DNA of 41,627 nt. It comes from Gemmatimonadota bacterium. GTDB taxonomy: Bacteria; Latescibacterota; UBA2968. A program made the position numbers and the translations under genes. Below, piece after piece: positions 1-41,627 of the stretch. Positions within the stretch are counted from its first letter, which is position 1, and every line of letters begins with the position of its first letter. The stretch is from assembly GCA_009838845.1 (NCBI GenBank), contig VXRD01000030.1, forward strand, positions 1-41,627. Direction: 5' to 3'. The notes below the pieces were generated by a model. The model saw only the letters and a program-made list of their open reading frames with translations, was not told where the DNA came from and searched no databases.

Positions 1-15
1 TTTGCATTTTTTTCA

Positions 16-43
16 TTGAAAAATATTCCCATATGAGTATATT
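16..43 (+). promoter_or_regulatory. Possible sigma-70-like promoter upstream of the DUF2283-HTH gene
   Basis: TTGAAA at 16-21 and TATATT at 38-43 are separated by 16 bases in an AT-rich stretch, about 55 bases before the first start codon. The match is only fair, and AT-rich DNA gives such matches by chance. Confidence 0.3.
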
Positions 44-97
44 TTATACGAAAGGATCCCTGATATGAAATCCCTAGAGTATTTTCCCTAAAATGAT

Positions 98-511
98 ATG
101 ATTCATATTACACTGAGTTCTACACCTGCATCTGGTGGCGCAGAAAATGCCGGATCAGATGGCGAACATCAGGACATTATTCTGTCCTATAATGATAAAG
201 ATAAATTGGTATCTATTACAATTGAAAATGCCAGTAAAGATGTGGATCTGAACGATATTCTTTCGGGACACGCAAAAATTTTACATGGAAAAAAAGAAAC
301 CATTTATTCAATTTCAGAATTAGCGGAAAAATTGGACATTACACCACGCACATTGCGCAATACCATCCATTCGATGCGGGCTTCGGGAATAGACATCGGC
401 AAACAATACGGGCCTACATATCCCATTATTCTATCTGAACCTGACGCGCAAAAAATTGTGCAATGGCGCAATGAACACCCAAGAGGTAGGCCCAAATTAG
501 AGTCCGTTTAG
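98..511 (+). CDS. DUF2283-like domain plus helix-turn-helix protein
   Basis: This 137-residue protein has two parts. Residues about 25-55 (DIILSYNDKDKLVSITIENA then SK) match the pattern of DUF2283, a small domain of unknown function often found in toxin-antitoxin or mobile contexts. Residues about 67-120 look like a helix-turn-helix: ISELAEKLDITPRTLRNTI is a typical recognition unit, so DNA binding is likely. The start is the first ATG after an in-frame TAA at 89-91, and it has no clear ribosome binding site. The N-terminal part of the DUF2283 fold looks short, so the domain may be incomplete. No partner gene is visible because the window edge is close. A strong terminator follows. I infer a small transcriptional regulator; its target is unknown. 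Confidence 0.65.
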   Translation: MIHITLSSTPASGGAENAGSDGEHQDIILSYNDKDKLVSITIENASKDVDLNDILSGHAKILHGKKETIYSISELAEKLDITPRTLRNTIHSMRASGIDIGKQYGPTYPIILSEPDAQKIVQWRNEHPRGRPKLESV

Positions 512-533
512 ACAGAACGCTTATGAATTCAAT

Positions 534-560
534 AGCCCTGGAGAAACCCGGGGCTTTTTT
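534..560 (+). terminator. Intrinsic terminator after the DUF2283-HTH gene
   Basis: An 8-pair stem (534-541 with 548-555, including one G-T pair), a 6-base loop and a run of six T make a standard Rho-independent terminator 22 bases after the stop codon. Confidence 0.9.
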
Positions 561-673
561 AGATCACAACACCATTTTGAACCATCTGGCGTTCGTATTG
601 CAGATTTAAAAAAAGGAATTATTTTACTCAAGCTCAATTCTCAGCATTCAGCAACCTTTTTTGGAGGACTACC

Positions 674-2041
674 ATGAACATCATCGTCGTAATGTCCGAC
701 ACCCTGCGCTACGATCACCTGGGCTGTCATGGCAATAACTGGATCCGCACACCGCATATAGACGCATTCTCCAAACGCTGCATGGTCTTTGACCGCGCGT
801 ACCAGGCATCATTCCCAACAATACCCACGCGCACAGACATGATGACCGGCAGACTCACCTTTCCCTTTCGAGGCTGGACGCCACTTCCCGAAGATGAAGT
901 CATCTTGTCCGAACTCCTCACAGACGCGGGATATGTCACCATGCTCTTATGCGACACACCGCACCTGGTAAGAGACGGACATCAATTTGACCGCGGGTTT
1001 TTGGGCTGGGAATGGATTCGCGGGCAAGAAGGCGATCGCTCAATCACAGATGATGTACCCGTCCCCCTCGAATCAGTCCCCGAAAAAATTCGCACACCTG
1101 AGCGCATGCAACAGTATCACTATCGCTGGCGTGCAGCACACTGGGAAACAGAACGCGACACCTTTGTCGCACGCACCATGCAACGCGCCGCAGACTGGCT
1201 GGAAGCAAACCACACCCACGAAAAATTCTTCCTCTACATCGACACCTTTGACCCTCACGAACCGTGGGATCCCCCCGCGCACTACGTCAATATGTACAAC
1301 CCCGACTACACAGGCGAAGTCATCGACCATCCCATTTACGACTATTGCGATTACCTGAGCGCAGAAGAAATCAAACACACGCGGGCACTATACGCAGGTG
1401 AAGTCACACTCATGGACACCTGGGTCGGTCACCTGTTGGAAAAAGTAGAAAACCTGAATCTCTGGGAAGACACCGCCGTGATCTTCATGTCTGATCACGG
1501 GCATTATATCGGCGACCACGGACGCATTGGCAAAAGCGGACAGGGACCAGACGGCGACTGGCCCTATTACGAAGAAGTATCCCACACAGCTTTCATGGGA
1601 TATATACCCGGCAGCAACGCAGCGGGAAAACGCACAAAAGTCCTGACACAACCCGTCGATTTCATGCCCACAATTCTCGATCTGGCAGGCATAAAAAAAC
1701 CCGATGGACTGCACGGCATATCCGTCGCCCCCATCTTAAAAGGCGAAAAAGCAGAAGAACAACGGAAAGTCGCCGTCACATCGGCAACCCTGCCAGTGCG
1801 CGAAGACCGCAGCGTGTGCTCCAGCATCACAGACGGCAACTGGACATTGCACTATCGCGGACCCAACTGGCCGGCGGAACTATACGACCTCCAAACAGAC
1901 CTCGCGCAAAAGAACAACATATATAACCAGCAAAACATGGCCGAAGCACAGCGACTGCACCAAGCGTATCTGGAAGTATTAAAAGGCGCGGGAACGCCCG
2001 AGGAAAAATTCGCATTGCGGACAGAATTGCCCAACGCATAA
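674..2041 (+). CDS. Sulfatase-family hydrolase with Thr at the nucleophile position
   Basis: This 455-residue protein has the alkaline phosphatase/sulfatase fold. It opens with a metal-site segment (D9 in VMSDTLRYDHLGCHG) and has DPHEPWD (H195) and FMSDHGHYIGDHG (D274, H275), with K287 just after. In type I sulfatases the C-x-P-x-R motif carries the Cys that becomes formylglycine. Here the aligned motif is T49-I-P-T-R53, followed by the usual MMTG. Neither Cys nor Ser is present, so formylglycine cannot form at that site. The enzyme may use Thr as nucleophile, as phosphodiesterases and phosphatases of the superfamily do, or it may be inactive. There is no signal peptide, so it is probably cytoplasmic. 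GGAGG at 663-667 fixes the start. The gene converges on the CoA-transferase gene with a 4-base gap. Confidence 0.85.
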   Translation: MNIIVVMSDTLRYDHLGCHGNNWIRTPHIDAFSKRCMVFDRAYQASFPTIPTRTDMMTGRLTFPFRGWTPLPEDEVILSELLTDAGYVTMLLCDTPHLVRDGHQFDRGFLGWEWIRGQEGDRSITDDVPVPLESVPEKIRTPERMQQYHYRWRAAHWETERDTFVARTMQRAADWLEANHTHEKFFLYIDTFDPHEPWDPPAHYVNMYNPDYTGEVIDHPIYDYCDYLSAEEIKHTRALYAGEVTLMDTWVGHLLEKVENLNLWEDTAVIFMSDHGHYIGDHGRIGKSGQGPDGDWPYYEEVSHTAFMGYIPGSNAAGKRTKVLTQPVDFMPTILDLAGIKKPDGLHGISVAPILKGEKAEEQRKVAVTSATLPVREDRSVCSSITDGNWTLHYRGPNWPAELYDLQTDLAQKNNIYNQQNMAEAQRLHQAYLEVLKGAGTPEEKFALRTELPNA

Positions 2042-2045
2042 AAAT

Positions 2046-3272
2046 TCAAATGGCGCCGTCGCTTCGGAGTTTCTCAATCTCTGGTACTGAATATCCGAGA
2101 TATTCACTCAGAACCTGCTCGTTGTGTTCTCCCAGTGAAGGCCCGCGCCGGGGTTCAACCGATCCGCCGCCGACCTCTATGGGACTCGCCACCACCCGGA
2201 CGGCTCCGAACTCCGGATGCGGCAACGCCAGTATCATATTATCCTCGGCCACCTGCGGGTCGGCAAAAGCTTGCTCAACCGTATTCACGGGCGCGCAAGG
2301 CACCTTGCCCTTGAGCAGCGCCAGCCAATCGTCGGTTGTCTTCTTGCGGAAGAGATCCTTCAGAATCGGAACCAGAATATCCCGATTCTCCAGGCGATCC
2401 GCAAAAGAGCAGAACCGGGAATCTTCCGCCAGTTCCGGCACTCCCAGAACGCGTACCAGATTTTGAAAAAACTTCTCCTTTGCGCACATGATCACGAGCC
2501 ATCCGTCCCTGGTCGGCACCACCTGAGACGGGATCTGTGACGGATGAGAAGAATCGGGCGTCCGATGCGCCTGATACCCTCTGGTCAGGAACCACGCCGC
2601 CACATATCCCAGATTCGCCAGCGCCGTATCGAACAGATTCACATCTACGTCGCACCCCAGGTCCGTCTGTCTGGCGCGAAAAATCGCGCTGACCATGCCC
2701 AGGGACGCCATGGTGCCCGCGCCGAGATCCACGAGAGAAAGCCCTGTCTTCGTCGGTGGACCGTCTGGCTCGCCCGTAAGACTCATCCATCCGGCATATC
2801 CCTGCATCAGATAATCGTATCCCGGTTCGCCCGCCCGAGACCCCTGCCGTCCAAATGCGGAAAGCGAGCAGCATACAATTGAAGCCTTGATTGCACTCAG
2901 CGCCGGATAGTCCAGACCCAGCCGGGCAGGAAGGTCTCCGCGCAAGTTGTTGAACACCCCATCCGAAATCCCCACCAGCCGATGCAACACCTCCCGCCCG
3001 CCTGGATGCTGCAAATTCAGCGTCATACTCTTCTTGTTTCGGTTGAAACTCTGGAAATACACGCTATCCTGTTCAGCGGTATAGGGAGGCACGTAACGCG
3101 CGACATCGCCACCTGTCTCGGGATTCTCGACCTTGATGATTTCCGCCCCAAGGTCCGCCAGCATCATCGTTGCCCACGGACCCGCTCCGAACTGCTCCAC
3201 CGAGACAATCCTTATTCCATGCAGGGGAGGATGTTGGTTTTGGTCGTGCAAGTTAACCCTCTTCTTTTTCAA
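2046..3272 (-). CDS. Family III (CaiB/BaiF) CoA-transferase
   Basis: This 408-residue protein is a CaiB/BaiF-type CoA-transferase, which moves CoA between carboxylic acids. Residues about 16-60 hold the characteristic GIRIVSVEQFGAGPWATMML segment and the ADLGAEIIKVENP turn. The catalytic Asp is D182 in LSLVDLGAG. Length is normal for the family. The start is a TTG whose last two bases overlap the stop of the CitE gene, so translation is probably coupled. It is the last gene of a MaoC-CitE-CoA-transferase operon. That context suggests it activates a C4-C5 dicarboxylic acid such as mesaconate, itaconate or citramalate, but sequence alone does not fix the acid. Formyl-CoA, carnitine or bile acid transferases share the same fold. 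Confidence 0.88.
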   Translation of the reverse strand: MKKKRVNLHDQNQHPPLHGIRIVSVEQFGAGPWATMMLADLGAEIIKVENPETGGDVARYVPPYTAEQDSVYFQSFNRNKKSMTLNLQHPGGREVLHRLVGISDGVFNNLRGDLPARLGLDYPALSAIKASIVCCSLSAFGRQGSRAGEPGYDYLMQGYAGWMSLTGEPDGPPTKTGLSLVDLGAGTMASLGMVSAIFRARQTDLGCDVDVNLFDTALANLGYVAAWFLTRGYQAHRTPDSSHPSQIPSQVVPTRDGWLVIMCAKEKFFQNLVRVLGVPELAEDSRFCSFADRLENRDILVPILKDLFRKKTTDDWLALLKGKVPCAPVNTVEQAFADPQVAEDNMILALPHPEFGAVRVVASPIEVGGGSVEPRRGPSLGEHNEQVLSEYLGYSVPEIEKLRSDGAI

Positions 3273-4144
3273 TCGGCCTGCTGGTCATTGGGCTCTCCCT
3301 CAAGACGATCCAGGATCCATCGCGCCCGTTCCAGAATCGGCCTATCTACCATCCGGCCATCTACAGTCGCCGGGCCTTCGTCTGCCCGCCGTTCAAAAGC
3401 CTCAACAATTCGCCGTGCCCACCTCTCCTCGACCTCCGTGGGACTGAAAATTTCATTCACTGCCCCAACCTGACCCGGATGGATCACAGCTTTTCCGGCA
3501 AACCCCAGATCCCTGGCCTGCCGCGCCTCCGCGGCCAGCCCGTCAAGATCACCGATGTCCGTAAACACCTTGTCTATAGCCCGGATTTGTCCGCTTGCCG
3601 CAGCCACCGCCAGCGCCGACCGAGCGTAATTGACCAATCCCTGTCCCGGATGCGAAAAGAGGCCCATATCCAGCGCGAAATCCTCCGCGCCGAACATAAG
3701 CCCCACCAGCCTGGGTGTAACGGATGCGATCGCAGGAGCCTGAACCAGACCCCGGGCACTCTCAATGATTGCCAGAAGCCCGACGCCTCCGGATGGAATA
3801 CCCGCTCTGGTCTCGTGTCGGTCCAGCCACTGGCACACCTGAAGCACATCCTCCGGTCCCTGCACTTTGGGCAACACGAGCCCTTGTAGCCCCGCACGCG
3901 CGATCGCCTGCAGATCGGCGTCCAATTCGGAGGAACCGGCCTCGTGAACCCTGACGAATCGCATTGGGCCGCCACGCGCGCCATCCAGTGCGGCAGCGAC
4001 ACGACTGCGCGCAACATCCTTCTCGGCCTCCGGGACGCCGTCCTCCAGATCGAATATCAGCACATCCGCCGGCAGACCCAGAGCCTTGTCGATCATACGC
4101 TGCTGGTGCCCCGGCACAAAAAGCCAGGACCGCATCGACTTCAC
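3269..4144 (-). CDS. CitE-like lyase (HpcH/HpaI aldolase family)
   Basis: This 291-residue protein matches the CitE / malyl-CoA lyase-like branch of the HpcH/HpaI aldolases, which are TIM barrels that split or join acyl-CoA esters using Mg2+. The signature is strong: RSWLFVPGHQQRM at the N-terminus, LIFDLEDGVPEAEK (metal and CoA site), RFVRVHEA, GLVLPKVQGPEDV, LLAIIESARGLV, GLMFGAEDFALDMG and KAVIHPGQV. All usual conserved stretches are present, so it should be active. The start is a GTG overlapping the MaoC stop by 4 bases (GTGA), with ATG at codon 4 as an alternative. Between a MaoC hydratase and a CoA-transferase, the likely role is cleavage of citramalyl-CoA or beta-methylmalyl-CoA. Those two cannot be told apart here. 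Confidence 0.88.
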   Translation of the reverse strand: MKSMRSWLFVPGHQQRMIDKALGLPADVLIFDLEDGVPEAEKDVARSRVAAALDGARGGPMRFVRVHEAGSSELDADLQAIARAGLQGLVLPKVQGPEDVLQVCQWLDRHETRAGIPSGGVGLLAIIESARGLVQAPAIASVTPRLVGLMFGAEDFALDMGLFSHPGQGLVNYARSALAVAAASGQIRAIDKVFTDIGDLDGLAAEARQARDLGFAGKAVIHPGQVGAVNEIFSPTEVEERWARRIVEAFERRADEGPATVDGRMVDRPILERARWILDRLEGEPNDQQAD

Positions 4145-4671
4145 CCGTCTTTCTCCTCGTGAATTTCGGGAAAAGTATCCTCCAACGGCGCGTGCGCCCG
4201 CTTATAGACCATCACGCTACGAGTCAGATCTATGACGACGCGGCCGTGCTGATTCACGCCCCGCGTGCGCACCTTCACGATGCCCGCTTCCGGGTAAGAC
4301 TTCGACTCCCGCCTGGCGAGCACCTCCGTCTCGCAATAGAGCGTATCTCCCACAAATACAGGGTTCGGAAGCCGGATCTCGCTCCAACCCAGGTTCGCCA
4401 TCGCCTGCTCGCTCACGTCCGGGACACTCATCCCCACGACCAGCGCGAGCGTAAACGTGCTGTTCACCAGAATCTTTCCCCACCGCGTCCGGCGGGCGTA
4501 CTCCTCGTCAAAGTGAAGCGGATTGGTATTCAGGGTCAGGTGTGTGAACAGCTGATTGTCAGCCGTCGTCACCGTCCGCCCGAACCGGCTTCGATAGACT
4601 TCGCCCACCTCGAAATCCTCATAGCATCTTCCGGTCCAGCCCGGTATCACTTTTTTCTCTATTTTCTCCAT
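4141..4671 (-). CDS. MaoC-family acyl-CoA hydratase
   Basis: This 176-residue single hot-dog-fold protein resembles MaoC-type hydratases of the mesaconyl-CoA/itaconyl-CoA group. GRCYEDFEVGEVYRS and the HFDEEYARRTRWGKILVNST segment (about residues 53-73) contain the NPLHFD motif, where MaoC enzymes place the catalytic Asp and His. LPNPVFVGDTLYCETEV is the usual second half. It is the first gene of the operon, with AAGGGG just before its ATG. Hydration of an enoyl-CoA made by the downstream CoA-transferase, then cleavage by the CitE-like protein, gives a coherent three-step route. In the few 60-base lines I counted by eye this operon ran about 53-70% GC, against about 47-60% in the permease and monooxygenase next door. 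That is a weak hint of separate origin. Confidence 0.85.
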   Translation of the reverse strand: MEKIEKKVIPGWTGRCYEDFEVGEVYRSRFGRTVTTADNQLFTHLTLNTNPLHFDEEYARRTRWGKILVNSTFTLALVVGMSVPDVSEQAMANLGWSEIRLPNPVFVGDTLYCETEVLARRESKSYPEAGIVKVRTRGVNQHGRVVIDLTRSVMVYKRAHAPLEDTFPEIHEEKDG

Positions 4672-4742
4672 ACCAGACCCCTTTGCGTCAATATAATTCG
4701 CTGCAATCCGATGTCCACCGCTTTATCGCCCCTCTCTACTCA

Positions 4743-5162
4743 TCACTCGTTCGTCCCTCGGCGCATCTCAAAGATACGCACGACAATGTACATACCGAGT
4801 GAAACAATAAAAAAGACGAGCAACATCCACGCGATAGATTGCAGAGATTCGATAACCGTACGATAGATCTCGAGCACCCAGCGTTCGGTAGTCAGTTCAA
4901 AGGGCGGCATATCGCGGGATTTACCTGCGGGATCGAAATGCTCCTGCGGCAAAATATAACGCTCCAGAGAACGGACACGCACACCCCCAGAAATACCCAC
5001 CACAAAAATCGCAAACTTCATATAGCGCACCCACGCGCTTGCTATTGCATCATCAATAAGCCGGTGAAGAATACTGGTAATCGCGCTACTAAACGCACGC
5101 ACGGCAATAAAAGACACGAGAGCGGCGACTACGAGCGTGATGAGAAGAAGTGTAAAGAACAT
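4743..5162 (-). CDS. Small two-TM membrane protein of unknown function
   Basis: This 139-residue protein has a membrane segment at the N-terminus (FFTLLLITLVVAALVSFIAV) and another near the C-terminus (WMLLVFFIVSLGMYIVVRIF). A weaker hydrophobic stretch lies in the middle (FAIFVVGISGG). The reading frame runs upstream to 5264, but the start at 5162 is preferred because GGAGGTCCTCCT lies directly before that ATG and membrane segment 1 begins there. It ends with a charged tail (EMRRGTNE). It lies 102 bases downstream of the FtsX permease on the same strand and could be cotranscribed. I do not recognise a family. Confidence 0.6.
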   Translation of the reverse strand: MFFTLLLITLVVAALVSFIAVRAFSSAITSILHRLIDDAIASAWVRYMKFAIFVVGISGGVRVRSLERYILPQEHFDPAGKSRDMPPFELTTERWVLEIYRTVIESLQSIAWMLLVFFIVSLGMYIVVRIFEMRRGTNE

Positions 5163-5264
5163 AGGAGGACCTCCATAGTAGTGATCAATTTCAATATTAT
5201 ACGTGTTAGCAAAGCGTGAGTTCCCCTGGATTACTGGCATTGTGCTGCGACTCCTGTTACACAC

Positions 5265-7691
5265 CTATTCATGCCGCAGTATTTCTACCGGATTGGTATT
5301 CGCAACCCTGAACGCCTGCGTACCAACGGTCAAAAGTGCAATTAAAAGTGCAAGCAAACCCGAAAACACAAAAGGCCACAAACTGAAAGATGCGCGATAC
5401 GCAAAATTTTGCAAATAGGTATTTGTCAAATAATAGGCAACGGGCCAGGCAATGAGATTGGCGACAAGCACCAGCTTCAAAAACGCTTTGGACAACAACA
5501 AAACAACACTTGAAACAGACGCACCGAGCACCTTGCGAATACCAATCTCGCGCCTGCGGCGTTCAGCCGTAAAAGCCGCCAGCCCGAACAAACCCAAACA
5601 CGCCAGCAAACACACCAACCCGGCAAAAGCGGTAACAGCCTGCCCCAAAACCCTTTCCACCCGATAAATTGCATCGAGTTCCTCATCGAGAAATGTAAAC
5701 TCAAAAGGCTTATCTGCTGGCATAAATGTATCCCAGGTCTCCTCGAGAAAAGGTCGAACCTCTGGAAAATCGCGCACCCGCAACGCCAGATAATCGTAAA
5801 ACCACTGCCGATAAGCAAAAACCGCCGGACCAATCGGTTCGCGAAGAGAAGCATAGTGAAAATCTGCAATCACACCAATCACAGCCCCCCTGGCATCATC
5901 TTCTGAACGCGCCCGCCCAAAACGCCGTCCCACGGCATCCTCCATTGTCCAGCCAAGCGCGCGCACAGCGGTCTCATTGAGAATATACGCATGCGTGCGG
6001 TCGCGCTCAACCCCGGATGAAAACGTGCGACCAGCCAAAATGGACACACCGAAAGTAGCAAAAAAATCTTCATCCGCTTCTTGCACGGGCATCCGCCACT
6101 CGGTATGATCATGACCTTCGGGCTTGACAATCCGCACAAAACCACCGCCATCTTGCCCGGGCAAAAAGCGAAAAGCAGACACCGAAACAATATTGGGATG
6201 TTTCAAAAACGCCTGCTTTACAGTATTGTACTGCGCCACGAGCCAGGGATCATCATTGGTCTTGAGCCGGCGATCCAGCTTAAAGATCGGCAGCAAAACG
6301 AGATGCTCTTTGTCAAAACCGAGATCCTTGTCCTGAATAAAGTCCAATTGCCGATAAATAACATCCGCAACAATCATAAGCAAAATGGCAATGGCAAATT
6401 GCGCCACAACCAGAACCTGCCGAAGCCGCGCACCCGGCAAATACGCGACGCCCTTGAGCACATCAGCCGGACGAAACCCGGAAAAATAAAGCGCGGGATA
6501 CACCCCCGCCATCAAACCCACGAACGCGGCAAGCGCTAAAAGCCCCGGCAAGAGCACGAACAGCATCGGCGCATCCAACGCGTAATGTGCGTCCGTCTGC
6601 GCGCTGAGTTCCAACAATGCGACGCGCGCAAGGGGCACGGCTACAACCACAGCGAAAAGCGCGAGCAAAACTGTCTCGCACAAAAATTGCTGAATCAACT
6701 GACCGCGTCGCGCACCAACCACCTTCCGCATCCCCACCTCGCGCGCGCGGAACATCGAACGCGCCGTAGCGAGATTGACAAAATTGATCGCGGCAATCGC
6801 CAGAACCAGCACCGCAATAGCCGCAAAAAGATAGAGCGCCTGCACATCGCCGCCCGAAGGCAAATTGTAATCCTGAACCCCATACAGATGCAACCGCGCA
6901 AGAGGCTGCAAGCGAAACGAAAGAATGCGGCGCACATCTGCGCCCATATGCCGTTCAATAACACCCGACATTTTTGCTTCAAATTCACCCGCATCTACCC
7001 CATCGCGCAAACGCACAAAAGTCTCAATACCCGCCTGTTGCACCAACCCCCGCCACTGCGTCCAATCAAAAATAGCCTCCACTGTCCGCCCATTGGTAAA
7101 ATGCAACAAATCAAACTGAATGGACGAAAACCTCGGAGGCGTCTGCAAAACAGCGGCAACCGTATAATCGCCGCCGTAATACCGCTCGCGAATCGTAATA
7201 ACTTTGCCTATGGGATCGGCCTCGCCAAACAACCGCTCTGCCGCTGACTCTGTAATCGCAACCCGATACGGCTGCGACAACGCGCTGGCATCGCCCATAG
7301 CAAAAGGAAAGCGAAACAACTCAAAAAACCGGTCATCAACCTGCCCCTGCGCCAGCGTAAGCTCCCGGTCCTCATACTGCACCACAACCGGATAAATGCG
7401 ATTTTTGGACGCCAACTCAACTTCGGGCATCTCCGCCTCAAGTGTCCGGGCGAGTGCCCCCGAAGTTAGCCACCGCACCTGCGTCTGCTCATTGCTCACC
7501 CGCTCTCGCAAAACCCGATAAATGCGATGCACATCCGGATGAAACCGGTCATAGCTCATCTCGCAATAAATAATCACAATCGCCATCACACAACACGACA
7601 GCCCCACAATAAGACTGAGCAAATTGATCAGCGTATCGCGCTTGTGCGACCACAGATTGCGGCATGCGATGGTGAAATAGTTGGAGAACAT
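5265..7691 (-). CDS. FtsX/MacB-type orphan ABC permease
   Basis: This 808-residue membrane protein has the duplicated MacB-like layout: TM1 at about residues 20-43, a large periplasmic domain, and an FtsX core at about 285-400 with AREVGMRKVVGARRGQ. A second N-terminal-like TM at about 425-447 and a second periplasmic domain follow. A final FtsX core carries RREIGIRKVLGAS near residue 710. Such permeases normally work with an ATPase of the LolD/MacB type on lipids, lipoproteins or peptides. No such ATPase is in the window, so this is an orphan permease like the ADOP-type proteins of Acidobacteria. It starts 6 bases after the monooxygenase stop with no clear ribosome binding site, suggesting readthrough from that operon. 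Two homologues lie at 33864 and 39773. Confidence 0.85.
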   Translation of the reverse strand: MFSNYFTIACRNLWSHKRDTLINLLSLIVGLSCCVMAIVIIYCEMSYDRFHPDVHRIYRVLRERVSNEQTQVRWLTSGALARTLEAEMPEVELASKNRIYPVVVQYEDRELTLAQGQVDDRFFELFRFPFAMGDASALSQPYRVAITESAAERLFGEADPIGKVITIRERYYGGDYTVAAVLQTPPRFSSIQFDLLHFTNGRTVEAIFDWTQWRGLVQQAGIETFVRLRDGVDAGEFEAKMSGVIERHMGADVRRILSFRLQPLARLHLYGVQDYNLPSGGDVQALYLFAAIAVLVLAIAAINFVNLATARSMFRAREVGMRKVVGARRGQLIQQFLCETVLLALFAVVVAVPLARVALLELSAQTDAHYALDAPMLFVLLPGLLALAAFVGLMAGVYPALYFSGFRPADVLKGVAYLPGARLRQVLVVAQFAIAILLMIVADVIYRQLDFIQDKDLGFDKEHLVLLPIFKLDRRLKTNDDPWLVAQYNTVKQAFLKHPNIVSVSAFRFLPGQDGGGFVRIVKPEGHDHTEWRMPVQEADEDFFATFGVSILAGRTFSSGVERDRTHAYILNETAVRALGWTMEDAVGRRFGRARSEDDARGAVIGVIADFHYASLREPIGPAVFAYRQWFYDYLALRVRDFPEVRPFLEETWDTFMPADKPFEFTFLDEELDAIYRVERVLGQAVTAFAGLVCLLACLGLFGLAAFTAERRRREIGIRKVLGASVSSVVLLLSKAFLKLVLVANLIAWPVAYYLTNTYLQNFAYRASFSLWPFVFSGLLALLIALLTVGTQAFRVANTNPVEILRHE

Positions 7692-7697
7692 GAGAAT

Positions 7698-9632
7698 TTA
7701 AACAAACACATAATCCTCAGAATCAGGTGCCCGCGTCTGCTTCCAGAACTCGTGCATTGAAAACGGCCAATTTTGCGTCACCCGCCCGGCCTCGTTCTTA
7801 TACCAACTCCGAACATTTGGCGCGCCCCAGGCCATCTCCAGATTACCCGCATCAATGCGCTCATTATACCGATCGTGAACATCCCGTTTGCAATCCATCG
7901 CAGCGCATCCCGTCTCAACCAGCAACTTGATACACCCCAGGATATACCTCATCTCGCACTCGGAAAAAAAGATAATACTCCCATTCACGACAATATTCGT
8001 ATTTGGCCCATACATACAAAAAAAATTGGGAAATCCCGGAATAGAAACACCTTTATACGCGCGAGGATCGCCATCCCAATGCGCCTGTAAATCTCTGCGC
8101 TCAATCCCCTCAAACGTCATCGGCCACAACATCCGACTCGGCTGAAACCCCGTACCGTAAATCAGCACATCAAAATCATAGTCCTTACCCGACCGCGTCG
8201 TCAAACCGGACTCCGTAATCCTCTTAATCGGATCCGTAATAAGATGCACATTCTCCCGCTTCAAAGTACGCAACCACAGGCCATTATCCCACAACATGCG
8301 CTTGCCAGCCGGCGGAAAATCTGGAATACACTTCTGCATCAACTCGGGATCATCGCCCAGCACCGACTCGATATATTCTATAATCCGCTGGCGCACCTTG
8401 TCATTCGCCTTGCTCACCGCGCGTTCCTGATGCGGCCACGCCGGATCCTTTTTCGCCGCACCGAGCATTCCTTCTGCCGAACGCCAGAACATAAACAGCC
8501 GAAACCACTTGGCGTAAAACGGCACATGATTCAAGAGATAGTGTTGCCCCTCTGGCACATCCGCGTGATAATGCGGATTGGGCTGAATCCAGGGCGGCGT
8601 GCGCTGAAACACAAAAACCTCGCGCGCCTGCTTTGCGATCTCCGGCACAAACTGAAAGGCACTCGCACCCGTACCAATCACCCCAACGCGCTTATCCGCC
8701 AAATCGCATTCCCGCGGCCATCGCGCAGAATGAAAAGCAATCCCCCGATAGCACTCGCGCCCCGCAATATCCGGCAACTTTGGGCGATTGAGTTGCCCCA
8801 CAGCACTGATAATAGCATTCGCCTCAATCGTCTGCCGCACCCCCTCTTTGTCCCGCACCTCAACCTTCCAGACCTTGCCCTCTTCATCAAAACGCCCGCA
8901 CACCACCTCTGTCTGAAATCGAACATGCTCGCGCAAATGAAAATCCGCTGCAAACTGCTTGAAATAATCGAGAAGCACCTGCTGCGTGGAAAAATACTGC
9001 GGCCAATTCTTGGGCACAAAAGAATAGGAATACGAGTGATTCGGACTGTCAACGCGGCATCCGGGATACGTATTCTCCAGCCATGTCCCACCCACATCGG
9101 CATTCTTCTCCACCACCGTAAACGAAATCCCCGCCTCTTGTAGCCGATGCGCCGCCAGCAACCCGGACATCCCCGCCCCAATAATCAACACGCGAAAATC
9201 TCTCTTCTTATCCTCGGGTAAATCATCCATACCCGGAGGCACAAAAGGATCCTCGCCATTCAAAGACAACTCCCCCTCCAAAAACGCCCCGTAATCTTCG
9301 GGAATCTCCTCTCCAATCATAAAATTCATCATCTCCCAAACCCGCGCCCGGCTCGGTGCAGGAGGCAGAGTACAACCGCGATCCCGATAAGCCTTCAACA
9401 CCTCAAAAGCAATCTCCCGAACAACCGCCTGCTGATCCTCTTTCACACCCGCCTGTGGATCCGCCAGATTCCTCGCCCGTGGACGAATCTCCCCCCGCAC
9501 AATGCCCATATCCCCGGTCAAATGCACCAGCGAAACCATCAGCGCCGGAATATTCGCATCCTCCAACGCCGCCCTGATCGCCTCGTCATCTTCAACAATC
9601 GGTTTCCATGTATCAAACGCCTTACCAGCCAT
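7698..9632 (-). CDS. Baeyer-Villiger-type flavin monooxygenase, HAPMO-like
   Basis: This 644-residue flavoprotein would insert oxygen beside a ketone using FAD and NADPH. From the chosen start, the FAD site GAGMSG is at about 152-157, and GGTWLENTYPGCRVD follows. The Baeyer-Villiger fingerprint is at about 295-306 (Y-R-G-I-A-F-H-S-A-R-W-P, with Tyr for the usual Phe). The NADPH site GTGASA is at about 320-325. The extra N-terminal domain of about 145 residues is a feature of 4-hydroxyacetophenone monooxygenase (HAPMO). A GTG at 9650 would extend it by six residues, but GGAGAGAGG just before the ATG at 9632 favours the shorter form. It follows the MFS gene, which suggests uptake and oxidation of one ketone. 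Substrate is unknown. Confidence 0.85.
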   Translation of the reverse strand: MAGKAFDTWKPIVEDDEAIRAALEDANIPALMVSLVHLTGDMGIVRGEIRPRARNLADPQAGVKEDQQAVVREIAFEVLKAYRDRGCTLPPAPSRARVWEMMNFMIGEEIPEDYGAFLEGELSLNGEDPFVPPGMDDLPEDKKRDFRVLIIGAGMSGLLAAHRLQEAGISFTVVEKNADVGGTWLENTYPGCRVDSPNHSYSYSFVPKNWPQYFSTQQVLLDYFKQFAADFHLREHVRFQTEVVCGRFDEEGKVWKVEVRDKEGVRQTIEANAIISAVGQLNRPKLPDIAGRECYRGIAFHSARWPRECDLADKRVGVIGTGASAFQFVPEIAKQAREVFVFQRTPPWIQPNPHYHADVPEGQHYLLNHVPFYAKWFRLFMFWRSAEGMLGAAKKDPAWPHQERAVSKANDKVRQRIIEYIESVLGDDPELMQKCIPDFPPAGKRMLWDNGLWLRTLKRENVHLITDPIKRITESGLTTRSGKDYDFDVLIYGTGFQPSRMLWPMTFEGIERRDLQAHWDGDPRAYKGVSIPGFPNFFCMYGPNTNIVVNGSIIFFSECEMRYILGCIKLLVETGCAAMDCKRDVHDRYNERIDAGNLEMAWGAPNVRSWYKNEAGRVTQNWPFSMHEFWKQTRAPDSEDYVFV

Positions 9633-9646
9633 CTTCCTCTCTCCAC

Positions 9647-10837
9647 TCACGACACAGGTTGTGCAGCCACGTCCCCGGGCATCTCTTCCCGCTCCCTCTG
9701 AAGCTGCCCTTCGGGATCAACCCATTGACTCACAATAAGCGAAATCAGAGCCAGAACAGCACCGCTAAAGAAAATCACCTGATAGCCAAAATAGTGCCAT
9801 GCGAAACCGCCCAAAAGCGGTGCCGCAACAGAAGCCACATGATTCATCGTCACGCCCATCGCAAGCGACGGCTTGAGATCCGACTCCGGCGCAATCTTGT
9901 GCAAATACGTCGTCAGCGCAATCCCGCCAAAAAAGATAATATTATCGACACAATACAAAACGTACAGCGTTGGTCGATGCGTCACCACCGCGTAGCCCAC
10001 AAACACAAAAGTCAACCCGATATAACTGAGCGACAGCATCTTCCGCTCGCCGTACTGATCCACCAACTTGCCCATCGTCGGCGCAGTCAGCGTAATCAAC
10101 GTCTGATTCATCAGCACCAGAATCATCGTCGTATGCACGGGCATCCCGTGTATCTTCACCAGAGCAAAAATCGCAAACGTAATAAACATCTGCTTCCGCA
10201 TGCCCTGCAAAAAATTCAGCGCGTAATACAGACCATACCGCCGCTTAAACACAAAACTCCGCTCGTCGGGTGGCCGCTTGCGAGACGCAAACAAAATGGC
10301 AAAACCACCGCCCACAGTAGCGGCACCCGCCATAACAAACAAACCATTGTACCCGACAAAATCATAAGCCAACTTACAAATCAAAATAGACAACAACCAC
10401 GCCACACTATTCACACTGCGCAACTGCCCCAACCACTTCCCCTTCTTACCCTCTGGCGAAAAAAGCAGCGCCATCGACTGCTCCATCGGTATCCAGCAGT
10501 GAAAACCCACACCCCACACAAACGAATACACCGCCAGCAAAAAAACCGAATCAACCTGGGCATAAGCCATAATGCCCGCACCCATAACCATCAGCGAAAT
10601 CGCAGCCACAACAGGAGGCGCGAACCTCACCATCAGCGCGACAAAAAACGCATTCATAAAACCCGACACCTCGCGCAGGGCTTCCACATATCCCAACTCG
10701 TGCGCGTCGATATTCAGGCGATCAACAACAAAATTGTTGTAAAGCGTCAACTGCACGCCAAAAAAAATCCCCTGCGAAGCAACCGCAAGCGCCAGCAAAC
10801 GAAAATCCCGATTCCACTCAGAAATTGGATTATTCAA
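9647..10837 (-). CDS. MFS transporter
   Basis: This 396-residue polytopic protein of the major facilitator superfamily has about 12 hydrophobic segments. A loop after helix 6 is rich in charge (SRKRPPDERSFVFKRRYG). The GKLVDQYGERK segment in the second half matches the typical MFS loop 8-9. The start is taken as TTG at 10837: AGGAG at 10846-10850 is well spaced from it, and the protein then opens with LNNPISEWNRDF. A longer frame to 10912 would overlap the aldo/keto reductase gene and adds sequence unlike an MFS start. The gene sits 13 bases after the reductase stop and just ahead of the monooxygenase, so the three look like an operon. The substrate cannot be read from the sequence. Confidence 0.82.
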   Translation of the reverse strand: MNNPISEWNRDFRLLALAVASQGIFFGVQLTLYNNFVVDRLNIDAHELGYVEALREVSGFMNAFFVALMVRFAPPVVAAISLMVMGAGIMAYAQVDSVFLLAVYSFVWGVGFHCWIPMEQSMALLFSPEGKKGKWLGQLRSVNSVAWLLSILICKLAYDFVGYNGLFVMAGAATVGGGFAILFASRKRPPDERSFVFKRRYGLYYALNFLQGMRKQMFITFAIFALVKIHGMPVHTTMILVLMNQTLITLTAPTMGKLVDQYGERKMLSLSYIGLTFVFVGYAVVTHRPTLYVLYCVDNIIFFGGIALTTYLHKIAPESDLKPSLAMGVTMNHVASVAAPLLGGFAWHYFGYQVIFFSGAVLALISLIVSQWVDPEGQLQREREEMPGDVAAQPVS

Positions 10838-10850
10838 AAAAACTACTCCT

Positions 10851-11798
10851 TTAATTCCCCAACGGCTCCCACACATCGCCAAAAATAGACCGCAACCGCG
10901 CCATATCTTCATCTGGCAAAGGCGGGCCGAGAATCGCCTTCACATTTTCTTCCAAATGGTCAATATTTGCGGTCCCCGACAGCACCACACCCATCGCGGG
11001 ATGTGCATTCACGTACTTATAACCCGCCGCGGGCAACGACGTAACATCGCCCTTGACCAACCATCCCAGCGGATCCTCATCGTCCAGCGCATCTCGCGCA
11101 ATCAACCCCTTATCCTTTGCATACGCAATGCGCTCTTTGAGCACATCGGGCCGAGCCAGTGCCCGCCGAACAGCAACCATGCAAATCACGCCCACATCTC
11201 GCTCCTGACACATAGGCAAAACCTCGTGCTCGGGCGTCGGACTCAACAAATTGTAACCCACCATCGCCGTATCGAACAAATCATCCGACAGCGCCATAGA
11301 AAACATCTCGTGTTTGTGGTCCTCGGCATATGTCTCACTCACCCCCGTAAACCCGAACTTCCCCTGATCTTTCAATCTCTCCACCGTGGGCCACAGCCCC
11401 TCAATAGCCTCAGAATACTGATGCGGACGAACACCGTGCCACTGCATCACATCGACATAATCCACCTGCAAACGCTTCAAACTGCGCTCAATAGTATCGA
11501 CGACTTCCTCTGGACCCACAAACTCATCACTCTTGTGACGATGGGCGTGAAATTTCGTCGCCAGAATATAATCATCGCGCGGCACGCCCTTAAGTGCATT
11601 TCCGATAATCGTCTCACTCTCGCCATACGCAGCAGCCGTATCGAAAAAATTTATACCGAGATCCAGCGCGCGCTGCACCAATCGATTCACGCCCGCCTGA
11701 TCGACACCCGTATTTTGTCCCATTTGCGTAGGCCCACCGCCGCCAATACCCATAATCGAAACCTTCAAACCCGTGCGCCCCAATATGCGATATTCCAT
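10851..11798 (-). CDS. Aldo/keto reductase
   Basis: This 315-residue TIM-barrel oxidoreductase belongs to the aldo/keto reductase superfamily and would reduce carbonyls with NAD(P)H. The full tetrad is visible: D53 and Y58 in FFDTAAAYGE, K82 in LATKFH and H121 in MQWHG. The N-terminus MEYRILGRTGLKVS is the standard opening and begins at 11798, after AGGAGG. A frame running to 11840 adds residues that do not fit. One internal segment (PMCQERDVGVICMVAVRRAL) matches the usual 'exploit the leading chain' region. It is the first gene of the reductase-MFS-monooxygenase group and may reduce a ketone or aldehyde in that pathway. Confidence 0.88.
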   Translation of the reverse strand: MEYRILGRTGLKVSIMGIGGGGPTQMGQNTGVDQAGVNRLVQRALDLGINFFDTAAAYGESETIIGNALKGVPRDDYILATKFHAHRHKSDEFVGPEEVVDTIERSLKRLQVDYVDVMQWHGVRPHQYSEAIEGLWPTVERLKDQGKFGFTGVSETYAEDHKHEMFSMALSDDLFDTAMVGYNLLSPTPEHEVLPMCQERDVGVICMVAVRRALARPDVLKERIAYAKDKGLIARDALDDEDPLGWLVKGDVTSLPAAGYKYVNAHPAMGVVLSGTANIDHLEENVKAILGPPLPDEDMARLRSIFGDVWEPLGN

Positions 11799-11869
11799 AA
11801 AACCTCCTTTGAATGTATCCAATATAGGATATAGCAACACCCCTCGCCATTATTTTAACCAATGTCACC

Positions 11870-11898
11870 TTGACAAATCCCACATGCAAAAGTATATT
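11870..11898 (+). promoter_or_regulatory. Sigma-70 promoter of ssb
   Basis: TTGACA at 11870-11875 and TATATT at 11893-11898 are separated by exactly 17 bases. This near-consensus promoter lies 66 bases before the ssb start codon and is the best housekeeping promoter in the window. Confidence 0.8.
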
Positions 11899-11964
11899 CG
11901 TACTAAATCTTACAGGGTCGTGCCATGTCCCTGAAACGTACACCTAATCCTGAGGAGGCCACGT

Positions 11965-12447
11965 ATGGCACGAGGAGTCAACAAAGTCATTTTGATCGGC
12001 AATTCTGGCGCCGATCCCGAGCTTCGATACACGCCAGGAGGCACAGCCGTATCGAACTTCAGCATCGCCACCAACGAAAGCTGGACCGACAGCAGTGGTG
12101 AAAGACAAGAACGCACCGAATGGCACCGCATTGTGGTATGGGGCCGTTTGGCCGAAATCTGCAACCAGTATCTGCGCAAAGGCAGCAAAGTCTATATCGA
12201 AGGCAAGTTGCAAACGCGCAGTTGGGAAGGGCAAGACGGGCTAAAGCGCTACACCACCGAAGTGGTTGCCCGCGACATGCAAATGCTCGATGCCCGCGGC
12301 GAAATGGACGGTATGGACGGTAGCTATGGCGGTGGCGCGCCTCAGGGCGGAGGGCAGTCAAGACCGCAGTCAAACGATTCTGCATCGGACGACACGACCG
12401 CTTCAGATCCACCTCCTTATGCTGCAGACGACGACCTGCCATTTTAG
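11965..12447 (+). CDS. ssb: Single-stranded DNA-binding protein
   Basis: This 160-residue SSB has a classical OB fold in residues 1-110 ([50 protein letters not shown]). A glycine-, serine- and proline-rich linker follows, then the acidic tip DDDLPF. In the cell the OB fold coats single-stranded DNA, and the tip recruits repair and replication partners. GAGGAGG before the ATG sets the start. The gene is monocistronic, with its own near-consensus promoter and a strong terminator. It is transcribed away from the reductase operon. It is an ordinary housekeeping gene set among catabolic genes; rpsF and rpsR, its common neighbours, are absent here, so this may be one of several ssb copies. Confidence 0.97.
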
Positions 12448-12463
12448 TCGCGATACAAACGAC

Positions 12464-12492
12464 AAAGCCCGCACGGTCTGTGCGGGCTTTTT
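12464..12492 (+). terminator. Intrinsic terminator of ssb
   Basis: An 11-pair perfect stem (12464-12474 with 12480-12490) with loop GGTCT runs into a T tract. It lies 16 bases after the ssb stop. Confidence 0.95.
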
Positions 12493-12522
12493 ATTTTTTG
12501 AACACGGAAACGACAGTAATGA

Positions 12523-12566
12523 CAAAACCTTCTGGATCGCGGCTCAAAATCATGCCGCGATGACAG
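12523..12566. repeat. Interspersed hairpin element, copy A
   Basis: An 8-pair perfect stem, ATCGCGGC (12536-12543) with GCCGCGAT (12554-12561), has a 10-base loop and is preceded by AAAACCTTCTGG. Two further copies lie at 14.5 and 18.0 kb. This copy differs from them at the third stem pair, C-G here and T-A there, so pairing is kept. It lies between the convergent ssb and creatininase genes. The function may be bidirectional termination or RNA stability, or it may be a REP-like mobile element. Confidence 0.75.
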
Positions 12567-12592
12567 CTTTTATACAATATTTAATTTTCTGA

Positions 12593-13339
12593 CTACTGAC
12601 CTCTTCCTTCCCGATAAATCTTCTGTATAGCCTCAACCAGAAAATCTTCGGCAACTTGAAAAATCTGCTCTCCCATCTCTGCCGTCGCAGGACGCGGATC
12701 TCCCAACCCTCCATGATCTGTATTCTGATCAAACCGCTTGTACAGACGCAGCCCTGGAATACTCTCCCGACGGCGCTGCCCATCCCTGTGTAACGCATCT
12801 GTCTTCACCAGATCGGGATCTATCGCCATAATCATAGCGGTCTCACACTCACCCGCATGCCCGGATCCCTTTGTCCCCAGCGACAAAGCCTCATTTATTT
12901 TTTTACTCGACGGTTCGGCATACGGCGTCGTCGTATAGAGATTGACATCTTCATGCCTCTCCATAACGCGCTGGCGCAAAACCGAAATATTTGGCTCATT
13001 GCCCCCGTGGCTATTAATGAGCAGAAACTGCGTAAAACCGTGTTCAATCATACAAGCGAGAACATCGTTCATAATCGCCAGATGCGTCTCGGACGACGCA
13101 GAAACCGTACCGGGATACTTCATATGATGCTGCGAATACCCCAGCCACATAACCGGGAGAATAAGCACATCCCGGGACAACCGCTTCTCAACGCGATTGA
13201 CCACCTCCTGAAGAATCATCGTATCGGTAAACACGGGCAAATGCAAACTGTGTTGTTCGAGCGAAGCCACGGGTATAATAACCACCAGATCCCGTGACAA
13301 AGCATCGACATCGGGAGAAGTCATATTGGCGAGAAACAT
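12593..13339 (-). CDS. Creatininase-family amidohydrolase
   Basis: This 248-residue protein belongs to the creatininase family of two-metal amidohydrolases. Metal ligands are visible: E28 and H30 in ASLEQH, D39 in FTD, H111 in INSHGGN and E164 in GHAGE. The family includes true creatininase, the riboflavin/F420 enzyme ArfB and the mycofactocin peptidase MftE, so the substrate is open. No mycofactocin genes are present. AAGGAG sits before the ATG. The C-terminus ends EGRGQ, and its last codons and stop (CAG TAG) lie in a copy of the TCAGTAG sequence that also forms the array near 18.0 kb. It is divergent from the PhyH gene at 13436, and the two may share a control region. Confidence 0.85.
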   Translation of the reverse strand: MFLANMTSPDVDALSRDLVVIIPVASLEQHSLHLPVFTDTMILQEVVNRVEKRLSRDVLILPVMWLGYSQHHMKYPGTVSASSETHLAIMNDVLACMIEHGFTQFLLINSHGGNEPNISVLRQRVMERHEDVNLYTTTPYAEPSSKKINEALSLGTKGSGHAGECETAMIMAIDPDLVKTDALHRDGQRRRESIPGLRLYKRFDQNTDHGGLGDPRPATAEMGEQIFQVAEDFLVEAIQKIYREGRGQ

Positions 13340-13380
13340 AAAAACTCCTTAAAAATGCGAATTAGAACATTAGGACAGCA

Positions 13381-13408
13381 TTGTTTATTTAAATTATTTT
13401 CGTATATT
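13381..13408 (+). promoter_or_regulatory. Candidate promoter of the PhyH gene
   Basis: TTGTTT (13381-13386) and TATATT (13403-13408) are 16 bases apart in the divergent gap, and the start codon follows 27 bases later. The -35 half is weak. Confidence 0.4.
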
Positions 13409-13435
13409 ACACAACAAAATATCCCGGAGGCATCT

Positions 13436-14422
13436 ATGGAAATAGAAAAAGCATTAAAACTCACTTATCAGGGCGAACCCCTGGGCCACTCGTCGGACGA
13501 CTTTGGCGGCTTACGCAAATCCAATGACGCGATAAATGATCGCGACGAACTCCACCGCCGAATGACAGAGAATGGCTACTTATTTCTCAAAAATTACCTG
13601 AACAAAGATGAAGTATTAGCCGCTCGCCAGGAAGTCATGGATCGGCTCATGGGCGCGGGTGTATTAGACGAACGCTATCCGGCAATCGACGGCATTGCAG
13701 CCTCAAAAAAGAAAATTGACGGACGCGCAACGGGATCGTTCATGCCCTTACTCGCGCGCAACAATCCCCCCCTGGACAAAGTAATCCACGAAGGCCCGAT
13801 CATGTCGTTTTTTGACTTCTTTTTAGACGGACCTGCGCGCTACTTTGACTACACCTGGTTTCGAGCCAAACAGCCCGGACTGCACACCGCCACCAATCCA
13901 CACTGCGACATCGTCTATATGGGCCGCGGAACAAAAAACCTCTACACCGCCTGGATACCCTATGGCGATGTACCCTCCTACATGGGCGGATTGATGCTGC
14001 TCGAAAACTCACACAAACTGCACGACCTGAAAGCGGGCTATGGATCAACAGACGTCGATCTATACTGCGAAAACAAAGACGATGCCCAGGAAATAGTAGA
14101 ACGCGCACGCGCCGAAGGGCGGAACTTGACCAATCAAGAGCGGGCTTCTATAAAGTGGAACTCGAGCGGATCGTATTCCTCTAATGCCATACCCACCCGC
14201 AAAGAACTGGGCGGACGCTGGCTGGTATCGGAATACGAAATGGGAGACCTGCTGATATTTTCGATGTACACACTCCACTCAAGCTCCGACAACTACTCCA
14301 AAGAGTACCGCATATCATCCGACACGCGATATCAACTCGCATCGGACCCCGTTGACGAACGCTGGATTGGCGACGACCCGCCCGCCCATGGCATTCGCGC
14401 CAAACGCGGGATGGTATGTTGA
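13436..14422 (+). CDS. Phytanoyl-CoA dioxygenase-family protein
   Basis: This 328-residue Fe(II)/2-oxoglutarate-dependent oxygenase belongs to the PhyH group. The iron triad is H156 and D158 in NPHCDIV, with H281 in MYTLHSSSDN. R292 or R298 would bind 2-oxoglutarate. GGAGG just upstream supports the ATG at 13436; the frame stays open further upstream to 13355, but that part is not convincing. Family members hydroxylate many small molecules and lipids, so no substrate is assigned. Sponge- and sediment-associated FCB lineages often carry many such genes. The stop codon is followed within two bases by an octamer repeat array. A second, quite different PhyH protein lies at 20305. Confidence 0.85.
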   Translation: MEIEKALKLTYQGEPLGHSSDDFGGLRKSNDAINDRDELHRRMTENGYLFLKNYLNKDEVLAARQEVMDRLMGAGVLDERYPAIDGIAASKKKIDGRATGSFMPLLARNNPPLDKVIHEGPIMSFFDFFLDGPARYFDYTWFRAKQPGLHTATNPHCDIVYMGRGTKNLYTAWIPYGDVPSYMGGLMLLENSHKLHDLKAGYGSTDVDLYCENKDDAQEIVERARAEGRNLTNQERASIKWNSSGSYSSNAIPTRKELGGRWLVSEYEMGDLLIFSMYTLHSSSDNYSKEYRISSDTRYQLASDPVDERWIGDDPPAHGIRAKRGMVC

Positions 14423-14423
14423 G

Positions 14424-14467
14424 CGAATCAACGAATCAACGAATCAGCGAATCAACGAATCAACGAA
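14424..14467 (+). repeat. Octamer tandem array, left of hairpin copy B
   Basis: Five and a half units of CGAATCAA (one unit ends in G) begin two bases after the PhyH stop codon. The reverse complement of the unit, TTGATTCG, opens the array on the other side of hairpin copy B. Confidence 0.9.
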
Positions 14468-14469
14468 CC

Positions 14470-14525
14470 CCGCCCTACCACCCAAAACCTCTGGATTGCG
14501 GCTAACACCCTGCCGCAATGACGAC
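14470..14525. repeat. Interspersed hairpin element, copy B
   Basis: The stem ATTGCGGC (14495-14502) pairs with GCCGCAAT (14512-14519) around a 9-base loop. The leader CCGCCCTACCACCCAAA and the tail TGACGAC are shared with copy C. It lies between the convergent PhyH and sulfatase genes and between two opposed octamer arrays. Confidence 0.85.
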
Positions 14526-14566
14526 ACTTTTGATTGGGTTGGTTGATATGTAAGGTTGATGATTTC

Positions 14567-14629
14567 TTGATTCGTCTATTCGTCTATTCGTCTATTCGTC
14601 TATTCGTCTATTCGTCTATTCGTCTATTC
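14567..14629 (+). repeat. Octamer tandem array, right of hairpin copy B
   Basis: One TTGATTCG unit is followed by about seven units of TCTATTCG. The array runs into the 3' end of the minus-strand sulfatase gene and encodes its last residues (NRRIDE) and TAG stop. Its first unit is the exact reverse complement of the left array unit. Confidence 0.9.
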
Positions 14630-16002
14630 ACCCATTCCCTGACCGCTTCAGAACCTGGATACACGGCGTCCGGCCCTTGCTGCTGAACCTGTTTCTCTCC
14701 CAACCACGCCTTCCAATCGCCGCACGCCTGGCTCACCCCGCGCCATGTATCCCCACACGCGCCCATCGCCTCCTGCAAAAGCCCATCCAACTCAGCAACC
14801 AATTTGGGATCTTCCCCCACCAGATTGCGTTCCTCGTAAGGATCGTTCTCCAGATCGAACAAAACCCAGGGCTCCTTCTCCAAACGCGCGTAATTATATC
14901 GCTCGGTTCGCACCCCGCGCCACCCGGGCCACACCGCAAAAGTGTGATGCATCGTCGTATAGGCATACGCCTGAGTACGCGCATTGGGCTGCCCCAGAAT
15001 CGCGCCCGAAAAATCTCCCCCATCCAGACCAGCCGGAACATCAACACCCGCCAACCCGCACAAAGTTGGGAAAATATCCGGTGTGCCAAACGGCATACTC
15101 AAGCTACAACCAGCCTCAACCTTGCCCGGCCACCGAACCAAAAACGGAACCTGCGTAGATTCTCGATAAGGCCATCGCTTGCCTCGCAAACCCTGGCTAC
15201 CCAGCATCTCGCCGTGATCAGATGAGTACATCACAATCGTATTATCCGCCTGCCCGCTCTCTTCCAGCGCGCGCATCAACCGCCCCCACTCAATATCCAG
15301 CCCCTCAGTCATCCCGTAATAATGCGCGTACCAATCGCTCACATCGCTGGCCCTATCACCTGATAGCTTTGACGTATTCGGATGCAAATTCAAATCCCGA
15401 TCCAGATAAGGCGCGACATAGGGATCCGGTGCTATAAGCGGCGGATGCGGCGGACCCCACGACATAAACAAACACCACGGTCCAGATCCCGCCCGATTTT
15501 TAATATACGCAATCGCCCTATCCGTCTCGATCTGAGGCCGATAAAAGCCACTACCCGCAACCGGGTCCCTACTATCCGTGGCATAAGCCCACTCGTAGTA
15601 ATTATGCGCATTATCACCCACATACCACTCATCGTCAAAACCCAGGCGCAACGGATCGCCCGCATCGACCTGAATCTCGCCCAAATGCCACTTGCCAATA
15701 TACCCGCATCTGTAACCATTCGCGCTAAGCGCCGTGCCAATACACGGATACACGCTCAAATCGGGATAAAACCGATTGGTCGTCACCCCCGTATGATGGC
15801 CGTATTTACCCGTCATCAACATCGCGCGATAAGGCGTACAAACAGGCGTACTCGAAACCGCTGCATCCAGACGCATCCCCTCAGCGGCAAACGCATCAAA
15901 TTGAGGCGTATTGAGATCCTCATCGCCATAATAGCACCCCATCGCAGATGCCCGCTGCTGATCTGAAAACACATACAATATATTTGGCCTATCATCGGAC
16001 AT
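14608..16002 (-). CDS. Type I sulfatase (formylglycine-dependent)
   Basis: This 464-residue sulfatase has the canonical motif C55-T-P-Y-R59 followed by MLMTGKYGHHTG, so C55 can become formylglycine. Other catalytic features are SDQQ (D14), GKWHLG (K104, H106), PPHPP (H186), SSDHGEMLG (D262, H263) and K275. There is no signal peptide, so it would act in the cytoplasm, unlike many polysaccharide sulfatases; choline sulfatase-like or monosaccharide substrates are possible. AAGGGGA precedes the ATG. The last six residues and stop codon are written in the octamer array, so the C-terminus may have been altered by repeat growth. The gene is divergent from the M14-like gene. A formylglycine-generating enzyme is not in the window. 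Confidence 0.9.
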   Translation of the reverse strand: MSDDRPNILYVFSDQQRASAMGCYYGDEDLNTPQFDAFAAEGMRLDAAVSSTPVCTPYRAMLMTGKYGHHTGVTTNRFYPDLSVYPCIGTALSANGYRCGYIGKWHLGEIQVDAGDPLRLGFDDEWYVGDNAHNYYEWAYATDSRDPVAGSGFYRPQIETDRAIAYIKNRAGSGPWCLFMSWGPPHPPLIAPDPYVAPYLDRDLNLHPNTSKLSGDRASDVSDWYAHYYGMTEGLDIEWGRLMRALEESGQADNTIVMYSSDHGEMLGSQGLRGKRWPYRESTQVPFLVRWPGKVEAGCSLSMPFGTPDIFPTLCGLAGVDVPAGLDGGDFSGAILGQPNARTQAYAYTTMHHTFAVWPGWRGVRTERYNYARLEKEPWVLFDLENDPYEERNLVGEDPKLVAELDGLLQEAMGACGDTWRGVSQACGDWKAWLGEKQVQQQGPDAVYPGSEAVREWVNRRIDE

Positions 16003-16061
16003 GGAAAATCCCCTTCCACTGGTAAATTTAGGAATTGATTAAAAACACTCGACACAATATA

Positions 16062-17309
16062 ATGCACACTCAGAGCAAGTCAAAGATTCGCGCACAACGA
16101 AAAAACCACCTCAATCTAAAAATGAAACTCAAAAACGGCGACATCATCATCGACGACAACTTTCCGTGCAGCAGTGCCGGAGAAATGCGAATAATAGAAT
16201 CTGGCATAAGCGAAATCGGATACAAAAAAGAAGAAATCCCGCAATGGTTCCAGTACCTGTTGGACGAACTATTCGACGGTGCAGGCGTACCCAAAGAATA
16301 CATGGCCCATGTGCGCGTGCGTCACCTCGGCAACCGCGCAAAACGGGTAATACTGCGATTCCTACTAAGCAAAAAAGGCGCAAACTACATGTACCCACCC
16401 TGGTGGATCTGGCGAGAAAACACAGGATGGGCGTGGGTACCATCTGAAAACACGGACTTTCACCTGGCAGAACACATCGATATATCCGTCCACATCCAAC
16501 CCGGAGAAACTATCCGCATCGCATCTGCCCCTTATGAAGACCCATCCGTCATATGCGAAAAAGCGCAACAACTATCCCAACAATACGACATCTGGACCTA
16601 CCGGGAAATCGGCCACTCTGCCCAGGGACGACCAATCTGCGTATTGGAAACCCAACCGCGCGACCTGACACTACTCGTCGATGCCACAATGCAATCGTGC
16701 GAACCCGTATCCTGGGGCATCCTGCATGTAGCCCACAGCTTAACCATCCCAACCGCACGCACACAGCGATTATTAGACCACGTACAATTCTGCCTCATGC
16801 CCATCACAAATCCCGACGGCGTTTGCGAAGGACGCAGCGTAACCAATGCCATGGGCGAAGTCCCAAAATTCGGAATTAACCACCTCGTAGAAGGCAAAAG
16901 CGCGCCCAGAGAAACCGCGGCACTGTGGCAGTACTTCCTCGAAAAAAAGCCAGATGCATCCATAGAAGTCCACGCCCACTTTACGCGACCGGATTTTACG
17001 CGAAGCATTGGCATGCACGACAAAGCATCCATGCCACACCATCTACGGGCAAAAGCGGAAATCCTCGAACAAACCATCTTCGAAAACTACCATGTCAAAC
17101 CATTAAAAAATCGAAAAGTACTCATCGACCCGCGACAACCCGAACACAACGTCTATGGCGACAAACACATCTGCGAACAAGCAGGCACAATCCGCACCTT
17201 TTTACAAGCAATCCCCGACAGCATTGACGCGCACAACGCCGACGTCAAAGAAATGGTAGAAACCGTCGCCCACGCGCTCATCAAATGGCAAAAATCTGGT
17301 ACATCGTAG
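16062..17309 (+). CDS. M14-like zinc carboxypeptidase family protein with altered metal site
   Basis: The protein has an N-terminal beta-rich domain like that before the M14 domain in cytosolic carboxypeptidases (about 120 residues, ending in a Pro-Tyr pair). An M14-type domain follows: YREIGHSAQGRPICVLE, MPITNPDGVCEG and SIEVHAH. In M14 enzymes the zinc ligands are HxxE and a later His. The aligned first motif here reads Q-S-C-E-P, so the first His appears to be Gln, while the Glu and the later His remain. It may be a low-activity or non-catalytic relative. The start is uncertain: a TTG at 16035, ATG at 16062 and ATG at 16122 all lack a good ribosome binding site. The 29-base gap to DUF1080 suggests one operon. 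Confidence 0.65.
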   Translation: MHTQSKSKIRAQRKNHLNLKMKLKNGDIIIDDNFPCSSAGEMRIIESGISEIGYKKEEIPQWFQYLLDELFDGAGVPKEYMAHVRVRHLGNRAKRVILRFLLSKKGANYMYPPWWIWRENTGWAWVPSENTDFHLAEHIDISVHIQPGETIRIASAPYEDPSVICEKAQQLSQQYDIWTYREIGHSAQGRPICVLETQPRDLTLLVDATMQSCEPVSWGILHVAHSLTIPTARTQRLLDHVQFCLMPITNPDGVCEGRSVTNAMGEVPKFGINHLVEGKSAPRETAALWQYFLEKKPDASIEVHAHFTRPDFTRSIGMHDKASMPHHLRAKAEILEQTIFENYHVKPLKNRKVLIDPRQPEHNVYGDKHICEQAGTIRTFLQAIPDSIDAHNADVKEMVETVAHALIKWQKSGTS

Positions 17310-17338
17310 AGGCATAACCTATTTATGGAGGAAAACCC

Positions 17339-17905
17339 ATGGCAACACACCTATCCCCAGAAGAACAAGCGGAGGGATTCACGCCCTTATTCAACGGCAC
17401 AGACCTGAACGACTGGAGAATTATTGGACCGGAAGAAGGTTGGGAAGTCCAAAACGGATTGATAGTATGCAATGGCGAAGGCAGAGGATGGATACGCCCC
17501 AAAGCTATGTACACAGACTTTGTACTGCGCCTGGACTATCGAAACAGCGCGGGCGGAAACAGCGGAATATTCCTGCGGACAAGCGAAGAAGGACGCCCCG
17601 CCTATCAAGGAATGGAAATACAAATTTACGACGTACCTCACGACCCACTCAACAATAAATCAAACGGCGCCATCTACGATGCGGTCGCCCCTACGTCAGA
17701 TCCGTCTCACCCGGCGGGGGAATGGAACTCGATTGAAGTATCCTGCCTGGGAACAATGGTAAACGTCATCATCAACGGACGCGAAGTCATATCCTGTGAC
17801 ACAAGCAAACACCCGGACCTCAAAGACCGCTTGAAAACCGGATACATCGGCCTTCAAAACCACCGCAGCCCCATTGATTTTCGCAATGTACGCATTAAGG
17901 TATAA
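17339..17905 (+). CDS. DUF1080 (3-keto-disaccharide hydrolase-like) protein
   Basis: This 188-residue protein is a single DUF1080 domain, a jelly-roll fold related to LamG/concanavalin lectins. Typical landmarks are PLFNGTDLNDWR, YTDFVLRLDYR, GGNSGIFLRTSEEG, GMEIQIYD, GEWNSIEVSC and the closing FRNVRIKV. Some members cleave 3-keto-glycosides and others may only bind sugars. There is no signal peptide, so it seems cytoplasmic. GGAGG precedes the ATG. It follows the M14-like gene closely. A related domain is fused to the sigma factor at 32442. The stop codon is followed at once by heptamer repeats of the form TCAGNNN. Confidence 0.9.
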   Translation: MATHLSPEEQAEGFTPLFNGTDLNDWRIIGPEEGWEVQNGLIVCNGEGRGWIRPKAMYTDFVLRLDYRNSAGGNSGIFLRTSEEGRPAYQGMEIQIYDVPHDPLNNKSNGAIYDAVAPTSDPSHPAGEWNSIEVSCLGTMVNVIINGREVISCDTSKHPDLKDRLKTGYIGLQNHRSPIDFRNVRIKV

Positions 17906-17907
17906 AA

Positions 17908-17940
17908 TCAGCCATCAGCTTTCAGTGGTCAGCTTTCAGT
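17908..17940 (+). repeat. Heptamer array TCAGNNN, left of hairpin copy C
   Basis: The units read TCAGCCA, TCAGCTT, TCAGTGG, TCAGCTT and TCAGT. The array begins two bases after the DUF1080 stop codon. The segment TCAGTGGTCAG is the exact reverse complement of CTGACCACTGA in the right array. Confidence 0.8.
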
Positions 17941-17943
17941 TCT

Positions 17944-18006
17944 CCGCCCTGCCACCCAAAGGCAAAACCTTCTGGATTGCGGCTAACATCATGCCGCAAT
18001 GACGAC
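17944..18006. repeat. Interspersed hairpin element, copy C
   Basis: The stem ATTGCGGC (17976-17983) pairs with GCCGCAAT (17993-18000). The 5' leader and 3' GACGAC tail match copy B, apart from a five-base GGCAA insertion. It lies between the convergent DUF1080 and aminotransferase genes and between two opposed heptamer arrays. Confidence 0.85.
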
Positions 18007-18014
18007 GGATGGGA

Positions 18015-18038
18015 CTGACCACTGACTACTGACTACTG
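18015..18038 (-). repeat. Heptamer array, right of hairpin copy C
   Basis: Read on the minus strand, the units are AGTAG, TCAGTAG, TCAGTGG and TCAG. They encode the last residues (SSQ) and TAG stop of the aminotransferase gene. Orientation is opposite to the left array. Confidence 0.8.
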
Positions 18039-19390
18039 CCCCCCTCAAACGCTTTAAGCACCCGATCAAACGCCTGGGCCGTCTGATCGATATCCGCATC
18101 GCTGTGAACAGCAGAAATCACGCCACCGGGCCAGGGCATCACATCCACCCCCTCTGCAATCAAACCGCAGCGAAGATAGTGAATCTGCTTCATCGAAATC
18201 CCGCCCTTGAGAACCGAATGAGGCACTGTGCCATCGTAAATATCCGAACATGTGTACGTCTGATCCTCGGACAACGGCAAAAATTGAAACCCCGAAAACT
18301 CGCCGTACACGAGCCAGTTCATCCCACGTCTCTGAATAACATCATTGAGCGCGTTTCTCAACACCTCGCCATTTTGATTAGCGCGGTCAGTAATATCATC
18401 TTCCGCAACAATTTTAAGCGTCGTCAACCCTGCACGCGCTGAAACCGGATTCGAATTAAACGTACCCTGGTGTGGCACCCGGTATCTGTTATTCCACGAA
18501 GCATCGTCGCGATACGTCATCACATCGAGCAAATCCGCGCGCCCCGCAATCGCGCCACCGGGAAAACCACCTGCAACAATCTTGGCAAAAAGAGCCAGAT
18601 CCGGCGTCACGCCATAATATTCCTGAGCACCCCCGGGCGCCACGCGAAAACCCGTAATCACCTCATCAAAAATGAGTAACACGCCGTATTCTCGGGTAAG
18701 AGCGCGAAGCCGGCGCAAAAACTCACCCTGCGTGGGAACCCGCCCAAAACTCGCACCCGTCGGCTCCAGAATAACCGCCGCAATATCATCCCGGCTCTCA
18801 AGTGCCTGCGTGACCTGATCGATATTATTCGGCTCACACAAAACGGCATTCTCAATATGATCCTCCGTAATACCGCTCGGCGGCGTACCGTCAAAACTCG
18901 TCGAAGCACCAAAAGCCACCTGATCGTGCCACCCATGAAAATTCGTCGTAAAACGCAGAATTTTAGACTTATTCTGAAAAGCGCGCGCAACGCGCAACCC
19001 CAAAAGACTCGCCTCTGTCCCCGACGACGTAAAACGCACCTTATCCGCGCACGGCACCATCCGAATAATCTGCTCTGCCCATTCCAATTCCAACTCGTGT
19101 GACGCGCCGTAATGCGTACCCCTGCTCAACTGCTCCCTTACCGCCTCGGTCACCTCCGGATGATTATGCCCCAAAATCAGCGCACCGTGGCCCCCAAAAT
19201 AATCGACATATTCACACCCATCCACATCCCACTTGCGCCCACCCTGTGCCCGAGCAACAGAAAGCGGATAGGGCATCAAATAGCGCGTATCGTGCGTCAC
19301 CCCACTGGGAAAAGTCTCCCGCGCCCGCTGGTACAAAGCGCGTGACTTTGGCGTCTTTGCCATATATTTTTCGATCAACAAATCGCTCAT
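18026..19390 (-). CDS. Class III aminotransferase, glutamate-1-semialdehyde mutase-like
   Basis: This 454-residue PLP enzyme of the class III aminotransferases resembles glutamate-1-semialdehyde 2,1-aminomutase. Residues seen include SSGTEA (122-127, phosphate site), NFHGWHD, EPTGASFGR, IFDEVITGFR (D242, ring nitrogen) and the PLP lysine K270 in FAKIVAGGFPGGA. Since hemL in heme synthesis is usually near 430 residues and no heme genes are near, this is more likely a metabolic paralogue acting on an amino ketone or omega-amino acid. AAAGGA supports the ATG at 19390; the open frame to 19465 lacks support. The last three residues come from a repeat array. It is divergent from the SDR gene. Confidence 0.85.
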   Translation of the reverse strand: MSDLLIEKYMAKTPKSRALYQRARETFPSGVTHDTRYLMPYPLSVARAQGGRKWDVDGCEYVDYFGGHGALILGHNHPEVTEAVREQLSRGTHYGASHELELEWAEQIIRMVPCADKVRFTSSGTEASLLGLRVARAFQNKSKILRFTTNFHGWHDQVAFGASTSFDGTPPSGITEDHIENAVLCEPNNIDQVTQALESRDDIAAVILEPTGASFGRVPTQGEFLRRLRALTREYGVLLIFDEVITGFRVAPGGAQEYYGVTPDLALFAKIVAGGFPGGAIAGRADLLDVMTYRDDASWNNRYRVPHQGTFNSNPVSARAGLTTLKIVAEDDITDRANQNGEVLRNALNDVIQRRGMNWLVYGEFSGFQFLPLSEDQTYTCSDIYDGTVPHSVLKGGISMKQIHYLRCGLIAEGVDVMPWPGGVISAVHSDADIDQTAQAFDRVLKAFEGGSSQ

Positions 19391-19555
19391 CTTTTGTCCT
19401 TTCGGTTTTTCAGTACCTACACAATCTCTCAATACAAAGATACGGTTCTGGGCAGGTGGATGCAACTGCCTCTTTATTCACATCACACTTGCGCGTATTT
19501 ATAGACCTTATTACCTTATATAACTATATTTGACGCGAATCCTAAGGAGAGGCCC

Positions 19556-20275
19556 ATGCATCACGCGCTGGAGAACAAAGTCGCTATAATTGTGGGAAGC
19601 AGTTCGGGAATGGGAAAAGCGACCGCGCGATCTTATGCCCAGGCAGGTGCCAGCGTGGTACTGGCAGCGCGAAGCAAAGACAAATTAGACAACCTGAAAG
19701 CAGAAATAGGAAACCGCGCAATCGCCTGTCCCACAGACGCGCGAGATGTAGAACAGGTAAACCACTTAATCCAGACGACACTGGATGAATTCGGGCAAAT
19801 CGATATTCTCGTGTACGCCACGGGAACGAACATCCCGGACCGCAGCCTTGAAGTATTAACCCACGAAACGTGGGAAATGATGATCGGCACAAATCTGACC
19901 GGCGCATTCAACTGCACAAAAGCGGTCTTGCCCGTCATGCGAAAACAGCAATCGGGCCTGATCATCTATCTATCTTCCGGATGCGTACAATCGCCCGATG
20001 TATCCGGCGTATCTTATCAGGCATCCAAACACGGCATGTCTGGCCTGGCGCACGGGACATTCCAGGAAGAACAGGAAAACGGCATTCGCACCACAGTAAT
20101 CTTCCCCGGATTGTGCGACACGCCCATCGTCTTGAAGCGCCCCGTACCCACGCCCCCAGAAGTCATGGCCAAAGCCTTAAAGCCAGAAGACGTAGCTGAC
20201 GCATGCCTGTACGTGGCGACCACGCCCGCCCGTGCGCGAATACCAGAACTCATTCTCTTACCCGCAGGACTGTAA
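19556..20275 (+). CDS. Short-chain dehydrogenase/reductase
   Basis: This 239-residue classical SDR would be an NAD(P)H-dependent oxidoreductase. Features are the cofactor site GSSSGMG (14-20), AARS after beta-2, DARDVEQV, and YATGTN in place of the usual NNAG. N113 and the catalytic Y154 and K158 in SYQASKHG are present, with Ser at about 140-141. AAGGAG precedes the ATG. It is followed 29 bases later by a PhyH dioxygenase on the same strand, so the pair may hydroxylate and then oxidise one compound. Substrate is unknown. Confidence 0.88.
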   Translation: MHHALENKVAIIVGSSSGMGKATARSYAQAGASVVLAARSKDKLDNLKAEIGNRAIACPTDARDVEQVNHLIQTTLDEFGQIDILVYATGTNIPDRSLEVLTHETWEMMIGTNLTGAFNCTKAVLPVMRKQQSGLIIYLSSGCVQSPDVSGVSYQASKHGMSGLAHGTFQEEQENGIRTTVIFPGLCDTPIVLKRPVPTPPEVMAKALKPEDVADACLYVATTPARARIPELILLPAGL

Positions 20276-20304
20276 TACCAACCTCAAAACCTCTGGATAT
20301 TTCC

Positions 20305-21108
20305 ATGTCTATTTCCAGACCAGAAGGCACAAAGCACCTCACACAGGCGCAGGTCGCGCAATTTGTGAATGACGGATTTGTCATCGTCCCGGGTCTCGTC
20401 GATCCAGACCGCGTGCGTGCGGGACTAAAAGAACTAAAAAATAAAACCGGCATCGTGCCCGATGAGTCAAAAACATGGCCGACAGACAAAAATGGCATGC
20501 ATGTAACCCAGGAAGGCATTGCGATTGATCGGACCATGTGTATCTCGCCCAAACTGAAAGCCATCGTGCGTGAACTCGCCGGACCGGCTGTCACCAATGA
20601 GCCGGGATTAAGCCCCATATTGCGATTTCCGCAGCCGGGACCCAAACAATTTGAACCGGGCGGCGCGCATATCGATGGCACGCGCCAGGGCAACGGCCTC
20701 ACCGTATATCCCACTCACTTTCTCCTCCTCGTCATGGCCTATCTCACAGACACGGATGCACACGACGGCGCATTCACCGTATGGCCGGGCAGTCCCCGAC
20801 AGGTATTTTCGTGGGCTTATACCAACAACATCGACCTCGGAGAAAAATGGCGCACAACCGGCAGCACAGGCGCGCCGGACATCCCGCTCAACGATCCAAT
20901 CCCCGTCGTCGCACGGGCGGGTGACGTGGCGATATGCCACTATCTGATGGTACACGCATCTTCCGCCAACCGGGGCGACCACGTCCGCGTTGGGTTTCAC
21001 GGATGGCTGAGGGCAACCCCCGAATACCAATACGTCCCAAAAACGGGACCACCCCAAACGGACTGGACCCCGTTGGACTGGATATTGAGAACGGACAATT
21101 TGCAATGA
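20305..21108 (+). CDS. Phytanoyl-CoA dioxygenase-family protein
   Basis: This 267-residue Fe(II)/2-oxoglutarate oxygenase has the iron ligands H122 and D124 in GAHIDGT, with H217 in LMVHASSANRGDH. R228 in HVRVGFHG binds 2-oxoglutarate. The N-terminal LTQAQVAQFVNDGFVIVPGL is a typical PhyH opening. The ATG at 20305 is chosen because homology begins there; a start at 20203 would overlap the SDR gene. No clear ribosome binding site is present, so coupling to the SDR gene is likely. A 14-base piece resembling the interspersed hairpin leader lies just before the start. Confidence 0.82.
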   Translation: MSISRPEGTKHLTQAQVAQFVNDGFVIVPGLVDPDRVRAGLKELKNKTGIVPDESKTWPTDKNGMHVTQEGIAIDRTMCISPKLKAIVRELAGPAVTNEPGLSPILRFPQPGPKQFEPGGAHIDGTRQGNGLTVYPTHFLLLVMAYLTDTDAHDGAFTVWPGSPRQVFSWAYTNNIDLGEKWRTTGSTGAPDIPLNDPIPVVARAGDVAICHYLMVHASSANRGDHVRVGFHGWLRATPEYQYVPKTGPPQTDWTPLDWILRTDNLQ

Positions 21109-21125
21109 GAAAGGAGGTCCTTTTA

Positions 21126-21149
21126 ATGCCGAGAGTTAGTAATTTTTGA
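21126..21149 (+). CDS. Possible seven-codon leader peptide
   Basis: A near-perfect ribosome binding site, AAGGAGGT (21111-21118), sits 7 bases before an ATG that opens the peptide MPRVSNF and a stop. The PhyH stop is only 17 bases upstream. It could be a real leader ORF before the receptor gene, or the remains of a truncated gene. No regulatory codon runs are seen in it. Confidence 0.3.
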   Translation: MPRVSNF

Positions 21150-21169
21150 AGAAGAAAACCAAGTCATCA

Positions 21170-21190
21170 GGCGGGGAAGTCATCCCCGTC
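21170..21190 (+). promoter_or_regulatory. Hairpin in the leader of the TonB receptor gene
   Basis: An 8-pair stem (21170-21177 with 21183-21190, one G-T pair) with a 5-base loop lies 13 bases before the AAGGAG site of the receptor gene. No T tract follows, so it is not an intrinsic terminator. It may protect or control the receptor mRNA. Confidence 0.4.
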
Positions 21191-21216
21191 AAAACCACAA
21201 ACAAAGGAGTTGACAC

Positions 21217-24200
21217 ATGAATCGAATGTGTTTGCTGTGTATCATTTCCCTTTGCCTGGTATCTCAAGCCTTTGCAGGTACCACGGGAAAGGTCTCCGGC
21301 GTAATAAAAGACGCCAAATCGGGAGAAATATTGCCCGGCGCAAACGTCGTCGTGCTTGGCACCCGTCTGGGCGCGACAACAGACGCCGATGGCAATTATT
21401 TTATCCTCAATGTCCCACCTGGCCTGCTGGAAGTACAGGCGTCAATGGTGGGATATACAAAGGTCACACAGACAGACGTCCGCGTAAAAATCGACCAGAC
21501 CACAAAGCTCAATTTTACATTGAGTGAAGAAACCCTCGAAGCCGCTGAGATACTGGTCATGGCCGAACGCCCCCCCGTAGAACTCGATCTCACGGGGAGC
21601 AAGCAGACGATGACCACTGAGGAATTGGAATTGAGCTGGGTCAACTCGGTTGAGGAAGCCGTAGAAATCCAATCGGGAGTGGGTATCCGCGGATCCATAC
21701 GCGGAGGCTTTGGCGTCAATGCAGCCTATATGGTTGATGGCGTTGACATGCGGGATAATTTCACCCAATCCAGTTTTGTCGTGACCAATACCTCAGCCAT
21801 CCAGGAAATGGAAGTGCTCTCGGGTGGATACAACGCGGAATACGGCCAGGCCAACGATGCGATCATCAATATCGTAACGCGATCAGCGCGAGACCGCTGG
21901 CACTGGAATGCAAAAACACGCATGCGCCCACGCGGCAAGTACCACTGGGGACGCAATATTTACAGCGAAGAAAATATCGAACACACATTGATCACCAAAG
22001 CGTACTTCGACAACAACGACATGGGTGCCTCGTGGAATAATTACTGGCAGGAACAGGGCCAAAATCCTACGGCTGAGTTCAACTGGCAGAAATACCAGGA
22101 ATTCACCACGCCACCGGAAACTATGAGCAATTACGCGGATCTGGATCAGTGGGAAGGGGAGGGTTCTCTTTTTGGACCCATCAGTTCAAATATAGATTTG
22201 CTATTGAGCGGCAAGTACCTCAGAGGCGTAACCCGGTGGCCATCCATCTTGAATTACAGCCCCGAATGGAACTTCATTTCCAAGCTCAATTACCAAATAG
22301 CAGACAAAACCAGACTCACATTGTCCTATACGCATCAGGGAACGGATAATAGCGGATATCCAAAAATGTCGTACCTCTCATCAGACGACATTGGACACGC
22401 GACGGGCAACCACAAAACAGGGGAAATCAAAACGCCCTACGATCAACAGAAGTGGTCTGCAAATTCTGCCAATGTATTGCATGGAAACAATAGATTTCCG
22501 CGTCCTCCGCAGTACATTCGCACCAACACGGCGATGTCCAGACTGACGCACATTTTCAGCCCCAGGACATTCCTGGAATTCCGCGTTCAGTACCACCAGG
22601 TTCGGTATGATATGCACTACGAAGGTCTCTATCACTATACCTTTGAAGACTGGAAAAACCGCGTTACCGCACCATTAGCACCCGAGTGGTTCCCCACCAG
22701 CCCAATAAGCACGGTGATCAGCCGCAGGCAGCAGCCAGTAGATAAAGCCAGGCTTCATTCCTACAACTGGAAAACCACCGTCAAGCTGGATTTCTCCAGC
22801 CAGGTCAATGAACACAATTTGTTCAAAGCGGGCTTTTCTTACGAGCCGCAATACATAGACGAATGGCATGCAGGTGACTTCGGTCCTCCTTCCACACCAT
22901 TCAACAAAGTGCCGCATCGAGACTATTCTCCGTGGGATTTCAGCGCGTACTTACAGGACCAGATCGAAGCCGAGGGCATGATCGTAAATCTGGGCTTGCG
23001 CCTGGACATGTTCAATGCCAACAAGATGGTGAATTACACCATGTGGGATCCCTATGCATTGGCAAGGGACACAGATGGCAATATCGCGGGCGGACTTCTG
23101 TCCTTTGACCCGGACGGTCCCCATGCGGTCAAGACACCGCTTCAGGTCGCGCTGTCACCCCGCGTGGGCATCGCACATCCGATTACAGCCAGCACCGTGT
23201 TGCACTTTATGTACGGGCATTTTAACCAGCGTCCTGGCTGGACACAAATCGCCGGCAACAAAACGATCTGGAACCGCGGGGCACCCGTCACCGGGCACCT
23301 TCTTCCCCCGACATACGACCACAATCCAGAGGAAGACTACAATTATCTCCACTGGTGGGGCAAAGGGGGCAATCCGGAGATTGGATACGAGAAGATGATT
23401 CAATACGAAGTGGGCTTTGACCAGGATATTGCTGGCGTGCTCGGCCTGGATGTGACCATGTATTACAAGGACGCCAAAGATCTGACAAAGCGCGGCTACC
23501 AGATGGGACGAGAAAATGCTTACGGCGCGAATCAGGGGCTTCAAGTAAACCTGTTTATGGATCCTGTCAACCCGCAAAAACAGACGCCTCAAGCTAACTT
23601 CACAAACCGCGGCGCGTGGTCTATTCAAGGTGGACGCCTTGATGCGCGAGGCCTGGAATTGGAATTGAGCACCAAACGCTGGCCCAATGCACAGTTCCAG
23701 CTCAAGTACGACCTGTCCTATTCCAGCACAGGTGCTTATGGTCCCACGAGCCTCTACATTCCCATTCCACAACCAGACGGTTCTATCAAGCAACTTGGAC
23801 GGAATCGCTATCACGGCTCTGGCGAAAACAATCTCGAATTGTGGAACCCGCACAACACATTCAAACTCAATGCATTGCTCAGCACGCCCAACAACTTCGG
23901 TCCCGTGATGGGTAATTTCAACCCCCTGAGCAACTGGTACCTGAATTTGCACTACACTTACGCTTCGCCAGAGCGGTTCACTTACCATTCTCCAGGAGAC
24001 ACCAGCACCGAGCCGCTGAACCAGTCGTGGAGACCCTATCACCGCACCAATGCGCGTCTCTCAAAGCGATTCGGACTGTTGGGAGGCATGAGAGGCGAAT
24101 TTGCCATAGATATACACAATTTGTTCAACAGCAAGCAATTGCGGCTACTCGGCGGACAGGACCTGTTCAATTACATGGAGAATGACGGACAATTGCCCGT

Positions 24201-24327
24201 GGTAAAAGCCTCGTACCTGCAGGAGGATGGATCTCCGGCAGAACACGTCGAACCCGACCAGTGGTTGATCTACAGGCCGGACTTGCAGCCGAGAGAACTG
24301 TTCTTCTCGTTATCGATTGAGTATTAG
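21217..24327 (+). CDS. TonB-dependent outer membrane receptor with carboxypeptidase-regulatory-like domain
   Basis: This 1036-residue outer membrane receptor begins with a signal peptide (residues 1-20, cut after AFA). A carboxypeptidase regulatory-like domain follows at about 24-105 (GVIKDAKSGEILPGANVVVL, TDADGNYFILNVPPG). The plug domain at about 125-240 carries VDGVDMRDN and GGYNAEYGQANDAIINIVT. The rest is a long beta barrel ending in FFSLSIEY, with the expected terminal aromatic residue. The layout is that of SusC/RagA-like and CirA-like FCB receptors, which import large ligands using proton motive force through TonB. No SusD-like partner is present; the next gene may take that role. AAGGAG precedes the ATG. 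The ligand cannot be told from sequence. It opens a three-gene group. Confidence 0.9.
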   Translation: MNRMCLLCIISLCLVSQAFAGTTGKVSGVIKDAKSGEILPGANVVVLGTRLGATTDADGNYFILNVPPGLLEVQASMVGYTKVTQTDVRVKIDQTTKLNFTLSEETLEAAEILVMAERPPVELDLTGSKQTMTTEELELSWVNSVEEAVEIQSGVGIRGSIRGGFGVNAAYMVDGVDMRDNFTQSSFVVTNTSAIQEMEVLSGGYNAEYGQANDAIINIVTRSARDRWHWNAKTRMRPRGKYHWGRNIYSEENIEHTLITKAYFDNNDMGASWNNYWQEQGQNPTAEFNWQKYQEFTTPPETMSNYADLDQWEGEGSLFGPISSNIDLLLSGKYLRGVTRWPSILNYSPEWNFISKLNYQIADKTRLTLSYTHQGTDNSGYPKMSYLSSDDIGHATGNHKTGEIKTPYDQQKWSANSANVLHGNNRFPRPPQYIRTNTAMSRLTHIFSPRTFLEFRVQYHQVRYDMHYEGLYHYTFEDWKNRVTAPLAPEWFPTSPISTVISRRQQPVDKARLHSYNWKTTVKLDFSSQVNEHNLFKAGFSYEPQYIDEWHAGDFGPPSTPFNKVPHRDYSPWDFSAYLQDQIEAEGMIVNLGLRLDMFNANKMVNYTMWDPYALARDTDGNIAGGLLSFDPDGPHAVKTPLQVALSPRVGIAHPITASTVLHFMYGHFNQRPGWTQIAGNKTIWNRGAPVTGHLLPPTYDHNPEEDYNYLHWWGKGGNPEIGYEKMIQYEVGFDQDIAGVLGLDVTMYYKDAKDLTKRGYQMGRENAYGANQGLQVNLFMDPVNPQKQTPQANFTNRGAWSIQGGRLDARGLELELSTKRWPNAQFQLKYDLSYSSTGAYGPTSLYIPIPQPDGSIKQLGRNRYHGSGENNLELWNPHNTFKLNALLSTPNNFGPVMGNFNPLSNWYLNLHYTYASPERFTYHSPGDTSTEPLNQSWRPYHRTNARLSKRFGLLGGMRGEFAIDIHNLFNSKQLRLLGGQDLFNYMENDGQLPVVKASYLQEDGSPAEHVEPDQWLIYRPDLQPRELFFSLSIEY

Positions 24328-24335
24328 CACAAATA

Positions 24336-24368
24336 GCCGGGTATCAAGATGAATGGACGATACCCGGC
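24336..24368 (+). promoter_or_regulatory. Intercistronic hairpin between receptor and secreted-protein genes
   Basis: A 10-pair perfect stem, GCCGGGTATC (24336-24345) with GATACCCGGC (24359-24368), has a 13-base loop and begins 8 bases after the receptor stop. There is no T tract. It may set mRNA ends or the expression ratio of the two genes rather than end transcription. Confidence 0.5.
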
Positions 24369-24405
24369 CTGCAAATTCCCTTCTCAAACAACAAAGGAGT
24401 TTTAG

Positions 24406-26490
24406 ATGAATGCAATACGCAGGCTTCTCCCACTCTGGGTGATGTGCCTCGTGCTGATGTTGCCGGAGGTTGTAAATGCCCAGGTGCTTACGGAGCCAGT
24501 GCCCGAGAGCCAACTCGTGGGCAACAACCCAATTGAATTTACCGCCGGGAGATTGTGGTGGGGCACGAGTACGGCAGCGAATTACGCAGAGACGGCGATT
24601 CCCAATGTCGTTTCATATCCCGGCTATTACCAGGCACCGGATCATATGGATATGATTGCACCCTGGATCTGGGTCAACAATCAGGGACGACGGGTTAAGA
24701 TTAATTTAACAGAACGCAGTATTACTTCGTATGGCGGTGCTGCACAGACGATGGTCAACAATTACAATTACAATTTTGCGGGGACGGGCGGAACCAACGA
24801 GGCCGAGCAATGGGCCGAAGGGGTTTTCCAGACCTTCAAAATGGATCCATCCAGCGCGGGCCAGCCAATGGGGGCGATGTTAATTACCACCAAGACTATG
24901 GTGTGGAGCGTGCCTAAGTACGATGATTTTGTCATCCACAAGATCAAGATCAAACATGTAGATGACGTACCCTTTGAAGATTTCTACATGTGTTTCCCCG
25001 CTCAGGTGCAATACAACAACGGTCAGCTCGTGAACAACGCCTTCAAGTTCAAGAACGACATGCAATTCGACTGGGATCCCGAACGAAAAATTTTCATTTT
25101 TTACGACGATGTGCAGTGGCCCACCACGGAAAGCGCGCCCATTTCGTTTAGCATATTCGAGTCACCGGGAGACGTGACAGGTGATGCTGGCGACCCCGGC
25201 AATATCACCGAGGCAGGATCCCTGGATCGCAGGCTTTACGAACCAGAAGCCCGGGCGTGGGGCATTCTAAATCTGACTTACAACGGTCAGCCTGAAGAAC
25301 CCCATTACAATATCCTGGCCGCGGCCGAGTCTGGCACGCGAACAGGCAACTTCGCGGGAAGAATGAGCGACGATCGCGTACCAACGCGCGAATCCGGGCG
25401 TCTGTGGGCGGGGCAAAGCTGGGAACAGGATTTGATAGCCTTTTCACACGATCAAGAACGCGCAAGCTGGATTGACCTTTGGAACGACCCATCCCGTCCC
25501 AAAGACGGATCGGTAGATGGCAATCTCTTCGAGCGATCACCCATGCTGTATTCCTACATTGGTCCCTACACTTTTCAGCCCGGCGATGAAATTGAACTGA
25601 TCATCCTCTATTGCTTTGGCGAGATGGACCGCAATGTGTCGCAACGCGGTGGATTGGAAGCTGCACAACGATACCAGGCAGAAGGTATTGCTGCGTTAAA
25701 GCAAAACTGGGATTCGGCTCTGGAACTGATCGCCAATAACTACAAGTTGCCCGCCGATCAGTACCCGCCCCCAATCGTAGGCTCACAGCCATTTGTTGAA
25801 GACGGATACCCCAAGCTGGAGGCTGAACCATTTGCCGACGCCAGTACCGGAACACAGGGTTTCACCTTGACATGGCAGGCCGTTCCGGATAATTATCAGG
25901 ATCCGGGCACAGGTGAAAATGACTTTGCCGGATATCGGGTTTACCGATCAGAAATTCACATCACGGGTCCCTGGGAAGAGCTTGCGGATATTTCCGCTTC
26001 AGAAGCCGCAGCTTATAAGCAGGGCGATAAGATCGTTTTTCAAGTCGAGACCGATCCCGGTATCCCTTTCCGCTTTGCTGTGACCTCCTACGATAGGCAC
26101 GGGCTGGAAAGCGGCATAACGGCCTATACGTTTTTCGCTGCGGAAGCCCCCAAGGCACCATCAGATGATATGACCCAGATCCGCGTGGTACCCAATCCCT
26201 TCCGGCAGCGCAGCGGATTATTGGATCCGGCGCAGAATAACCGTTTGGCTTTTGTAAATATCCCGGCCAAATGCACCATCCGGATTTACACGCTTGCGGG
26301 CGATCTGATAAAAATTATTGAACACGACGGTTTTGGCGAAACCACCTGGGGCAGTCAGGCCAATGGCAATTATCTCCAGACGGACTTTTCCGAAAGCCCG
26401 GCCGCGGGACTTTACATCTATCACGTAACCTCTCACGTCGCGGGACAAGAAGGCCAGTCTCACGTTGGGAAGTTCATGATCATTCGATAA
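24406..26490 (+). CDS. Secreted protein with fibronectin-like and C-terminal sorting-type domains
   Basis: This 694-residue exported protein has a signal peptide (about 1-26, ending VNA). A large central region of unknown fold is rich in Trp, Tyr and Asn. A fibronectin type III-like segment at about 480-580 includes GFTLTWQAVPDNYQDP and AGYRVYRSE. The C-terminal domain at about 590-694 begins IRVVPNPFRQRSG and closes GLYIYHV...GKFMIIR. That end is typical of the type IX secretion sorting domains or FlgD-like Ig domains of FCB bacteria, so surface display is likely. It sits between a TonB receptor and a PorV/PorQ-like protein, with AAGGAG before its ATG. It may bind or process the ligand of the receptor. 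No enzyme motif is recognised. Confidence 0.8.
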   Translation: MNAIRRLLPLWVMCLVLMLPEVVNAQVLTEPVPESQLVGNNPIEFTAGRLWWGTSTAANYAETAIPNVVSYPGYYQAPDHMDMIAPWIWVNNQGRRVKINLTERSITSYGGAAQTMVNNYNYNFAGTGGTNEAEQWAEGVFQTFKMDPSSAGQPMGAMLITTKTMVWSVPKYDDFVIHKIKIKHVDDVPFEDFYMCFPAQVQYNNGQLVNNAFKFKNDMQFDWDPERKIFIFYDDVQWPTTESAPISFSIFESPGDVTGDAGDPGNITEAGSLDRRLYEPEARAWGILNLTYNGQPEEPHYNILAAAESGTRTGNFAGRMSDDRVPTRESGRLWAGQSWEQDLIAFSHDQERASWIDLWNDPSRPKDGSVDGNLFERSPMLYSYIGPYTFQPGDEIELIILYCFGEMDRNVSQRGGLEAAQRYQAEGIAALKQNWDSALELIANNYKLPADQYPPPIVGSQPFVEDGYPKLEAEPFADASTGTQGFTLTWQAVPDNYQDPGTGENDFAGYRVYRSEIHITGPWEELADISASEAAAYKQGDKIVFQVETDPGIPFRFAVTSYDRHGLESGITAYTFFAAEAPKAPSDDMTQIRVVPNPFRQRSGLLDPAQNNRLAFVNIPAKCTIRIYTLAGDLIKIIEHDGFGETTWGSQANGNYLQTDFSESPAAGLYIYHVTSHVAGQEGQSHVGKFMIIR

Positions 26491-26502
26491 GCGGAGGCTA
26501 TA

Positions 26503-27576
26503 ATGAAACGTTGTACATTTAAGTGGACAATAATCCCAATCCTTTTGCTCGTGCTGGGATTTGCAAGTGAGGGGTTCGCGCAGCGGCGGTTCGAAGCGGA
26601 AGTGGGACCGGGCATTGAGGCCCTGCCCTATAGCCGCGTGGGACGGTCGGGCTGGCAATTTGCCAAATTGCCCTCCTCGGCGCGCATGGCGAGTCTGGGA
26701 GGTATTGCAACAGTGATGAGCAAGGCGGATGCCAACGCCGCATTGACCAATCCAGCTACAATCTCAGACATAACAAATATCAGCCTTTCGGGCAGCAGCA
26801 TGAACTGGATTGCCGACATTACCTATTATTCCGGTGCTGTGGTTAAAAATTTTGACCAGTGGGGTGTTTTTGGCCTCAGCATCAATACCCTCGATTACGG
26901 GGATATGGTACGCACGGAAAACCAGGAACTATTTGGTGACGGTGGAGAAACCCTGGGCCGCACCCAGCCCGTTATAGACGGCTTGGGCACATTTTCAGGC
27001 GGCGATCTCGCCGTGGGCATCAACTACGGTCGGCGCATCACAGACCGCTTGCAGATAGGCGGCACTGTGAAATACTTCCAGGAAACCTTAGACGATGCCA
27101 CTACTGGCAACTGGGCGATTGATATCGGCACGTACTATCACACCGGAATCAAAAGCCTGCGGATAGCCATGCTCGGTCAAAATTTCGGCCCCGATACCGA
27201 ATTCACCAAATACGACGAACAGATCCAAATACCGCCATCACAAGTGCGAATGCCCATGGTATTCAAACTCGGTGCGGCTTTTGATCTGGTCGAACAGTCA
27301 GAGGATCAGCCCCATCTCCTCACGGTGGCAACCGAATTTACGCATCCCAATGACGGCGACGAAAAAATGCACGTAGGCGCCGAATACGGATTGCGAAACC
27401 TGGCCTATATCCGCGGCGGGTACCGCTTCAACTACGACGAAGAGGGCCTCACCGCTGGCGGGGGCCTCAATCTGAAGCGCGATCAATACGGGATCAGCGT
27501 GGACTACGCCTATATGGAATTTGGCCGTCTGGGTTCAGTACATGTCGTGACGGTCGGATTTGACTTTGGACAGTAA
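26503..27576 (+). CDS. PorV/PorQ-like outer membrane barrel
   Basis: This 357-residue protein has a signal peptide (about 1-26, ending GFA). It then shows the PorV/PorQ family opening: SSARMASLGGIATVMSKADA followed by NAALTNPA, a signature of FadL-like barrels. The rest is beta-strand rich and ends in a terminal barrel strand (VVTVGFDFGQ). In type IX secretion PorV binds the sorting domain of cargo at the outer membrane. Its place 12 bases after a cargo-like gene therefore fits a dedicated shuttle, though the family also includes proteins with no proven secretion role. GGAGG precedes the ATG. A terminator closes the receptor-cargo-shuttle operon. Confidence 0.82.
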   Translation: MKRCTFKWTIIPILLLVLGFASEGFAQRRFEAEVGPGIEALPYSRVGRSGWQFAKLPSSARMASLGGIATVMSKADANAALTNPATISDITNISLSGSSMNWIADITYYSGAVVKNFDQWGVFGLSINTLDYGDMVRTENQELFGDGGETLGRTQPVIDGLGTFSGGDLAVGINYGRRITDRLQIGGTVKYFQETLDDATTGNWAIDIGTYYHTGIKSLRIAMLGQNFGPDTEFTKYDEQIQIPPSQVRMPMVFKLGAAFDLVEQSEDQPHLLTVATEFTHPNDGDEKMHVGAEYGLRNLAYIRGGYRFNYDEEGLTAGGGLNLKRDQYGISVDYAYMEFGRLGSVHVVTVGFDFGQ

Positions 27577-27602
27577 AGCCGCGTTTGCATCCGTCGTACA
27601 AC

Positions 27603-27645
27603 AGGCGCCTGGCGGAGTACACTCATCCGCCGGCGCCTATTTTTT
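27603..27645 (+). terminator. Intrinsic terminator of the receptor operon
   Basis: A 13-pair stem (27603-27616 with 27626-27638, one bulged T) and 9-base loop are followed by A and six T. It lies 26 bases after the PorV-like stop and separates that operon from the DUF6785 genes. Confidence 0.9.
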
Positions 27646-27676
27646 GTGAAAAATACACGCGCTCAATGGATTTGTC

Positions 27677-29641
27677 GTGGCGATTTCCGAACGCACTACT
27701 GAGGCACCAGAGACAGTTGCAGAACCCCAGGGCGTGACGCTCAGAGCCTTTATTCTGGCCATGATCACCATTGCGGGAGTGTGCCTTTTTGCGACCTATT
27801 ACGGGCGGAATTTGATGAAGAGTTTTTTGCCCGTAACCGCATTGCTACCCCTGGTGGTGTGGATTGGGATCAACACCGCGTTGAAACTGACAGCGCCCCG
27901 ATTTGCACTATCCCGCAGCGAAGTAGTGACGATTTTTGGGATTGTGTGGATGGTCGCCACTGTACCCGCGATCGGATGGGTGGGATATTTAATCACGGAT
28001 ATTTCCGCACCCGCGGCCTTTTCATCACCCGAAAATCGATTCTGGGAAGTAGCGGGTCAGTACTTGCCCCGGTGGTTATTTATGGATCGGGGCAGCGAAG
28101 TAGTAGAGCGACTATACGTGGGATTGGAACACAGAGACGAGATTCCCTGGGCACACTGGGTCGTTCCGCTGTTCTGGTGGTTTGTGGGGAGTCTGTCTCT
28201 GGTACTCGCCGGATTTTTTGCCAGCGTACTATTCTACAAACAGTGGCTCCTGCACGAACGCCTGTCATTTCCCCTGGCTACAGTACCCCTGGCACTCCTG
28301 GAAGAATCCGAGGGAAGCCGGGTTCCCGACGTATTCAAAGACTGGGTTTTCTGGGCCGGGTTTGCGTGTACAGCCGGCGTGATTTTCTGGAATATCACCG
28401 GCTATTTTGTCCTGACATTGCCCCGCATCACGATCTACGACCACTGGCTGACCACAGCGGTAGATACGGGACAGTATATTCCCACGATCTATTTGCGCAT
28501 TCATCCGCTGATGATGGGACTGGCCTATTTGTGCCCGCTGAATATCTTGATGAGTTTCTGGTTTTTTTTCCTCGTCAATGCATTTAAGATGACAGTAATG
28601 AACCGCACGGGCTTTACCATCGGGTTGCAGGGCCAGACAGCCACGCCCGAAGAAATTTTGATGCTGGAGGCACACGGGGCACTGGTTTTTCTGGTTATCT
28701 GGTCGGTATGGGTGGCCCGAGATCACTTGAAGGAGACGCTACACAAGGCTTTTGGAGACCTGCGCTCTCAAGACGACGGGGTACCCGTGTCCTATCGCAC
28801 GGCCTGGCTGGGATTTTTAAGTACCACGATTTTTTTCACCGGTTTTTTGCTCTCAATGGGCATCAGCCTGCCCTCGGCAATGGTGCAGATGGGCCTTCTA
28901 TTCGTCATCTACCTCGGCGTAACCAAATTTGCGGCAGCCACGGGCTACGTGTTCCTCGCGCCCCAGGGAGAAAAAGGGTGGCAGATTATGAAGGCGCTCT
29001 ACGGGACATTAAATATTTCGAGCCGGGATTTGACGGGTTTGATAGTGGTAAGCCGAAACGCGCTCGCCGGAGCACCAGCCCGCATGCTATCTGTGCCAGC
29101 AATTCCCCATTTTTTTAAGCTCCTGGGCAATGGGCTGCAGCGCTCATGGACCATCGTAGGCGTGTTGCCCGTTGCTCTTTTGGGGGCATTTACAGTGGCC
29201 TGTGCCGCACAGCTTTATCTGTGCTACATGGAAGGCGGATTGAATCATGCCTATATGCCCGACTGGCGACACATGGTCAGACAAGTGTCGCTGATTGAAG
29301 GGACACAGCCAGCGTATTTCGATCTGGACAAAACCATCGTGTGGTTTTTGGGTATTGCCGAGGCGGGATTATTGACGCTCTTGGGCATGCGGTACGCGGC
29401 CTGGCCGATTCACCCGTTCGGCCTGGCTTTTCCAGACAGCCGATTTCGCTACGGATTTGGGATTTTCATCGTATGGCTGGCCAAGTCATTGACATTGCGC
29501 TTTGGCGGGGTGAGCCTCTACCGGCGATCGCTGCCATTCTGGTACGGTATTGTGGTGGGATATCTGGTGGGAGTGGGAGCTTCGACAATAGTAGATGCGA
29601 TCTGGTTTCCATTGAACCGACATTTCGTACACGGATGGTAA
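27677..29641 (+). CDS. DUF6785-type polytopic membrane protein (OPT-like), first copy
   Basis: This 654-residue protein has about 14 membrane segments. I recognise the layout as the DUF6784/DUF6785 family, which resembles oligopeptide (OPT) transporters. Landmarks are SSPENRFWE after the first helices, FYKQWLLHERLSFPLATVPL, LRIHPLMMGLAYLCPLNILM, NRTGFTIGLQGQ, AWPIHPFGLAF and the C-terminal GVGASTIVDAIWFPLNRHFV. A role in solute uptake is inferred from OPT likeness. The start is a GTG with a weak ribosome binding site (ATGGA). It is followed 16 bases later by a homologue with the same landmarks. Confidence 0.78.
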   Translation: MAISERTTEAPETVAEPQGVTLRAFILAMITIAGVCLFATYYGRNLMKSFLPVTALLPLVVWIGINTALKLTAPRFALSRSEVVTIFGIVWMVATVPAIGWVGYLITDISAPAAFSSPENRFWEVAGQYLPRWLFMDRGSEVVERLYVGLEHRDEIPWAHWVVPLFWWFVGSLSLVLAGFFASVLFYKQWLLHERLSFPLATVPLALLEESEGSRVPDVFKDWVFWAGFACTAGVIFWNITGYFVLTLPRITIYDHWLTTAVDTGQYIPTIYLRIHPLMMGLAYLCPLNILMSFWFFFLVNAFKMTVMNRTGFTIGLQGQTATPEEILMLEAHGALVFLVIWSVWVARDHLKETLHKAFGDLRSQDDGVPVSYRTAWLGFLSTTIFFTGFLLSMGISLPSAMVQMGLLFVIYLGVTKFAAATGYVFLAPQGEKGWQIMKALYGTLNISSRDLTGLIVVSRNALAGAPARMLSVPAIPHFFKLLGNGLQRSWTIVGVLPVALLGAFTVACAAQLYLCYMEGGLNHAYMPDWRHMVRQVSLIEGTQPAYFDLDKTIVWFLGIAEAGLLTLLGMRYAAWPIHPFGLAFPDSRFRYGFGIFIVWLAKSLTLRFGGVSLYRRSLPFWYGIVVGYLVGVGASTIVDAIWFPLNRHFVHGW

Positions 29642-29657
29642 CGAGGAGGAGGCCCAA

Positions 29658-31649
29658 TTGTCACAAACGCCTGACCGCGTTGAAACTCCAAATACAGAAA
29701 CCGAGAACCGGGTACGCAAAACAGCCGTATTGGCGATGGTAGGTACGCTGGTATTTGCGTGTGCAATGTCAACCTATGTGGAACTGAGCACGCGATCCGG
29801 TCTCCTGGCAATGTCCAATTTGCCAATGACCGTATTATTGCCCTTTGTATTCTGGCTCTTGGGCAACTCGATATTAAAGCGTTTTTGGCCCCGGTTATCA
29901 TTGTCCGCAACAGAGATGCGGGTGCTATTTTGTCTCTTGTGGGTCGGCGGCTTGTTCGCCGGTTTTAACTGGGCAACGCAGTGGGCCGGCATGATGGCTG
30001 CACCGCGTTATTTTGCTTCGCCGGAGAACCGCTGGGAAGAACTGTACTTTGACGACTTGCCCAACTGGATGCTGCCATTAAACAGTCCGGGTGTGGTCAA
30101 TGGCTTCTATCAGGGGCTGTGGTCAGACGTACCCTGGGGCGCGTGGTTGGGACCAATATTCTGGGCGGGATCCATCGCCCTTGCAATCACGGCCATTGGC
30201 CTGGGATTGACCGCATTATTTCAAAAACAATGGGCGCAACACGAACGCCTGGTCTATCCACTCGCCGAAGTATCCCTGGAACTCACCGAAGCATTTGATC
30301 GAAAACCGGGTTGGCCCGCCTTTATGCAAAGCAAGGTATTCTGGGCGGGATTTTTTATCGCGGCATTTCCCCTCCTCTGGAACATCGCAGAATACTTCAT
30401 CCCCGATTTTCCTCGCATCTCAATTTTTGACCCCATGTTCGGACGAACCGGGCGCAGAGGCGCGCCCCTATCCCGATATTTGCCGCCCTTTGCCTTCTCC
30501 TACCGCATCTTGCCCACCCTGATGGGATTTACTTTTTTGTGCGACCTGAACATCCTGTTCAGCATCTGGTCGGTTTACCTCGTAGGCCTGGGGGCACAAT
30601 ACGCCATGAACCGCGTGGGGTTCACAGTGGGAATGAGCGGACAAGAAGCCGATGCGGGCGTCATCGTGAACCTTTTCTCGAACGGGGCAATGTTGGGATT
30701 AGCTCTTTGGGCGATATGGGCAGCACGCGGGCATCTGAAGCGCGTCTGGAGACAAGTCCGTAGTCCAGTTGCAGGCGAATCCGCCGAAACCATGATCCTG
30801 TCTCCGCGCAGCACTTTGCTGGTACTCGCGGGCGGGCTGATCTATATGGCATTCTGGCTTTATCAGTCGGGAAACAGCCCATCAACACTGGTATTGTGGA
30901 TGGCGGCATTCTGGATCGGCCTCTTTGTATCAATGAAGCTCGTGGCTGCCACGGGCTTCGCCTATTTATTCCCCTTTTGGGCAGGCGGAACGACCATACT
31001 GGGCGATATGTTTGTGGGCACGCGCAATATGTCCACCCCCACGCTGGTAAGCACGCACATGGTGAATCACCGTTTGCTGGCAGGCTGGCGCGTACCAACG
31101 GCGCTGCCCAACATAGAACGGACCATGGCGAGATCGACAAAGACAAACCAATTGATCTGGATCGGCGTGCTCCTCGGCGTGATCATTGGTGCTTCATATA
31201 CGGTCTGGCTGTGTTATACCTGGGGCGGCGCCAGCTTTCATTCCTGGGCACTGGAGGGTTCGGCGCGCGAACGTTACAATATCATCGCCGGAGCGGTCGG
31301 TGATACGGATCGGTCTGTTCCAGACCTGGAAAAAACAGGCGTGTACTTATTGGGCACCCTGGGCGCGCTACTATTTGCCGTACTTCAGGCGAGGCTCCCC
31401 TGGTGGCCCATCCATCCCATGGGATTGATGGTCATGTATAGCTGGTACATGCGCATTTATATCCTGGACATCTTCTTAGTATGGCTGGCCAAGCTGCTGG
31501 TGCTGCAATTCGGAGGGATCCTGCTCTACCGGCGGGTGCGCCCGTGTTGTTATGGATTAATCGTGGGATTTGTATTTGCAATCGGAATCGCATTCCTCGT
31601 AGATGTAATCTGGTTTCCAGATCAAGGACACGGGATTCACGGGTGGTAA
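29658..31649 (+). CDS. DUF6785-type polytopic membrane protein (OPT-like), second copy
   Basis: This 663-residue homologue of the preceding gene repeats its landmarks in order: ASPENRWEELYF, FQKQWAQHERLVYPLAEVSL, YRILPTLMGFTFLCDLNILF, MNRVGFTVGMSGQ, PWWPIHPMGLMVM and the closing DVIWFPDQGHGIHGW. The start is TTG, with GAGGAGG 5 bases before it. The two copies have diverged well, so the duplication is old. Side-by-side copies hint at a heterodimer or at two related substrates. The small membrane protein after it may be an accessory subunit. Confidence 0.78.
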   Translation: MSQTPDRVETPNTETENRVRKTAVLAMVGTLVFACAMSTYVELSTRSGLLAMSNLPMTVLLPFVFWLLGNSILKRFWPRLSLSATEMRVLFCLLWVGGLFAGFNWATQWAGMMAAPRYFASPENRWEELYFDDLPNWMLPLNSPGVVNGFYQGLWSDVPWGAWLGPIFWAGSIALAITAIGLGLTALFQKQWAQHERLVYPLAEVSLELTEAFDRKPGWPAFMQSKVFWAGFFIAAFPLLWNIAEYFIPDFPRISIFDPMFGRTGRRGAPLSRYLPPFAFSYRILPTLMGFTFLCDLNILFSIWSVYLVGLGAQYAMNRVGFTVGMSGQEADAGVIVNLFSNGAMLGLALWAIWAARGHLKRVWRQVRSPVAGESAETMILSPRSTLLVLAGGLIYMAFWLYQSGNSPSTLVLWMAAFWIGLFVSMKLVAATGFAYLFPFWAGGTTILGDMFVGTRNMSTPTLVSTHMVNHRLLAGWRVPTALPNIERTMARSTKTNQLIWIGVLLGVIIGASYTVWLCYTWGGASFHSWALEGSARERYNIIAGAVGDTDRSVPDLEKTGVYLLGTLGALLFAVLQARLPWWPIHPMGLMVMYSWYMRIYILDIFLVWLAKLLVLQFGGILLYRRVRPCCYGLIVGFVFAIGIAFLVDVIWFPDQGHGIHGW

Positions 31650-31671
31650 TTTATTTCAGGAGAGGAAAACC

Positions 31672-31914
31672 ATGTATATAATCTTGCTGATCCTCGCCAT
31701 AGGCATTCTGGTTGCATTACAAGTAATCGGCTACATAAAATGGCGAAAAGGTCAAATATCTTTCCGTCGGTTTATAGGTCCCCTTAGTGGTTTCATATTG
31801 CTACTTGTATCTTTTGCATTGCCCTTGCCTCCAAAATGGACTCTGGGAATACTCATAGCAGCTACAATCATATTTGGAATAGCCTGTTTCAGAGACAAGC
31901 GCACTCAGGGCTAA
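31672..31914 (+). CDS. Small membrane protein in the DUF6785 operon
   Basis: This 80-residue protein has three likely membrane segments: IILLILAIGILVALQVIGYI, FIGPLSGFILLLVSFAL and TLGILIAATIIFGIACF. A basic loop (KWRKGQISFRRF) separates the first two. CAGGAGAGG precedes the ATG, and the gap from the DUF6785 gene is 22 bases, so it belongs to that operon. I do not recognise a family. It ends 15 bases from the convergent antitoxin gene. Confidence 0.7.
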   Translation: MYIILLILAIGILVALQVIGYIKWRKGQISFRRFIGPLSGFILLLVSFALPLPPKWTLGILIAATIIFGIACFRDKRTQG

Positions 31915-31929
31915 GCGGTCATTGCTGTG

Positions 31930-32256
31930 CTACAGCTTGATACAATCTAACCTCAACCGAAACCCCAGGGCAGAGATAATAGCCATCAGATTGTCGAGTT
32001 TCGGTTTGCTGCGACTCGAAAGCACGCGGTAGAGATGTTCGCGGTTCAATCCGGCGCGTTCTGCCAATGCACCAACCCCACCTTGTGCCTGGGCGACGTC
32101 GCGCAAGGCCAATAACAGCCCAGAGGTCTCACCGCTTGCTTCACACTCATCCAGTGCGACTTCCAGATAAGCCCGAGCTTCTTCGGGATCTTCAAGTGCT
32201 TTTATCAGTCCTTCTTCGTAACTGACCGTGTGTTTCAAGACCTGTTTTTTAGTCAT
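31930..32256 (-). CDS. Addiction-module antitoxin-like HTH protein without a partner toxin
   Basis: This 108-residue protein matches the HTH antitoxins (COG3636-like) paired with HigB/RelE-type toxins. Residues 10-45 (VSYEEGLIKALEDPEEARAY then LEVALDE) are the usual N-terminus. Residues 53-100 carry the HTH (GVGALAERAGLNREHLYRVL then SSRSKPKLDNLMAIISALG). The toxin normally sits directly upstream in the same operon, but the 185 bases between this start and the sigma gene hold no toxin. AGGA precedes the ATG. An 18-base palindrome overlapping a candidate promoter lies 37-54 bases upstream. It is probably an orphan antitoxin, or a repurposed regulator or chromosomal anti-addiction factor. Confidence 0.85.
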   Translation of the reverse strand: MTKKQVLKHTVSYEEGLIKALEDPEEARAYLEVALDECEASGETSGLLLALRDVAQAQGGVGALAERAGLNREHLYRVLSSRSKPKLDNLMAIISALGFRLRLDCIKL

Positions 32257-32282
32257 TAAGTACCGTCCTGGGAAATATGTTC

Positions 32283-32311
32283 ATATTCAGAATGTAGCGT
32301 ACACGCTACAA
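32283..32311 (-). promoter_or_regulatory. Promoter and operator palindrome of the antitoxin gene
   Basis: TGTAGCGTACACGCTACA at 32293-32310 is an 8-base inverted repeat with a 2-base centre. It lies in the spacer of a minus-strand promoter candidate, TTGTAG (32306-32311) - 17 bases - GAATAT (32283-32288). Antitoxins of this kind repress their own operon at such sites. The plus-strand direction has no gene. Confidence 0.7.
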
Positions 32312-32385
32312 AAAGCAAACGAAAAGTAGTATGGGTCTGAATGAATACAATCGGAACATCGCAAGTTCCGAAAAGGTGTGTGGAT

Positions 32386-32422
32386 AAAAAAAGAACGGGA
32401 CTCAATAGTCTGAGCCCCGTTC
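32386..32422 (-). terminator. Intrinsic terminator of the sigma-DUF1080 gene
   Basis: Read on the minus strand, a 7-pair GC-rich stem, one mismatch and 4 more pairs close a 6-base loop (32393-32422). Seven T follow. It is 19 bases after the stop. Confidence 0.92.
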
Positions 32423-32441
32423 ACTATGGATAGATCATGTT

Positions 32442-33599
32442 TCAATGCAAAAGACGGAATCGGAGATCTCGAAAAGCCGTTTTGCTTTCCCACACATTCA
32501 GCGCAATCGGTCCCGATTGATAGCTAAAATCAGTCACCTGATTGACCAACTTGCCATCAATATATGATGTAAGAGACGCGCCCCGGGCGGCGATTTGCAC
32601 ATCGTATTCCTGTCCGTGCTCAATGGGATAATTGACCACACTGAGCTTTGTTAGCCCCTCGGGACTAACCTTGCTAATGGCGACAGCCTGCCAGCCCAAT
32701 AAGAAATCCAGCAAATACCAGCGCCGTTCGTCTTCGGACATTCGGAAGAAAACCTGAGCATTGCCGCCTGAAATGGGCGTGATGAGAAGCGACAGTTCAT
32801 AACTTCCCCAGGAAGAATCACCGATGATAAGCGGAGAATCGTTGTCACTTGAGGGTCCCGCTTCACCGACGATGCCATCGTCCGTGCGCGTCCAAACGCG
32901 ATGCAAAGACGCTTCGGTATATCCCTTTGCGGGACGCCAATCTGCCAAGCCATCACCCTGGATCAATTTCTCCCAGTGGATAACCCCTCTCATTCCGCTA
33001 ATGACCCTGCGCCCGTAATCTTCCTGATTTTCCTGATCTACAAGTGTTCCATTTCCCATGACTAAAAGCCTCCTTTTCAGTTGTTTCCGCGATCTGTGTA
33101 ACCGACTCTTGACAGTACCCACCGGAATACCGAGGATACTGGCAATCTGATTCTGATGTAATCCGACCAGATAAAACAGCGTAGTGACCATCCGATCCGC
33201 CGGGGAAAGCAATCTGAAAGCCCGCTTCAGATCAGATGCGTACTGTAACTCCACCACTTTCTCAGGATGCAAAAACTCGAGCTGTTGATATTCCTGCACC
33301 CTTGATAATCCCCGCGCCTCAAGGGTTCGCTTTCTCACCCATTTGAGAGCCACGTTGCGCGCAATTGTATAAAGCCAGGATGAGAACTTGCCGACATCAT
33401 CGAGTTGGCTGAGATTCCGATAGGCAAGAATAAATGTCTCTTGCGTGGCATCTTCGGTATCATCAACATCTTGCAGCACAGCCCATATAACCCCAAACAC
33501 CAGAGATCGGTGCTGGTTAATCAAATCGGCAAATGCTCTCTCATCTCCACCACAGGCTTTATCAACCAGGGTCTTGTCGCCCGGTAATGAATCATTCAT
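32442..33599 (-). CDS. ECF sigma factor fused to a DUF1080-like domain
   Basis: This 385-residue protein has two parts. About residues 15-185 form an extracytoplasmic-function sigma factor: region 2 has DDTEDATQETFILAYRNL and FSSWLYTIARNVALKWVRKR, and region 4 has LSPADRMVTTLFYLVGLHQN followed by SILGIPVGTVKSRLHRSRKQ. About residues 205-385 resemble DUF1080: LADWRPAKG, WGSYELSLLITPISGGNAQV, FFRMSEDERRWY, EYDVQIAARGASLTSYIDGK and AFRDLRFRLLH. No membrane helix lies between the parts, so a sugar-binding-type domain seems joined to a cytoplasmic sigma factor. The ATG at 33599 is preferred to 33629 because the latter lies in a possible ECF promoter. No anti-sigma gene is adjacent; the extra domain may replace it. 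Confidence 0.82.
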   Translation of the reverse strand: MNDSLPGDKTLVDKACGGDERAFADLINQHRSLVFGVIWAVLQDVDDTEDATQETFILAYRNLSQLDDVGKFSSWLYTIARNVALKWVRKRTLEARGLSRVQEYQQLEFLHPEKVVELQYASDLKRAFRLLSPADRMVTTLFYLVGLHQNQIASILGIPVGTVKSRLHRSRKQLKRRLLVMGNGTLVDQENQEDYGRRVISGMRGVIHWEKLIQGDGLADWRPAKGYTEASLHRVWTRTDDGIVGEAGPSSDNDSPLIIGDSSWGSYELSLLITPISGGNAQVFFRMSEDERRWYLLDFLLGWQAVAISKVSPEGLTKLSVVNYPIEHGQEYDVQIAARGASLTSYIDGKLVNQVTDFSYQSGPIALNVWESKTAFRDLRFRLLH

Positions 33600-33629
33600 C
33601 AGAGTACCCCAATTCGCGCGTTCATACAA

Positions 33630-33655
33630 TAGATACAGTTTTTGGCATAAGGTTC
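33630..33655 (-). promoter_or_regulatory. Possible ECF-type promoter of the sigma gene
   Basis: On the minus strand GAACCTT (33649-33655) resembles an ECF -35 element, and TCTA (33630-33633) follows after about 16 bases. If real, the sigma factor may drive its own gene. The match is loose. Confidence 0.3.
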
Positions 33656-33691
33656 ACGAATTTTTCACAATTAACATTTCTCCTCGACCAG

Positions 33692-33731
33692 GTGTTCATT
33701 TTCGGACACTACTGTACCAAAATCGGACACT
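33692..33731 (+). promoter_or_regulatory. Two upstream dyads ending in GGACAC
   Basis: GTGTTCATTTTCGGACAC (33692-33709) and CTGTACCAAAATCGGACAC (33712-33730) are imperfect inverted repeats of the form TGTnC...GGACA. Their TCGGACACT parts start at 33702 and 33723, 21 bases apart, so they face the same side of the helix. They lie about 65-100 bases upstream of a sigma-54-type promoter, where enhancer-binding proteins bind. Confidence 0.55.
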
Positions 33732-33793
33732 TTATAAGACGCCAAATTCAGGTGATTTTCGTAACTTGTTGTAATTCCAACATTTGACTTTTT

Positions 33794-33809
33794 CGGCACA
33801 GTTTTTGCT
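33794..33809 (+). promoter_or_regulatory. Sigma-54-type promoter of the FtsX permease gene
   Basis: CGGCAC and TTGCT place GG (33795-33796) and GC (33807-33808) exactly 10 bases apart, the -24/-12 pattern of sigma-54 promoters (consensus TGGCAC-N5-TTGC). The first T is C here. The permease ATG follows 54 bases later. Confidence 0.6.
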
Positions 33810-33863
33810 TCATAATCGTATAACCCGTTGTACTTTACTGCACAATAGAGAGGGAGGCCCGAT

Positions 33864-36299
33864 ATGCTCTGGAATTACCTCACCGTTGGATTCAGAAATC
33901 TGCGTCGGCACGCCTTCTATTCAATCCTGAATATCCTGGGATTGGCTGTGGGTATTGCGTGCATGTTGCTGGCGGTATTGTATGTGGGCTATCAGTTTCG
34001 TTTTGACCAGCACCACGAAAAGAGCGACCGCATTTACAGAGTCATCCGAAAAATTAAGGATGTCAGCGGCGAACGCTACGACCTGGGAACAAAGCCCGTC
34101 GCTCCTCATCTGCGCGGTAAATTCCCCGAAGTTGAGGCAGTGACCCGAATGCTCGTCAGAGGCATGTGGGCATCTAACGAGGAGCACGGTTTCAATACGC
34201 GCGTGTGCATAACCGATGCGGAGATGTTCGATGTCTTCACGCTTCCAATGGTAGTCGGCGATCCTAAAACCGGGCTAAACGATCCCCATACCGCGTTTCT
34301 CTCTCAGACATTGGCTCACAAGCTATTCGGCGAGGAAGACCCCATAGGCAAAACTGTCAATATTCACTACAAATGGTTTAAGGGCGATTTCACAATTACC
34401 GGTATCCTGAAAAACCAACCCAAGACATCAAATAACAAGCTACAGTTCGATTTTCTCACCACTACATATCCACAACCATCGGAACAATATCCGGAAAACC
34501 GATGGCGACAGCAGGTATGGGATGGGTGGCCCTCGAATTGGGTCATCGGACCATTGCGGACTTATGTATTGTTACGCCAGGGAGCCGATGTTGCTGAACT
34601 ACAAAAAAAATTACACGCTTTTGCAGCCGACCATCAGCTTGCTGGTCCCGAACGCTATGATTTCTATCTACAACCACTCGACCGCATCCACCTGTACTCG
34701 ATGCAGGATTACGGCACAGCGGAGATCAATGCCGGAGACATCACACGCTGCTATACGCTACTATTCATTGGGCTACTCGTGCTGTTGATCGCCTGCATCA
34801 ATTACATCAACCTGATAAAGGCACGGTCAGCCAGCCGGCTGCGCGAAGTTGGCCTGCGCAAAGTCGTGGGCGCAACACGGTTGCAATTAATGGGTCAATT
34901 TTTGGGCGAGTCCCTGATCATCGTCTTATTAGCAGGTGTACTGGCGGTATTATTTGCCTCCGATGCACTGCCCTTTTTTAATGACTTCATGGGCGTTGAT
35001 CTGCATTTGGCCGACGCGGGTACAGTATTCTTCCTGGCGCTTTCATTATGCGTATTATTGGGTACGGGCCTGCTCGCCGGGAGCTACCCGGCATTTATCT
35101 TATCTGCATTCGAGCCAGTTCGCGCGTTAAAAGGCACGCTGCGATCTCGACGCCTGAGTTTGAACCAACTGATGGTCGTGCTGCAGTTCGGCATATCTGT
35201 GGTCTTGATCATCACGACACTGGTGGTGTATAGTCAGCTCTCATTCGTGCGTACCAAAGAACTGGGATTTGAAAAGGAACACACCGTCATTCTGCCGTTC
35301 TTTTTGCGAGATCGCGGACTGAGGCCACAGGCAGAAACCATCCTCAATGAATTGCGCGCACAACCGGGTGTGTTGAAAGCATCGGCATTTCACCTGACGC
35401 CTGGACAGATTGGTCCGGACAGACGCATTCTGCAAGCCGAAGGGCACGGTGATGCGACATTCAAGCTATACTGGAACAGCATTGATGACAACTATCTCGA
35501 TCTGTTTGGATTGTCCATTGCATCGGGCAGGAGCCTTGTTGGTATGCCCTTCTTTCGCCAAATCGACGAAAACAAATGGGAAACGTTCGCGCTGATCAAT
35601 GAGACAGCCGCACGGGAACTCGGATGGGACGATCCCATGGGTAAGTCTCTTTTTTCTTCTAATGGTCGGATTCAGACCCAGGTAATCGGCGTGGTTAAAG
35701 ATTACCACAACCAGTCGCTGCACCACGGCATTGCACCCATGATATTGGAAAACTCCCCCAGTTTGAGCCGAGTTGCCGTACGCCTGGCACCCGGCGATTT
35801 GAGGACACAACTCGCCACACTGGAAAGCGTGTGGAAGCAGTTTTTGCCGGACCGGCCTTTTGAGTATCAATTCTTCGACCAGGCACTCGATGCGTATTAC
35901 CAGTCAGAAATAACGCTACAAAAAGTGTGCGGGATTTTTGCCGCGTTGTCCATCTTTATCAGTTGTTTGGGAATGCTCGGATTGATCGCGTTTGCCACAC
36001 AACAGCGCACCAAAGAAATCGGCATTCGCAAAGTCCTCGGTGCTACAGAGGGCAAGATCGTTCTATTGCTAACCCGCAATTTCCTGTGGCTAACTATCAT
36101 AGCCAACGTAATCGGATGGCCAGTGGCGTACTATCTCATGTCCTCCTGGCTCAATGATTTCGCCTACCGCATCAACCTGGAGCCACTCATGTTCATTGCT
36201 ACAGGGCTATTGACGCTGGGGATTGTGCTCGTCACAGTGGGCGGACAAGCCTGGCGTGCGGCCTGCGCCAATCCGGTTGACGCGCTGCGGGATGAGTAG
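33864..36299 (+). CDS. FtsX/MacB-type orphan ABC permease, sigma-54-linked
   Basis: This 811-residue membrane protein has the same duplicated layout as the one at 5265: TM1 at about 20-44, a periplasmic domain, and a first FtsX core with LREVGLRKVVGATRLQ near residue 328. A middle TM at about 432-455 and a second periplasmic domain follow. The last FtsX core has TKEIGIRKVLGATEG near residue 715, and the protein ends NPVDALRDE. GGGAGG precedes the ATG. A candidate sigma-54 promoter with two dyads lies upstream, so expression is probably signal-dependent through an NtrC-type activator. Homologues in Acidobacteria and Bacteroidota are often controlled this way. No partner ATPase is present. Substrate is unknown. 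A close relative begins at 39773. Confidence 0.85.
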   Translation: MLWNYLTVGFRNLRRHAFYSILNILGLAVGIACMLLAVLYVGYQFRFDQHHEKSDRIYRVIRKIKDVSGERYDLGTKPVAPHLRGKFPEVEAVTRMLVRGMWASNEEHGFNTRVCITDAEMFDVFTLPMVVGDPKTGLNDPHTAFLSQTLAHKLFGEEDPIGKTVNIHYKWFKGDFTITGILKNQPKTSNNKLQFDFLTTTYPQPSEQYPENRWRQQVWDGWPSNWVIGPLRTYVLLRQGADVAELQKKLHAFAADHQLAGPERYDFYLQPLDRIHLYSMQDYGTAEINAGDITRCYTLLFIGLLVLLIACINYINLIKARSASRLREVGLRKVVGATRLQLMGQFLGESLIIVLLAGVLAVLFASDALPFFNDFMGVDLHLADAGTVFFLALSLCVLLGTGLLAGSYPAFILSAFEPVRALKGTLRSRRLSLNQLMVVLQFGISVVLIITTLVVYSQLSFVRTKELGFEKEHTVILPFFLRDRGLRPQAETILNELRAQPGVLKASAFHLTPGQIGPDRRILQAEGHGDATFKLYWNSIDDNYLDLFGLSIASGRSLVGMPFFRQIDENKWETFALINETAARELGWDDPMGKSLFSSNGRIQTQVIGVVKDYHNQSLHHGIAPMILENSPSLSRVAVRLAPGDLRTQLATLESVWKQFLPDRPFEYQFFDQALDAYYQSEITLQKVCGIFAALSIFISCLGMLGLIAFATQQRTKEIGIRKVLGATEGKIVLLLTRNFLWLTIIANVIGWPVAYYLMSSWLNDFAYRINLEPLMFIATGLLTLGIVLVTVGGQAWRAACANPVDALRDE

Positions 36300-36349
36300 C
36301 GAACGCATTTTTTTATCCACAGGCTCGACTCAAAAAAGGAGATGATAAA

Positions 36350-38194
36350 ATGTATAAAGCAATCAACATATTTGTTCTTCTTCTCGTCTTTGCACCATTG
36401 AATACCGCATTTGCCACTGAGTCAGCGGAAACGGTTTTTAATCAAGGGATCGATTATCTCTACGAAGGCGAATGGGAAAAAGCTGGCACATCATTCAAAA
36501 AAGCCATCGAAATAGATCCAAATTTTCAAAAAGCCCATGAATATTACCAGAATGTCGAGTTCTTTTTCTTTGAAAGAAAGGAAGAAATACGCACCGAATA
36601 CAGAGAACGGATCAAAAAAGACCCCCAAAATGCTGTTCTATATGTTCTCTTAGCCCGTATTCTTGATCGGAATTCTGACGAAAGAATTGAACTACTGGAG
36701 CAAGCAATAGCTGTAGATTCGACCTTTACGCCCGCTTATACTCAGTTGCTCTTTGCATACCATCCGAATTACGAAAAAGCTCAAGATATTCTTTCAAAGG
36801 GATTAAAAATCCAGCCCCATTCAATCGAATTGCTTGACGCACAAGCAGGGTTGTTTGCCTCTATGGGAGAACCTGAACGCGCACAAGACCTATCTCGCGA
36901 AATCATCACTTCATATCCAGATTCAATCGACGCCTGCTGGGCTTATCGCGCACTTGCGGAGTCAGAAGAAGACGAGAAAAAAAGAATAGAATTGCTGGAA
37001 AAGACGATGACTTTAATGGAACAAACGGATTTCGCCTTTTCTGATGTGTATTTGGATTTGTATATCCTGTACGAAAAAATAGATCCTCAAAAAGCTATAG
37101 CCCTGGCCAAAAAAGTAACACAAATTCGTCCTCCTTTCTATGATCGCCGGGCACCATTCGAAGCATACCGTTTTCTCTATCACTACTGGATCAAATCGGA
37201 TACAACCAAAGCAATAGATGTAGCAGTCCAGGCTTTGAATTCCAATTCAAGTAACCACAACATCTATTCATATTTGGGCTTTCAACTCATACAAATAGAG
37301 AGAGATATACCATTAGCAATCCAGTTGCTCAATAAGGCTAAAAAATTCGATGGTCCGGACCAGTTGTGGGGACGTACTGTTTTGGGAGATACCCCACGCA
37401 GCCAAAGCGGATATTCAAAGATCTGTGAAGAGTTGGACGCGTATTATGAAAGTTTGCTTGGACGTGCCAAATTTGTCAAAAAAGACTACACGGAAGCGAT
37501 TCAGCATTTGTCATCAGCAATTGGTAAAATTGGAGATTCCGCTTTAGATGCTGAAGGCTATTTCTGGTTGGGCAGAGCATACGAAAAGATAGAAAAATGG
37601 GATAATGCAATGGTCGCATACGCAAATAGTTTGGCAGAAAGAGAAGATAAGAATGTGCGTAAGTTTGCCGAGCGTCTGGGAAGCCAAATTACCGGGCTAA
37701 AAACATCTGTTCCTGAAAAAGAAGTCGTCACTATTGATGAACTGATCTCGGAAGCACAGATTAAAAAAAGTATGCCTGCGCCAGATTTTCAGGCAGAGAT
37801 CCTTGAGGGTAAAAAAGTCTCTTTGTCAGACTATCAAGGCAAAGTTCTAATACTTGACTTTTGGGCTACGTGGTGTGGACCCTGTTTAGCAGAATTGCCA
37901 TATTTTCAAGAGTTAGTGAACCTTTATAAGAACGATCCATCCGTTGCTTTTCTCACAATTAGTCAGGATCGATCCAAAGATGTCGCCCGAAAATTCATTG
38001 AGCAAAAGGGTTACACATTTCCCGTTATTTTTGATACGGGTATCGGCCAACTTTTCGAAGTTGAAGGCATTCCCCTCTTAATAGTTATTGATAAAGAAGG
38101 AAAAATACGATACAAGCATTTTGGATTTGACCCCAACAATGTTGACTTCGTCCAACTGATGAAGAAAGAGATACAGATCGTCCTGATGAAATAA
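36350..38194 (+). CDS. TPR protein with C-terminal TlpA-type thioredoxin domain
   Basis: This 614-residue exported protein has a signal peptide (about 1-22, ending TAFA). Tetratricopeptide repeats fill about residues 28-460 (for example GIDYLYEGEWEKAGTSFKKA with IEIDPN). A TlpA/ResA-like thioredoxin domain at about 475-614 carries the active site W-C509-G-P-C512 in FWATWCGPCLAELPYF. PDFQAEILEGKKVSLSDYQG and FEVEGIPLLIVIDKEGKI with the cis-Pro are also present. It would reduce or exchange disulfides outside the cytoplasm, with the repeats holding a partner. AAAAGGAG precedes the ATG. It lies 50 bases after the FtsX permease on the same strand and may be cotranscribed. Such TPR-TlpA proteins are common in FCB bacteria. 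Confidence 0.88.
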   Translation: MYKAINIFVLLLVFAPLNTAFATESAETVFNQGIDYLYEGEWEKAGTSFKKAIEIDPNFQKAHEYYQNVEFFFFERKEEIRTEYRERIKKDPQNAVLYVLLARILDRNSDERIELLEQAIAVDSTFTPAYTQLLFAYHPNYEKAQDILSKGLKIQPHSIELLDAQAGLFASMGEPERAQDLSREIITSYPDSIDACWAYRALAESEEDEKKRIELLEKTMTLMEQTDFAFSDVYLDLYILYEKIDPQKAIALAKKVTQIRPPFYDRRAPFEAYRFLYHYWIKSDTTKAIDVAVQALNSNSSNHNIYSYLGFQLIQIERDIPLAIQLLNKAKKFDGPDQLWGRTVLGDTPRSQSGYSKICEELDAYYESLLGRAKFVKKDYTEAIQHLSSAIGKIGDSALDAEGYFWLGRAYEKIEKWDNAMVAYANSLAEREDKNVRKFAERLGSQITGLKTSVPEKEVVTIDELISEAQIKKSMPAPDFQAEILEGKKVSLSDYQGKVLILDFWATWCGPCLAELPYFQELVNLYKNDPSVAFLTISQDRSKDVARKFIEQKGYTFPVIFDTGIGQLFEVEGIPLLIVIDKEGKIRYKHFGFDPNNVDFVQLMKKEIQIVLMK

Positions 38195-38244
38195 CCCGGT
38201 CGCTTATTGATGCAATACAGAGAGTTGAGCAAGAAGGATACCCA

Positions 38245-39051
38245 ATGGAACACACATCAATACACCAGACCACTCTAAGAAACGATGCGACGTATGGACT
38301 TGGAGAAATCGCGCTTCAACATCCACCCGAAACGTCTCCTATTACCCCAGCCACTCGTATCTCAATCGAGGCAATCGGCGTACACAAACACCTGCTTCAC
38401 GGCATAGGAATCGATTGGGGATGCGGCGGCGGATGTCTCACCATCGCTGCCAGTCGGATTTCTGAAGTACGCCGCGTGGTTGGATTCGACATCTCCGAAG
38501 AAGATGTGGCGACAGCCGGCGAGAACGCGCGATTGAACAGAGCCGAAGCCAAGACCAAATTCATGCGCTCTGACTCCTTCGATCCGTTTTCCGACACAGA
38601 CCGCCGCGAACTGGAGAATCTAAAAGGAAAAGTGAATTTTATCCTGGCCAACCCACCATCCAGCGAGAACGATGACGGATTCGAGTACAGAAGAATCGTT
38701 CTGCGCGGTGCCAGAGACTTCCTGATAAGCGGAGGTTGTGTATTCCTCAGCATCTCCTATCAATACGGCATGCCGCGGATTACCAATTTGGAGAAAGACG
38801 TCCCAGGATTCCGTCACGAAGGCGTTCTGGCGACCACAGATTGTGTCCCATTTGATCTTGCGCGACCCGACCTGATGCACTGTTTGGAATCATACGCGCT
38901 TGAAGAAGACAGAGGCGGCCTCGAATACACCTTCTGCAACCCATTGCAACCATCTGAAAGTCTGGACGCTCGAGCCTCTTTGAAGCTGTTCAATCAAACG
39001 CAACACAGCCCCTTGTCGAGATGGCAAACTCATCTATTCAGATATTCTTAG
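38245..39051 (+). CDS. SAM-dependent methyltransferase with NPPS motif
   Basis: This 268-residue protein is a class I methyltransferase. Motif I is GIDWGCGGGCLTIAA (about 54-68), followed by VVGFDISEEDV. The catalytic-type motif is N136-P-P-S, as in enzymes that methylate exocyclic or amide nitrogens (RsmC, PrmC and HemK relatives use NPP[FY]). Ser at the fourth place is less common. The substrate could be RNA, protein or a small molecule. AGAAGGAT precedes the ATG. It ends 26 bases before the GNAT gene. I do not assign a name. Confidence 0.75.
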   Translation: MEHTSIHQTTLRNDATYGLGEIALQHPPETSPITPATRISIEAIGVHKHLLHGIGIDWGCGGGCLTIAASRISEVRRVVGFDISEEDVATAGENARLNRAEAKTKFMRSDSFDPFSDTDRRELENLKGKVNFILANPPSSENDDGFEYRRIVLRGARDFLISGGCVFLSISYQYGMPRITNLEKDVPGFRHEGVLATTDCVPFDLARPDLMHCLESYALEEDRGGLEYTFCNPLQPSESLDARASLKLFNQTQHSPLSRWQTHLFRYS

Positions 39052-39077
39052 AGACAGTAAGAATCCTGAAGATCGAA

Positions 39078-39578
39078 ATGACTATGTCAAAAAATATAAA
39101 TATTGAACTGTTAGTCCCAGACCAGATAGATAATGTCCTTTCACTGTCACAACGGCTAAACATTGACTCTATACCCTGTTCATACTGGGGGCTGGATAGC
39201 GATAGGGTTTCAGAATTGATAGATAGACCCAATAGAACACGAGTTGCTTTGAAGAAAAACGTGCTCGTGGGTATAGGTACAGTGTCTCAGGGGAACTTAT
39301 ATCAAAGGCATTTAGCTGAAATCAGTGTTGCTGTTTGTCCCAATTACCGTCAGCAAGGTATCGCGAAAATGTTAATCAGTGCTTTGGAAGATGACGCAAA
39401 GGCTATAGGCGTGGAAATGATTAAAGCACTTATCTGGACAGAAAATTTGCCTTCCAAGCAGCTTTTTGAATCATTGGGCTATGAACATCGAACAACGCTA
39501 TATGCCGAATTTAAGAGTCAGGATTTTGGCGAGATGGATAGTTGTGTGTATTACAAAAGGTTAGCCTATCGTGGATAA
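39078..39578 (+). CDS. GNAT-family N-acetyltransferase
   Basis: This 166-residue acetyltransferase has the GNAT core: LAEISVAVCPNYRQQGIAKM (the R/QxxGIA acetyl-CoA site), ISALEDDAKAIGVEMIKALI and SKQLFESLGYE. It would transfer acetyl from acetyl-CoA to an amine on a small molecule, peptide or RNA-linked substrate. The frame stays open upstream to 39021 across the methyltransferase end; the ATG at 39078 (or 39084) is preferred because homology starts there and overlap is avoided. Its TAA is followed in the same frame, with no other gap, by the tail of an ABC exporter ATPase (see 39579), so a deletion seems to have joined them. Confidence 0.85.
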   Translation: MTMSKNINIELLVPDQIDNVLSLSQRLNIDSIPCSYWGLDSDRVSELIDRPNRTRVALKKNVLVGIGTVSQGNLYQRHLAEISVAVCPNYRQQGIAKMLISALEDDAKAIGVEMIKALIWTENLPSKQLFESLGYEHRTTLYAEFKSQDFGEMDSCVYYKRLAYRG

Positions 39579-39710
39579 GATCGAATGGCACACCACATTT
39601 CAGTCTTAGAAGAAGGTCAATTAATAGAGGAAGGCAGCCACGAGGGTCTGGTGGCATTAAAAGGAAAATACGCCGAGATGTTTGATATCCAGGCTAAGAG
39701 TTATCGTTGA
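39579..39710 (+). pseudogene. C-terminal remnant of an ABC exporter ATPase
   Basis: These 43 codons read DRMAHHISVLEEGQLIEEGS, then HEGLVALKGKYAEMFDIQAK and SYR before the stop. This is the tail of an MsbA/LapB-type ABC exporter ATPase: the ADRI-VLE-G-I-E-G-H-L segment after the H-loop, then the Y-x-x-L/M-x-x-x-Q end. The Walker A, signature and Walker B motifs and the membrane domain are missing. It begins directly after the GNAT stop in the same frame. It is a deletion remnant with no expected activity, unless the in-frame ATG at 39585 is used to make a short peptide. Confidence 0.8.
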
Positions 39711-39772
39711 AGGAAATTTCTGTGACAAAGTAAAAAAAATAATATTCTCACGATTCAGGATGGGAGTTCAAA

Positions 39773-41627
39773 ATGGTTTTGAGTTATCTTCGCACATCTT
39801 TCCGAAATCTTCTCCGGCACCATCTTTACACGCTCGTCAACATCCTTGGCCTTGCCGTGGGGATGGCAGCTTGTATCCTCGTCAGCCTGTTTTTGCAGCA
39901 TGAGTTCAGCTATGATGCCTATCATCATAACATAGACCGCATTCATCGGGTACTAAGGCTTCGACACCCATTAGGTAGCGGCCTCTCATATTACGCACTC
40001 GGCACTCAGGACAGGGCTGGCCCCACACTTATCGATGAATTGCCCGAAATTGAGGATATGACCCGCTTCGTCACGCGGCCCATGTGGGCTGGTCTTGAAG
40101 GTCGCGGCTTCGATGTGCGTGGAACTATGGCCGATTCCAATTTTCTGCGCTTTTTCACCTTTCCATTAATCGATGGCAGCCAACCACCCCAATTAGCACC
40201 TGGATCCGTCTATATCACCGAAAGTTTTGCACAAAAGCTCTTTGGCTCCTTAGACGTTATCGGTCAAACGCTCAAGATTTACTACAAATGGGTAGAAGGC
40301 GACTTTTACATCGGCGGTATTCTTCGCGACCAGCCAGTTGCCACATCGGGTGAGTTTGTGTTTGACCTGTTAATCAATCATGAAGGGACCACCGCGCCTG
40401 GAAATCCTCCTTGGAATCGAAAGTGGTCTTCCAAAACTGGACTCCTCGTTCTGAGAACCTTTGTTAGGCTCGCGCCTGATGTTCCCCTGCCATCTATTCG
40501 TTCCAAGCTCCATGATTTTGCACATCGTCATCTGGGCAATGGTGCAGATCCGCGTGACACCTACGACCTTATGCCCTTGCGTCGTCAGCATTTGCATGCC
40601 CGACGCGATTTCCAATTGCAGATGGATGGATGGGACCAGCAGGCCGGTCTTGTTTTAGGAGACATCAACCGCTGCTATACTTTTGGCCTTGTAGGGACAA
40701 TCATTTTGACACTCGCCTGTGTCAACTTCGTAAATCTATCCACAGCACGGGGATCGAACCGCGCCCTGGAAGTTGGTGTGCGCAAGGCCGTAGGATCCAC
40801 ACGCGCCCAGCTTGTCGTCCAGTTTCTCGGAGAGACTGTTCTCCTTGCCGGGATATCGGCTATTTTGGCACTCGCCATTGTCGAACTTACACTTCCCATA
40901 GTGAATAGCATACTAATTTCTTCTTTTCAGCTAAGTGCCTGGTCCATCGTCGGTACTGCATTACTCGCGCTCTTTGTCGGCCTAACTGCTGGTGCATATC
41001 CAGCAATGTTCTTATCATCTTTTGCCGCTGTGCAAGTTCTAAAGGGATCAGGACAGAAAACCGGCGGGCGATCTCAACTCCGGCGAAGTCTGGTAACTTT
41101 CCAATTTGCCATTTCGGTAGCCCTCGTCATTGGTACCCTCATTGCCTGGCAACAAACAAACTACATTCGCACACGCGACCTCGGATTTACGAAAGAAGGC
41201 TTGATTACAATACCTCTGCTTAAGGAAGATCAACGCTTGCGTGAGCACTTTGAAAGTATTCGAGACCATTTTGAGACAGGTCCCGATGTTTTGGGTGCGA
41301 CTGTTTCGCTGTTCCCGCCTGGTGCCGAAAATACCTTTGATCGCGTAACGATCAGACTGCTGGACCCGCCGGATTCTATAAGTGTCCACATCCTACCGGT
41401 AGATCACAAATTTACCAAGGTCTATGATATCCCCATTCTTGAAGGCAGGCCGTTGGCTTTAACTGACAAGGGCCAATTAAACTTGCTCCTGAACGAAACA
41501 GCCGCTCAGGCACTGGGCGGCGCAAAACCGGGTACCGTCCTGCACTTTTGGGGTAGGGATTACACTGTCGTTGGTATTTTCAAAGACTTTCACAACAGCA
41601 GTCTGCACAATCCCGTGCGCCCCCTGA
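39773..41627 (+). CDS. FtsX/MacB-type orphan ABC permease, partial at window edge
   Basis: An open frame of 618 codons runs off the right edge. It starts MVLSYLRTSFRNLLRHHLYT and continues with LVNILGLAVGMAACILVSLF as TM1. The first FtsX core carries ALEVGVRKAVGSTRAQ, in the usual [RL]E-VG-RK-VGA position, and a middle TM (FQFAISVALVIGTLIAWQQT) follows. The last visible part, VVGIFKDFHNSSLHNPVRPL, matches VIGVVKDYHNQSLHHGIAPM in the 33864 protein, so about 190 residues are missing at the right. GGGAG precedes the ATG. No sigma-54 site is seen just upstream. It lies 62 bases after the ABC remnant, whose ATPase type is not the partner of these permeases. Confidence 0.85.
   Translation, partial: MVLSYLRTSFRNLLRHHLYTLVNILGLAVGMAACILVSLFLQHEFSYDAYHHNIDRIHRVLRLRHPLGSGLSYYALGTQDRAGPTLIDELPEIEDMTRFVTRPMWAGLEGRGFDVRGTMADSNFLRFFTFPLIDGSQPPQLAPGSVYITESFAQKLFGSLDVIGQTLKIYYKWVEGDFYIGGILRDQPVATSGEFVFDLLINHEGTTAPGNPPWNRKWSSKTGLLVLRTFVRLAPDVPLPSIRSKLHDFAHRHLGNGADPRDTYDLMPLRRQHLHARRDFQLQMDGWDQQAGLVLGDINRCYTFGLVGTIILTLACVNFVNLSTARGSNRALEVGVRKAVGSTRAQLVVQFLGETVLLAGISAILALAIVELTLPIVNSILISSFQLSAWSIVGTALLALFVGLTAGAYPAMFLSSFAAVQVLKGSGQKTGGRSQLRRSLVTFQFAISVALVIGTLIAWQQTNYIRTRDLGFTKEGLITIPLLKEDQRLREHFESIRDHFETGPDVLGATVSLFPPGAENTFDRVTIRLLDPPDSISVHILPVDHKFTKVYDIPILEGRPLALTDKGQLNLLLNETAAQALGGAKPGTVLHFWGRDYTVVGIFKDFHNSSLHNPVRPL

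Follow-up and report, generated by a model that had tools for sequence, protein, structure and literature searches.

The CGTC-tagged REPs form a superfamily that includes dRS3, RPE-4 and RPE-6 (Di Nocera et al. 2013, PMC3733652). Its members are recognized by a CGTC, TGTC or CCTC tag, an 8-9 bp stem with A-T at positions 1-2 and a CCA tail, and no transposase had been found for them in 2013 (PMC3733652). Among the GTAG-tagged REPs and REPINs, tandem REP arrays of P. fluorescens SBW25 have been described as all forward (~2 Mb) or all reverse (~4 Mb) (PMC3116915). Among mobile elements, IS608 and ISDra2 of the IS200/IS605 group both leave the lagging-strand template on excision and insert into it, their orientation tracks replication, and elements of this group are said to prefer regions of termination or fork arrest (PMC5371812).

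The window, i.e. the whole stretch of 41,627 nucleotides that was analysed, contains exactly three matches to the pattern GGATYGCGGC-N6..14-GCCGCRATGA, at 12534-12563 (A), 14493-14521 (B) and 17974-18002 (C), where shuffled sequences predict none. The complete units are as follows.

12524..12565, minus strand: REP copy A, TGTC-ATCGCGGC-(10-nt loop)-GCCGCGAT-CCAGAAGGTTTT
14484..14523, minus strand: REP copy B, CGTC-ATTGCGGC-(9-nt loop)-GCCGCAAT-CCAGAGGTTTT
17964..18004, minus strand: REP copy C, CGTC-ATTGCGGC-(9-nt loop)-GCCGCAAT-CCAGAAGGTTTT

Read along the window's minus strand, the unit is (C/T)GTC-AT(C/T)GCGGC-9/10-nt loop-GCCGC(G/A)AT-CCAGAAGGTTTT, and each copy combines an 8-bp stem with a loop of 9-10 nt. 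A preliminary description of this DNA had reported three copies with an eight-pair stem, a third pair that changes from C-G in A to T-A in the other two, and a common leader and tail. Stems and third pairs were recovered as described and the leader, AAAACC(T)TCTGGAT, is indeed common to all three; the tail TGACGAC holds for B and C only, copy A having TGACAGC. The conserved unit has sharp limits, the tag at one end and GGTTTTG at the other, and GTC stands immediately 5' of the stem in 73 of 73 aligned copies from the same genome, nearly always preceded by C or T. DNA folding of the three copies gives z values of -2.4 to -4.8, and the two strands are comparably stable (-11.0/-11.3, -9.2/-8.9 and -9.7/-9.6 kcal/mol for A, B and C). 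The hairpins match no Rfam family at gathering thresholds. Judged by sequence, they are copies of a genus-wide family, a long-loop variant of the CGTC-tagged REPs.

In the genome to which the window belongs (5.75 Mb in 172 contigs) the exact pattern occurs 119 times, 64 times in forward and 55 times in reverse orientation; read backwards, the same pattern has no match there. With this genome included, 10 of 11 genomes of the genus hold between 23 and 284 copies, the richest being G013 (284). The remaining one, G014, a closed genome of 5.66 Mb, has 0 copies by the exact pattern, as have four other genera of the family, and a looser pattern revealed no comparable family across the rest of the class. 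Copies are mostly intergenic (57 of 62 sampled from the same genome lie in gaps). Among 121 distinct copies of the genus, collected by a mismatch-tolerant scan that did not impose pairing at the third position, the first stem pair is A-T in 115 and the second T-A in 118. The third is C-G in 73, T-A in 37, T-G in 7, T-C in 3 and C-A in 1 (Fisher 2e-22 over the four C/T x G/A cells), and the covariation first noticed in the window is genuine, with an excess of covarying pairs throughout the genus. The switch between C-G and T-A has occurred repeatedly, because 16 different loops are found with both stem forms. Where the stem deviates, the usual result is a G.T pair on the CGTC strand (24 versus 7 of the opposite kind), which fits folding of that strand or C-to-T change on an exposed single-stranded template.

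Decayed copies are nearly absent: by mismatches to the consensus, 60 copies of the same genome have 0, 8 have 1, 1 has 2 and 0 have 3, which suggests that they spread recently or were homogenised. Orthologous sites often carry the element in one species and lack it in another, or carry it in the opposite orientation, as in gap A of G013 and gap B of G009. Between species the stem at such sites stays constant while the loop varies (e.g. TCAACTACAT, TCAACTGCAT, TTTAAGCAT). These differences in presence and in loop show turnover, and the loop swaps under a constant stem look like conversion between copies or re-insertion. A clean empty site lacking the REP alone was not recovered, the intergenic differences being mosaics of several repeats.

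The genes and other features around the three hairpins are listed below; a gene for an M14 peptidase is also among those flanking them.

11965..12447, plus strand: SSB, single-strand DNA-binding protein gene (ssb), PF00436
12464..12490, plus strand: intrinsic terminator in gap A, 3' of ssb, with a 12-bp stem and a T-run
12593..13339, minus strand: creatininase family gene, PF02633
13355..14422, plus strand: phytanoyl-CoA dioxygenase (PhyH) family gene, PF05721
14422..14633, no strand assigned: extended module around copy B, with upstream CGAATCAA and downstream ATTCGTCT octamer arrays, inverted
14608..16002, minus strand: sulfatase gene, PF00884
17339..17905, plus strand: 3-keto-disaccharide hydrolase gene, PF06439
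18026..19465, minus strand: class-III aminotransferase gene, PF00202

Within the window, REPs occupy three of the four convergent gaps that measure 44 bp or more and none of 16 other gaps, in agreement with the preliminary description, which had placed them in convergent gaps only and had proposed either that they end or separate opposing transcripts or that they are REP-like elements tolerated only there. For the genome at large, a home-made coding model (gene caller) was applied to 1.33 Mb and used to assign gap types. Outside the window this sample has 54 copies, of which 35 lie in tandem gaps, 9 in convergent and 10 in divergent ones, against 35.5, 5.2 and 13.3 expected from the number of gaps measuring 100 bp or more (P = 0.16; P varies from 0.05 to 0.7 with the minimum gap chosen). 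Copies are thus spread over essentially all gap types, specificity for convergent gaps is ruled out and the all-convergent placement in the window is a local coincidence; of the second proposal the REP nature stands and the restriction to convergent gaps falls.

The first proposal, an element that ends transcription or marks mRNA 3' ends between facing genes, draws on a mild convergent excess outside the window (among gaps of 100 bp or more, 9 of 31 occupied versus 37 of 293 others, P = 0.026) and on the very stable hairpin predicted for copy B with its octamer arms. The CGAATCAA array at 14422-14467 and the ATTCGTCT array at 14570-14633 would allow the module to fold as one long hairpin whose apex is the REP (RNA MFE -67 kcal/mol, z -5.2); both arms accompany 7 of 61 copies of the same genome. 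Similar octamer arrays recur across the genome, often at contig ends. The majority of copies, however, lie outside convergent gaps, and REP direction is independent of the genes. Moreover, in an intrinsic terminator the GC-rich stem runs straight into a U-run; in the REPs no T-run adjoins the stem, TTTT standing 8 nt past it. Among predicted terminator-like sites none contains a complete 8-bp REP stem, one match, 12567-12554, overlapping copy A partly. Gap A has a conserved terminator of its own, retained in the relatives G009 and G011, which have no REP there; with this separate terminator alongside, kept in relatives that lack copy A, copy A was ruled out as the terminator. A role in ending or separating opposing transcripts is therefore unsupported, and we consider a 3'-end function quite improbable.

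The main result of this study is a replication-linked orientation of the family together with a gradient from the origin. Orientation was scored for copies with at most one mismatch at sites where |GC skew| exceeds 0.05, the skew being computed over flanks of up to 10 kb each; the strand statistics rest on the sequence retrieved around the copies. The CGTC strand is the G-rich strand for 57 of 62 scorable copies in the same genome and for 83 of 91 in G013. Close REP neighbours share one strand. Counts made with same-strand neighbours within 2 kb collapsed are 41 versus 5 (P = 4e-8) and 37 versus 8 (P = 2e-5), respectively, and those with one vote per stretch are 24 versus 3 and 17 versus 4. 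Copies opposing the skew, the one in gap B of G009 among them, amount to ~8-9% of those scorable and to 11-18% once collapsed. Other species in the genus supplied 14 more copies, of which 11 agree with the skew orientation, 2 disagree and 1 is undecided.

G013 is a closed relative with a single contig of 6.53 Mb. Going rightwards, REPs there are predominantly plus before ~318-340 kb and predominantly minus after it, and GC skew turns from negative to positive; dnaA lies near this switch, at 380 kb. Of the copies on the right arm 23 are plus and 121 minus; on the left arm 93 are plus and 42 minus, unlisted copies being counted there since they lie beyond the last listed place. The collapsed right-arm copies less than 0.75 Mb from the origin stand 48 to 2 in orientation, and density on this arm falls from 40-112/Mb near the origin to 9/Mb towards the terminus. 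Regions of mixed orientation farther from the origin coincide with patches of reversed skew. From ~1.28 to 2.45 Mb of this contig and beyond, GC skew is patchy and REP orientation partly flips alongside; the patchiness suggests large inversions. Near the origin, at ~772-800 kb, same-strand tandem REP arrays with a period of ~74-77 bp are found.

Base composition, i.e. an artefact of strong GC skew, was ruled out as the cause of this orientation, a strand-specific Markov model predicting only 22-45% of copies on the G-rich strand where ~90% are observed. Gene direction was likewise ruled out, as the CGTC strand in tandem gaps is the sense strand in 20 cases and the antisense strand in 18. The octamer tandem repeats of the same genomes, which are not REPs, showed no orientation. 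GTAG-tagged hairpins (GTAGGGGCGAGGCATGCCTCGCCC and kin) in these genomes have the same lean relative to GC skew (23 versus 4), which is weaker evidence, since the tag itself is G-rich; some of these hairpins share a strand with a CGTC tag and directly precede it on its 5' side. When CGTC REPs of other bacteria were placed on GC skew, 34 of 51 loci had the same direction, a weak trend (P = 0.02) in a set with many dimers. A literature search for replication-oriented REPs retrieved nothing direct, and one by sequence letters retrieved unrelated papers only.

A strong strand polarity that switches near the origin, a stem preserved by compensatory change and the scarcity of decayed copies would all be expected of a selected polar chromosome signal (cf. 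KOPS, Chi), read at the fork or during segregation, with misoriented copies being lost. Such a signal is nevertheless unlikely: G014 has 0 exact copies while other genomes of the genus vary from 23 to 284, REP sites differ between species, and REP density declines towards the terminus, the opposite of the KOPS trend. The oriented survivors could also reflect unbiased insertion followed by more frequent deletion of one of the two hairpin presentations at the fork, given that palindrome deletion is replication-dependent (cited in PMC3733652). The two strands, however, fold about equally (e.g. -11.0/-11.3 kcal/mol) and a strong asymmetry in deletion is therefore not expected, which makes this explanation very improbable.

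By GC skew the G-rich strand is taken to match the leading strand in sequence and so to serve as the lagging-strand template, which is single-stranded at the fork. The observed anatomy, copy number, orientation and origin gradient of the family are best explained by non-autonomous REPs propagated through this single-stranded template, an explanation that we regard as reasonably probable. Spread through single strands is proposed because the orientation tracks the lagging-strand template, as it does with IS608 and ISDra2. The REPs would fold as single-stranded DNA on that template and would there be copied or inserted, in an IS200/IS605-like manner, through a trans-acting enzyme or through the fork or repair machinery of the host. 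Once inserted they would be mostly neutral, any effects on the 3' ends of flanking transcripts being secondary. We infer the mobility, the single-strand intermediate and the enzyme in trans from the pattern that the copies have left.

Candidates for such an enzyme were sought among the transposases of the genus. Y1 transposase matches occur in 6 of 11 genomes, and in the same genome as the window there is a single open Y1 reading frame, of 142 aa, on contig C124. This IS200-type gene (within C124, 8506-11859) adjoins a CCCAAGTC...GACTTGGGG hairpin that, compared by eye, is unlike the REP hairpin. No Y1 gene was detected in G007, G011, G012, G013 and G014, the first four of which carry 76, 41, 23 and 284 REP copies, respectively. 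A search for Y2 (IS91) transposases gave no match, a negative that carries no weight because the control genomes likewise gave none. The REPs might be classical passengers of the IS200/IS605 element at C124, moved by it in trans, in keeping with the open frame, the Y1 matches in 6 of the 11 genomes and the lagging-strand-template orientation expected of such enzymes (PMC5371812). Both the abundance of REPs in four genomes where no Y1 was detected and the dissimilar hairpin at C124 argue against this, and we consider it distinctly unlikely.

Several of these observations also count against propagation through the lagging-strand template as formulated above: no enzyme was found, G013 being richest in copies with no detectable Y1 gene; the hairpin next to the C124 gene is unlike the REP; a minority of copies opposes the skew and other CGTC REPs show only a weak trend; a clean REP-only empty site was not recovered; and the REPs are origin-proximal, whereas IS200/IS605 elements are said to favour termination or fork-arrest regions. 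A possible variant, which we put forward tentatively, is that CGTC REPs spread without any Y1 transposase, via host fork or repair machinery or another ssDNA enzyme, and are homogenised by conversion. If true, it would explain the origin-proximal density, the fixed polarity, the few decayed copies and the loop swaps. Taken together, the orientation, its flip at the origin and the thinning towards the terminus point to a replication-coupled single-strand process for CGTC REPs, and a genus with two closed chromosomes, one with 284 exact copies and one with 0, offers a comparison ground for the missing enzyme.

With the CGTC superfamily the hairpins share an unpaired CGTC/TGTC tag at one end of the palindrome, an AT-initial 8-bp stem (ATYGCGGC/GCCGCRAT), an unpaired CCA tail, here extended to CCAGAAGGTTTT, and a dispersed, intergenic occurrence in high copy number with no linked transposase found; units of the general form CGTCATTGC...GCAATCCAG occur in many phyla. 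The groups CGTC-1 to CGTC-4 have loops of 4-5 nt (with exceptions, PMC3733652), and the present family was not filed under them because its loops measure 9-10 nt. Those groups are also mostly head-to-head dimers, whereas copies here are singletons or same-strand arrays, and the present family is strongly replication-oriented, a property for which a term search of the text of PMC3733652 found no discussion. The GTAG REPs and REPINs associated with a RAYT are likewise tagged, imperfect, intergenic palindromes. They are, however, defined by a GTAG tag together with a repeat-flanked RAYT (Y1) gene, while this family is CGTC-tagged and its copy-richest genome has no detected Y1 (RAYT-type) gene. 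Like IS608 and ISDra2, finally, the REPs are hairpin-bearing DNA whose orientation follows the lagging-strand template, as is typical of ssDNA elements. They differ from the IS200/IS605 elements, which are autonomous and encode their own TnpA, in being ~42-nt units for which no associated enzyme was found, and they are concentrated near the origin rather than in regions of termination or fork arrest.
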